Below are positions 1 to 44,211 of a DNA stretch of 44,211 nt, piece by piece. Position 1 is the first letter of the stretch. Each line of letters opens with the position of its first letter. The position numbers and the translations under genes were made by a program. Origin of the DNA: an uncultured Pelagibacteraceae bacterium (lineage in GTDB: Bacteria; Pseudomonadota; Alphaproteobacteria; Pelagibacterales; Pelagibacteraceae); the NCBI GenBank assembly GCA_902566775.1, contig CACFKF010000008.1, forward strand, positions 1 through 44,211, read 5' to 3'. The notes below the pieces were generated by a model that was not told the origin of the DNA, did not search any database, and was given only the letters and a program-made list of their open reading frames with translations.

Positions 1-193
1 AATTTTTTGCAAAAAATAACGTGTCTCTGCCAAGTCCTGGTCCTAGCTCAACAATATTTGCAATATTTTGCTCTTGAAATAGCTTAAGTGCTTTGGCAGC
101 TGCTATACTTGGTTCTAGACCAAACATCTCAGGCTTACTTAAGAAGCTAGCTTCCCAATGCTGAGATTGTAGGTCTAATTTTTTTTGATCCAA
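1..193 (-). CDS. Class I SAM-dependent methyltransferase, N-terminal part (cut by window edge)
   Basis: Reading the minus strand from a TTG codon at 193-191 gives an open frame of 64 codons that runs off the left edge. The translation contains ELGPGLGRD at about residues 49-57, the glycine-rich motif I that binds S-adenosylmethionine in Rossmann-fold methyltransferases, preceded by a helix-rich leader containing HWEASF and PEMFG. The substrate cannot be told from this fragment. The TTG start lies two bases beyond the peroxiredoxin stop codon (198-196), so the two genes are probably one transcript with the peroxiredoxin first. No closer ATG precedes the conserved region; the next ATG (the M of PEMFG, codon 23) would remove part of it, so TTG is preferred. 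Confidence 0.7.
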   Translation of the reverse strand, partial: MDQKKLDLQSQHWEASFLSKPEMFGLEPSIAAAKALKLFQEQNIANIVELGPGLGRDTLFFAKN

Positions 194-195
194 AT

Positions 196-858
196 TTATT
201 TTACTGGGTCTGGAACCTTACGCAAATAAGGTTTTATAGTTTCCCAACCATCTGGATATATTTTTTTTGCTTCTTCGTTTGTAACTTTTGGAACAATAAT
301 TACTTTTTCACCTGGTTTCCAGTCAGCTGGTGTAGCAATTTTATGTTTTGCTGTACGTTGCATTGAATCAATTGTTCTTAATATTTCATGAAAGTTACGT
401 CCTGTTGTCATTGGATATGTTAAAAATAAACCAATTCTTTTATCTGGTCTAATAACATAAACTGTTCTAACAGTTTCATTATCTACCGCAGTACGACCCA
501 TAGATGTTGTTCCAGCATCACCTTCTAACATATTATAAAGTTTTGCTACTTCTAACTTTTCATCTGCAACAATTGGATAGTTTGGTTTTAGTCCACAAAC
601 ATCTTTAATATCATCTAACCACTTAACATGATCAGAAACTGGATCAACACTCAATCCCATAACTTTGACATTTCTTTTGTCAAACTCGGGTTTCATTTTA
701 GCCAATGCCCCAAGTTCAGTTGTGCAGACTGGAGTAAAGTCTTTTGGGTGTGAAAATAAAACTCCCCAACTATCTCCAAGCCATTCGTGAAAAGATAATT
801 TTCCTTCTGAAGTTTCAGCTGTAAAATCTGGAGCTACACTATTAATTTTTAAAGTCAT
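196..858 (-). CDS. 1-Cys peroxiredoxin (Prx6-type)
   Basis: Thiol peroxidase of 220 residues reducing H2O2 and organic hydroperoxides in the cytoplasm. The peroxidatic motif PVCTTELG places the catalytic cysteine at residue 45 with Thr42, and Arg131 fits the conserved active-site arginine. The length and the long C-terminal extension after residue 170 (PADWKPGEKVIIVP, then YPDGWETIKPYLR) are typical of the Prx6/1-Cys group rather than the 190-residue AhpC group. A second cysteine at 88 (DVCGL) is not in the usual resolving position. The ATG at 858 follows a purine-rich GAGAGG ribosome site, and a good promoter with a perfect TATAAT lies just upstream. It is divergent from the persulfide dioxygenase gene, so both may be controlled by the same short region. 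Confidence 0.93.
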   Translation of the reverse strand: MTLKINSVAPDFTAETSEGKLSFHEWLGDSWGVLFSHPKDFTPVCTTELGALAKMKPEFDKRNVKVMGLSVDPVSDHVKWLDDIKDVCGLKPNYPIVADEKLEVAKLYNMLEGDAGTTSMGRTAVDNETVRTVYVIRPDKRIGLFLTYPMTTGRNFHEILRTIDSMQRTAKHKIATPADWKPGEKVIIVPKVTNEEAKKIYPDGWETIKPYLRKVPDPVK

Positions 859-890
859 TTTTTTCCTCTCTCTTTATGTTTTTAAAAATA

Positions 891-919
891 ATTATAATCA
901 AGATTTATTTGCTATGCAA
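891..919 (-). promoter_or_regulatory. Putative sigma70 promoter of the peroxiredoxin gene
   Basis: On the minus strand TTGCAT (919-914) and a perfect TATAAT (896-891) are separated by exactly 17 bases (913-897). The -10 box lies 33 bases from the peroxiredoxin ATG, leaving a short leader with a GAGAGG ribosome site. The -35 box is a poor match to TTGACA. In such AT-rich DNA chance matches are common, so the spacing and position are the main support. Confidence 0.45.
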
Positions 920-943
920 TTTTTTATAGTTTAAATATTGCCA

Positions 944-1639
944 ATGATATTTGAACAATTATTCGATACAAAATCTTCAACCTACACTTACATTATAGCT
1001 AGCGGTAAAGGGCGTGAAGCTTTAATAATTGATCCAGTCATTGAAAACTCAGATCAATATATAAAAATTCTAAAAAATTTAGATTTAAAATTGGTCAAAG
1101 TAATGGATACACATATTCATGCAGATCATATTTCTGGTTTAAATGAACTTAGTAAAAGAACTAAATGCACAAAAATCATGGGAGAAAAATCTAGTTCAGA
1201 AGTTTTAGACATACGTGTCAAAGATAACGAAAAAATAAAAATTGAAAATATAGAGTTAATATCAATGTATACTCCAGGTCACACTGATTGCTCTTATAGT
1301 TTTTTAATGAACGATAGAGTTTTTACTGGTGATGCATTGTTAATTAATGGTACAGGAAGAACAGATTTTCAAAATGGTAGTTCACTTGATGCGTATAATT
1401 CTTTGTTTAATAAATTATTAAAATTACCTGAAAAAACTTTAGTATTTCCAGCCCATGATTATAACGGAAAAAAATATTCAACAATTGAAAGTGAAAAACA
1501 CAATAACCCTAGACTTCAAGTAAATTCTGCTGACGAATATGCTGAAATAATGAATAATTTAGATTTAGAAAATCCAAAAATGATGGATATAGCGGTTCCT
1601 GCGAATGTTAAAGGTTTTACTTTAGATCAAATAAATTAA
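944..1639 (+). CDS. Persulfide dioxygenase, ETHE1-like metallo-beta-lactamase fold
   Basis: Predicted mononuclear iron enzyme that oxidises glutathione persulfide to sulfite and glutathione. Near residue 60 it has THIHADHISG, the HxHxDH metal motif of the metallo-beta-lactamase fold. GHTDCS near 110, FTGDALL and GRTDFQNGSS near 130-145, and FPAHDYNG near 175 are hallmarks of the ETHE1 branch and separate it from glyoxalase II. Length (231 residues) fits ETHE1. I chose ATG 944; a TTG at 938 in frame would add two residues. It heads a plus-strand block followed by a Cys-rich miniprotein, CysE and CysK, so a role in sulfide/persulfide handling fits the context. No rhodanese domain is fused. Confidence 0.85.
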   Translation: MIFEQLFDTKSSTYTYIIASGKGREALIIDPVIENSDQYIKILKNLDLKLVKVMDTHIHADHISGLNELSKRTKCTKIMGEKSSSEVLDIRVKDNEKIKIENIELISMYTPGHTDCSYSFLMNDRVFTGDALLINGTGRTDFQNGSSLDAYNSLFNKLLKLPEKTLVFPAHDYNGKKYSTIESEKHNNPRLQVNSADEYAEIMNNLDLENPKMMDIAVPANVKGFTLDQIN

Positions 1640-1689
1640 ACTAAAAAAATTATTATTGTAATTTTAGTAAGAATAATTATATTTGTCCT

Positions 1690-1809
1690 ATGTCTTGTAA
1701 TAATCCAAAGTGTAATTGCAAAAACTGCAACTGCGAAAGCTGCAGTTGCGATGGAAACAAAGACTGTGTTTGTGCACCTTCTGCTACTAATTGTTGTTGT
1801 AATAACTAA
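1690..1809 (+). CDS. Metallothionein-like cysteine-rich miniprotein (39 aa)
   Basis: A 40-codon frame from ATG 1690 to TAA 1809 in the gap between the persulfide dioxygenase gene and cysE. The translated protein has 39 residues, 12 of them cysteine, at positions 3, 8, 10, 13, 15, 18, 20, 26, 28 and 35-37. Four CxC pairs plus a terminal CCC, no aromatic residue and mostly Asn, Lys and Ser between them are the composition of a metallothionein or thiol-rich metal/persulfide buffer. I recognise no specific family. TGC/TGT codons are rare in this AT-rich DNA, so 12 of them in 39 codons is unlikely by chance. No clear ribosome site is seen (upstream bases are AATTATATTTGTCCT). Same strand as its neighbours, 50 bases after one and 34 before the other, so probably cotranscribed. 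Confidence 0.72.
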   Translation: MSCNNPKCNCKNCNCESCSCDGNKDCVCAPSATNCCCNN

Positions 1810-1843
1810 CAATTAGTTTAATTAAACTTCAAAAAATTAAATT

Positions 1844-2413
1844 ATGAATGATTATTTACAGTCTATTATCAATCGAGACCCAGCTGCAAAATCCAAGTTA
1901 GGGGTCATTCTAACTTATCCTGGAGTAAAAGCTGTTTTCTTTCATCAAATTGCACATTTTTTTTCTGTTGCAAAATTTGATCTTGTTGCAAGAATTATAT
2001 CTCAGTTTTCAAGATTTTTGACAGGAATAGAAATCCATCCAAAGGCTAAGATAGGAAAAAATTTATTTATTGATCATGGCATGGGTGTTGTCATTGGAGA
2101 AACTTCAGAAATTGGAGATAATGTTACTATCTATCACATGGTTACATTGGGGGGCATTTCTCCTAGCATAGACTCGGACAATCAAAGAAACATTAAAAGA
2201 CACCCTACCTTAAAAGATAATGTGGTAGTTGGTTCTGGAGCTCAAGTTTTAGGACCAGTTATCGTTGGAGAAAATGCTAAGATTGGAGCAAACGCAGTAG
2301 TAACTAAAGATGTTCCTGAAAATGCAGTAATGGTTGGCATACCAGCTAAAAATGTTGGAACTACAACTAAAGAATTTAAACCTTACGGTATTACTCCAAG
2401 TAGTGACAAATAA
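1844..2413 (+). CDS. cysE: Serine O-acetyltransferase (short type)
   Basis: Makes O-acetyl-L-serine from serine and acetyl-CoA, the first step of cysteine synthesis. At 189 residues it is the short form, starting at the NRDPAA segment that begins the catalytic unit. A left-handed beta-helix follows from about residue 65 ([18 protein letters not shown]), with the catalytic His in [11 protein letters not shown] and the hexapeptide repeats [30 protein letters not shown] and [13 protein letters not shown]. Its stop (2411-2413) is one base before the cysK ATG (2415), so the two are translated as a pair, matching the cysteine synthase complex their products usually form. Confidence 0.93.
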
Positions 2414-2414
2414 A

Positions 2415-3416
2415 ATGAAAAATTCGCAAAATAATTTTATTGAAGGTATTGGTAATACTCCTTTAATAAAACTTAAAGCTGCATCAGAATTAACAGGATG
2501 CAATATTTATGGGAAAGCTGAATACTTAAATCCAGGTGGATCTGTAAAAGATAGAGCTGCTTTAGCTTTACTAAAAGATGCAGAAGAAAAAAAACTTATT
2601 TCAAAGGGGGGTATTATTGTTGAAGGAACTGCAGGCAATACTGGGATAGGGCTATGCCTTTTAGGAAATTCATTAGGATATAAAACTATAATTGTAATGA
2701 ATGACAATCAAACCCAAGAAAAAAAAGATACTTTAAAAAATATTGGTGCTGATTTAAGATTGGTTCCACCCAAACCTTATAAAGATGATGGTAATTACGT
2801 TAAAGTTGCTGGACGACTTGCTGAAGAATTAAAAGCTAGTAATAACCAAGGTGTAGTTTGGGCAAATCAATTTGATAATGTTGCAAATTCTAAAGGACAT
2901 TATGAAACTACAGGACCAGAAATTTGGCAACAAACAGATGGTAAAATCGATGGTTTTGTTTGTGCGTCTGGCACAGGAGGGACTATTGGTGGTGTTAGTA
3001 GTTATTTAAAAGAGAAAAACAAAAATATTAAAATTTATTTATCAGATCCAAGAGGATCTGCTCTTTATAATTATATAAAAAATGGTGAACTAAAAAGTGA
3101 AGGTGGATCCATAACAGAAGGAATTGGTTCGAGTAGAGTAACAAAAAATTTCGCAACAGCAAAAATAGATGGGGCTTTTTCGATTGACGATAAAGAGTCT
3201 TTGCCAATTATTTTTGATTTGATTCAAAATGAAGGTTTAAGTTTAGGTACAAGTAGTGGTGTTAACATAGCAGGTGCTATTAGATTAGGAAAAGAACTTG
3301 GTCCTGGAAAAACAATAGTTACTATCCTTTGTGATAAATCAGACAAATACAATAGCAAGTTGTTTAACAAAAAATTTCTCCAGGAAAAAGACTTGCCATA
3401 TCCAAACTGGCTTTAG
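2415..3416 (+). CDS. cysK: Cysteine synthase / O-acetylserine sulfhydrylase (mitochondrial/fungal-like subtype)
   Basis: PLP enzyme joining O-acetylserine with sulfide to give cysteine; 333 residues from ATG 2415. Motifs in order: IEGIGNTPLIKL near the N-terminus, the PLP lysine in LNPGGSVKDRAA, the substrate loop EGTAGNTGIG, phosphate-binding SGTGGTIGG and the late TSSGVNIAGA. EGTAGNTGIG with VPPKPYKDDGNYVKVAGRLAEEL is the variant I associate with fungal/mitochondrial-type cysteine synthases, whereas classical CysK reads EPTSGNTGIG. An in-frame ATG at 2334 lies inside cysE and would add 27 unrelated residues, so I rejected it. Immediate coupling to cysE and proximity to a persulfide dioxygenase suggest growth on reduced sulfur. 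Confidence 0.92.
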   Translation: MKNSQNNFIEGIGNTPLIKLKAASELTGCNIYGKAEYLNPGGSVKDRAALALLKDAEEKKLISKGGIIVEGTAGNTGIGLCLLGNSLGYKTIIVMNDNQTQEKKDTLKNIGADLRLVPPKPYKDDGNYVKVAGRLAEELKASNNQGVVWANQFDNVANSKGHYETTGPEIWQQTDGKIDGFVCASGTGGTIGGVSSYLKEKNKNIKIYLSDPRGSALYNYIKNGELKSEGGSITEGIGSSRVTKNFATAKIDGAFSIDDKESLPIIFDLIQNEGLSLGTSSGVNIAGAIRLGKELGPGKTIVTILCDKSDKYNSKLFNKKFLQEKDLPYPNWL

Positions 3417-3450
3417 TACACTTAATAAATAATTTTATAGAAAATTAATT

Positions 3451-4368
3451 ATGTCAGAGTTAATTGCATTTATTGGTGTTGGAAACATGGGTAACCCAAT
3501 GGCAGAAAATTTAATAAAAGCTGGAAAAAAAGTTCGCGTCTACGATGTTTCCAAAGAAATGATTAATAAAGCTAAAGAAAAAAAATTCGATATTGCAAAT
3601 AATATTGATGATCTTTTAACTGGTTCAGTTTCTACTGTAATTACTATGCTGCCAGCAGGAAAACATTCAAAAGAAGTTTATTTAGGTAAAGAAGGAATAA
3701 TAAATAAAGTATCTAAAGATTGTCTTTTAATTGATTGTTCAACTATTGATATAAAAACTTCAGTAGAAATAGGAACAACAGCTAAAGAAAAAGGAATTAA
3801 AATGATAGATGCTCCAGTAAGTGGAGGTATAATGGGAGCCAAAAACGCAACTTTAACTTTCTTAGTAGGAGGAAGCAAAGATGCTTTTGATCTTGCAAAA
3901 CCTCTTTTAGAAATTATGGGAAAGAATATTTTCCATGCGGGAGAGCTTGGGTGTGGAAATGGTGCAAAGATTTGCAACAACATGGCTCTAGGAATTTCAA
4001 TGATAGGTGCATCTGAGGCTTTAATGTTAGCAAAAAGATTAAATATCGACATTAAAAAGGTTCATGAAATTATGAAAAATGCATCAGGTAACAGTTGGCC
4101 AATATCTGTTTACCCTCCTCTACCTGGTCTTAAAGAAGGAGTTCCGTCAAATAATAAATATCGACCTGGTTTTTCTGCTGGCATGATGAGTAAGGATTTA
4201 AAGCTTGCAATTGAATGTGCTGAAGAAGTTAAAGCAAATACTCCTCTAGGTTCTAATGCAAATAATATTTACGATAAATTTTGTAAAGAAGGTAATAGCA
4301 ATAAAGACTTTTCAGCTATATCAAAGGTTGTAGGTGGAGACGCTTGGGATTACGAAATTGACGATTAA
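3451..4368 (+). CDS. mmsB: 3-hydroxyisobutyrate dehydrogenase-family beta-hydroxyacid dehydrogenase
   Basis: NAD-dependent beta-hydroxyacid dehydrogenase of 305 residues. The N-terminal Rossmann motif is FIGVGNMGNPMAENL (residues 8-22). The substrate motif DAPVSGGIMGAKNATLTFLVGG (about 120-141) and catalytic Lys173 with Asn177 in GNGAKICNNM agree with 3-hydroxyisobutyrate dehydrogenase, which oxidises 3-hydroxyisobutyrate to methylmalonate semialdehyde in valine breakdown. Close relatives act on tartronate semialdehyde or other hydroxyacids, and no valine pathway gene is adjacent, so the substrate is provisional. It follows cysK after 34 bases on the same strand and is probably the last gene of that transcript. 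Confidence 0.82.
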   Translation: MSELIAFIGVGNMGNPMAENLIKAGKKVRVYDVSKEMINKAKEKKFDIANNIDDLLTGSVSTVITMLPAGKHSKEVYLGKEGIINKVSKDCLLIDCSTIDIKTSVEIGTTAKEKGIKMIDAPVSGGIMGAKNATLTFLVGGSKDAFDLAKPLLEIMGKNIFHAGELGCGNGAKICNNMALGISMIGASEALMLAKRLNIDIKKVHEIMKNASGNSWPISVYPPLPGLKEGVPSNNKYRPGFSAGMMSKDLKLAIECAEEVKANTPLGSNANNIYDKFCKEGNSNKDFSAISKVVGGDAWDYEIDD

Positions 4369-4452
4369 TCATTGCTTTTCAGCAATTAAATAAAATCATA
4401 ACAATAGTTATTTATTTTGTGTACAATTTATTAATAAAAAAAAGGAGAAAAT

Positions 4453-4743
4453 ATGGAAAAAGAAATGCTTGCAATAGCAAGACTTAAATCTGGTAAATTT
4501 GAAAAGTTCATGGGATTTATGCAGTCAGATGAAGGAATGGCAGTAAGAAAAACTGTTGCTCATGTTGAAAAAACAGTCCCAGCAATAGGACCAGATAAAA
4601 GTTATGTTATGTTTAAAGTTTCAGTTCACAATGAAGAAGAAATGAAGAAGTTCGCTTCAGGCAATAATCCAATAGCAAAACCTATTTTCGATGAATGTGT
4701 CGAAGTTGTTGAAATGTATGAATTGAGCAAAGTTAATCTATAA
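4453..4743 (+). CDS. Small protein of unknown function (96 aa), first gene of a five-gene mini-operon
   Basis: I do not recognise the family. The 96-residue protein alternates strands and helices (AIARLK strand, KFEKFMGFMQSDEGMAVRKTV helix, SYVMFKVSVH strand, EEEMKKFASG helix, then VEVVEMYEL strand). This suggests a ferredoxin-like or dimeric alpha/beta-barrel fold like its neighbour, but that is inference. One cysteine (DECVEV), no signal peptide or membrane segment. ATG 4453 is preceded by AAAGGAG, a good ribosome site, and a possible -10 box TACAAT lies at 4422-4427. The four following genes start 4-12 bases after, directly at, or overlapping the previous stop, so this gene likely begins their common transcript. 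Confidence 0.8.
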   Translation: MEKEMLAIARLKSGKFEKFMGFMQSDEGMAVRKTVAHVEKTVPAIGPDKSYVMFKVSVHNEEEMKKFASGNNPIAKPIFDECVEVVEMYELSKVNL

Positions 4744-4755
4744 GGATTAATTAAC

Positions 4756-5043
4756 ATGACTGGGTATGCAATTACTCAAATTGAAGTAACTAATCCTGAA
4801 GACTACAAAGAATATTTAGCAAAAGTTACAGACATAGTTACAAAATTTGGTGGAGAATATTTGGTAAGAGGTGGTGAGTTTCAATGCTTTGAAGGAGAGT
4901 GGAAATATCCAAGAACGGTAGTGATTAAATTCCCTTCTTATGAGAAAGCTTTGGAGTGGTATAACTCTGAAGAATATAAACCGGTAAGACAGATACGGTT
5001 AGATAATTCTGTCGGAAACTTTATAATAGTAAAAGGAACTTAA
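4756..5043 (+). CDS. DUF1330 family protein
   Basis: A 95-residue protein with the DUF1330 pattern: GYAITQIEVTNPEDYKEYLAKV at the N-terminus, FGGEYLVRGGEFQCFEGEW in the middle, VVIKFPSYEKALEWYNSEEYKPVRQIR, then a final strand NFIIVKG. The fold is a dimeric alpha/beta-barrel of the ABM/EthD kind. The family has no agreed reaction; members are usually small cytoplasmic dimers near oxidoreductases. It lies 12 bases after the previous stop with a weak AAGGATT ribosome site, and 4 bases before the SnoaL-like gene. Confidence 0.88.
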   Translation: MTGYAITQIEVTNPEDYKEYLAKVTDIVTKFGGEYLVRGGEFQCFEGEWKYPRTVVIKFPSYEKALEWYNSEEYKPVRQIRLDNSVGNFIIVKGT

Positions 5044-5047
5044 AAAT

Positions 5048-5368
5048 ATGTCAATAATAGAAAAAATGACCAAAATTATTAATGAAGGAGATGTAGCTGC
5101 AGGTGAACAAATGATACATGATGATTATCAGTTTTTAATGCATTCGTCTGGAAATAAACTAGGCAAACAAGATATATTAAAATGGCTTGGTATGAAAGAC
5201 GTTCAAAAAGAAAAAGTAAGAGTACTTTTTGAAAATGATGAAGTTGGATTTGAACATGCGTTTGTAAGTTACAAAGATGGTAATAAAGAAGCGGTTATGA
5301 CTTATTACAAATATAAAGATGGAAAAATTGCTTACATGGAAACTGGAGCAACAAAACTTCCAAAGTAA
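5048..5368 (+). CDS. SnoaL-like / NTF2-fold protein
   Basis: A 106-residue protein resembling the NTF2/SnoaL cone-shaped fold: an N-terminal helix (IIEKMTKIINEGDVAAGEQMI), the turn HDDYQFLMHSSG, helix KQDILKWLG, then four strands ending in YYKYKDGKIAYMETGA, the usual last strand of SnoaL-like proteins. Such proteins bind small hydrophobic ligands and may isomerise, cyclise or simply carry them. I see no residue set that fixes a reaction. Its TAA (5366-5368) overlaps the ATG of the VOC gene by one base, so the two are translationally coupled. Confidence 0.75.
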   Translation: MSIIEKMTKIINEGDVAAGEQMIHDDYQFLMHSSGNKLGKQDILKWLGMKDVQKEKVRVLFENDEVGFEHAFVSYKDGNKEAVMTYYKYKDGKIAYMETGATKLPK

Positions 5369-5754
5369 TGAGTAAAGTAATTGGTTTTGTTATGGTTGGA
5401 ACTAATGACCTTGAGAAATCAAGTAAGTTTTATGATGCTATCTTGATTCATCTTGGAATGAAAAGAGTTTCAATTACCGAAAGGTATATCGGTTACGGTT
5501 ATTCAAGTGATGACCTTGGAGTTAAGTTTTATATTACAAAACCTTATAATAAAGAAGTTGCTAACGTAGGTAATGGTACGATGGTTGCTTTATCAGCAGA
5601 AACAAAAGATGCGGTCGATAAATTCCATGTTACAGCATTAAAAAATGGAGCTATTAACGAAGGAGACCCAGGACCAAGATCTGATGGAAATTATTATGGT
5701 TATATCCGTGATCTTGATGGAAATAAAATTACAGCTAGGTGTGTGGTCAATTAA
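5368..5754 (+). CDS. VOC-superfamily (glyoxalase/dioxygenase fold) protein with incomplete metal site
   Basis: A 128-residue protein with two betaalphabetabetabeta modules. FVMVGTNDLEKSSKFYDAIL starts the first module and GNYYGYIRDLDGNKITARCVV closes the second, as in the VOC subfamily of small glyoxalase-like proteins. The positions that usually hold metal ligands look altered: no histidine on the first strand (FVMVGT), and the closing motif reads DGNKIT where relatives often have DGNKIE. It may therefore be a binder rather than a metalloenzyme; this is inference from motifs. It is fused to neither neighbour but overlaps the preceding stop and directly abuts the ATG of the SMR-like gene. Confidence 0.8.
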   Translation: MSKVIGFVMVGTNDLEKSSKFYDAILIHLGMKRVSITERYIGYGYSSDDLGVKFYITKPYNKEVANVGNGTMVALSAETKDAVDKFHVTALKNGAINEGDPGPRSDGNYYGYIRDLDGNKITARCVVN

Positions 5755-6090
5755 ATGGGAAATATTACAGCTTATATAATTCTAATAGTTGCAGTAGTTT
5801 TGGGTACTGCTGCAAATGGATTTGCTAAAGGAGCTCAAGGCTTTACATTATTAATACCAAGTGTTCTAACGGCAATAACTATAGTTGGATGTATGTATAC
5901 ATTGTCTCTTGTTATGAAAACAATTCCTGTTGGTATCACTTACGCTTCTTTTGCTGGATTATGTATTATCGCAACAACAATAGTCGGCATGTATAAATTT
6001 AATCAAATGCCAGATTTTTATACAATGATAGGTCTTGCTCTAATTATAGCTGGTGTCTTAATTGTTAACTTGTTAGGTAAGGCTAGTTAA
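5755..6090 (+). CDS. SMR-family (EmrE-like) small membrane protein lacking Glu14
   Basis: A 111-residue protein with four predicted membrane helices, the size and layout of EmrE-type small multidrug resistance proteins. It aligns without gaps at the start: EmrE AEVIGT (residues 13-18) corresponds here to AVVLGT, so the membrane-embedded Glu14 that couples protons and substrate is Val14. EmrE YAIWSG is YASFAG here, so Trp63 is Phe or shifted. The end, GLALIIAGVLIVNLLGKAS, matches the EmrE helix 4 pattern closely. Loss of Glu14 argues against proton-coupled drug export. It may pair with another subunit, carry an uncharged ligand, or be a structural or lipid-type member. Last gene of the mini-operon; its stop overlaps the convergent DUF952 stop by two bases. 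Confidence 0.85.
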   Translation: MGNITAYIILIVAVVLGTAANGFAKGAQGFTLLIPSVLTAITIVGCMYTLSLVMKTIPVGITYASFAGLCIIATTIVGMYKFNQMPDFYTMIGLALIIAGVLIVNLLGKAS

Positions 6091-6431
6091 TAATTTGAAG
6101 GCAAAGTATGTGTGCCATCTTCATTTAAAACAATATCATAGACACTGCAAACATTTGCTATATCTAAAGAAGAATAAAGATGAGGGAACATATTGCCATC
6201 TGAGGCCTGTTCCCAAATTAAATTATCGAGTTTTAAAGTTTCTACTTTTAGCAACATTAAATCTTTTTGCTTTAAATAGTATTTTTTTAATGTGCTTTGA
6301 ATCTGATGTTTATTGGAAAAATGAACAAATCCATCTTCTCTATCTTTTTTTGTTCCAATAAATTTCTTATTTTGTTTAGCTTCTAACCATTCTGATTTAT
6401 TACAAATCTTATAAACAAATTCAAATTCCAT
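6087..6431 (-). CDS. DUF952 family protein
   Basis: A 114-residue cytoplasmic protein with the DUF952 pattern: FVYKICNKSEWLEAK at the N-terminus, DGFVHFSNKHQIQSTLKKYYLKQKDLMLLKVE in the centre, and LIWEQASDGNMFPHLYSSLDIANV near the end. The conserved GFVHFS and FPHLY motifs give a confident family call; the biochemical function of the family is not established, though ADP-ribosyltransferase-like folds have been suggested for relatives. The ATG at 6431 follows the sulfotransferase stop (6433) almost directly, so it is the last gene of a minus-strand operon. Its TAA (6089-6087) overlaps the converging TAA of the SMR gene, leaving no room for a separate terminator. Confidence 0.88.
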   Translation of the reverse strand: MEFEFVYKICNKSEWLEAKQNKKFIGTKKDREDGFVHFSNKHQIQSTLKKYYLKQKDLMLLKVETLKLDNLIWEQASDGNMFPHLYSSLDIANVCSVYDIVLNEDGTHTLPSNY

Positions 6432-6432
6432 T

Positions 6433-7266
6433 TTAATCTATATACTTCAGTTCCCGCATCTCTTTCTTGAACTTTTTTTCTAACTTATAGGTAACTTTTT
6501 TATCAAGTATGTTTTGCCATTGGTTTGCTTGACCTTTATTAAAAAAAGGTTCTTTTTTATTATAGTTTTCTACAAAGCCAGCATTCATTTCTAAATTTTT
6601 AAGTTTATTAAAATCAGTAATTTCTATACATTTTTTTATTTTTTCATCATTAATTTCAAGGCCAAATAATTTATTAAGATATCTAACAATGTTAGAAAAA
6701 TTATTAAATGGATCTTTAATCAAATCCTCATATCTAATTATAATTTTTTCAGTTAGATAAAAATTTTTCCAAGAGTTATAGTTTTGAGCCCAGCTCCCTC
6801 TAATTTCTCCTATAACATCTTTTTTATATTCGTTTAGCCAGCCCTTGTGATCATCTTCTAAAACAAGTTCTAAAGTCTCGTCTATGCTTTTTTCTAAATG
6901 CTTAGAATAGGAAACAAGTACATCTCTTGGATCTCTCACTAAATAAATTGCACCAAGTGTGTTTGCTTTGTTTGTAAATGGACAATTTTCTAGACCTCCA
7001 AAAGCATTATGCGTTTTTAAAAAATTTATCTTTTTATTGGAATTGATTTTTTCTTGAACGGATATCCAATATTTTGCTACTTCTTCAAAGTTTTTAGGTT
7101 TAACACCAATATCTTCATATTGTTTTTCATTGGGAAATTTTAAAATATTTTTTAATAATCCAAAATCAAAGTCTTCATTTTTAAGATTCATATAAAGGTA
7201 TGAACAAAGAAAAGTTCTTACCCATGTATTGCCACTTTTTGGAAATGAAGCTATCCAAACTATCAT
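6433..7266 (-). CDS. PAPS-dependent sulfotransferase domain protein
   Basis: A 277-residue P-loop sulfotransferase. WIASFPKSGNTWVRTFL at residues 4-20 contains the 5'-phosphosulfate loop PKSGNTW, and IYLVRDPRDVLVSYSKHL near 130 is the 3'-phosphate motif with its conserved Arg and Ser. The C-terminal stretch FFNKGQANQWQNIL matches the RKG-like cofactor loop region (here NKGQANQW). It would move a sulfuryl group from PAPS to a hydroxyl or amine of an unknown acceptor. No signal peptide. It abuts the AhpD-like gene upstream (stop 7267, ATG 7266) and DUF952 downstream. No PAPS-making gene is in the window. Confidence 0.87.
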   Translation of the reverse strand: MIVWIASFPKSGNTWVRTFLCSYLYMNLKNEDFDFGLLKNILKFPNEKQYEDIGVKPKNFEEVAKYWISVQEKINSNKKINFLKTHNAFGGLENCPFTNKANTLGAIYLVRDPRDVLVSYSKHLEKSIDETLELVLEDDHKGWLNEYKKDVIGEIRGSWAQNYNSWKNFYLTEKIIIRYEDLIKDPFNNFSNIVRYLNKLFGLEINDEKIKKCIEITDFNKLKNLEMNAGFVENYNKKEPFFNKGQANQWQNILDKKVTYKLEKKFKKEMRELKYID

Positions 7267-7659
7267 TTATTTTAAAAAATCATCTACTTCTACTTGATAA
7301 CCTTCAACCAACCGATTGGTTTCATTAGCCATTCCAGTTACTGCAATCATTTCATTAAGCATCTCATCTGTAGCACCTTTTTTTTTAGCAGCTAAGCTAT
7401 GAGATTTAATGCAGTACTCACAACCATTTGTTACTGAAACTGCTACATAGATTAATTCTTTAACAACTGGATCAAGTGCACCTTTTTTCATTACCTGCTT
7501 CAACGAAGTCCATGTTCTCTCCAATGTTTCAGGATTATTTGCAAGACTTTTCCAAAAGTTTGGAACTTCTGTAATTTGTCTTACACTTTTTATTTCATCA
7601 TATATTTCTTTAACTCTTCCTTTTGCTTCACTTTCTTCAATTGGTTTAAAGATTGGCAT
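7267..7659 (-). CDS. AhpD-like / carboxymuconolactone decarboxylase-family peroxidase-related protein
   Basis: A 130-residue all-helical protein. The redox motif CEYCIKSHS gives Cys80 and Cys83 with His87, the CxxC..H arrangement of AhpD-type alkylhydroperoxidase-related proteins; the second half (GATDEMLNEMIAVTGMANETNRL) has the usual helices. Likely a small oligomeric thiol peroxidase or disulfide reductant. A strong ribosome site (AAGGAGG) sits six bases before ATG 7659. It lies between the ABC transporter genes (23-base gap) and the sulfotransferase (no gap), so it is probably in the same minus-strand transcript. Confidence 0.88.
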   Translation of the reverse strand: MPIFKPIEESEAKGRVKEIYDEIKSVRQITEVPNFWKSLANNPETLERTWTSLKQVMKKGALDPVVKELIYVAVSVTNGCEYCIKSHSLAAKKKGATDEMLNEMIAVTGMANETNRLVEGYQVEVDDFLK

Positions 7660-7681
7660 TTTTCCTCCTTATTTTTTTTCA

Positions 7682-9364
7682 TTAGTTATAAATTGATTCT
7701 ATTTTTGGCATTAGTGTTAATAACTCTTTTGTGTATTCATGTGTTGGATTTTTAAATAATTCTTCTGTCATTGAGACCTCACAAAGCTTTCCATTTTTTA
7801 ATACTGCAATTCGATCACACATTTGTCTTACCACTGGTAAATCATGACTAATAAATAAAATTGTCAGATTTAATTGCTCCTGTAAATCTTTTAATAAATT
7901 TAATATTTGCGCTTGAATACTCACATCTAGAGCAGAAGTTGGTTCATCACAAACAAGAAGTCTCGGTTGCGTTGCTAGAGCTCTTGCAATTGATATTCTT
8001 TGTCTCTGGCCTCCAGAAAATTCATGGGGATAACGTTCAGCTGATTGTTGTGTTAATTCAACAGACTCTAATAAATCATAAATATAACTATCTATATCTT
8101 TTGAACTAATAGTAGGATTGTGAAGTTTAATTGGTTCGGCAACTATATCTTTAACTTTTAACCTGCCATTTAATGAAGAGTATGGATCTTGGAATATCAT
8201 TTGAATTTGTTTTCTAAATTTCATCATTTCTTTATTGCTTTTAATTTTTGTTATGCAAACATTGTCAAAATAAATATCTCCTGAGCTCGGACTAAATAAA
8301 TTGACAATCATTTTAGCAATAGTTGATTTGCCGCTTCCACTCTCTCCTACTAACCCAAATGATTGACCTTCTTTAATATCAAATGTTACATCATCTACAG
8401 CCATGACAGAATTTTTTGAACTCTCTGTAAAAAAACTATCATCAAATGTTTTGCTTAAATTTTTAACTTGAACTAAATCTTGGTTAACAATTTCTTTTTT
8501 TGTCCATCTATTTAATATTTTAATGTTTGTTTCACCTTGGGTTTTGTTTTCTTTTTCAATGATTTTAAATCTTTCAATTTTTTTATTCGTTGGTGGTACA
8601 GAGCTTACAAGACTCTTTGTGTAAATTTCTTTAGGTTTTGTTAATATTTCTTTTGTTGGACCAATTTCAACTAGATCTCCATTTTTCATTACAGCTACTC
8701 TGTCAGTTGTTTCAGAAATAACCCCCATATCGTGAGTAATTAGTATTACTGCTAAATTTCTTTCCTTGGTTAATCTTTTAATTAAATCAAGTATTTGAGA
8801 TTGTATTGATACGTCTAAGGCCGTAGTGGGTTCATCTGCTATTAGTATTTCTGGTTCACAACAAAGTGCTAAAGAAATAACAACTCTTTGTCTCATTCCT
8901 CCAGAAAATTGGTGGGGGTAATTATCAAATCTTTTCTCGGCATCCTTAATGCCAACTTCTTTTAATAAATTGATAGCTTTATTTTTTGCTTCTTCTGAAC
9001 TTAAACTTAGATGAGTTTGAATAGTTTCAATTAATTGTTCACCAATTGTTAATATTGGATTTAATGAAGTTTGAGGATCTTGAAAAATTAAACCAATTTT
9101 CTTCCCTCTATATTTTACAATGTTTTCAGTATCTGCATGGATATCTATTCCATCTAAAACTATTGAACCATTTGAAACTTTTCCTGGTTCATCAATAAGG
9201 TTTATGATTGCATTACCAACAGTACTTTTTCCTGATCCAGATTCTCCAACCAATCCTAAAATTTCTCCCTTACTAACTTCTATATTTACATTTCTAGCCG
9301 CATAGACAGTTTCTCTTCTCATTTCGTAATCGACACTTAAATTATTTATTTTTAAAAAACTCAT
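7682..9364 (-). CDS. Peptide-type ABC transporter, fused double ATPase (DppD-DppF like)
   Basis: A 560-residue protein with two complete nucleotide-binding domains of the oligopeptide/dipeptide family. Domain 1 has Walker A GESGSGKST at 40-48, signature FSGGM at 153-157, Walker B ILIADEP at 173-179 and switch His211. Domain 2 has Walker A GESGSGKST at 340-348, signature FSGGQ at 449-453 and Walker B LLVCDEP at 469-475. The linker around 255-295 is lysine-rich. The fusion replaces the two separate ATPases DppD and DppF; such fusions are known (for example the YejF type). Its ATG overlaps the stop of the upstream permease as TAATG. Substrate could be peptides or another family 5 ligand. Confidence 0.92.
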   Translation of the reverse strand: MSFLKINNLSVDYEMRRETVYAARNVNIEVSKGEILGLVGESGSGKSTVGNAIINLIDEPGKVSNGSIVLDGIDIHADTENIVKYRGKKIGLIFQDPQTSLNPILTIGEQLIETIQTHLSLSSEEAKNKAINLLKEVGIKDAEKRFDNYPHQFSGGMRQRVVISLALCCEPEILIADEPTTALDVSIQSQILDLIKRLTKERNLAVILITHDMGVISETTDRVAVMKNGDLVEIGPTKEILTKPKEIYTKSLVSSVPPTNKKIERFKIIEKENKTQGETNIKILNRWTKKEIVNQDLVQVKNLSKTFDDSFFTESSKNSVMAVDDVTFDIKEGQSFGLVGESGSGKSTIAKMIVNLFSPSSGDIYFDNVCITKIKSNKEMMKFRKQIQMIFQDPYSSLNGRLKVKDIVAEPIKLHNPTISSKDIDSYIYDLLESVELTQQSAERYPHEFSGGQRQRISIARALATQPRLLVCDEPTSALDVSIQAQILNLLKDLQEQLNLTILFISHDLPVVRQMCDRIAVLKNGKLCEVSMTEELFKNPTHEYTKELLTLMPKIESIYN

Positions 9365-10290
9365 TAATTTAATTTTGGATTAAGAGTATCTCTCATCCAA
9401 TCTCCTAATAGATTAATTGAAAATGCTAAAATAACTAAAAAAATTGCTGGAAAGAAAGTTATCCACCACTCACCGGAAAATAAAAAATCATTTCCAATCC
9501 TAATTAAAGTTCCCAAAGAAGGTGTTGTAGGTGGAACCCCTACTCCCAAAAAGCTTAGTGTGGACTCTGCTATAATTGCAAGTGCAAGCCCTATAGTTCC
9601 AATTACTAGAACTGGTCTCATTATATTTGGTAAAATATGTTTAAACATAATAATAGGATTTGAAACTCCAATAATTGTTGATGCAGAAACATAATCTTTA
9701 TTTTTTTCAACTAGTGTGGCTGCACGTGATACTCTTGCAAACTGTGGCCACTCTGAAATACCAATTGCAAAAATTAAAACATAAATTGCCATTTCATCAT
9801 GTAATTCTCTTGAAATAATACCTCTTGCTATTCCATCAACTAATAAAGCCATCAAAATACTTGGCACAGTTAACTGAACATCTGTTAACCTCATAACAAT
9901 CATTTCATATTTTCCACCAAAATATCCTGCTGTTAAACCTAGTGTTACACCTAATATTAAACTGAATAAGATTGCAGAAAAACCAACTATTAAAGAAATT
10001 CGTGATCCATAAAGAATTGTTGATAACATATCTCGACCTTGTCCATCAGTTCCCAGAATAAATTTAGCAACACCTTTTTCAGACCAAGAAGGTGGTGTAA
10101 ATGCATCCATTAAAGATAAACTTGATGGATCAAATGGATTAAAAGGTGCAACAAGTTCAACAAAAAAAGAGCAGAAAAAAATAATTACTAGAATAACACT
10201 TGATACAATAGCTGTTGGAGATTTTATAAAACTAAAATAAACATCGCTGTCTTTAATTCTATGCAACAAAGTTGATGTTTGACTATCCAC
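9364..10290 (-). CDS. Peptide-type ABC transporter permease (DppC-like)
   Basis: Inner-membrane permease of 308 residues. The N-terminus has a cytoplasmic stretch, a first helix (AIVSSVILVIIFFCSFFVELV) and a periplasmic loop with the family motif GTDGQGRDMLSTILYGSRISL, followed by five further helices. The coupling motif FARVSRAATLVEKNKDYVSAS, with the EAA-type loop near residue 205, contacts the ATPase. The end GDWMRDTLNPKLN is the usual DppC C-terminus (GDxLRDxLDP). It overlaps the preceding permease gene by eight bases (10283-10290) and the ATPase gene by one. Confidence 0.93.
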   Translation of the reverse strand: MDSQTSTLLHRIKDSDVYFSFIKSPTAIVSSVILVIIFFCSFFVELVAPFNPFDPSSLSLMDAFTPPSWSEKGVAKFILGTDGQGRDMLSTILYGSRISLIVGFSAILFSLILGVTLGLTAGYFGGKYEMIVMRLTDVQLTVPSILMALLVDGIARGIISRELHDEMAIYVLIFAIGISEWPQFARVSRAATLVEKNKDYVSASTIIGVSNPIIMFKHILPNIMRPVLVIGTIGLALAIIAESTLSFLGVGVPPTTPSLGTLIRIGNDFLFSGEWWITFFPAIFLVILAFSINLLGDWMRDTLNPKLN

Positions 10291-11266
10291 TTACTGCCTC
10301 CGATTTAACTCTAATTCTTGGGTCAATAAAATAATATAAAATATCAACTATGAAATTTATCAGTACAAATACAAAGGCTATAAAAACTAAGTATGCAGAC
10401 ATGATGGGTATATCTACAAACTTAACTGCTTGAATGAAAAGAAAGCCCATGCCTGGCCATTGAAAAACAGTTTCTGTAATTATTGAAAAAGCTATAAGTG
10501 TTCCAATATTTATTCCTGCAATCGTAATGACTGGAATTAAACCATTTTTTAATGCGTGTTTATAATGAATGCTTTGTTCGCTTATTCCTCTTGCTCTTGC
10601 AAACTTAATATAATCTGTTTGCAATATTTCCATCATCTCCGCTCGGACAAGTCTTATAATGTAAGTCATTTGAAAAAGGCTAAGTGTTACCGATGGAAGA
10701 ATAATAGCTTTTAACCCTGATGCTGTTAAAAAACCTGTAGACCAAAAACCAAGGTCAACTACTTCGCCTCTACCAAAAGAGGGCAATACTCCTAAAATTA
10801 CTGCAAAAAGATATATAAAGAGTATACCTATAACAAATGTGGGGAGTGATACTCCCAGTAATGAAATAGCTAATATAGCGTCGCTTAAAAAACCTTTCCG
10901 ATTTATACCTGTATAAACTCCCAATAAAGTCCCAGAAATTAATGCAATTAATGCTGAAATTATAACTAGCTCAAGAGTAGCTGGGAGTCTTTCTGAAATT
11001 AATTCTGAAACTGGTCTTCTTAATTGATACGATATTCCAAATTCTCCTTTTGAAGCATTAACCACAAATCTTGAAAACTGAATGTGTATAGGATCATTTA
11101 ATCCTAATGTTTCTCTAAGTTCTGATCTTTCTTCATCGGAAGTTTCTTCACCAACCATATTATTGATTGGGTCACCCACAAAATTAAATAATGAAAAAGA
11201 AACAAAAGCAACAACCAGCATCACTAAGACTGATTGAAACAATCTTTTTAAAGTATATTTAATCAA
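10283..11266 (-). CDS. Peptide-type ABC transporter permease (DppB-like)
   Basis: Inner-membrane permease of 327 residues with six predicted helices. It begins MIKYTLKRLFQSVLVMLVVAF and carries LRETLGLNDPIHIQFSRFV in the first periplasmic loop, both typical for DppB. The EAA-like coupling loop is RAEMMEILQTDYIKFARARGI near residue 215. The end DILYYFIDPRIRV matches the family (DxLYxxLDPRIR). It is separated from the binding-protein gene by 60 bases that hold a perfect 13-bp hairpin, a common way to give the binding protein more transcript than the permeases. Confidence 0.93.
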   Translation of the reverse strand: MIKYTLKRLFQSVLVMLVVAFVSFSLFNFVGDPINNMVGEETSDEERSELRETLGLNDPIHIQFSRFVVNASKGEFGISYQLRRPVSELISERLPATLELVIISALIALISGTLLGVYTGINRKGFLSDAILAISLLGVSLPTFVIGILFIYLFAVILGVLPSFGRGEVVDLGFWSTGFLTASGLKAIILPSVTLSLFQMTYIIRLVRAEMMEILQTDYIKFARARGISEQSIHYKHALKNGLIPVITIAGINIGTLIAFSIITETVFQWPGMGFLFIQAVKFVDIPIMSAYLVFIAFVFVLINFIVDILYYFIDPRIRVKSEAVSG

Positions 11267-11284
11267 TTTTTGAAAACTTTAGTT

Positions 11285-11316
11285 TATAAGCCCTTTTAAA
11301 AATAAAAGGGCTTATA
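11285..11316 (-). terminator. Perfect 13-bp stem-loop between binding-protein and permease genes
   Basis: TATAAGCCCTTTT (11285-11297) and AAAAGGGCTTATA (11304-11316) are perfect inverted repeats around a six-base loop. The site lies 10 bases after the stop of the family 5 binding protein and 18 bases before the end of the intergenic gap. On the minus strand no clean U-tract follows, so it more likely stabilises the 3' end of the binding-protein message or partly attenuates than fully terminates. Confidence 0.7.
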
Positions 11317-11326
11317 ATTAATTTAA

Positions 11327-12892
11327 CTAGTATCTTTTGTTAGAAAATCTAAACAAAGGTTCGTTGTTTGGTCTAATAGGAACATCTACAGTTCTTTTAG
11401 ACGCCCATGAAATTACTTGGTGATGTAAAGGAAGATAAGCAATGTTATCTCTTACAATTTTCCAAGCTTCTGCAATTGCAGCATTTCTTTTATCCAAATC
11501 AACTTCACCTTCCATTACTCTAATTGCAGCATCAACTGTAGCATCGCTAAAGTTAACTTTGTTCCAGCTTGCGCCAGTTTCATATAGATAATGGAACACA
11601 TAGTGACTGTCTAAAGTAGGAACTCCCCAGCCTAGCATATAGAAATCACCTTGGTTGTCTTTAAGTTCTTTGAAGTGTTTGCTTTTTGTTTGAGCATTTA
11701 AAGAAACGTTCACGCCTATTTTGCCTAACATTCCTACAACAGCTGTGCAAATCGCTTCATCATTTACATATCTGTCATTTGGACATCTTAGTTCAACATC
11801 AAAACCATCTGGATAACCAGCATCTGCTAGAAGTTGTTTCGCAGCATCAACATCATAAGGTAATCTTTCGTCAAGTGCCTTAGTGTAACCTGTTACACCA
11901 GGAAATGTAATTATTCCAGCTGGTGAACTTAAACCTCTCATTACTTTTTCTTTAATGGCTTCTATATCAATTGCTTGGTAAAACGCTTGTCTAACCTCTT
12001 TCTTTTTAAAAGGATTATCGCCTGTGTTGCCAGATCTAAGTTGATCTGCAGCTTGGTCCATACCTAAAAAAATAGTACGCATTTGTTCTACACTAATAAC
12101 TTTATGAGCACCTGAGCTAGCAATACGATCTAAGTCTTGTACTGGCGCATCTGTAACAATATCAATTTCTCCTGATAATAATGCTGCAACTCTTGTTGCT
12201 GCATTAGCTATAGGTAGTAATTGAATTTCATCAAGATTATGTTCAACAGTTCCCCACCATTTTTTATTCTTTTTAAAAACAGTCTTAGTATTTGGTTCTC
12301 TTAAAGTAATTTCAAATGGCCCTGTTCCCATTGCGTTAGTTGCTGAGAATGTTTCCTGTCCTGCATCCCAGTTTTGTGGAACAACTGCAAAGTTTTCACT
12401 TGCCCATTTTTTAGACATAACAAATATATTTGATAGTTGGTTCAAAAGAATTGGATTTGGATCTCTTGTTTGAATTTCAACAGTATAATCATCAAGTGCT
12501 TTAACTGATGTAATAGTACTAATATATTCTTTAAAGTCAGACGTTGGTTGTTGAGCTCTTAATAAACTAAACACCACATCTTCTGACGTCATCTTATCTC
12601 CATTGTGAAAAGTTACATCTGTTCTAAGATTAAAAACCCAAGTTGTTGGGTTTGTAGCTTTCCAGTCAGTTGCTAGTTGAGGTCCAATTGTCATATCAAT
12701 CCCTCTTGTAACAAGCGCTTCGTATATTTGTCTTGATACCATTGTAGTTGGTCCTTCATTCTGAGCATGAGGATCAAGTGTTAAGCTATCGCCTTTCATT
12801 GACCACTTTATTGTATTTTTTGCCCATGCAGATGAGAATCCAAAAACAAGTAGCACAGTTAGTAATATTCTAACTAAATTTTTTGCTTTCAT
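11327..12892 (-). CDS. ABC transporter substrate-binding protein, family 5 (peptide-type, DppA-like)
   Basis: A 521-residue periplasmic binding protein. The first 24 residues form a signal peptide (charged KAKNLVR, hydrophobic ILLTVLLVFGF, cleavage after AWA). The mature part shows SBP family 5 features: TLDPHAQNEGPT near residue 40, WVFNLRTDVTFHNGDKMTSEDVVFSL near 90-110, GTGPFEI near 195 and VRQAFYQAIDIEAI near 300. The ligand may be peptide, glutathione or another compound; family 5 is too broad to decide. A strong ribosome site AGGAGGGG precedes the ATG and a likely promoter lies upstream at 12921-12950. It is the first gene of the operon. Confidence 0.93.
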   Translation of the reverse strand: MKAKNLVRILLTVLLVFGFSSAWAKNTIKWSMKGDSLTLDPHAQNEGPTTMVSRQIYEALVTRGIDMTIGPQLATDWKATNPTTWVFNLRTDVTFHNGDKMTSEDVVFSLLRAQQPTSDFKEYISTITSVKALDDYTVEIQTRDPNPILLNQLSNIFVMSKKWASENFAVVPQNWDAGQETFSATNAMGTGPFEITLREPNTKTVFKKNKKWWGTVEHNLDEIQLLPIANAATRVAALLSGEIDIVTDAPVQDLDRIASSGAHKVISVEQMRTIFLGMDQAADQLRSGNTGDNPFKKKEVRQAFYQAIDIEAIKEKVMRGLSSPAGIITFPGVTGYTKALDERLPYDVDAAKQLLADAGYPDGFDVELRCPNDRYVNDEAICTAVVGMLGKIGVNVSLNAQTKSKHFKELKDNQGDFYMLGWGVPTLDSHYVFHYLYETGASWNKVNFSDATVDAAIRVMEGEVDLDKRNAAIAEAWKIVRDNIAYLPLHHQVISWASKRTVDVPIRPNNEPLFRFSNKRY

Positions 12893-12920
12893 TTACCCCT
12901 CCTGTAAAAAATTAAAAGTG

Positions 12921-12950
12921 AGTATAGAATCTTATTAAACCTTTTAACAA
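12921..12950 (-). promoter_or_regulatory. Putative sigma70 promoter of the peptide ABC operon
   Basis: On the minus strand TTGTTA (12950-12945) and TATACT (12926-12921) are 18 bases apart, 28 bases before the ATG at 12892. Five of six -10 positions and four of six -35 positions match consensus. The -35 box touches a short hairpin (CAAGCT 12948-12953 / AGCTTG 12961-12966) that may mark the end of the HisN-like gene's transcript. Confidence 0.4.
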
Positions 12951-12993
12951 GCTTTATTTTAGCTTGATAGTAATGCTATATTTCTCAATAAAG

Positions 12994-13797
12994 CTATCTT
13001 ACGGGTTTTAATAGTTTTAATATTTTATTATGAATTAAATTATTAGCAGAAACTAGAATATTTCCAGCTTTAACCGCATCTTCATTTTTCCAAGTAGAAA
13101 TTAGTCCACCTGATGCTTTGACAATAGGAATAATTGGATGAATATCCCAAACTTGATTTAAACACTGTATAACAGCATCAATTCTTCCTTCACATAAATG
13201 AGCATAACTTAAAGCATCAAAACATGGAAATTGCATTAATTTTAAAACTTTTGGAATTTTTTTTTGTTTGTTTAATGAAAGCCACCCATGAAAAGCTCCA
13301 GCAACTTTCATTTGAGTAGAAGAAACTTTTTTATTCACTTTGAGTTTTCTTTTTCTACCTTTTTCAAAAACATAAGCAGTGTTTTCCGAATAATTTAAAT
13401 AATATTTATCTAACTTTGGAAAATTAGCCAAACCTATCACTGGCTTTCCTTTATAATTTAAAGCTATTAAATTACTCCAAGTGGGATTACCTATAATAAA
13501 CGATCTTGTTCCATCTATTGGATCTAAAATCCATGTATAGTCACTTTTTGTTTTCTTGTGACCAAACTCTTCGCCTATAACTTGATGATCAGGAAATCTT
13601 CTTTTTATTTTAGATCTAATATATTTTTCAAAAGCTCTATCAGCTAATGTTACTGGATCGTAACCTTTTTTTTTTGATTTATTTATTATCTTAAAAGGTT
13701 TATCTAGTCTGTTCTTGTAATAACTAGTAAGTTCTTTTGCAAGTTTGTTAAGAAAATTGCAATAAATTCTATAGTTTTTAAATTTTGTGCTGACCAT
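12994..13797 (-). CDS. hisN: Inositol-monophosphatase-family phosphatase, probably histidinol-phosphatase
   Basis: A 267-residue Mg-dependent, Li-sensitive-type sugar/alcohol phosphatase. Metal ligands are seen in GEEFGH (Glu76-Glu77) and ILDPIDGTRSF (Asp92, Asp95, Thr97 region), with the late WDIHPIIPIVKASGG motif supplying the last aspartate. DPVTLADRAFEKYIR followed by FPDHQVIGEEFGHKK and FIIGNPTWSNLIAL is the pattern I associate with HisN-type histidinol-phosphatases rather than inositol-1-phosphatase, but closely related members hydrolyse other phosphates. No other histidine gene is near. It stands alone on the minus strand, divergent from the dimethylglycine dehydrogenase-like gene and about 100 bases before the peptide ABC operon. 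Confidence 0.75.
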   Translation of the reverse strand: MVSTKFKNYRIYCNFLNKLAKELTSYYKNRLDKPFKIINKSKKKGYDPVTLADRAFEKYIRSKIKRRFPDHQVIGEEFGHKKTKSDYTWILDPIDGTRSFIIGNPTWSNLIALNYKGKPVIGLANFPKLDKYYLNYSENTAYVFEKGRKRKLKVNKKVSSTQMKVAGAFHGWLSLNKQKKIPKVLKLMQFPCFDALSYAHLCEGRIDAVIQCLNQVWDIHPIIPIVKASGGLISTWKNEDAVKAGNILVSANNLIHNKILKLLKPVR

Positions 13798-13881
13798 GCC
13801 AAGTCCTATTACTATTTAATTTAACTTGATTAAAGCATAAAATTAAATAATTCTTTAAATAAATTAATTAAATTCGTATTC

Positions 13882-16311
13882 ATGGAAAAAATTCAATCTC
13901 ATGCAAAGTTAGTAGTAGTCGGTGGCGGTATTTTAGGTGTAAGTTTATTGTATCACTTAACTAAAGAAGGATGGAAAGACATAGTTTTAATTGAAAAAGG
14001 TGAGCTTACTTCTGGCTCTACTTGGCATGCTGCTGGCCAATGTCCTCACATGGTTGGTAGTTTTAATTTAGCTAAAGTCCATTTGCATTCTACAAATCTT
14101 TACAAACAATTAGAAAAAGAAACAGGACAAGCAACAGGTTTCCATGAATGTGGAAGTTTAAGATTGGCGTACAAAAAAGAAGATATTGATTGGTTTCATT
14201 ATGTTAAAGGAATAATGGACAATGTTGGATCTCCCGCAGAAATAATTTCTCCAAATGAAATAAGAAAAGTTCATCCTTTTATTAAATTGGATGGTCTGCT
14301 TGCAGCATTTCATACTCCAGAAGATGGTCATACTGATCCCACGAGCACTACAAATGCTATGGCCAAGGGAGCGAGAAATGGTGGAGCAAAAATCTACAGA
14401 AAAAATAGAGTTACAGATATAAAACAACTTCCATCTGGTGAGTGGAAAGTTTTTACAGAAAATGGAGATATAATCTGTGAGCAAGTTGTTAATGCTGCAG
14501 GAAGTTTTTGTCCTGAAGTTGGTGCAATGGTTGGTTTAAAGGAAGTGCCAAGTATTAATATGATACATCATTATTTAGTTACTGAATCGCATCATGAAAT
14601 CGAAAAATTAGAAAAAGAATTACCTGTAACAAGAGATCCAGAAGCTTCTGCTTATTTAAGACAAGAAGGTAAAGGTCTATTAATTGGACCATATGAAAAA
14701 GATGCAAAAGCTTGGGCACTAAATGGAATGGACTGGAAATTTGATATGGAATTATTAGAACCAGAACTTGATAGAATTGAAAAACACCTTGAAATAGGAA
14801 TGAATAGAATTCCTCAGTTTAAAGATGTTGGAATAAAAAAAATTATTTGTGGACCAATCACTCATACACCTGATGATAATTTTTTTGCTGGTCCTGCTCC
14901 AGGATTAAAAAATTTCTGGATGGCCTGTGCGGCAAGTGTTGGAATAGCTCAAGGTGGAGGAATTGGAAAATATCTAGCTCAATGGATAGTGCATGGTGAC
15001 TCAGAAATAAATATGCTTGAGTTTGAACCTAGAAGATACATGAGCTGGGTAACTAAAAAGTATGCCGTTGATAAATCTATAGATCAGTACACAAGAATGT
15101 ATGTCACTCCTGTACCCAATGAAAGCATAAATGTTGGTAGGCCAATGAAAACAACTCCGATATATAAAAAATTAAAAGATATGGGAGCCATATATTTAGA
15201 CTCTTATGGTTGGGAAAAACCTATATGGTTTGGAAAACCCGGAATGAAAGAGGAATATAGTTTTAAAAGATCAAATGCTTTCCCATATGTACAAAAAGAA
15301 TGTGAAAATGTCCAAAATAATGTTGGAATTTTAGATTTAAGCACATTCGCAAAATATGAAATTAATGGAAGTGGAAGCGAAGAATATTTAAATCGTCTGT
15401 GTGCAAACACTATTCCTAAAAAAGATGGAGGTATAATTCTTGGGCATACGTTAAATAATATAGGTAGAATTCAAAGTGAATTAACTATTACAAGATTGTC
15501 TAAGGATAATTTTTACGTTTTATCTTCCACAGCTTCAGAAATAAGAGATCTAGACTGGTTTAATCATAATTTAATAAAAGATGAGAAAATTCAAATAAAA
15601 AATGTTACACAAGACTTTGGTGTTCTTGTTTTAGTTGGACCTAAATCAAGAGAAATTTTGTCAAAACTTACATCAGAAAGTTTAGATAATAATAATTTTC
15701 CTTGGCTTAAAGGAAAAGAAATCGAAATAAACAAAATACCAGTAAGAGCTCTCAGGATAAATTATATGGGAGAATTAGGTTGGGAATTGCATCATCCAAT
15801 GAACCAGATGGAAAAATTATATGACGCTATATACGAAGTAGGTAAAAAGGAAAAAATACAAAACTTTGGTACGTATGCAGTAAATTCACTAAGAATGGAA
15901 AAAGCCTATCGTGGGTGGGGCGCTGAATTAACAGGAGAAATTAGTTTGGTTGAAGCAGGTATGGAACGATTCTTTAATCTAAATAAAAAATCCAACTTTA
16001 TTGGATCTGATGCTCTTAGAGATAAACTGCAATCAGGAGTTGACATAAAAATAGTCTATCTAGAAGTAGATGTTGATGATGCTGATGCAAGAGGAAATGA
16101 ACCCGTTTATCATAATAATAAAATAGTAGGTGTTGTAACTTCAGGTGGGTATGGCTTCAGAGTCAATAAAAGCCTAGCTTTTGCTTATGTAAAATCTGAG
16201 TTGGCTAAAGATGGGACTGAACTTTTAGTAGAAATTCAAGGGCAAAAAAGAAAGGCAAAAATTCTAAACAGCCCAGCCTATGATCCTAAAAACAAGATGT
16301 TGAGATCATAA
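13882..16311 (+). CDS. Dimethylglycine/sarcosine dehydrogenase-like flavoprotein fused to GcvT
   Basis: An 809-residue two-part enzyme. Residues about 8-370 are a DAO-type FAD oxidoreductase with the dinucleotide motif VVVGGGILGVSLLYHL (11-26). STWHAAGQ follows, where His49 fits the histidine that carries covalent FAD in mitochondrial dimethylglycine and sarcosine dehydrogenases. From about 430 it is a GcvT aminomethyltransferase domain (NNVGILDLSTFAKYEINGSG, RINYMGELGWELHHP, NSLRMEKAYRGWGAEL) with a C-terminal barrel (PVYHNNKIVGVVTSGGYGF). It would demethylate an N-methylglycine and hand the C1 unit to tetrahydrofolate. Dimethylglycine or sarcosine cannot be separated by eye. The next gene is a second GcvT-type protein. 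Confidence 0.88.
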   Translation: MEKIQSHAKLVVVGGGILGVSLLYHLTKEGWKDIVLIEKGELTSGSTWHAAGQCPHMVGSFNLAKVHLHSTNLYKQLEKETGQATGFHECGSLRLAYKKEDIDWFHYVKGIMDNVGSPAEIISPNEIRKVHPFIKLDGLLAAFHTPEDGHTDPTSTTNAMAKGARNGGAKIYRKNRVTDIKQLPSGEWKVFTENGDIICEQVVNAAGSFCPEVGAMVGLKEVPSINMIHHYLVTESHHEIEKLEKELPVTRDPEASAYLRQEGKGLLIGPYEKDAKAWALNGMDWKFDMELLEPELDRIEKHLEIGMNRIPQFKDVGIKKIICGPITHTPDDNFFAGPAPGLKNFWMACAASVGIAQGGGIGKYLAQWIVHGDSEINMLEFEPRRYMSWVTKKYAVDKSIDQYTRMYVTPVPNESINVGRPMKTTPIYKKLKDMGAIYLDSYGWEKPIWFGKPGMKEEYSFKRSNAFPYVQKECENVQNNVGILDLSTFAKYEINGSGSEEYLNRLCANTIPKKDGGIILGHTLNNIGRIQSELTITRLSKDNFYVLSSTASEIRDLDWFNHNLIKDEKIQIKNVTQDFGVLVLVGPKSREILSKLTSESLDNNNFPWLKGKEIEINKIPVRALRINYMGELGWELHHPMNQMEKLYDAIYEVGKKEKIQNFGTYAVNSLRMEKAYRGWGAELTGEISLVEAGMERFFNLNKKSNFIGSDALRDKLQSGVDIKIVYLEVDVDDADARGNEPVYHNNKIVGVVTSGGYGFRVNKSLAFAYVKSELAKDGTELLVEIQGQKRKAKILNSPAYDPKNKMLRS

Positions 16312-16369
16312 CTATTTTTATTGACAGTTTAAAAAAAATAAAGCAACTTCCGATTTTTAGGGAAAGTTT

Positions 16370-17560
16370 ATGGCAACAAGAAGTAACACACCGCCGAAAC
16401 CTTATCTTGGTTTTGGAACAAGAATTAGAAAATCACCTTTCTTTGAATCAACTTTAAAATGGGGCTGTAAGGAATATACGACTTACAATCACATGTATTT
16501 TCCAGTTTATTATAATACACCTGAAGAAGACTTTTGGAGTTTGGTGAACGATGTTACACTTTGGGATGTTTCGGTTGAAAGACAAGTTGAAATTAAAGGA
16601 CCAGATGCAACAAAATTTACTCAACTATTAACTCCTAGAAATTTATCTGATTGTGCTGTGGATCAATGTAAATATGTTTTAAACACAAATTACGAAGGTG
16701 GAATACTTAGTGATCCAATTTTATTAAGACTTGCAGATGATCATTGGTGGTATTCAATATCTGATAGCGATCTATTGTTATGGGCTATGGGAGTAGCTGG
16801 TAAAGGTAAATATGATATACAATTGCAAGAGCCAGATGTATCTCCTTTGCAAGTACAAGGTCCAAAATCAAGAGCTTTAATGACAGAATTATTTGGTTCT
16901 TGGATAAATGATTTAAAATATTACTGGTGTAAACAAACAGAAATAAAAGGAATACCAGTAGTTATTTCAAGAACTGGTTGGAGCGGAGAAATAGGATATG
17001 AAGTTTATTTACGTGATGGAAAAAAAGGTGCTGAACTTTATGAAATGATAATGGCAGCAGGTGAAAAACATAAAATTGCGCCAACTGGGCCTTCACAAAT
17101 AAGAAGAGTTGAAGCTGGAATTTTTTCTTATTTTCAAGATATGAGAGTAACTGATAATCCTTTTGAAATAGGAATGGATCGATTAGTTGATCTTGAAATG
17201 GAAGCGGATTTTGTTGGAAAAGAAGCTCTTAAAAAAATTAAAGCTGAAGGAATTAAAAGAAAATTAGTTGGAATTGAAATTTTAGGTGACCCAATAAGCA
17301 AAGTTGTTCCCCCAGAATATACACCTGGATATTTTGTGCCTGATCATTGGCCTGTTTTCGACGATAAAAATGAAATTGGATATGTAACATCAAAATGTTT
17401 TTCGCCACGACTAGAAAAAAACATTGGTTACGCATTTATACCAATTGGATATGCAAAAGAAGGTACTCAGTTTACTATAAGATCACCTTATGCAAATTTG
17501 ACTGCAAAAGTGGTACCAACTCCTTTTTATGATCCAAAAAAGAAAATTCCAATAAAATAA
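16370..17560 (+). CDS. DmdA-like / GcvT-family folate-dependent methyl- or aminomethyltransferase paralogue
   Basis: A 396-residue stand-alone GcvT-family protein. Motifs: GCKEYTTYNHMYFP near residue 35, VTLWDVSVERQVEIKGPDA near 65-80, LQVQGPKSRALM near 165, ISRTGWSGEIGYEVYL near 205, and NPFEIGMDRLVDLE near 265. The YNHM segment and WDVxVERQVEI also occur in DmdA, the DMSP demethylase of this clade, so it belongs to the DmdA-like side of the family. I would not call it DmdA: length and many positions differ and it sits beside a dimethylglycine dehydrogenase-like gene. Most likely it transfers a C1 group from a methylated amine or sulfonium compound to tetrahydrofolate. Cotranscription with the previous gene (58-base gap) is likely. 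Confidence 0.8.
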   Translation: MATRSNTPPKPYLGFGTRIRKSPFFESTLKWGCKEYTTYNHMYFPVYYNTPEEDFWSLVNDVTLWDVSVERQVEIKGPDATKFTQLLTPRNLSDCAVDQCKYVLNTNYEGGILSDPILLRLADDHWWYSISDSDLLLWAMGVAGKGKYDIQLQEPDVSPLQVQGPKSRALMTELFGSWINDLKYYWCKQTEIKGIPVVISRTGWSGEIGYEVYLRDGKKGAELYEMIMAAGEKHKIAPTGPSQIRRVEAGIFSYFQDMRVTDNPFEIGMDRLVDLEMEADFVGKEALKKIKAEGIKRKLVGIEILGDPISKVVPPEYTPGYFVPDHWPVFDDKNEIGYVTSKCFSPRLEKNIGYAFIPIGYAKEGTQFTIRSPYANLTAKVVPTPFYDPKKKIPIK

Positions 17561-17568
17561 GATATTAA

Positions 17569-17599
17569 TGCTCTCAAAATTAATCAATGAGAGTAATTT
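17569..17599 (+). terminator. Putative intrinsic terminator after the DmdA-like gene
   Basis: TGCTCTCA (17569-17576) can pair with TGAGAGTA (17588-17595, one G-U pair), followed by a short T-run ending at 17600. The gap between the two coding regions is only 39 bases, and the T-run merges with the TTG start of the next gene. Read-through is therefore likely and the terminator is weak. Confidence 0.4.
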
Positions 17600-18457
17600 T
17601 TGAACTTTAAAGATACATTTTTAGCTAGCTTAGTTCCAATTCTTCTGGGCTTCGGTTTTGTAATTGCTAAACCAGCAATGGAATATTTTCCTCCTATGCT
17701 TTTGACAGGTTTAAGATTTATTTTTGCAGCATCAATTTTAATTTGGTGGTTTCCAATACCAATAGGTTTCCTTAAAAAAATATTTTTTGTCTCTTTAATA
17801 GCCAATACATTACAATATTCCATTACATACACGGGTTTAAGCATGATAGATGCTTCGGCAGCAGTATTGCTTGTTCAAATGGAAGTTCCGTTCGGAGTAA
17901 TATTTGCATATTTTTTACTTAAAGAAAAACCAACTATTAGAAGTTTAGTAGGAATAAGTGTTGCTTTTGTTGGAATTTATATTTTAACTGGTACACCTAA
18001 TTTAGATGGCAAGTTTTTTGGCGCTGCTTTAGTGTGTACGGGAGCGGGTATTTGGGCTTTAGGACAAGTTTTAGTTAAGCCATTGAGTAAAGAAATAAAT
18101 GCAGTAGCTCTTGTTGCTTGGTTAGCTTTGTTTTCTGGTCCAATATTAATAACTTTTTCTGCCATTTTTGATGGAAATACAATTAACTACTTTAAAGCAG
18201 CAAATCTAGAAAGTTGGATAATTGTAATTTTCTTAGGGTTTATTATGCAGCCAGTATCATATGGCTGTTTCTACTATGTTATAAAAAATAATCCTATATA
18301 CAAAGTTTTGCCTATAGTTACTATGGGTATACCACCTACCGGATTATTAGCTGCTATTTTTATCCTTGGTGAAGAACCTACAAAAGAATTATTTGTTGGT
18401 GGTGTTATTATTCTTCTTGGAGTGATTATGATAGTGTTTAATAAAAAAAAAAGTTAA
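17600..18457 (+). CDS. EamA/DMT-superfamily transporter
   Basis: A 285-residue integral membrane protein with ten predicted helices arranged as two EamA repeats. The first half contains LVPILLGFGFVIAKPAMEYFPPMLLTGLRFIFAA and LSMIDASAAVLLVQMEVPFGVIFAYFLLKEKP. The second half contains GAALVCTGAGIWALGQVLVKPLSK and PIVTMGIPPTGLLAAIFILGEEP. EamA proteins export or exchange amino acids, amines and other metabolites; the substrate is not visible. I use TTG at 17600 because the first helix begins directly after it and the next ATG (17681) would cut into that helix. Position between methylated-amine genes suggests a related solute, by context only. Confidence 0.88.
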   Translation: MNFKDTFLASLVPILLGFGFVIAKPAMEYFPPMLLTGLRFIFAASILIWWFPIPIGFLKKIFFVSLIANTLQYSITYTGLSMIDASAAVLLVQMEVPFGVIFAYFLLKEKPTIRSLVGISVAFVGIYILTGTPNLDGKFFGAALVCTGAGIWALGQVLVKPLSKEINAVALVAWLALFSGPILITFSAIFDGNTINYFKAANLESWIIVIFLGFIMQPVSYGCFYYVIKNNPIYKVLPIVTMGIPPTGLLAAIFILGEEPTKELFVGGVIILLGVIMIVFNKKKS

Positions 18458-18479
18458 AAAACATCTACTATCTAACAAG

Positions 18480-19619
18480 ATGAGTTTATTTAAATCAGTC
18501 AAAGTTATAAATTCTGGAAAAGCAATTCTACTTTCACGCAAAAATGGTAGCCAAATACGTTATCACTCAACATGGTTAAGAGATAATTCTCATGATCCAG
18601 AAACTAGAGATAAAAATAATGGACAGCGTCTGATTTCAATTTCAGATATACCAGTTAACACTTATATTGAATCTGCTTCGCTTGATAAAAAAGGAAAAAA
18701 TATAACTGTAAAATTTTTACCAAAGAAAAAACAAGTTAAATTTTCCTCGAGTTGGCTTGAATTTCATGCTTATGATAAAAAACGAAATAATTCAAAAGTT
18801 TGGATTGATCCAGATTTAAAAACTTGGTCAAAAAATAGTCTGAAGCGTATTCCAGTAATTAATTATAAAAAAGCTAAATCAAATAAAAAACTTCTTCTTA
18901 ATTGGCTAAAATCTCTTCACTACTATGGTTTTGCAAAAATAACTGGGTGCGAAAAAAAATCTGGAACAGTAATAAAAATAGCAAAACTTTTTGGTTATGT
19001 GCGTGAAACCAATTATGGTAAATGGTTTAATGTAAAATCAAAAACAAATGCTGTTAATTTAGCTTATACAAATCTTGGTTTGCAAGCTCATACGGATAAT
19101 CCTTACAGAGATCCAGTACCAACAATACAAATTCTTCATTGTTTAAAAAGCTCAACTAAAGGTGGTGACTCAAAAGTTGTGGATGGCTTTAATGCTGCAT
19201 TGCGTTTAAAAAAAGAAAGTAAAAAATGTTTTGATTTACTTACAAAATACACTTCACGTTTTGAATTTAAAGGAAAAAAAAATGTTCATTTGAAATCTTG
19301 TTTTCCAATGATTGCCTTATCTCCAGATAAAAAACTAACAGCTATTCATTTTAATAATCGTTCTATAGCGCCTATCAGGGACATTCCTTACAATGATATG
19401 TTAAATTATTATAAAGCTTACAGAAAGTTTTCTAACATAATTGATGATCCAAAGATGGCTGTCACTTTTAAATTAAACCCGGGAGACTGTTTTTTAGTTG
19501 ATAACACAAGAGTTCTTCATGCTAGAACACCTTACTCAAGCAAAGGGAGTAGATGGTTACAAGGATGTTATGCTGATAAAGATGGACTATTATCAACCAT
19601 TTTAACCAAAGCTTTGTAA
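18480..19619 (+). CDS. Gamma-butyrobetaine hydroxylase-like Fe(II)/2-oxoglutarate dioxygenase
   Basis: A 379-residue two-domain oxygenase. The N-terminal ~100 residues match the small beta domain of gamma-butyrobetaine and trimethyllysine hydroxylases (STWLRDNSHDPETRD). The C-terminal TauD-type domain supplies the iron ligands His204 and Asp206 (QAHTDNP) and His347 (RVLHART), and the 2-oxoglutarate arginine Arg358. The predicted reaction is hydroxylation of gamma-butyrobetaine to carnitine or of a similar trimethylammonium compound, which suits the neighbouring N-methylglycine enzymes. Odd: the N-terminal zinc site, LRDNCxCxxC in the forms I know, reads LRDNSHDPET here, with no cysteines. The 3' end overlaps the convergent ccdA gene by 18 bases. 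Confidence 0.85.
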   Translation: MSLFKSVKVINSGKAILLSRKNGSQIRYHSTWLRDNSHDPETRDKNNGQRLISISDIPVNTYIESASLDKKGKNITVKFLPKKKQVKFSSSWLEFHAYDKKRNNSKVWIDPDLKTWSKNSLKRIPVINYKKAKSNKKLLLNWLKSLHYYGFAKITGCEKKSGTVIKIAKLFGYVRETNYGKWFNVKSKTNAVNLAYTNLGLQAHTDNPYRDPVPTIQILHCLKSSTKGGDSKVVDGFNAALRLKKESKKCFDLLTKYTSRFEFKGKKNVHLKSCFPMIALSPDKKLTAIHFNNRSIAPIRDIPYNDMLNYYKAYRKFSNIIDDPKMAVTFKLNPGDCFLVDNTRVLHARTPYSSKGSRWLQGCYADKDGLLSTILTKAL

Positions 19620-20309
19620 AAAAGGAAAAGTATTTAAAATATAATAACCCAAGTTTTGTAATTTATTTGTTATTATTAATATTCCAGTAGCTAATAGTAT
19701 TATTCCTCCTGATTTTAAGACTATATTAATATTTTTTTTGAAATTTTTAGAAAAGAGCAAAAATTTTTGTATTAAAAATCCTGATAATATAAAGGGTATA
19801 GCAAGTCCCAATGAATAAAAACTTAACATTATAATACCTTTGTAAATATTTTCTTCTGTTGATGCTAAAGCAAGAATTGATCCTAGTATTGGACCAATGC
19901 ATGGCGTCCAACCAAACCCAAAGGCCATTCCTACAATAAATACAAATAAGGGTTTTGTAGATTTTTTTGTATAAAATTTTTTTTCATAGTTTAAAAAACT
20001 AACATTAATTAAGCCCAATAATTGTAATGAAAAAATTACTATTATTATTCCTGCAATAATTCTTAGATAATTTGAATTTTGAAGTAATACTTTGCCTAAA
20101 GCTGAAGCAGTAGCGCCAAATATTATGAATACAAAAGAAAAACCTAAGGAAAATAATAATAATGGAATTAAATTAACTTTTTTACTTTCAATCAATTCAT
20201 TTAATGACTGGCCAGAAATAAAAGAAATATAACCTGGTATCAATGGCAAGACACAAGGGGATAAAAAACTTATTAATCCTGCTCCAAAAGCAATAAACAA
20301 TTCAAACAT
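19602..20309 (-). CDS. ccdA: CcdA-type thiol-disulfide transmembrane protein
   Basis: A 235-residue inner-membrane protein with six predicted helices. Two membrane-embedded cysteines lie in pseudo-symmetric motifs: Cys19 in FLSPCVLPLIPGY and Cys137 in GWTPCIGPILGS. This pair carries reducing equivalents from cytoplasmic thioredoxin to periplasmic thiol proteins, for cytochrome c maturation or disulfide repair. Length fits CcdA, not full DsbD. The ATG (20309) overlaps the stop of the SMP-30 lactonase gene as TAATG, so it is translated as the last cistron of the sugar operon, an unexpected partner. No periplasmic thioredoxin gene is adjacent. Confidence 0.9.
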   Translation of the reverse strand: MFELFIAFGAGLISFLSPCVLPLIPGYISFISGQSLNELIESKKVNLIPLLLFSLGFSFVFIIFGATASALGKVLLQNSNYLRIIAGIIIVIFSLQLLGLINVSFLNYEKKFYTKKSTKPLFVFIVGMAFGFGWTPCIGPILGSILALASTEENIYKGIIMLSFYSLGLAIPFILSGFLIQKFLLFSKNFKKNINIVLKSGGIILLATGILIITNKLQNLGYYILNTFPFLQSFG

Positions 20310-21193
20310 TATAGTGCACCAAAAGGTTTAGAAATAGTACCTTTGCTATTAGTTTTAATCTTAAATAAACATCCTGATAAGTTATATTTTTTTATATCAA
20401 TACTTTTTAATCCTTTTAACGCAGAAGTTATATATAGATCATTATTTTTAGAGCCTCCAAATGTGCAATTTGTAATATTTTTTGCTGGAAGTTTAATTTT
20501 GTGAATTTTTTTTCCTTTTTTGTTGAATACAGAAACACAGGCACCTCCAAAATGACAAACCCACAAATTTTTAAATTTGTCGATTGTCATGCCGTCAGGT
20601 GACCCTTCAAATTTTGAAAATTTCTTATAGATTTTCTTTTTTTTGACATTTAAATTATTATCAATTTTAATTTTATAGATTATTTTTTTTCTACTGTCTG
20701 TGTGAAAAAAATTTTTTTCATCAATAAACGCTGGTCCATTTGTAATCATATAATTGCTGTCGACTTTAGTTAATTTGAAATCATTATCTAAACAATATAA
20801 AGAGCCATTTTCAATATTTCTTTCCAAATTATCCATAGAACCAAACCACAATCTTCCTCTTGGATCAGTTTTTCCATCATTTAATCTGTTCAGAGGTTTA
20901 TCCTCTTCTATAAAAATAGATTTAATTTTTTTTTTGCTTTTTAAATCAACAATTCTTAGCTCTCCTTTTAATCCAAGTACAAAAATATTTTTCTTAACAT
21001 GAGATAAAAAACCAATTTCTTTATCAACTTTAATTACTTTTTTTTTGTGATTTTTTGTATTCAAAATAAAAATTTTCTTTTTTTTAATATCTACAAAAAA
21101 GATTGAACTTAACGATCTTACCCAAAGTGTTCCTTCTCCCAATAAAGTTCTTGATTTCCAAATACATTCTGGTTTTGAAGTTATTATTTTCAA
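20309..21193 (-). CDS. SMP-30/gluconolactonase-family sugar lactonase
   Basis: A 294-residue six-bladed beta-propeller of the SMP-30/regucalcin family. The divalent-metal ligands are visible: Glu20 (LLGEGTLW), Asn105 (LNRLNDGKTDPRGRLWFGSM), Asn152 (MITNGPAF) and Asp200 (GSPDGMTID). It would hydrolyse an aldonolactone to the aldonate. The sugar is not set by the motifs, but the operon supplies the enzymes before and after this step, so it is the expected second enzyme of the pathway. The protein is unusually lysine-rich (runs such as KKKKIF), as are other AT-rich genes here. It lies two bases after the FAH-family gene. Confidence 0.88.
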   Translation of the reverse strand: MKIITSKPECIWKSRTLLGEGTLWVRSLSSIFFVDIKKKKIFILNTKNHKKKVIKVDKEIGFLSHVKKNIFVLGLKGELRIVDLKSKKKIKSIFIEEDKPLNRLNDGKTDPRGRLWFGSMDNLERNIENGSLYCLDNDFKLTKVDSNYMITNGPAFIDEKNFFHTDSRKKIIYKIKIDNNLNVKKKKIYKKFSKFEGSPDGMTIDKFKNLWVCHFGGACVSVFNKKGKKIHKIKLPAKNITNCTFGGSKNNDLYITSALKGLKSIDIKKYNLSGCLFKIKTNSKGTISKPFGAL

Positions 21194-21194
21194 C

Positions 21195-22037
21195 TTACGC
21201 TAAAACAACTTTTGAGTTTTGTTCCCCAAGATTGTCAATAGATAATCTTATTTTATCGCCTGCCTTTAAAAATACCTGAGGTTTTTTTCCCATTCCTACA
21301 CCAGGAGGAGTTCCTGTCGTAATTATATCTCCAGGCTGCAATGACATAAATTTACTTAAATAAGAAACCACATAATAAACATTAAATATCATTTTATTTG
21401 TATTACCTGTTTGCATTCTTTTTCCATTAACATCTAACGTGAGTTTAAGATTATTTACATCTTTTATTTCGTCTGATGTAACTAGGTATGGGCCTATAGG
21501 TCCAAAAGTATCATGTGATTTCCCTTTTACCCATTGACCTAGTTTTTCAATTTGCCATTCTCTTTCACTTAAATCATTAACCACACAATAACCAAAAATA
21601 TGGTTTGCAGCTTCTTTCTCTGTAATATTTTTTGTTTCTTTTCCAATAACAATTCCTAGTTCAACTTCCCAATCTAATTTTTTTGAGTTCGGCGCTAGTT
21701 CAATATCGTCATTCGGTCCATTAATACAGCTTGTAGCTTTCATAAAAACAATAGGCTCAGTTGGAACTTTAGCACCAGTTTCTGCTGCATGATCTGAATA
21801 ATTTAATCCAATAGCTACAAATTTTCCTGGCTTGTTTACACAAGATCCAATTCTATCTGTTTTTGAAAGTTCTGGTAATTTTTCTAAATCGATATTTTTT
21901 AGTTTTAAAATGGTTTCAAAATTTAAATTGTTTGGAGTTAAATCTTTAATTTGTGAACTTATTTCTCTTATTTTTCCATTTTTATCTAATATTGCAGGTT
22001 TTTCACTTCCTTTATGTCCAACTCTTAACAATCTCAT
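21195..22037 (-). CDS. FAH-family hydrolase, likely 2,4-diketo-3-deoxy-aldonate hydrolase
   Basis: A 280-residue fumarylacetoacetate hydrolase-fold enzyme. KFVAIGLNYSDHAAETG (72-88) and the metal ligands Glu124, Glu126 (LDWEVELGIVIG) and Asp155 (VVNDLSERE) are clear, with KGKSHDTFGPIGPYLV (171-186) and TTGTPPGVGMG for substrate binding. This arrangement matches hydrolases splitting 2,4-diketo-3-deoxy-L-fuconate or related diketo acids to pyruvate plus a hydroxy acid (lactate from 6-deoxyhexoses, glycolate from pentoses). Fumarylpyruvate or ureidoglycolate activities are alternatives in the same family, but the operon context favours the sugar acid. Confidence 0.85.
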   Translation of the reverse strand: MRLLRVGHKGSEKPAILDKNGKIREISSQIKDLTPNNLNFETILKLKNIDLEKLPELSKTDRIGSCVNKPGKFVAIGLNYSDHAAETGAKVPTEPIVFMKATSCINGPNDDIELAPNSKKLDWEVELGIVIGKETKNITEKEAANHIFGYCVVNDLSEREWQIEKLGQWVKGKSHDTFGPIGPYLVTSDEIKDVNNLKLTLDVNGKRMQTGNTNKMIFNVYYVVSYLSKFMSLQPGDIITTGTPPGVGMGKKPQVFLKAGDKIRLSIDNLGEQNSKVVLA

Positions 22038-22055
22038 TTTACAATCTTACATTAA

Positions 22056-22805
<750 letters not shown>

Positions 22806-22808
22806 TTA

Positions 22809-24584
22809 TTAATGTGAGTGCCTTGGCATTCCTTTAGTATTAGTTATATCTAAATATACAGATTCTGTTTCTAAACAAGCTCCAGTTTCTAATTGTCCAA
22901 CTAAACTTCTAGCAATTTCTTGCCATGGAGTTTGATTTTTTAATTTTGGAATTTTAACATTTTTTCTTCTATTTTCTATCTCTTCTTCCGAAATTAATAG
23001 ATCAATTCTACTGCTATTTAAATCCACTTTAATTTTATCTCCTGTATTGACTATTAACAAAGCACCACCAATTGCTGACTCTGGTGATACATTTAAAATT
23101 GATGGACTATCAGATGTGCCACTTTGTCTACCATCTCCAAGAGTTGGAAGAGTATTGATTCCCTTTTTTAATAGTTGGTCTGGTGGTTGCATATTAACAA
23201 CTTCAGCAGAACCTGGATAGCCTACTGGCCCACAGCCTCTAATCATTAAAATAGAATTCTCATCAATTTTTAAATTTTCATCATTTATTCGTTTATGGTA
23301 ATCTTCTGGTCCTTCAAAAACAACTGCACGTGCTTCAAAAATATTTGGATTGTTTGGATTTGATAAATATCTTTTTCTAAATTCTTTGCTAATAACAGAT
23401 GTTTTCATAACTGCCGAACTAAAAAAATTACTTTTCATTACTATAAACCCCGCATTTTCGACTAAAGGATTTTTAAATGATTTTATAACATTTTCATCCA
23501 CTTCAATTTTAATATTTAAATTCTTTTCGACAGTTTTGCCAGTAACAGTCATAACGTTTTTATGTAATTTATTGTTTTTCATTAATTCTTGCATGATTGC
23601 AGGAACTCCTCCTGCTTTAAAAAAACCTTCCATTAAATGTTCTCCAGCCGGCTGACAATTAACAAGTAAAGGAATATCGTGTCCAAGTTTTTCCCAACTA
23701 TCTATAGGAAGATCAATACCCATATGTCTTGCAATAGCTGTTAAATGTGGCGGACAATTGCTTGAAGCTCCAATTGCACTTGCAACAAAAATTGCATTCT
23801 CAAAAGCTTCCTTTGTCATGATTTTTGATGGAGTAAGATTTTCGTGAACCATTTCAACAATTCTTTTACCTGTTGCAAAAGAAATACTTTCTCTTTCTTT
23901 ATATGGCGCAGGTATAATCGCTCCTCCTGTTAAAGACATTCCTAAAGCTTCAGCAATAGAATTCATAGATGATGCTGTTCCCATAGTATTGCAGTGCCCG
24001 ATGCTTGGAGCTGAAGCCGCAGCCATATCCATAAATTCATCATAATTAATTTCGCCTTTAGCAAGTAATTTTCTAGCTTCCCATATAATTGTTCCAGAGC
24101 CAGCTTTTTTACCTTTATAAGAACCATCAAGCATTGGTCCGCCTGATAAAACAATTGAAGGAATGTTTACTGTTGCAGCTGCCATTAAAGCGGCAGGCGT
24201 AGTTTTGTCACATCCAGTTGTTAATATAACTCCATCTATTGGATAACCATAAAGAACTTCTACTAAAGATAGATAAGATAAATTTCTATCTAAAGCAGCT
24301 GTTGGTCTTTTTCCTGTTTCTTGAATTGGGTGCGTTGGAAATTCCATTGGCACACCTCCACCTTCTCTTATTCCATCTTTAATAGTTTTACTAAGAGCTT
24401 GGAAATGTCTATTGCAAGGTGATAAATCGCTACCTGATTGTGCTATTCCAATTATAGGTTTTCCTGATTGAAGATCCTCTTTCTTTAAACCATAATTTAA
24501 ATATCTTTCTAAATAAAGAGCAGTAAGACCTGGATCTTTAGGATTATCAAACCACTCTTTGCTTCTCAAATTTTTTCTTTTCAT
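22809..24584 (-). CDS. IlvD/Edd-family sugar acid dehydratase
   Basis: A 591-residue iron-sulfur dehydratase. The three cluster cysteines are Cys57 (SDLSPCNRHF), Cys125 (TTGCDKTTPA, with Lys127 as the likely carbamylated lysine) and Cys198 (GHCNTMGTASS). HPIQETGKRPTAALDRNLSYLSLVEVL and GGPMLDGSYKGKKAGSGT resemble D-xylonate/L-arabonate dehydratases rather than IlvD (dihydroxyacid) or Edd (6-phosphogluconate). It would remove water from an aldonate to give the 2-keto-3-deoxy acid. Known L-fuconate dehydratases mostly belong to the enolase superfamily, so a pentonate or a non-orthologous fuconate/rhamnonate enzyme are both possible. The gene is followed after nine bases by the SDR that takes its product. 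Confidence 0.88.
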   Translation of the reverse strand: MKRKNLRSKEWFDNPKDPGLTALYLERYLNYGLKKEDLQSGKPIIGIAQSGSDLSPCNRHFQALSKTIKDGIREGGGVPMEFPTHPIQETGKRPTAALDRNLSYLSLVEVLYGYPIDGVILTTGCDKTTPAALMAAATVNIPSIVLSGGPMLDGSYKGKKAGSGTIIWEARKLLAKGEINYDEFMDMAAASAPSIGHCNTMGTASSMNSIAEALGMSLTGGAIIPAPYKERESISFATGKRIVEMVHENLTPSKIMTKEAFENAIFVASAIGASSNCPPHLTAIARHMGIDLPIDSWEKLGHDIPLLVNCQPAGEHLMEGFFKAGGVPAIMQELMKNNKLHKNVMTVTGKTVEKNLNIKIEVDENVIKSFKNPLVENAGFIVMKSNFFSSAVMKTSVISKEFRKRYLSNPNNPNIFEARAVVFEGPEDYHKRINDENLKIDENSILMIRGCGPVGYPGSAEVVNMQPPDQLLKKGINTLPTLGDGRQSGTSDSPSILNVSPESAIGGALLIVNTGDKIKVDLNSSRIDLLISEEEIENRRKNVKIPKLKNQTPWQEIARSLVGQLETGACLETESVYLDITNTKGMPRHSH

Positions 24585-24600
24585 AAAATATTATGATCGG

Positions 24601-25362
24601 TTACAGCCAACCTTTGTCAACAACATAAGATTGATTTGTACAACCAGACGATTGCTCTGATGAGAAAAACAAAACCGCTTTAGCTATATCAGAAGGCAAT
24701 AATTTACTTTTCAAGCACTGGCTTTTCATTAATTCTTTTTCAGATTCAGGTGTTAACCATTTTTCAATTTGTCTTTCAGTCATTGTCCATCCTGGCACTA
24801 CAGAATTTACTCTGATATTATGTTCGCCTAAATCTCGAGCAAAAGATCTTGTAAGGCCAACCACTCCAGATTTGGCCGCAGTATAAGCTGCCATTCCTCC
24901 TTGTCCTATCATCCAAGAGGCTGAGCCAATATTTACTATGGCGCCTCCTTTGTTTTTAATCATTGCTTTTTTAACTGATTGAACAGTAAAGAAATAATGT
25001 CTGAGATTAACATTCATTCTTTCATTCCAATATTCTTCTGTGACATCATCAATTGTATGTCTTTCATCATTAGCTGCGCTATTAATTAATATGTTTATTG
25101 GACCTCTTTCGGAAATAATTTTTGATATTGTCTCTTGAAGTTTTTTAATATTTAAAAGATCACATTCAATAAAAGTTGGAATTTTAAAATTTTTATTTTT
25201 AATATCTAAAATCAGTTTATTTGATTCTTTTACATTAATATCTACAAAATAAACTTCTGCTTTTTGTTCACAAAAATGTTCAACTATTGATGCACCTATT
25301 CCCGATCCTCCTCCAGTAATAAAAACTCTTTTATTTTCTAGATCTTGATATTTTGCACTCAT
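24601..25362 (-). CDS. SDR sugar 1-dehydrogenase (XylB-like)
   Basis: A 253-residue short-chain dehydrogenase. The NAD(P) motif is TGGGSGIG (16-23), followed by CDLLNI, INSAANDERH and NERMNVNLRHYFF. The catalytic residues are Ser147/149, Tyr160 and Lys164. NDERH, ERMNVNLRH and MTERQIEKWLTPESEKELMKSQCLK line up with the D-xylose 1-dehydrogenase XylB of Caulobacter as I remember it. It should oxidise the aldose at C1 to the lactone, starting the pathway. The sugar may be xylose, arabinose, fucose or similar. It sits directly after the ABC ATPase gene (stop to start one base), linking uptake and catabolism. Confidence 0.85.
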   Translation of the reverse strand: MSAKYQDLENKRVFITGGGSGIGASIVEHFCEQKAEVYFVDINVKESNKLILDIKNKNFKIPTFIECDLLNIKKLQETISKIISERGPINILINSAANDERHTIDDVTEEYWNERMNVNLRHYFFTVQSVKKAMIKNKGGAIVNIGSASWMIGQGGMAAYTAAKSGVVGLTRSFARDLGEHNIRVNSVVPGWTMTERQIEKWLTPESEKELMKSQCLKSKLLPSDIAKAVLFFSSEQSSGCTNQSYVVDKGWL

Positions 25363-26463
25363 TTATATCCTTTTATTTGTTTTTTTATCAAAAACAGAAA
25401 TTTGACTTAAATCAAAAAATAATTTCATTTCTTGGCCAGTTTCAATTTTAACAGTTGAGGGAAATTTTCCTAAAATTTCTTGGCTGTAATAATTAAAAGT
25501 TATAATTTGTTCGTGTCCTACATACTCTTTTAAATCAGCTCTTAGATTAACTTCAAAATCAGTATCGTTAGTTTTTTTATAATGTATATGTTCTGGTCTA
25601 ATTCCAAAATAAATATCGTTACCACTTTCTTGTGGAGATTTTACAAAATTATAATTATTTAATGAAACCTTACCTGATTGATTGGAACCTTCAGGAATAA
25701 ATGAAACATTATTAGCTTCTTTAGCTAATTGACCGTTAATTAAATTCATTGATGGAGAACCAATAAAATCTGCAACAAAGGTATTATTTGGCTTATTATA
25801 TATGTTTTCTGGAGTATCATATTGTTGGATAACACCATGGTTCATTATAGCAATATTTGTGCCTAAACTCATTGCTTCAGTTTGATCGTGCGTAACATAA
25901 ACCACAGTCGTTTTTAATGTTTGATGTAATTTTTTTATCTCTCTTCTCATTTCAACTCTTAATTTTGCATCTAGATTTGATAATGGTTCGTCAAATAAAA
26001 AAATTCTAGGTTCTCTAACCAAAGCTCTTCCTATTGCAACACGTTGTCTTTGTCCGCCAGATAATTGGGAAGGTTTACGATTTAATAATTCATCGACATG
26101 TAAAAAACTGGAAACTTTTTTAAGTTGTTCTTCAATTTTTTCCTTTGATGTTTTTGATTGTTTAAGTCCAAAAACCATATTTTCTTTTACATTCATGGAT
26201 GGGTACAATGCATAAGACTGAAAAACCATGGCAATATTTCTATCTTTTGGTTCAACCTCGCTTACATTGTAATCGTCAATAAAAACTGTTCCCTCATCAA
26301 TAGTTTCTAAACCAGCTATTATATTTAACAAAGTAGATTTTCCACATCCTGAAGGACCTAAGAGTACTAAAAAATTTCCTTCTTCTATTTCAAGGTTTAT
26401 TTTTTTTAAAACCTCAGTACTGCCAAAATTTTTTGAAAGATCTTGTACTTTTAATGTTATCAT
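25363..26463 (-). CDS. Sugar ABC transporter ATPase (UgpC/MsmK type)
   Basis: A 366-residue ATPase of CUT1 sugar importers. Walker A GPSGCGKST is at 36-44, then the Q-loop VFQSYALYP, signature LSGGQRQRVAIGRAL near 135, Walker B RIFLFDEP and switch VYVTHDQTEAMSL. From about 235 there is a regulatory TOBE region (DFIGSPSMNLINGQL, FGIRPEHIHY). It energises the two permeases encoded immediately upstream and may be shared with other CUT1 systems in the cell. Gap to the permease gene is one base. Confidence 0.94.
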   Translation of the reverse strand: MITLKVQDLSKNFGSTEVLKKINLEIEEGNFLVLLGPSGCGKSTLLNIIAGLETIDEGTVFIDDYNVSEVEPKDRNIAMVFQSYALYPSMNVKENMVFGLKQSKTSKEKIEEQLKKVSSFLHVDELLNRKPSQLSGGQRQRVAIGRALVREPRIFLFDEPLSNLDAKLRVEMRREIKKLHQTLKTTVVYVTHDQTEAMSLGTNIAIMNHGVIQQYDTPENIYNKPNNTFVADFIGSPSMNLINGQLAKEANNVSFIPEGSNQSGKVSLNNYNFVKSPQESGNDIYFGIRPEHIHYKKTNDTDFEVNLRADLKEYVGHEQIITFNYYSQEILGKFPSTVKIETGQEMKLFFDLSQISVFDKKTNKRI

Positions 26464-26464
26464 T

Positions 26465-27370
26465 TTATCCTTTCACTGCCCCAGAAGTAAGTCCACGTAT
26501 AAAATATTTACCAGCTAAAACATAAACGATGAGAGTTGGAAAGCCAGCAATAATTGCTGATGCCATATCAACATTATATTCTTTAACGCTAGTACTAGAT
26601 AAAACCATGTTGTTTAAAGCTACTTGAATTGGTGCTGCTTCACCAAAAGAAAAAGTAGATCCAAATAAAAAATCATTCCATATTTGCGTAAATTGCCAAA
26701 TTACCGTTACAACTATAATCGGTGCTGAAATAGGAAGTAGTATTTTAAAAAATATTTTAAAAAATCCGGCTCCATCTATTCTAGCTGCTTTAATTAGTTC
26801 GTTAGGTATAGAAACATAATAATTTCTAAAAAATAATGTAGTAAACGGAATTCCATATACTGTGTGAACCACAACAAGTCCTAAAATAGAATTGGAAATA
26901 CCAAGAACACCTAATGTTCTTGCCATTGGAAGAAGTATTGCTTGAAAAGGAATAAAACAACCAAACAACAAAAATAAAAAAATCCAACTATCACCTTTAA
27001 AACGCCACTTTGTTAAAACATATCCAGTCATAGCTCCTATAAAAGTTGATGCGACTACCGCTGGAACAACCATTTTAATTGAATTCCAAAAATAAGGTCT
27101 TAAGAAAGTGTCTCCAGCACCATACCCTCTTCCACCCCATGCTACAGCCCATGGTTTAAAATTTAATTGACTAGGCCAAGTAATAAGATTTCCTTGTCTA
27201 ATTTCTGGCATTGTTTTTAATGAAGTTACAATCATGACATATAATGGAAATATAAAATAAGAAGCAAAAAGTATTAACACAAAATATAAAAACCATCTTA
27301 ATAACATATTTTTTAATTTTGATTTTTGTTCAAGCTGTTTGTAAGATGTAGCGCTTATATTAGCTGACAT
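26465..27370 (-). CDS. Sugar ABC transporter permease (MalG/UgpE-like)
   Basis: A 301-residue inner-membrane permease with six predicted helices. After a short cytoplasmic lead (to about residue 22) comes the first helix WFLYFVLILFASYFIFPLYVMIVTSLK. Residues near 70-95 (WAVAWGGRGYGAGDTFLRPYFWNS) form a periplasmic loop. The EAA coupling motif is NELIKAARIDGAGFFKIFFKILLPISAP near 185-210. It overlaps the MalF-like gene by 11 bases (27360-27370). Confidence 0.93.
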   Translation of the reverse strand: MSANISATSYKQLEQKSKLKNMLLRWFLYFVLILFASYFIFPLYVMIVTSLKTMPEIRQGNLITWPSQLNFKPWAVAWGGRGYGAGDTFLRPYFWNSIKMVVPAVVASTFIGAMTGYVLTKWRFKGDSWIFLFLLFGCFIPFQAILLPMARTLGVLGISNSILGLVVVHTVYGIPFTTLFFRNYYVSIPNELIKAARIDGAGFFKIFFKILLPISAPIIVVTVIWQFTQIWNDFLFGSTFSFGEAAPIQVALNNMVLSSTSVKEYNVDMASAIIAGFPTLIVYVLAGKYFIRGLTSGAVKG

Positions 27371-28235
27371 TTTCTCTCCTCAACTCTGAATAAAGATACG
27401 GAATAATAACTGCAGCCACCGCCATAAACATCATCATAGCACTTGCTGCAGATAAGCCGACTTGACTTTTGTGAAAAGCTGTTTGGGTCATATAAAGAGC
27501 TGGCATAGTTGTTGAAATACCAGGACCCCCTTGGGTAAGAGCAACTATTAAATCATAGCTTTTTATTGAAATATGCACCAAAACAACAAAACTAGTAAAA
27601 AAAACTGGTCGCATCATGGGGATAAGTATTTTCCAATACACAGTAAACAAATTTGCTCCATCAATTTTTGCTGCTTTAACAATTTCATCTTCAATAGATC
27701 TAAGGCCAGCAAGAAATAAGGCCATAATAAAACCCGCAGATTGCCAAACACCGGCTATAACAATGGTATAAATGGCCATTTCTCTGTTAACTAGCCAATC
27801 AAAAGTGAAATTTTCAAAGCCCATATCAATGAATAATTTTTGAAGTCCTAAGGTTGGATTTAAAATCCATTTCCATGCTGTTCCAGTAACAATAAATGAA
27901 AGTGCCATTGGATAAAGATAAATAGTCCGAAGAACACCTTCAGCTCTAATTTTTTGATCGAGAAATATTGCTAAAATAATTCCAATAACAATGCAAAAAA
28001 TTAAAAAAAGAGCTGTGAAAATTAACAAATTGTCTACAGCTATAAGCCACTTTCGTGAAGCCCATAGTTTTGTATATTGACCAAAACCCCATAACTCATA
28101 TTTTGGAAGAATTTTTGAATTTGTAAATGAAATGTAAAGTGTCCAAAGAATAAAGCCATAAACAAACCAGCTAATTAGACCAACGGCTGGAGCTAGAACA
28201 ACTTTAGGTAAATTTTTTTCTAACCACTTAAACAT
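27360..28235 (-). CDS. Sugar ABC transporter permease (MalF/UgpA-like)
   Basis: A 291-residue inner-membrane permease with six predicted helices, no long MalF-type periplasmic insertion, and the EAA coupling motif DEIVKAAKIDGANLFTVYWKILIPMMRP near 180-208. LTQGGPGISTTMPALYMTQTAF near 235-256 is the usual loop before the last helix. It starts 18 bases after a strong stem-loop that separates it from the binding-protein gene. Confidence 0.93.
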   Translation of the reverse strand: MFKWLEKNLPKVVLAPAVGLISWFVYGFILWTLYISFTNSKILPKYELWGFGQYTKLWASRKWLIAVDNLLIFTALFLIFCIVIGIILAIFLDQKIRAEGVLRTIYLYPMALSFIVTGTAWKWILNPTLGLQKLFIDMGFENFTFDWLVNREMAIYTIVIAGVWQSAGFIMALFLAGLRSIEDEIVKAAKIDGANLFTVYWKILIPMMRPVFFTSFVVLVHISIKSYDLIVALTQGGPGISTTMPALYMTQTAFHKSQVGLSAASAMMMFMAVAAVIIPYLYSELRRENVS

Positions 28236-28252
28236 AATAAAATACTAAATAA

Positions 28253-28284
28253 AAAAAAGGCCACTTTTTAAAGTGGCCTTTTTT
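28253..28284 (-). terminator. Strong hairpin with flanking A/T runs between sugar-binding protein and permease genes
   Basis: GGCCACTT (28259-28266) pairs with AAGTGGCC (28271-28278) around a four-base loop. The flanking A-run (28251-28258) and T-run (28279-28284) extend the stem and give a U-tract on either strand. It lies 17 bases past the binding-protein stop and 18 before the permease ATG. On the minus strand it has the form of an intrinsic terminator, so it should reduce permease transcription relative to the binding protein. Confidence 0.8.
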
Positions 28285-28301
28285 AATATATTAAGATTTG
28301 T

Positions 28302-29558
28302 TTACATATTTGCTAAAACTGAATCAGCTAAAGCATTAGCAGCATCTTTTGAAGACATGCTAGAATTAAAGTGCTCAGTAATAACGTCTTGAAGAGCAGC
28401 TTTCATTGTGTTGCCTTGAGCCATACCGTGAGCAAAACTTGGAACTAATCCACCTTTTGCACCAGCAGTTTTAATATCAGCATTAGATGTTTTTGCACAT
28501 GAATCAAACTCATCCATTGGTACGTCTAAACGCGCAGGTATTGAACCTTTGTATAAGTTAAAAACTTTTTGGAAGTTTTTACCCATCATAAGTTTAGCCA
28601 ATAGTTTTTGACCTGCCTGTTTATCAGGATCGTTAGTTTTATAAAAAATAAAACTGTCGACATTGTACAGGTATCCATTGTTTGATGGAGTTGAAGCACA
28701 GTAGTAATCTACGCCTGGAGTTTTGCCAGCAGCTGTAAATTCTCCTTTAGCCCAGTCTCCCATAATTTGAAAACCAGCTTTACCTTCTATAACCATACCA
28801 GTAGCTACGTTCCAGTCTCTACCTGGGCTACCTTCGTCAGTATAACTTTGTAGTTTTCTCATTTGATCAAAAACTTTAACTGTAGTGTCGCTTCTTAGAC
28901 AATTTTCATCTAATTTTACATAACAGTTTTTATAGTAATTGTTTCCACCTATTCCTAAAGCAACTGCTTCAAACACTGTAGCATCTTGCCAAGCTTGACC
29001 ACCATGAGCAAACGGAATTATTCCTGCTGCTTTAAGTTTTTCAGCTGCAGCATTTAATTCATCCCAAGTTGTAGGCACAGAAATGCCATTAGAATCAAAT
29101 ACTGATTTGTTAGCCCATAACCAGTCTATTCTATGAATATTTACTGGAGCTGCACAATAAGGACCACTATTATTTTGGCACTTATGTACTGCTGCTATCA
29201 TAGGATCTAATAAATTATCCCAACCTTCAGCTTGCGCTACTGCATCAATGTTATATGGAGCTACTACTCCTTCTTGGTCATACTCTTGAATTGTAGGACC
29301 TTTGATTTGAGATGCAGAAGGAGGATCACCAGAAACTATTCTTGCTTTTAACGTAACGTTTGCAGCGTCACCGCCACCACCTGTTACAGGCATATCCATC
29401 CACTCGCCACCATTTGCAGCAAAGTCGTCTTTTAATACTTTAAGTGCAGCCGCTTCACCACCTGATGTCCACCAGTGCAAAACCTCAATCTTTGGTCCTG
29501 CTAGTGAAAAGTTAGGAGCTAATGCGAATACAATTAGAGCAATTAATATTTTTTTCAT
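28302..29558 (-). CDS. Sugar ABC transporter substrate-binding protein (family 1)
   Basis: A 418-residue periplasmic binding protein. The signal peptide is residues 1-20 (KKILIALIVFALAPNFSLA, cleavage before GPKIEV). The mature part begins with the family 1 pattern IEVLHWWTSGGEAAALKVLKDDF and contains NIHRIDWLWANKSVFDSNGISVPTTWDELNAAAEKLKAAG near 140-175 and GKAGFQIMGDWAKGEF near 265. Seven cysteines are present, including C-x5-C around HKCQNNSGPYC, so periplasmic disulfides are likely. A GAGGGG ribosome site lies four bases before the ATG. First gene of the sugar operon, with 220 bases of non-coding DNA upstream for its promoter. Confidence 0.94.
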   Translation of the reverse strand: MKKILIALIVFALAPNFSLAGPKIEVLHWWTSGGEAAALKVLKDDFAANGGEWMDMPVTGGGGDAANVTLKARIVSGDPPSASQIKGPTIQEYDQEGVVAPYNIDAVAQAEGWDNLLDPMIAAVHKCQNNSGPYCAAPVNIHRIDWLWANKSVFDSNGISVPTTWDELNAAAEKLKAAGIIPFAHGGQAWQDATVFEAVALGIGGNNYYKNCYVKLDENCLRSDTTVKVFDQMRKLQSYTDEGSPGRDWNVATGMVIEGKAGFQIMGDWAKGEFTAAGKTPGVDYYCASTPSNNGYLYNVDSFIFYKTNDPDKQAGQKLLAKLMMGKNFQKVFNLYKGSIPARLDVPMDEFDSCAKTSNADIKTAGAKGGLVPSFAHGMAQGNTMKAALQDVITEHFNSSMSSKDAANALADSVLANM

Positions 29559-29778
29559 ATTCCCCTCTTTTTTTCATTAGTTAACTAAAATTAAAGAACA
29601 GAATATATAAATATTAAATACAAATTCATAACGATAGTTTACAATACAACTCCTAATTGTTTTTTACTTTTGAGCTAATGTGTTCTGTTATTTCGATAAA
29701 AAAAAAATAGAGGCAATACTTTGATTCACTTTTTAATTGAAGTATATTTGTTATGTAATTATTTTGTAAAAAAAATAA
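29559..29778 (-). promoter_or_regulatory. 220-base intergenic region upstream of the sugar operon
   Basis: This is the longest non-coding stretch in the window. It should hold the promoter of the sugar operon, since the binding-protein gene starts at 29558. I see several A/T-rich -10-like hexamers but no pair with convincing spacing, and no clear operator. A short inverted match (AACAGAA near 29597 and its complement near 29683) is too short to interpret. No RNA gene or ORF is evident. Confidence 0.4.
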
Positions 29779-29781
29779 TTA
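29756..29781 (-). repeat. 10-bp A/T inverted repeat over the ROK gene stop codon
   Basis: TAATTATTTT (29756-29765) and AAAATAATTA (29772-29781) are perfect inverted repeats around six bases. The distal arm includes the TAA stop of the ROK kinase gene. Possible weak 3'-end hairpin for that transcript. It is made of A/T only and has no U-tract, so chance is a real alternative. Confidence 0.35.
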
Positions 29782-30681
29782 ATAGACCGCTTCTCTTCCT
29801 AATCTAGCGGCTCCTCTAACGCCGCTTGCGTCACCGTATTTTGGTTTTAGAAAGACACCTTCATATTCTTTGCCTATAACAAATCTCTTAACAATTGTTT
29901 CAATGTCGCTTAAGAAATCAATTTCTTTTGAAACTCCTCCACCAAAAATAAACACGTCAGGGTCAAGTATATTAATTATTGTAGATAATGACATTGCGAG
30001 ATTAACTTTAAATTCATCTATCATTTTTTCAGCATCAAGATCGTGTTGCCGATAAAGTTTAAAAATATCATGAGATTTTATGTTTTTGTTATATTTTTTA
30101 TTAAATTTTTTAGCTAAACCAAGTCCAGAAATAAAACTTTCAATTTCACTTTCTCTTAGATTGGTTGTATCGAGTTTTTCTTTTTTTGCCGCCATGTAAG
30201 GTAATTGATTATGTCCCCATTCTCCTGCAACGCCATTGGGTCCGGTCACAATTTTTTTATCTATTACTAATCCACCACCAGCACCAGAACCTAAAATAAT
30301 ACCATATACTATTTTATAATGTTTTCCGGCACCATCTATAGCTTCCGATAAAGCGAAGCAGTTAGCGTCATTTTCACAAAATACTTCTTTGCCTAATGCT
30401 TCTCTTAAATCTTTTTGAAAAGGTTTTTTTTCAATCCAGTAACAATTAGGTGCATTTTTTATTAATCCAGTTTGTGGCGAATGAACTCCAGGATGACAAA
30501 CGCCGACAGGTAGAGATTTTTTTAATTCTTTTTCTAAGCTTTTAGTGATTTCAACAATATTATTTATTACAGAATTATAATCTTTGGGACATTCTGTTCT
30601 TTTTCTAAAACTTTCTTGACCATTGTCTTCTAGAACAACGCTCTCTATTTTGGTTGCACCAACATCAAATCCTATTTGCAT
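29779..30681 (-). CDS. ROK-family sugar kinase without the zinc-cysteine motif
   Basis: A 300-residue ROK kinase. Phosphate loop: GFDVGATKIESVVLE at residues 4-18. CENDANCFALSEA near 100 holds the catalytic Asp, followed by GIILGSGAGGGLVIDKKIVTGPNGVAGEWGHN near 130-158 and the second nucleotide motif FIFGGGVSKE near 250. In most ROK kinases GEWGHN is followed by CxCGxxGCxE, a zinc site. Here that stretch reads TTNLRESEIESFISG with no cysteine, while GHN and ESFISG are kept. Likely substrates are fructose, glucose, N-acetylglucosamine or similar. The gene is two bases from the SDR gene upstream. Confidence 0.88.
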   Translation of the reverse strand: MQIGFDVGATKIESVVLEDNGQESFRKRTECPKDYNSVINNIVEITKSLEKELKKSLPVGVCHPGVHSPQTGLIKNAPNCYWIEKKPFQKDLREALGKEVFCENDANCFALSEAIDGAGKHYKIVYGIILGSGAGGGLVIDKKIVTGPNGVAGEWGHNQLPYMAAKKEKLDTTNLRESEIESFISGLGLAKKFNKKYNKNIKSHDIFKLYRQHDLDAEKMIDEFKVNLAMSLSTIINILDPDVFIFGGGVSKEIDFLSDIETIVKRFVIGKEYEGVFLKPKYGDASGVRGAARLGREAVY

Positions 30682-30683
30682 AA

Positions 30684-31430
30684 CTAATACGTGGCCCTTC
30701 CACCGCTTAAATCAAAAACTGCTGAAGTTGAGAAAGAATTTTCTTCACTAGCTAACCACGTAACCAATGAAGCTAGTTCTTCTAATTTCACAAATCTATT
30801 TCTTGGTATTTTAGATAACATATAATCAATATGTTCCTGAGTAATTTGGTCAAAAATTCTAGTTTTAGCTGCTGCCGGTGTAACACAATTAACAGCAATA
30901 TTTTTATCTGCAAGTTCTTTTCCTAAAGATTTTGTAAAACCAATAACAGCTGCCTTTGCTGCACTGTAAGCACTAGCGTTTGGATTGCCTTCTTTTCCAG
31001 CTATAGAAGAAATATTTATTATTCTTCCATAATTATTTTTAATCATATGTGGAACAATTGCTTTGCAACAATAAAAAACTGCATTTAGATCAAGATTTAT
31101 AACTTTCAGCCATTCATCATTTGGATAATCCCAAACTTTTGCATTTTTTCCTGCTATGCCAGCATTATTAACAAATATATCAATGTTTTTTTCTTTAGTA
31201 ATATTTTCTATATTTTTATTTATATCTTCGAAGTTAGTTACATCCACTAATTGATAACTACATTTTTCTGAAGATATTTTTTTTGATGCCTCTTCGATTG
31301 CTTTTTTATCAACATCCCAGACAATTACTTTTGCTCCTGAATCTAAAAATCTTTCTGTTATTGAAAAACCAAAGCCTTGTGCACCACCTGTTACAACAGC
31401 AACTCTATTATTTAAATCAAAGTTAACCAT
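30684..31430 (-). CDS. SDR-family oxidoreductase (FabG-like)
   Basis: A 248-residue short-chain dehydrogenase from ATG 31430. NAD(P) motif TGGAQGFG (14-21), NNAGIAG near 88, catalytic Ser141/142, Tyr155 and Lys159 in SAYSAAKAAVIGFTKSLGKELA. CVTPAAAKTRIFDQ replaces the usual NxVxPGxxxT segment. The substrate is unknown; neighbours (ROK kinase, glyoxalase-like protein, aldehyde dehydrogenase) suggest sugar or sugar-acid chemistry. A GTG at 31448 in frame would add six residues but overlaps the upstream gene's stop region, so I prefer ATG. Confidence 0.83.
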   Translation of the reverse strand: MVNFDLNNRVAVVTGGAQGFGFSITERFLDSGAKVIVWDVDKKAIEEASKKISSEKCSYQLVDVTNFEDINKNIENITKEKNIDIFVNNAGIAGKNAKVWDYPNDEWLKVINLDLNAVFYCCKAIVPHMIKNNYGRIINISSIAGKEGNPNASAYSAAKAAVIGFTKSLGKELADKNIAVNCVTPAAAKTRIFDQITQEHIDYMLSKIPRNRFVKLEELASLVTWLASEENSFSTSAVFDLSGGRATY

Positions 31431-31441
31431 TAATTTATTTA

Positions 31442-31861
31442 TTACCACTCACCAATATTTTTCATGGAAGACCAGGGTTCTTTTGGTTTTAAATGTCCAT
31501 CTTGGAGTATCTCGATTGAGATATTGTCAGGCGATCTTACAAATGCCATGTGTCCATCTCTTGGTGGTCGATTAATTGTAACGCCCATATCTTTTAACCT
31601 TTGACAAGTTTCATATATATTTTCAACTCTGTAAGCTAAATGACCAAAGTTTCTGGATCCTTTTCCAAGATTGTCACCATCCCAATTGTAAGTAAGTTCA
31701 ATTTCAGCAGATTCGTCATTAGGAGCAGCTAAAAAAATTAATGTATATCTACCTTTCTCATTTTCTTTACGTCTAGTTTCTTTTAAACCTAGGCCTTTAC
31801 AATAAAAATTTAACGATTTTTCTATATTAGAAATTCGTATCATTGTGTGTAAATATTTCAT
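31442..31861 (-). CDS. gloA: Lactoylglutathione lyase-like VOC protein (glyoxalase I type)
   Basis: A 139-residue VOC protein from ATG 31861. [31 protein letters not shown] at the start carries the first metal histidine, IELTYNWDG includes the first Glu, [21 protein letters not shown] includes the second His, and [13 protein letters not shown] includes the second Glu. With all four ligands and the ELTYNWD motif this looks like an active glyoxalase I, converting the methylglyoxal-glutathione adduct to lactoylglutathione. A TTG two codons earlier is a less likely start. It lies between the aldehyde dehydrogenase and SDR genes. Confidence 0.85.
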
Positions 31862-31877
31862 GCTCAATATTTTATTA

Positions 31878-33320
31878 TCAGCCTTTGATGCCTAGATGAG
31901 TATATTTAACATTTAAATAGTCTTTAATTGCCATTGAGCCGCCTTCTCTTCCATACCCAGTTTGTTTAATTCCACCAAAAGGTGCTTCTGCAATAGCTAT
32001 CAATGGAGTGTTAACTCCAACTGTGCCTGTTTCCATTAGCTCAGAGGCTCTATGTGCTTGTTCCATTGAATTAGTACAAATATAACTTGCAAGACCTAAC
32101 TCGTGATTATTTGCTCTTTCGATCACTTCATCAAATGTTTTAAATGATAACATTGGTACCAATGGTCCAAATGGTTCTTGCTTCATAATGGTAAAATCAT
32201 CTTTAACATCATCAAAAATAGTTGGCTCATAATAAAAACCTTTATTAAACCCTGATGGTCTTTTTCCTCCTAATAATACTTTTGCACCTTCTTTTTTTGT
32301 TTTTTCTACAAGTTCTTCAATTTCATTAAGTCTTTTCTTAGTTGTCATAGGCCCTAGCTGAACATCAGCATCCATACCATTTCCTATTTTTAGTTTTTTT
32401 GTTTTTTCTACGAACAAATTTACAAAATCTTTTTTCTTTTTATCCTGAATATAAAATCTACTTGGGGAAATACAAACTTGTCCATTATTTCTGAATTTTG
32501 CAGCAATAGCCATATCAGTTGCTTTTTCAATATTTGCATCATCAAAAACAATAAAAGGTGAATGTCCACTAAGTTCCATTGTTACTCTTTGAACCTTGTC
32601 CGCAGCTTGTTTTAATATTAGTTTTCCAACTCTTGTTGATCCAGTAAGTGAAATTTTTTTAACTATATCCGATGAAATTAATTGTGAAGTAATACTTGGT
32701 GGATCTCCTGACAATAAATTTACAACACCTGGAGGTACTCCACATTCTCTACATATATCTACAAGTTCCATAACAGTACCTGGTGTTATGACATCAGGTT
32801 TAACAATTACAGAACAGCCTGCTGCCAAAGCTGTTGAAATTTTTCTAGCAGATAAAACTAATGGAAAATTCCAAGGTGTTAATGCTGCCACAACACCAAT
32901 TGGCTGATAATAAACATGTACTCTCGTATCTGCAAATCTACTTTCTACTGTTTGACCATAAATTCTTTTTGTTTCCTCTGCATTCCATTCAAATATATCA
33001 GCTGAGCCTCCAACTTCTCCTTTGGCTTCAACAAATGGTTTTCCAACTTCCAAAGTCATCCATTTTGCAAGAACATCTTGTTTTTCTCTCATCTTGTCTG
33101 CAATTTTTCTTAGTATGTATGATCTTTGCCAAGGTGGTGTTTTTTTCCAAACTTCTAAACCTTTTTCAGCAGATTTAAGTGCCTTATCAACATCTACTGA
33201 TGTCGCTTTTGATGCATGACCAAGTACTTCTTCGTTTGCAGGATTTATAACTTCGTAAGTTTCTTTTTTTTCTGACTGTTGCCATTTACCATCAATAAAT
33301 TGACCAAATTTTTCGTACAT
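31878..33320 (-). CDS. NAD(P)-dependent aldehyde dehydrogenase
   Basis: A 480-residue aldehyde dehydrogenase superfamily enzyme. Asn151 (LTPWNFPL), cofactor Lys174 (VIVKPD), Glu249 ([11 protein letters not shown]) and catalytic Cys283 ([12 protein letters not shown]) are all present, and [15 protein letters not shown] closes the active site. The family includes succinate-semialdehyde, glycolaldehyde/lactaldehyde and alpha-ketoglutarate-semialdehyde dehydrogenases. Placed near two sugar operons, the last two types are attractive but unproven. First gene of a four-gene minus-strand operon with the glyoxalase-like, SDR and ROK genes; divergent from the GYD gene. Confidence 0.88.
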
Positions 33321-33383
33321 AAAAATTTTTCTATTTTAAGTTGTTATTATTTTAATTTATTTAATAAAAATTAAATTTAAGAA

Positions 33384-33409
33384 TGTTATAATCTTTTTTA
33401 AGAAAGGAG
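33384..33409 (+). promoter_or_regulatory. Extended -10 promoter and strong ribosome site of the GYD gene
   Basis: TGTTATAAT at 33384-33392 is a perfect TATAAT preceded by the extended -10 TGn. The start codon is at 33415, giving a leader of only about 15 bases that contains AAGAAAGGAG (33400-33409) six bases before the ATG. No good -35 box is seen, as expected for an extended -10 promoter. Confidence 0.5.
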
Positions 33410-33414
33410 TAAAT

Positions 33415-33738
33415 ATGGCAACATTTTATGCATTAGGTAGATATACTGCTCAAGGATTTCAAGGTTTTTGCAAAGACCCAAAGTCAGATAGAGCGCAAGC
33501 CGCTCGAACTGCAGCTGAAGCCGTGGGTGCTAAATTAGTTTCATATACTGGTTTAAGAGGATCTTATGATTTTTTAGCAGTATTTGAAGGAACTTTTGCA
33601 CAAGGCGCTGGCGTTAAAATGGCAACAGAAGCTAGTGGAGCACTGTGCGATATTACAGTTTGTGAAGCTATTAATATTAATGAAGTTGCGGAAAACGCTG
33701 CAAAAATAGCAGGAGCATATAAAGGTCCAGGAAAATAA
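33415..33738 (+). CDS. GYD-domain protein
   Basis: A 107-residue protein matching the GYD family: FYALGRYTAQGFQG at the start, SDRAQAARTAAEAVGAKLVSYTGLRGSYDFLAVFEG in the middle (the GxYD motif that names the family) and a C-terminal helix after CEAININEV. It is probably a dimeric alpha/beta-barrel; no reaction is established for the family. Composition differs from neighbouring genes: rich in Ala and Gly, poor in Lys and Ile, and higher in GC. Together with the strong promoter and ribosome site this points to high expression. Monocistronic, between divergent and convergent neighbours. Confidence 0.87.
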   Translation: MATFYALGRYTAQGFQGFCKDPKSDRAQAARTAAEAVGAKLVSYTGLRGSYDFLAVFEGTFAQGAGVKMATEASGALCDITVCEAININEVAENAAKIAGAYKGPGK

Positions 33739-33778
33739 ATAATTTAACTTACAGTCTCAGAACTAAAAGTTATTATTT
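33737..33778. terminator. Weak A/T hairpin between convergent GYD and PhyH genes
   Basis: AAATAAT-TT-AACTT (33737-33750) can pair with AAGTT-ATTATTT (33767-33778), giving 12 pairs with a two-base bulge. It spans the tail-to-tail junction and the last codons of the PhyH gene, and is followed on the plus strand by a short T-run. Low GC makes it weak. Confidence 0.3.
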
Positions 33779-34605
33779 TCATATAAGGTTGGAAACATTT
33801 TCCCGCCTAGTGGATCGCCATTTTTATATCCTGCCTCTTGCATGGCTTTTCTGTAATTATAACTGGTCCAATCACCTATATAACTAATTTTTGCATCTTC
33901 TTTGGCAACTCTTAAAGTATAGCGACTTAATGTTTTGTGAGGTATTGAAGAACTAAGAGTTCCGTGAAGAGTTCTCATATCAAATATAACAGCATCTCCT
34001 AGTTCACAGTCCCATTTTAAAAAATCATATTTATCTTTATTTCCTAAAATATCAGGTGGAAGTTCGTATTTTTTTCCATCAATTGTACATTCTTTTCCCT
34101 CAACTTTGTGTCCATCTTTAAAAAGTACTCTTAAAAAAAGTTTATTCCACAAATGTGAACCTTTTACCCAAACAACTCCTTCATTTTTTTTCGTAGGTTG
34201 CAAAGGCAACCAAAGAACACACATGGTTCCTTCCATATCAAAATAACTAACATCATGATGAAAAGGAGTTGAAGATTTAGACCCGGCTTCTCTTAAAAAC
34301 CAATTATCCATTACAAGATTTATTTTTTTAGCTGACATTAATTCTGAAGCTATCTTTGCGTATGGTGAGTTAAAAACAAAGTCTTTAAATTCAGGGACCA
34401 AATCCCATGTCCAATAATCTTCTAAATAAGAGGGAACGCCTTTTGCTATAGTATGAGATTTAAATCTTGGGCTTGGATTTTTTATATCTCTTTCTATTCC
34501 TTTTTTTAATTTTTCTATCCAACTAAGATCAAATTTTCCTTTTAAAAAAACAGCTCCATCATTTTTGAATTGATTTATTTCGTTTTTAGTAAGAAATTCT
34601 GCCAT
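33763..34605 (-). CDS. Phytanoyl-CoA dioxygenase (PhyH) family oxygenase
   Basis: A 280-residue Fe(II)/2-oxoglutarate oxygenase of the PhyH family. Iron ligands are His116 and Asp118 (TPFHHDVSYFD) and His214 (RTLHGTLSS), with Arg228 (LSRYTLR) for 2-oxoglutarate. GDAVIFDMRTLHG is typical of the family. Substrates in this family range from phytanoyl-CoA to ectoine and small natural products; I cannot choose. It faces the GYD gene tail to tail with 24 bases between, and an A/T hairpin (33737-33778) spans the junction. It is divergent from moaA with a 44-base gap, but is probably unrelated to the molybdenum genes. Confidence 0.87.
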   Translation of the reverse strand: MAEFLTKNEINQFKNDGAVFLKGKFDLSWIEKLKKGIERDIKNPSPRFKSHTIAKGVPSYLEDYWTWDLVPEFKDFVFNSPYAKIASELMSAKKINLVMDNWFLREAGSKSSTPFHHDVSYFDMEGTMCVLWLPLQPTKKNEGVVWVKGSHLWNKLFLRVLFKDGHKVEGKECTIDGKKYELPPDILGNKDKYDFLKWDCELGDAVIFDMRTLHGTLSSSIPHKTLSRYTLRVAKEDAKISYIGDWTSYNYRKAMQEAGYKNGDPLGGKMFPTLYENNNF

Positions 34606-34649
34606 GATAAATTATATATAATATGCTAAATTAATTCAAAAAAAAATAA

Positions 34650-35642
34650 ATGAAAATGCTAAAAGATAGTTTTGGAAGAACATTTCCTTATATAAGATTA
34701 TCAATTACTGATGTATGTAATTTTAAGTGTGGTTATTGCCTTCCTAACGGTTATCAAAAAGATAATAGCGACAATAGAAAATTTTTGAGTGCAGAAGAAA
34801 TTGGAAGATTAGCAAAAGGTTTGTCAGAACTTGGGGTTTGCAAAATTAGATTAACAGGCGGTGAACCTACCGTAAGAAAAGATTTTTTCGATATAATTAA
34901 AATTTTGAAAAATAAAACTGGAATAAAAAAAACAGTGATCACAACTAATGGATATCGTTTAGATAAAATAGCTGATCAAATTGCTGAGAGCGGTCTAGAT
35001 GGAATAAACATAAGTATTGATAGTTTAAATAGAGAAACTTTTAAAAAAGTTACAAGTCATGATCGCTTGCCAGAAATTCTTAAAGGAATTGAAAGACTGC
35101 AAAAGCTTAATTTCAAAAACATAAAAATAAATGCTGTTTTATTAAAAGGTATTAATGACAGTGAAAAAGATTTTAATGAATGGAGTAGTTTTATAAAAAG
35201 CAATGAAATTGATTTTAGATATATAGAATTAATGCAAACTGGAGATGGCTTAGATTATTTTAGAAAGTACCACGTTCCTGCAAAAATATTTATAAATTAT
35301 TTAAACAACAATGATTGGGTCGTTCAAACTCTTGGGAGAAATGCTGGTCCATCAAAAAATTATATTCACTCTTCTTTTAAAGGCAAGTTTGGCGTTATTG
35401 CGCCCTACTCAAAAGATTTTTGTAAAAGCTGCAACAGACTTAGAATTACAGCTAGAGGAGATTTAAGATTATGTTTGTTTGGCAGTACCGGAATAAGCAT
35501 AAGACACTTATTGCAAAAAGATGATCAATTAGAAGAATTAAAAGATTTAATTTCTAAACAACTTAATTTTAAAAAAGAATCTCATTATTTAGAATTAGGT
35601 GATACTGGTTTAACCAAAAATTTATCGACAACTGGAGGATAA
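34650..35642 (+). CDS. moaA: GTP 3',8-cyclase MoaA (molybdenum cofactor step 1)
   Basis: A 330-residue radical SAM enzyme that, with MoaC, turns GTP into cyclic pyranopterin monophosphate. The radical SAM cluster motif is CNFKCGYC (Cys23, Cys27, Cys30); the second cluster binding GTP is Cys258, Cys261 and Cys275 (FCKSCNRLRITARGDLRLC). The chain ends in TTGG, the conserved C-terminal double glycine needed for activity. LTGGEPTVRKDF near 65 is the SAM-binding GGE motif. Its TAA overlaps the moaC ATG by one base. First gene of moaACDE. Confidence 0.96.
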   Translation: MKMLKDSFGRTFPYIRLSITDVCNFKCGYCLPNGYQKDNSDNRKFLSAEEIGRLAKGLSELGVCKIRLTGGEPTVRKDFFDIIKILKNKTGIKKTVITTNGYRLDKIADQIAESGLDGINISIDSLNRETFKKVTSHDRLPEILKGIERLQKLNFKNIKINAVLLKGINDSEKDFNEWSSFIKSNEIDFRYIELMQTGDGLDYFRKYHVPAKIFINYLNNNDWVVQTLGRNAGPSKNYIHSSFKGKFGVIAPYSKDFCKSCNRLRITARGDLRLCLFGSTGISIRHLLQKDDQLEELKDLISKQLNFKKESHYLELGDTGLTKNLSTTGG

Positions 35643-36187
35643 TGAAAAATTTAAAAATAGTTAATCAAGACCAGTTAAAAGACTGGGCAGAAAATTTATT
35701 TAAGAAAAACTCATTTAATATGGTCGATGTCTCTTCAAAAAAAGAAACATTTAGAAGGGCTTTAGCATCTGGAAAAATATACGTGGGTGAAAAAGTATTT
35801 AATATGATTAAACACAATGAAATGCCTAAAGGAGATCCTATTAGTTTGGCAGAAGTTTCTGCTGTTTTGGGAGTTAAAAAAACTAGCGAACTAATTCCTT
35901 TGTGTCATCCATTACCAATTGATCATACAGCAACCAAAATAATTATGAATGATAAAGACTTTTCATTAGAAGTATTTTGTGTTGTTTCGACTGTAGCAAA
36001 AACGGGTGTTGAAATGGAAGCAATTATGGGAGTTAATGCAGCGCTTATTACTATTTACGATTTAAGCAAAATAGTAAATCCACATTTAAAAATTGATAAT
36101 GTTAAACTATTAATAAAAGAAGGTGGTAAAAGCGGAGTTTGGACAAATCCAGATGGTCTTCCAAAATTTCTAGACAATATATTTTAA
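35642..36187 (+). CDS. moaC: Cyclic pyranopterin monophosphate synthase MoaC
   Basis: A 181-residue cytoplasmic enzyme converting the MoaA product to cyclic pyranopterin monophosphate. Conserved motifs are LGVKKTSELIPLCHPLPIDH near 80, and KTGVEMEAIMGVNAALITIYDLSKIV near 120, which carries the catalytic Glu-Met-Glu region. It is about 20 residues longer than E. coli MoaC, with the extra at the N-terminus. VNAALITIYDL varies slightly from the common VAALTIYDM. Translationally coupled to moaA (TAATG). Confidence 0.95.
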   Translation: MKNLKIVNQDQLKDWAENLFKKNSFNMVDVSSKKETFRRALASGKIYVGEKVFNMIKHNEMPKGDPISLAEVSAVLGVKKTSELIPLCHPLPIDHTATKIIMNDKDFSLEVFCVVSTVAKTGVEMEAIMGVNAALITIYDLSKIVNPHLKIDNVKLLIKEGGKSGVWTNPDGLPKFLDNIF

Positions 36188-36205
36188 TTTTAATAAAAAA
36201 TATTA

Positions 36206-36475
36206 ATGAAAATTAAATTAGAGCTTTACGGAGCTAGTCGAGAATTTAGTAAAAAAGATTATTTAGAGTTCATCTTAAAAGAAAAAAGCTCAATAAACGA
36301 TTTGCGTAATGAAATATTAAGTTTCATTGATAAAAATTTTAAGGGTAACAACAATTTTAAAAGATTAGTTGAAACATCAAAGTTTTGTTCTGAAGAAAAC
36401 AACATTGTTTCTGATAGTTATAAAATTACAAGAGATCAAAAAATTGGAATTATTCCACCGATAGGAGGTGGTTGA
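36206..36475 (+). CDS. moaD: Molybdopterin synthase sulfur carrier MoaD
   Basis: An 89-residue ubiquitin-like protein: LELYGASREFSKKDYLEF, a helix SSINDLRNEILSFI, and the tail KIGIIPPIGGG. The C-terminal glycines carry the thiocarboxylate donated to the pterin. The final residues are GGG rather than the usual SGG. The gene ends TGATG, so its stop overlaps the ATG of moaE, and its last codons double as the moaE ribosome site (AGGAGG, 36463-36468). Confidence 0.9.
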   Translation: MKIKLELYGASREFSKKDYLEFILKEKSSINDLRNEILSFIDKNFKGNNNFKRLVETSKFCSEENNIVSDSYKITRDQKIGIIPPIGGG

Positions 36476-36921
36476 TGCTTCATGCTAAAATTATAGATAT
36501 ATCTAAGGAAAAAATTGAAATAGATAAAGCAAAAAAATTTATTGCTTCTAGTAAATTTGGAGCGTCAATATATTTTGTTGGGACGGTAAGAGATCAAAAT
36601 GATAATAAAAAAGTTACAGGAATTACCTATGATAGCCATGATGCCTTGGTCGTTAAAAGTTTTGAAGAAATTTATAAAGAAGCTGAAACAAAATTTAAGT
36701 TTGAAAATATTGCAGTTTTTATTGAACATATAAAAGGATACGCTTCACTTGGTGATACGAGTATAATTATTGCTGTAGCTTGCAAACATAGAGCCCAAGC
36801 TTATGAATTTTCAAGATATATTATTGAAGAAATAAAAAAAAGAACTCCTATTTGGAAAAAGGAACACTATGAAAATAATGAAAGTGAATGGTTGAAGGGA
36901 AATTCTATTCAAACTAGATAA
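36475..36921 (+). CDS. moaE: Molybdopterin synthase catalytic subunit MoaE
   Basis: A 148-residue protein that pairs with MoaD to build the dithiolene of molybdopterin. GASIYFVGTVRDQNDNKKVTGITYDSHDAL near 28-58 is the conserved core; HKRAQAYEFSR-like CKHRAQAYEFSRYIIEEIKKRTPIWKKEHY near 104-133 holds the active-site lysine (IWKKE). I chose ATG 36475 over the adjacent TTG at 36472 because the ATG has a correctly spaced AGGAGG and forms the TGATG overlap with moaD. The 3' end overlaps the convergent nucleotidyltransferase gene by eight bases. Confidence 0.94.
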   Translation: MLHAKIIDISKEKIEIDKAKKFIASSKFGASIYFVGTVRDQNDNKKVTGITYDSHDALVVKSFEEIYKEAETKFKFENIAVFIEHIKGYASLGDTSIIIAVACKHRAQAYEFSRYIIEEIKKRTPIWKKEHYENNESEWLKGNSIQTR

Positions 36922-37486
36922 AATCTTTTTTTAAATCAAAATCTTTAAATACTTTATTTGAAGTTACTTTTATAAAATTTGTTCTTTTTTTCAATCTTTT
37001 AACCATAAATTTAGCACCATATTCACCTTTAATTTTTTTAAATTTACTTAAAACAGAAATATCAAAACCAATTGGATTACCTATTCTGTTTTTAAATTTT
37101 AAAGCATGCACGAGGTGTTTTTTCTTTTGGATAGATCTACAAATTTTATTTATGTGTATAGTTTTAATAAAAGGCATATCTGACTGAATAATAATAAAAC
37201 CTTTATTTTTTTTTGATAATCTTTTAATTCCAGCTTTTATGGAAGATGACATTCCTTTTTTATAATTATTATTAACGATAAATATGATCTTTTTATTTTT
37301 TTTAATATTTTTTTTTACTTGACTACTTTCATGACCTAGAACAATTATAATTTTATTAACATTACTTTTTTTAACCGAATTTAAAGCATGATTAACTAAT
37401 GGTTTTTTTTTATAAATTTTTAAAAGTTTATTTTCTTGAACAATTCTTTTCGATTGGCCTGCTGCTAGAATAATTGCTGAAATCAC
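36914..37486 (-). CDS. MobA/MocA-like molybdopterin nucleotidyltransferase
   Basis: A 190-residue nucleotidyltransferase from a GTG at 37486. The N-terminal motif ISAIILAAGQSKR, then NKLL and the substrate-binding IIIQSDMPFI near 115 identify the MobA/MocA family. Because the only molybdoenzyme here is a CO-dehydrogenase/xanthine-oxidase type, which uses molybdopterin cytosine dinucleotide, CTP (MocA role) is more likely than GTP. A TTG at 37543 would give 19 extra residues but overlaps the XdhC frame; the family usually begins close to the AIILAAG strand, so I prefer GTG. The protein is extremely rich in Lys and Ile. Confidence 0.82.
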   Translation of the reverse strand: MISAIILAAGQSKRIVQENKLLKIYKKKPLVNHALNSVKKSNVNKIIIVLGHESSQVKKNIKKNKKIIFIVNNNYKKGMSSSIKAGIKRLSKKNKGFIIIQSDMPFIKTIHINKICRSIQKKKHLVHALKFKNRIGNPIGFDISVLSKFKKIKGEYGAKFMVKRLKKRTNFIKVTSNKVFKDFDLKKDFI

Positions 37487-37508
37487 AATAAAAATATAAA
37501 AAGTTTTT

Positions 37509-38189
37509 TCATCTTTTATGCGTTTCTGCCACAAGTTGGGCAATAATAGATAATGCTATTTCAGGAGCAGACCTTCCTCCTAATTTTATACCAACTGGTC
37601 CATGGATTGAATTTATTTCTGTTTCGCTAAATCCTGCATCTTTTAATCTTTGACATCTACTTTCATGTGTTTTTTTACTTCCTAAAGCTCCTATGTAATA
37701 AAACTTATTTTTTAACGCATGTTGAAGAGCCGGATCATCAATTTTCGGGTCATGTGTTAATGCAATTAAAGCTGTATTTGAATTTGTTTCTATTTCTTTA
37801 AAGGCTTCTTCGGGCCATTTATTTATAATTTTTAAATCTGGAAATCTTTGTTCGCTGGCAAAATAACCTCTTGGATCAATAATAGAAATTTCAAAATTTA
37901 AACTCTTTGCATAATCGACAAGGTATTGAGCTATGTGTACTGCACCTACAATTATAATTTTTATGGGTCTTATATATGTTTCTACAAAAATATCAGTATT
38001 TTCAATTATTCCATTTTTCTTTTTTTCAAAATAGTTTTTTATTTGGTCTAAATACTTTTCAAAATTTTTATCTATTGGTTTGTTTTTTTCAAAAATACAA
38101 CTTTCTCCACTTGTAATATTAGTAATAATTGCAAACTCATCTTTGTTTTCTTTTTTTTTTATGATCTGATTTAGTAATTGCTTCTTCAT
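37509..38189 (-). CDS. XdhC/CoxI family protein, C-terminal Rossmann half
   Basis: A 226-residue protein corresponding to the second domain of XdhC. IKIIIVGAVHIAQYLVDYAKSLNFEISIIDPRGYFASEQRFP near 75-115 is the Rossmann strand-loop-helix, ALIALTHDPKIDDPALQHAL near 140 and YYIGALGSKKTHESRCQRL near 165 are conserved, and GPVGIKLGGRSAPEIALSIIAQLVAE closes it. XdhC-type proteins bind the molybdenum cofactor and insert its sulfurated form into the hydroxylase. In XdhC these regions and the N-terminal domain are often one chain; here they are two genes with a small membrane protein between. Its ATG overlaps that gene's stop by one base. Confidence 0.9.
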   Translation of the reverse strand: MKKQLLNQIIKKKENKDEFAIITNITSGESCIFEKNKPIDKNFEKYLDQIKNYFEKKKNGIIENTDIFVETYIRPIKIIIVGAVHIAQYLVDYAKSLNFEISIIDPRGYFASEQRFPDLKIINKWPEEAFKEIETNSNTALIALTHDPKIDDPALQHALKNKFYYIGALGSKKTHESRCQRLKDAGFSETEINSIHGPVGIKLGGRSAPEIALSIIAQLVAETHKR

Positions 38190-38323
38190 TATTTTATAAA
38201 AAAATGGTAAATTACTAATCCAAAGATTAGACCTTTAATAAAGCTTACCCAAAGTAATCCATAATTAGAAACGTTAAATTTTTTTTTAAACCAGTTTACA
38301 AGATTTTTATGTGTCTCTATCAT
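38189..38323 (-). CDS. Small membrane protein (44 aa) between the split XdhC halves
   Basis: A 45-codon frame from ATG 38323 to TAA 38189. Residues 1-21 are polar and basic (WFKKKF), followed by one hydrophobic helix of about 20 residues (YGLLWVSFIKGLIFGLVIYHFF, positions 21-42) and a final IK. It is probably anchored with the N-terminus in the cytoplasm by the positive-inside rule. The start is four bases after the XdhC N-half stop (38328), and its TAA overlaps the ATG of the XdhC C-half as TAATG. Such packing is how neighbouring real genes are arranged here. I recognise no family. A membrane tether for the cofactor-insertion or hydroxylase complex is a reasonable guess, in line with CoxG, which also ends in a membrane helix. 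Confidence 0.68.
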   Translation of the reverse strand: MIETHKNLVNWFKKKFNVSNYGLLWVSFIKGLIFGLVIYHFFIK

Positions 38324-38327
38324 GTGT

Positions 38328-38657
38328 TTAATTAATCTGTTCTAAATAAACTGCTATTTCTCCTCCACAAGCAAGTCCTACTTCCCATGCGCTTTCATTT
38401 GAAACTTTAAACTCTATTTTTTTAAATGGTTTTTTTTCTTTTATAATTCCTATACATTCCCTAACAACAGCAGACTCAACACATCCTCCTGAAACAGATC
38501 CTGAAAAATCACCTTTTTCATTTACAATCATTCTACTTCCTACTTGCCTAGGTGAAGACCCCCAAGTTTGAATTACTGTTGCTATAACTACTTTTTGATT
38601 AGCTGTTATCCAATCTTTGGCTTCTTCTAAAATTTTTTCATCAAATGAGTTTTTCAT
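38328..38657 (-). CDS. XdhC/CoxI family protein, N-terminal domain
   Basis: A 109-residue protein matching the XdhC_CoxI domain. ATVIQTWGSSPRQVGSRMIVNEKGDFSGSVSGGCVESAVV (residues 26-65) carries the GSSPR and GSVSGGCVE motifs, and GLACGGEIAVYLE ends it, with the conserved LACGG. With the C-half it should handle cofactor sulfuration or insertion into the CoxL-type enzyme. It starts 31 bases after the coxM stop and is likely in the same transcript. Confidence 0.92.
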   Translation of the reverse strand: MKNSFDEKILEEAKDWITANQKVVIATVIQTWGSSPRQVGSRMIVNEKGDFSGSVSGGCVESAVVRECIGIIKEKKPFKKIEFKVSNESAWEVGLACGGEIAVYLEQIN

Positions 38658-38688
38658 TGGATATAAAAGGTATTACTGTAAAAACTAA

Positions 38689-39474
38689 TTAGCAAGCATC
38701 AACAGCTTTTTTTGCAAAAACTTTGACCATATTTGCTCTGTAATCTGCAGAAGCGTGTATATCAGAGTTCATTCCTGAAGATAATATTTTTACTTTATCA
38801 ATTGCTGAAGAAGAAAAATCCTTTTTTAAAGCTCCTGCTAAATCTTTGTCATTGTATACGCATGCTTTTGCTCCAGTTACTGCAACATTTATCCCTGTTT
38901 TATGTTTAGCAACATACACTCCTACCACTGCATAACGTGATGCTGGGTTAGGTAATTTTTGATAGCTTGATTTCTGAGGAATTTCAAACTCGATAGCTTC
39001 GATTATTTCGGTTTTTTTAAGACAAGTTTCAAACATTCCTCTAAAAAAATTTTCAGCATCTATTTTTCTGTTATTAGTATGGATGATCGCATTTAGCGCT
39101 ATACATGCTGATGGGTAATCAGCAGCAGGATCATTATTTGCAATGGACCCACCTATTGTTCCTCTGTTCCTTACTTGCGGGTCGCCAATTCCTTCTGCTA
39201 AAGATGCTAAAGAAGGTAACGCTTTCTTGATTTCTTTTGAATTAGCAACTTCAACATGTTTTGTAGTGGCGCCAATGGTAACATTTTTGCTGGTTACTTT
39301 TATTCCTGAAAGTTTTTTTATATTCTTAATATTAATAATATCTTTATAAGAAGCTAACCCCAGCTTCATGGAAGGAATTGTTGTCATTCCACCTGCTAAA
39401 AAAGCTGAGCTTGAAGAAGCTAACTTTGAAGCTTCTTTAACATCTTTTGCTGAATGATAATTAAATGTTTTCAT
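38689..39474 (-). CDS. coxM: Molybdenum hydroxylase FAD-binding medium subunit (CoxM-like)
   Basis: A 261-residue FAD-binding subunit. FLAGGMTTIPSMKLGLASYKDIINI near 20-45 and RNRGTIGGSIANNDPAADYPSACIAL near 100-125 are the two FAD-binding motifs of this family. It takes electrons from the [2Fe-2S] clusters of CoxS and passes them on, probably to quinone. ATG 39474 is preceded by AGGAGG five bases upstream; the open frame continues 35 codons further into coxL but those residues are basic and unconserved, so I rejected them. The stop of coxL is eight bases before this start. Confidence 0.93.
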   Translation of the reverse strand: MKTFNYHSAKDVKEASKLASSSSAFLAGGMTTIPSMKLGLASYKDIINIKNIKKLSGIKVTSKNVTIGATTKHVEVANSKEIKKALPSLASLAEGIGDPQVRNRGTIGGSIANNDPAADYPSACIALNAIIHTNNRKIDAENFFRGMFETCLKKTEIIEAIEFEIPQKSSYQKLPNPASRYAVVGVYVAKHKTGINVAVTGAKACVYNDKDLAGALKKDFSSSAIDKVKILSSGMNSDIHASADYRANMVKVFAKKAVDAC

Positions 39475-39481
39475 ATTCCTC

Positions 39482-41860
39482 CTAAGCAGCCTCGGCTTTT
39501 GATTTTTTATTTTCTTTGCACGCTTTCCAAACCTTTTCGGCAGTTGCTGGCAATGATATTTCTCGTCCTCCGAGCGCATTGATTACAGCATTCATAACCG
39601 TTGGTGTTGCTGCTATAGTTCCTGCTTCGCCACATCCTTTAACTCCTAGTGGATTTGTTGTTGCTTTAGTGCAAGTATATCCAATATTAAATTCTGGAAA
39701 GTTATCAGCTCTTGGCATTGTATAATCCATATAAGAAGCTGTAATAAGTTGCCCAGTTTGATCGTATTGAGCATTTTCGTACAATGCTTGCCCTATTCCT
39801 TGTGCTAGTCCACCATGAACTTGTCCTTCAACAATTAAAGGATTTACTATTGTTCCAAAATCATCAACTGCTGTATATTTATCGAGTTTGACTTCTCCTG
39901 TTTCGGGATCAATTTCTACTTCACAAATATGTGACCCTGCAGGAAATGAGAAATTTGCTGGATCAAAAAATGAGGACTCTACCAGGCCTGGTTCTTCACC
40001 TTCTGGTAACGGTGATTTAACCTCATCTCTTACTCCTGGTAAATAGCTTGCAAAAGCAACTTCGCCTATCGTTTTCTTTTTATTTGATTTTGATACTACA
40101 AACTCTCCATCTTTAAATTCAACATCTTCCTCACTAGCTTCTAACATTTTTGCTGCAATTTTTTTGCCTTTAGTAACTATTTTTTTACATGCGTTAACTA
40201 TAGCTATTCCTCCTACCGCTAATGATCTTGAGCCATATGTTCCCATGCCGAAAGTTCCTTTGTCTGTATCACCATGAACAACATCTATATTCTCAATAGG
40301 TACGCCTAATTCATCAGCAGCAATTTGTGCAAATGTTGTTTCGTGACTTTGTCCATGACTATGAGAACCTGTATAAACCGTAACTTGTCCTGTTGGATTA
40401 AATCTAACTTCGGCAGATTCCCACAAACCAACTCCACACCCCAACATCATAACAACTGGGGATGGAGCAATACCACATGCTTCAAAATAAGTTGTAACAC
40501 CTATACCTCTAAGTTTTCCTTTAGATTCAGATTCTTTTTTTCTAGTTGCAAAACCATCGTAATCCGACATTTCTTTTGCTTTATTCAAACCACCTACATA
40601 ATCACCAGAATCTACTTGATGGACTAAAGTTTGTTTAAATGGAAACTCTGTAGGAAAGTTTTTCATTCTAATTTCAATTGGATCCATTCCTAATTCTATT
40701 GCTGCTTTATCAACTATTCTTTCAATAGTATAAGTAGCTTCTGGTCTTCCCGCTCCTCTGTAAGCATCTACAGGTGCTGTATTAGTATATACTGCCTTAA
40801 CATTTGTATATGCAGCTGGCATTACATAAACGCCTGTTGCACATGGACCAAAAAGGTATGTAGGTGTTACTGTACCAAAAACTCTTGCGTAAGCTCCTAA
40901 ATTTGCAATAGTTTCGTTTTTAAATCCTAAAAATTTTCCATCATTTGTAACTGCTAATTCTGCGTGTGTAATATGATCTCTTCCATGAGTGTCTGTTAAA
41001 AAAGATTCTGTTCTTTCTGCAACCCATTTGATAGGTCTTTCAATTTTTTTTGCTGCCCAACTACAAACTATCTCTTCGTTATAAAGGTTAATTTTTGAAC
41101 CAAAACCACCACCAACATCAGGAGCAACTACTCTCAATTTATTTTCTGGAGTTACTCCGCCAAAAGCAGACATTATCAGTCTTGATAAATGAGGATTTTG
41201 ACTGGTTGTATAACAAGTAATTTCTTCTGATGCAGTGTTATAATCTACAACGCATGCTCTTGGTTCCATTGCATTTGGAATAAGCCGGTTATTTGTAATA
41301 TCAAGCTTAATAATTTTGTCAGCTTTATCAAAAGCTTCTTTAACTTTTTGTCTATCACCAAGCAACCAGTCATAACACATATTTTTATCAATGCCTTCAT
41401 GAATAGTTTCGCTTTTCATTGTATCTGCCAAGCTAGTAACAGCTTTTAAAATTTTATAATCTACTTTGACCAGTTCTGCTGCTGCCTTGGCTTCATCTAA
41501 AGTTTCAGCAAAAACTACTGCTATTGGATCTCCAACAAAATTTACATTGTCTTTCGCTAATGGTGGGTTTGCTGGGCATTTCATTTCAGAGCCATCTTCG
41601 CTTCTGATAGCCCAACCAGCTATTAATCCTCCAATTTTATCTTTAGCAATATGTTCTCCAGTTAGTATATCTACAACACCTGGAGCTTTTGAAGCTTTAG
41701 AGGTATCAATTTTTTTAATTTTAGCTCTAGCATGTGGAGATCTTATGAATATAGCGTATGTTTGGTTTACTATGTTTATGTCTGAAGTATATCTGCCTTT
41801 GCCAGTTAAAAATCTTTTATCTTCTTTTCTCTCTACTCTTGATCCTACTAAACTAGCCAT
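39482..41860 (-). CDS. coxL: Form II CoxL-type molybdenum hydroxylase large subunit
   Basis: A 792-residue molybdenum-binding subunit of the CO dehydrogenase/xanthine oxidase family. The active-site loop reads DAYRGAGR (365-372), the form II signature; true aerobic CO dehydrogenase (form I) has AYxCSFR, with the cysteine that binds copper. The catalytic base is Glu745 in GVKGCGEAGT, and GGGFGSK (250-256) and GSHSHGQSHETTF (498-510) bind the cofactor. Form II enzymes have uncertain substrates and may oxidise aldehydes, purines or other heterocycles instead of CO. The gene is in the order coxS-coxL-coxM on the minus strand. An AGGAG site lies about ten bases before ATG 41860. Confidence 0.93.
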   Translation of the reverse strand: MASLVGSRVERKEDKRFLTGKGRYTSDINIVNQTYAIFIRSPHARAKIKKIDTSKASKAPGVVDILTGEHIAKDKIGGLIAGWAIRSEDGSEMKCPANPPLAKDNVNFVGDPIAVVFAETLDEAKAAAELVKVDYKILKAVTSLADTMKSETIHEGIDKNMCYDWLLGDRQKVKEAFDKADKIIKLDITNNRLIPNAMEPRACVVDYNTASEEITCYTTSQNPHLSRLIMSAFGGVTPENKLRVVAPDVGGGFGSKINLYNEEIVCSWAAKKIERPIKWVAERTESFLTDTHGRDHITHAELAVTNDGKFLGFKNETIANLGAYARVFGTVTPTYLFGPCATGVYVMPAAYTNVKAVYTNTAPVDAYRGAGRPEATYTIERIVDKAAIELGMDPIEIRMKNFPTEFPFKQTLVHQVDSGDYVGGLNKAKEMSDYDGFATRKKESESKGKLRGIGVTTYFEACGIAPSPVVMMLGCGVGLWESAEVRFNPTGQVTVYTGSHSHGQSHETTFAQIAADELGVPIENIDVVHGDTDKGTFGMGTYGSRSLAVGGIAIVNACKKIVTKGKKIAAKMLEASEEDVEFKDGEFVVSKSNKKKTIGEVAFASYLPGVRDEVKSPLPEGEEPGLVESSFFDPANFSFPAGSHICEVEIDPETGEVKLDKYTAVDDFGTIVNPLIVEGQVHGGLAQGIGQALYENAQYDQTGQLITASYMDYTMPRADNFPEFNIGYTCTKATTNPLGVKGCGEAGTIAATPTVMNAVINALGGREISLPATAEKVWKACKENKKSKAEAA

Positions 41861-41872
41861 AAAAAATTTCTC

Positions 41873-42340
41873 CTAACTCTTCATTTTTGAAGCAGCCTCT
41901 TTAACTGCTGCAACAATATTTTGATATCCTGTACATCTACAAATGTTACCTTCAAGCCAATCTCTTATTTCTGTGTCACTTGGGTTTTTTTTACTTTTTA
42001 ATAAATCAACTGCACTCATAATCATTCCGGGAGTGCAAAAACCACATTGCAAGCCATGAGTTTTTTTAAATGCTTCTTGCATCGGGTGCATTTTGCCATT
42101 TTTTGCTAAACCTTCGATTGTTGTAATTTTTGATCCTTCTAAATCTGCTGCTAGGGCAGTGCAACTTTTAATAGATTTACCATCCACATGAACAACACAA
42201 GCGCCACATTGACTCGTGTCACATCCAATATGTGTTCCTGTTAAATTCAGTGTGTCCCTTAAAAATGATGATAGTGTAATATGATCGGGAATTTCTTTGG
42301 TAACTTTTTTTCCATTAATCTCTAAAGAGACTTTTTTCAT
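41873..42340 (-). CDS. coxS: Molybdenum hydroxylase [2Fe-2S] small subunit (CoxS-like)
   Basis: A 155-residue iron-sulfur subunit. The plant-ferredoxin-type cluster is held by Cys40, Cys45, Cys48 and Cys60 ([17 protein letters not shown]). The second cluster is held by Cys99, Cys102, Cys134 and Cys136 ([19 protein letters not shown]). It relays electrons from the molybdenum site in CoxL to FAD in CoxM. No Tat signal, so the enzyme is cytoplasmic. First gene of the operon; the 95 bases upstream hold a likely promoter and a palindrome. Confidence 0.95.
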
Positions 42341-42376
42341 TAAGTTTACCCCCTGCTTAATAATTATTTAAATTAA

Positions 42377-42405
42377 AACATAATAAAATATTATGCACAA
42401 CTCAA
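42377..42405 (-). promoter_or_regulatory. Putative coxS promoter with palindromic operator-like spacer
   Basis: On the minus strand TTGAGT (42405-42400) and TATGTT (42382-42377) are 17 bases apart, 37 bases before the coxS ATG. CATAATA (42379-42385) and TATTATG (42389-42395) form a perfect palindrome of seven-base arms around AAA, lying mainly between the two boxes and overlapping the -10. That position suits a repressor or metal/molybdate sensor. The boxes match consensus only four of six each. Confidence 0.35.
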
Positions 42406-42435
42406 AAAAATGAAATGATTCTACTTATGCGCGAT

Positions 42436-43002
42436 TCAATTTAAAGTATATACTATAATTCCTACAATTATTAATACAGATGCAATAATTAACAAATTTT
42501 TTATTGATTTTTTTTCACGTGGAATTTTATGTTCAACTGGTTTTTCAATTTTGTCTATAGTTTGTTTGGTTGAAATTAATTCAGAAAATTTTCCAAAAAA
42601 AATATCAGCTAGTTTTTTTGCTGTCATATCAATTAATCGTGAACCTACTTGCGCAATTTTTCCTCCAACGTTAGCTTCAACACTATAGTTAAGTTTTGTT
42701 CCGTTTTCAAAGTCCTCTAAACTTACAATCGCTTCTCCATTTGCAAATCCTACAGGAGAATTTCCTGATCCTTGAATCTTATAACTGTTTGGTGGATTTA
42801 AATCTTTAAGTTCAATATCTCCGGTAAAAGTTGCATTAAATGGCCCAATTTTATTTGTGGCAGTAGCAGTAAATTCAGTTGCAGAATTTTTTTTAAATTC
42901 TTCGCACCCAGGAATAGCTTTTTTTAATATTTCAGGATCATTTAAAGCTTCCCAAACTTTTTGTTTTTCTAAATTAATTTGATATGATCCAGAAAGTTTC
43001 AT
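42436..43002 (-). CDS. coxG: CoxG-family SRPBCC protein with C-terminal membrane anchor
   Basis: A 188-residue protein. Residues 1-145 are the CoxG/SRPBCC domain (MKLSGSYQINLEKQKVWEALNDPEILKKAIPGCEEF, then FNATFTGDIELKDLNPPNSYKIQGSG and GEAIVSLEDFENGTKLNYSVEANVGGKIAQVGSRLID). A charged linker (PVEHKIPREKKSIKN) leads to a single membrane helix (LLIIASVLIIVGIIVYTL). In Oligotropha, CoxG anchors CO dehydrogenase to the cytoplasmic membrane, and the architecture here supports the same job for the form II enzyme. It lies upstream of coxS on the same strand with a 95-base gap. Confidence 0.9.
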   Translation of the reverse strand: MKLSGSYQINLEKQKVWEALNDPEILKKAIPGCEEFKKNSATEFTATATNKIGPFNATFTGDIELKDLNPPNSYKIQGSGNSPVGFANGEAIVSLEDFENGTKLNYSVEANVGGKIAQVGSRLIDMTAKKLADIFFGKFSELISTKQTIDKIEKPVEHKIPREKKSIKNLLIIASVLIIVGIIVYTLN

Positions 43003-43033
43003 AAATACTTACAAATATATATATTTAATTTAT

Positions 43034-43279
43034 ATGGATGATAATACAAAAAAAGAATTGCAATCTGCTGCTTTTGAAAGGTTAATAAACCATTTAAGAG
43101 AAAGAAAAGATGTACAAAATCTTGACTTAATGAATTTAGCAGGATTTTGTAGAAATTGCTTATCAAAATGGTATCGAGAAGAAGCTGAAAAAAAGGGTAT
43201 AGCGATTTCTGATCCAGATGCAAGAAAACATGTTTATGGCATGCCTTATTCTGAATGGAAAGAAAAATACCAAAAGTAG
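43034..43279 (+). CDS. DUF1244 family protein
   Basis: An 81-residue protein of the small DUF1244 family: AAFERLINHLRERKDVQNLDLMNLAGFCRNCLSKWYREEAEKKG followed by VYGMPYSEWKEKYQK. The motif GFCRNCLSKW contains a conserved CxxC. The family is common in Alphaproteobacteria and mostly helical; its function is unknown. It starts 31 bases from coxG in the opposite direction, and converges on moaB with six bases between stops. Confidence 0.9.
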   Translation: MDDNTKKELQSAAFERLINHLRERKDVQNLDLMNLAGFCRNCLSKWYREEAEKKGIAISDPDARKHVYGMPYSEWKEKYQK

Positions 43280-43285
43280 CTATTT

Positions 43286-43786
43286 TTATTTTTCTTTTAG
43301 TCTTGGAAAGAGTTCTACAAAATTACACGGCTTGTGATTGATATTTAATTGAAATTTTAAAATTTTATCCCAAGCATCCGTAACACCACCGGAAGAACCT
43401 GGTAGTGCAAAAATATATTTACCTTTAGCCAATACTGCACAGGCCCTAGACTGAATTGAAGATGTGCCAACCGTTCCAAGACTGATAAATCTAAATATTT
43501 CTCCAAAACCTGGAATATGTTTGTCGGCAATTTCATCTATTGCTTCCGGAGTTATATCTCTACCAGTTAATCCAGTTCCTCCAGTAGTTATAATCACATC
43601 AATGTTTTTGCTTTTTAACCAATTATTTAAAAATTTTTTAACATCTTTTTTGTTATCTTTGCAGATTTTTCTATCTACTAAATTATGATTTGCTTCAGAT
43701 ATTTTTTTAACCAAAATAGCTCCTGATTTATCAGTTTTTAAAGTTCTTGTGTCAGTAACAGTTAAAAGTGCTATATTTACTTTCAT
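43286..43786 (-). CDS. moaB: Molybdenum cofactor biosynthesis protein MoaB
   Basis: A 166-residue MoaB/MogA-family protein, adenylating molybdopterin before molybdate insertion. VNIALLTVTDTRTLKTDKSG (residues 3-22), VIITTGGTGLTGRDITPEAIDEI near 60-85 and YIFALPGSSGGVTDAWDKIL near 130-150 are the conserved motifs, with the MoaB-type TVTDTR start. No MogA or MoeA is in the window, so molybdate insertion must be completed by a gene elsewhere. Stands alone on the minus strand, near but separate from the coxSLM cluster. Confidence 0.92.
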   Translation of the reverse strand: MKVNIALLTVTDTRTLKTDKSGAILVKKISEANHNLVDRKICKDNKKDVKKFLNNWLKSKNIDVIITTGGTGLTGRDITPEAIDEIADKHIPGFGEIFRFISLGTVGTSSIQSRACAVLAKGKYIFALPGSSGGVTDAWDKILKFQLNINHKPCNFVELFPRLKEK

Positions 43787-43830
43787 AAAATTAAATTAAT
43801 AAATATAAATTATATTACCAAATCTATTTT

Positions 43831-44211
43831 ATGGATATAAATTATTTTAATTCAACAAGAATTCTTGATGGAGGTATGGGCCAAGAATTGCTTAATAAAG
43901 GATTAAAACCAAAAGGCACATTATGGTCTGCACATGCATTGATTGATGAAAATTGCCATCAATTAGTTATTGATGCTCATTTAGATTTTATAAATGCTGG
44001 AGCTGAAGTAATAGTTACTTCAACATTTACCGCTAGAAGAAATAGATTAATACAGAACGATTGTGAAAAATATTTTGAAAAAATAAATATTAAAGCAATA
44101 GAACTGGCTCAAAAAGCAAGAGATATATCAAAAAAAAATGTTTTAATTGCAGGTGGTTTACCCAATCAAAAACAAACCTACACAGCTGATTTAGGAAAAG
44201 ACCTAAATACA
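43831..44211 (+). CDS. Homocysteine S-methyltransferase family protein, N-terminal part (cut by window edge)
   Basis: Open frame of 127 codons from ATG 43831 to the right edge. The translation begins with RILDGGMGQELLNKG, then LWSAHALIDE, VIDAHLDFINAGAEVIVTSTFTARRNRL and LIAGGLPNQKQTY. This is the barrel start of homocysteine S-methyltransferases (Pfam S-methyl_trans), which include betaine- and S-methylmethionine-dependent forms. The zinc-binding GC...CC region would lie beyond the edge. With a dimethylglycine dehydrogenase-like protein in the same window, a betaine-homocysteine role is attractive but unproven. The upstream 44 bases show no recognisable SAM riboswitch. Confidence 0.85.
   Translation, partial: MDINYFNSTRILDGGMGQELLNKGLKPKGTLWSAHALIDENCHQLVIDAHLDFINAGAEVIVTSTFTARRNRLIQNDCEKYFEKINIKAIELAQKARDISKKNVLIAGGLPNQKQTYTADLGKDLNT

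Follow-up and report, generated by a model that had tools for sequence, protein, structure and literature searches.

What does a reading frame of 39 codons, 12 of them for cysteine, do in front of the cysteine-biosynthesis genes of a SAR11 bacterium? Few cells in the ocean are as abundant as SAR11 bacteria, whose genomes are stripped down. The short open reading frame (sORF) lies in a window of 44,211 nucleotides, the whole stretch of DNA analysed, from an uncultured Pelagibacteraceae bacterium. A preliminary description of the window had interpreted its product as a metallothionein-like protein that buffers metals or holds persulfide sulfur. The metallothionein-like protein is the best-supported reading of the locus; binding of metal or persulfide stays a prediction. 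Judged from its sequence, the sORF is probably the gene for a metallothionein-like protein with a predicted metal cluster of 11-12 Cys, expressed with its own cysteine supply. Metal binding is the most likely property of the putative protein.

Table 1 Features of the sORF locus, numbered from the first letter of the window.
Feature	Position	Strand	Description
1-Cys peroxiredoxin	196..858	-	PF00578 and PF10417; divergent, upstream of ETHE1
ETHE1-like persulfide dioxygenase homologue	944..1639, ATG at 944	+	PF00753 (metallo-beta-lactamase); nearest solved relative 4ysb (2e-66), third 4chl, human ETHE1 (2e-52)
Promoter-like element	1656..1683	+	TTGTAA (1656-1661), 16-nt spacer, TATATT (1678-1683) ending 6 nt before the ATG
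Cys-rich metallothionein-like sORF (candidate)	1690..1809	+	ATG at 1690, stop 1807-1809; 39 aa, 12 of them Cys; CxC lattice and terminal CCC; homologues on 123 distinct DNA stretches
sORF stop-to-cysE gap	1810..1843	+	A+T-rich, no Shine-Dalgarno-like motif
cysE, serine O-acetyltransferase	1844..2413	+	TIGR01172 218 bits (cut-off 211); NF041874 228 bits (cut-off 150)
cysK, cysteine synthase A-like gene	2415..3416	+	NF007989 522 bits (cut-off 387)

The sORF translates to MSCNNPKCNCKNCNCESCSCDGNKDCVCAPSATNCCCNN and then a stop. In the five flanking genes, cysteine accounts for 1.1% of 1278 codons; at that rate, the binomial probability of at least 12 Cys in 39 codons is 9e-15. Among the 549 start-to-stop frames of 25-60 residues in the six frames of the window, nested starts included, the sORF ranks first for Cys, with 31% against 17% for the next. 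The ORF that the preliminary description had reported at 1690-1809 of the forward strand is present with its 39 residues, 12 Cys, CxC repeats and terminal CCC, and its view that Cys codons are scarce here and their clustering unlikely by chance agrees with these figures. The neighbouring genes that it had named, for a persulfide dioxygenase, cysE and a cysteine synthase, are confirmed by the PDB relatives and NCBIfam cut-offs in Table 1; the ETHE1-like protein itself reaches the cut-off of no NCBIfam model. The divergent 1-Cys peroxiredoxin adds a further gene to those it had named.

We fetched 190 loci for the sORF. A peptide pattern fits 187 of them, which represent 123 distinct DNA stretches and 94 distinct proteins. 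The homologues have 36-44 residues and 10-13 Cys. Almost all of the distinct proteins have at least 11 Cys (92 of 94), a CCC run (92 of 94) and four or five CxC motifs (93 of 94), while F, Y, W or H occurs in 45 of them, with 53 such residues overall. They are short, very rich in Cys, built on a CxC lattice and poor in aromatics, which is the composition of the metallothionein class. The core is an almost fixed lattice of 11 Cys, MxCxNxxCxC..C....C.C ... C.C.P....CCC. Length varies at the C-terminus and in the loop that joins Cys20 to Cys26, which in one homologue (L010) contains an extra CxC. Asn5, Cys8 and Cys10 are conserved in the 94 proteins and 123 stretches partly by construction, because the pattern required these three residues. 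Three loci outside the pattern have an intact sORF with one core change each, and with ETHE1 and cysE in place: Cys8 is missing in L201 and Cys10 in L227, and Asn5 is replaced by Ser in L226. Single members also substitute Cys3 or Cys36.

Selection was measured on 48 distinct coding sequences, chosen without requiring Asn5 but found by profile. Pooled over 137 close, non-independent pairs, dN/dS is 0.014 at Cys columns and 0.58 at the other columns; TGT and TGC swap freely at the former (pS 0.38). Asn5 is found in 48 of the 48 sequences, encoded by both AAT and AAC, and Pro30 in 46, by both CCT and CCA; an acidic residue, Asp or Glu, occupies position 16 in 46. Taken as a whole, the non-Cys positions are only moderately constrained. 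The pattern of purifying selection at the Cys columns, Asn5 and Pro30 therefore argues for selection on the amino-acid sequence and not just on a run of codons. The sORF is a real gene, with a frame conserved at the protein level. The idea that it is a chance or non-coding frame can be set aside with near certainty: the sORF is short, only a minority of genomes in the genus match it and Pfam and NCBIfam searches give nothing or chance-level matches, but the conservation of 94 distinct homologues and the dN/dS of 0.014 at Cys columns refute it.

A profile search found the sORF in 80 of 399 genomes of the same SAR11 genus, about a fifth; among the 57 genus genomes with completeness of 90% or more and contamination of 5% or less, 9 have it. 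Many of the 319 genomes without a match are incomplete. In an initial set of 61 genomes, 11 matches comprised 10 real ones, the window's own included, and a spurious one. Weak rows were removed ahead of any counting: in one search, 57 of 201 at E<=1 were listed, of which 42 were accepted (E<=3.8e-7) and 15 dropped (E>=0.015). Across the order, 27 of 41 listed rows were accepted and 14 dropped, which gives strong matches in 27 of 247 genomes, all within the window's genus, one of ten genera. L011 and L056-L058 are among the dropped rows. A class-level search of 337 genomes found the sORF in the window's own genome only. Scanning genome contigs with a single peptide pattern, which also required Asn5 and could therefore miss remote relatives, returned 149 pattern matches and 106 confirmed loci; the 80 of these that were listed are all titled Pelagibacteraceae or Pelagibacterales (SAR11). 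We also considered viral spread and rejected it: 577 pattern matches on viral contigs include no confirmed relative, and 50,697 phage records contain no match.

The gene order in the window is divergent 1-Cys peroxiredoxin, ETHE1-like homologue, sORF, cysE, cysteine synthase and 3-hydroxyisobutyrate dehydrogenase. An ETHE1 homologue lies upstream of the sORF in 188 of 190 loci, and cysE follows next in 188 of 190, the exceptions being L101 and its copy L194. The full order ETHE1 - sORF - cysE is kept in 186 of 190 (183 of the 187 pattern loci, plus L201, L226 and L227). In a set of 79 loci with cysE, the peroxiredoxin is present in 76. A scan of ten neighbouring proteins showed neither a metal transporter nor a metal regulator. 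The preliminary description had proposed synteny with ETHE1 and cysE and dN/dS as checks, and loss of the frame in relatives that keep the flanking genes as grounds for refutation; frame, Cys spacing and position are all conserved, and both checks came out in its favour. Farther downstream, window positions 4453-4743 encode a 96-residue protein with no Pfam match. It recurs soon after cysE-cysK in several SAR11 loci, where a ribosome site of GGAG type often precedes it.

A promoter-like element lies at a fixed distance from the sORF ATG. TATA occupies positions -12 to -9 from the sORF ATG in 115 of 123 stretches, against 1.9% per position elsewhere upstream, and TTG occupies -34 to -32 in 108 of 123. 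With a -10 box that ends six bases short of the ATG, the transcript is predicted to start at or next to the ATG, and none of the 123 stretches has a Shine-Dalgarno-like motif (AGGA, GGAG or GAGG) before the sORF. Thus, the sORF looks leaderless and would be the first gene of a cysE(-cysK) transcript. cysE starts 25-38 nt past the sORF stop, and no Shine-Dalgarno-like motif was found between the two in 121 gaps. Because this gap is short and lacks such a motif, cysE may be translated by ribosomes that have just completed the sORF, and depend on them. In loci that lack the sORF, a TATATA box starts 12-15 nt before the cysE ATG in 5 of 26 (L060, L062, L063, L064 and L075). In many of the sORF-less SAR11 loci L059-L084, cysE is divergent from an apparent VOC/glyoxalase-type gene, and a TATATA-type box lies upstream of cysE at a distance of about 36-52 nt.

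By analogy with known leaders, the same arrangement could also belong to a cysteine-responsive leader peptide, an explanation that the preliminary description did not raise. Scarcity of Cys-tRNA would slow ribosomes at the Cys codons, above all at the terminal CCC, on a leaderless mRNA whose first translated frame is the sORF, and would change the translation or transcription of cysE-cysK. We consider this rather unlikely. It would fit the leaderless-type spacing of the promoter and the short gaps, which make coupled translation plausible. As in an attenuator, contiguous Cys codons (CCC in 92 of 94 proteins) stand before a cysteine gene (cysE next in 188 of 190 loci). The predicted unpairedness of the cysE start is 0.59 with a ribosome at the sORF end and 0.49 without (41 loci). 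A hairpin of 6-7 A/U-rich base pairs is possible just after the stop in a subset identified by eye (for example L003, L004, L005, L018, L029, L032, L040 and L045); two of these examples have z below -2, and L029 and L045 retain the pairing with a G-C pair.

Against a leader stands, above all, the extent of selection, which spans the whole peptide: Asn5, Pro30 and the near-fixed CxC spacing are all kept. Folding predictions also count against it. The stretch from the sORF stop to cysE folds no better than its shuffles (mean z -0.27, 42 sequences), and inspection of 42 gaps by eye revealed no hairpin with a U run behind it. When 41 of 122 loci, every third one, were compared with a synonymous-shuffle null, the folding energy equalled the null (+0.18 +/- 0.60) and the cysE start was slightly more open than in it (+0.039 +/- 0.008). 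In these predictions, which covered both the gap and the entire sORF, an mRNA structure that hides the start is absent as a general feature, with a weak hairpin in the subset; an RNA attenuator as a general feature was rejected, since folding is no better than in the shuffles or the synonymous null. Furthermore, no ORF with more than 4 Cys lies within 400 nt upstream of cysE in 29 sORF-less loci, so that cysE manages there without a leader of this kind. The leader explanation is weakened by these results.

One genome retains the sORF without cysE-cysK, which also speaks against a leader. Its two records, L101 and L194, have the same DNA: ETHE1, the promoter and an intact sORF are followed by the equivalent of the 96-residue gene at window 4453-4743, and cysE-cysK is gone (L101:2900-3480). 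The best cysE match elsewhere in that assembly is 30% identical. The arrangement may be a natural deletion or a chimera of single-cell amplification. The junction falls where the sequence that follows the sORF resembles the one that follows cysK; because this similarity allows an amplification artefact, we give the case little weight. There is no second sORF without cysE among the 61 genomes.

In a set of 32 genomes without a confident sORF match, 31 have cysE, and 30 of their loci were fetched. Of 27 such loci from the same genus, 6 have ETHE1 beside cysE with a gap of about 24-41 nt; the sORF unit is therefore present or absent as a whole. On a quick tree of cysE/cysK, three changes are enough to explain which loci have the sORF, against 24 with shuffled labels. 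A length cut was passed by 26 of the 27 same-genus loci that lack the sORF and by 117 of the 123 that carry it; removal of copies left 140 rows in the tree, which excludes three loci of other genera. The nested clade of L067, L068 and L074 is best read as a loss of the sORF. One sORF-bearing row, L124 (L124:3001-3132; MAG MED-G107), stands isolated on a long branch among sORF-less rows; transfer or an old pattern of loss is possible there.

The near-constant neighbour on the other side could point to a different role, in which the peptide carries sulfane sulfur: it would hold persulfide sulfur that the adjacent persulfide dioxygenase makes or removes and pass it on, and metal binding would not be its main function. 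The ETHE1 homologue upstream in nearly all loci, with a peroxiredoxin beside it in most, counts in favour of such a carrier. However, L098 and L099 have sORF - cysE in a second genomic setting, without ETHE1 or cysteine synthase; at about 2400-4100 of these loci, the gene downstream of cysE is presumably msrB-like and the opposite-strand gene presumably FAD-dependent dehydrogenase-like. In addition, the sORF has a promoter-like element of its own, separate from ETHE1, and its lattice is dense in CxC, as is typical of metal-thiolate clusters. A persulfide carrier therefore seems improbable.

A metal-binding protein would account for a CxC lattice that hardly varies, for the conserved residues and for the absence of a confident fold, and would explain the link to cysE-cysK as a supply of cysteine. 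We propose that the sORF, cysE and cysK would be transcribed from the promoter-like element as one leaderless message. The peptide would have no stable fold until metal is bound, and would then wrap a thiolate cluster around a small number of divalent ions (Zn, Cd) or around Cu(I). Coupling to serine acetyltransferase and cysteine synthase would meet its demand for cysteine. Its role would be the buffering or detoxification of soft metals, and it might also scavenge oxidants or sulfane sulfur beside the peroxiredoxin and the persulfide dioxygenase. Several points count against the protein reading: its neighbours are sulfur and redox genes and it resembles no known metallothionein family; the non-Cys positions are only moderately constrained, core positions can change, and 319 of the 399 genus genomes lack a match; and the near-constant linkage to cysteine biosynthesis and the terminal CCC are also expected of a cysteine-sensing leader. 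A dual role, in which leaderless translation of a metallothionein-like protein gauges cysteine and sets the output of cysE-cysK, is conceivable but doubtful; if true, metal buffering capacity and cysteine synthesis would be tied in cis in streamlined ocean bacteria. The locus lends itself directly to testing a link between metal buffering and amino-acid supply, and a conserved Cys-rich protein almost always before cysE, outside family models, would be an overlooked part of SAR11 metal or sulfur homeostasis. A metagenome study describes few detoxification genes in Candidatus Pelagibacter (PMC4161860). The open-access papers searched, with most subscription journals outside their coverage, appeared to include none on such a protein in SAR11 or Pelagibacter, and nothing came up on cysteine-rich small proteins in Pelagibacter.

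How does the sORF compare with known systems? Polycysteine leaderless sORFs of mycobacteria were reportedly treated by Canestrari et al. in 2020. As far as second-hand accounts of their mechanism go (PMC9031893, PMC13236596, PMC9094748), they share with the SAR11 sORF a short ORF of leaderless type, contiguous Cys codons and a position upstream of cysteine-biosynthesis genes. Unlike them, the SAR11 sORF shows selection on the whole peptide and a CxC lattice, gave no general start-sequestering structure in the predictions, belongs to a different phylum and persists in one genome without cysE.

NCBIfam gives no match to the sORF protein, and Rfam finds nothing at gathering score over the window. 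Matches in Pfam and the PDB to YmjE, LDL-receptor modules and a mucin were rejected as chance-level. AlphaFold2 models the protein with a pLDDT of 63.4, a pTM of 0.27, two short strands and almost no other secondary structure; such a low-confidence model is expected for a metal-templated peptide, and equally for any poorly modelled one. The bacterial metallothioneins SmtA and BmtA (PF02069, Metallothio_Pro) are likewise small, Cys-rich and presumed cytosolic, with CxC motifs; no signal sequence is evident by eye in the sORF protein. SmtA-kind proteins use His ligands, and the smt arrangement has a metal regulator as neighbour. In contrast, the window's copy of the sORF protein has no His, ends in CCC and neighbours cysE. 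PF02069 gives no match at E<=10 for it or for any of 30 homologues, and membership in that family was rejected on the profile. The same model finds nothing in the 61 genomes, the window's own included, and does match the control, Synechococcus elongatus, in line with the earlier remark that few metallothioneins are known from SAR11. Eukaryotic metallothionein domains also have 11-12 Cys in about 30-40 residues, with CxC and CC(C) runs, and the mammalian alpha domain has 11 Cys; the likeness is one of composition and spacing, with no sequence relationship in Pfam or the PDB. Since the sORF protein has no PF02069, NCBIfam or PDB relative and fits the class in composition and spacing, we call it a putative new SAR11 family of metallothionein-like proteins.
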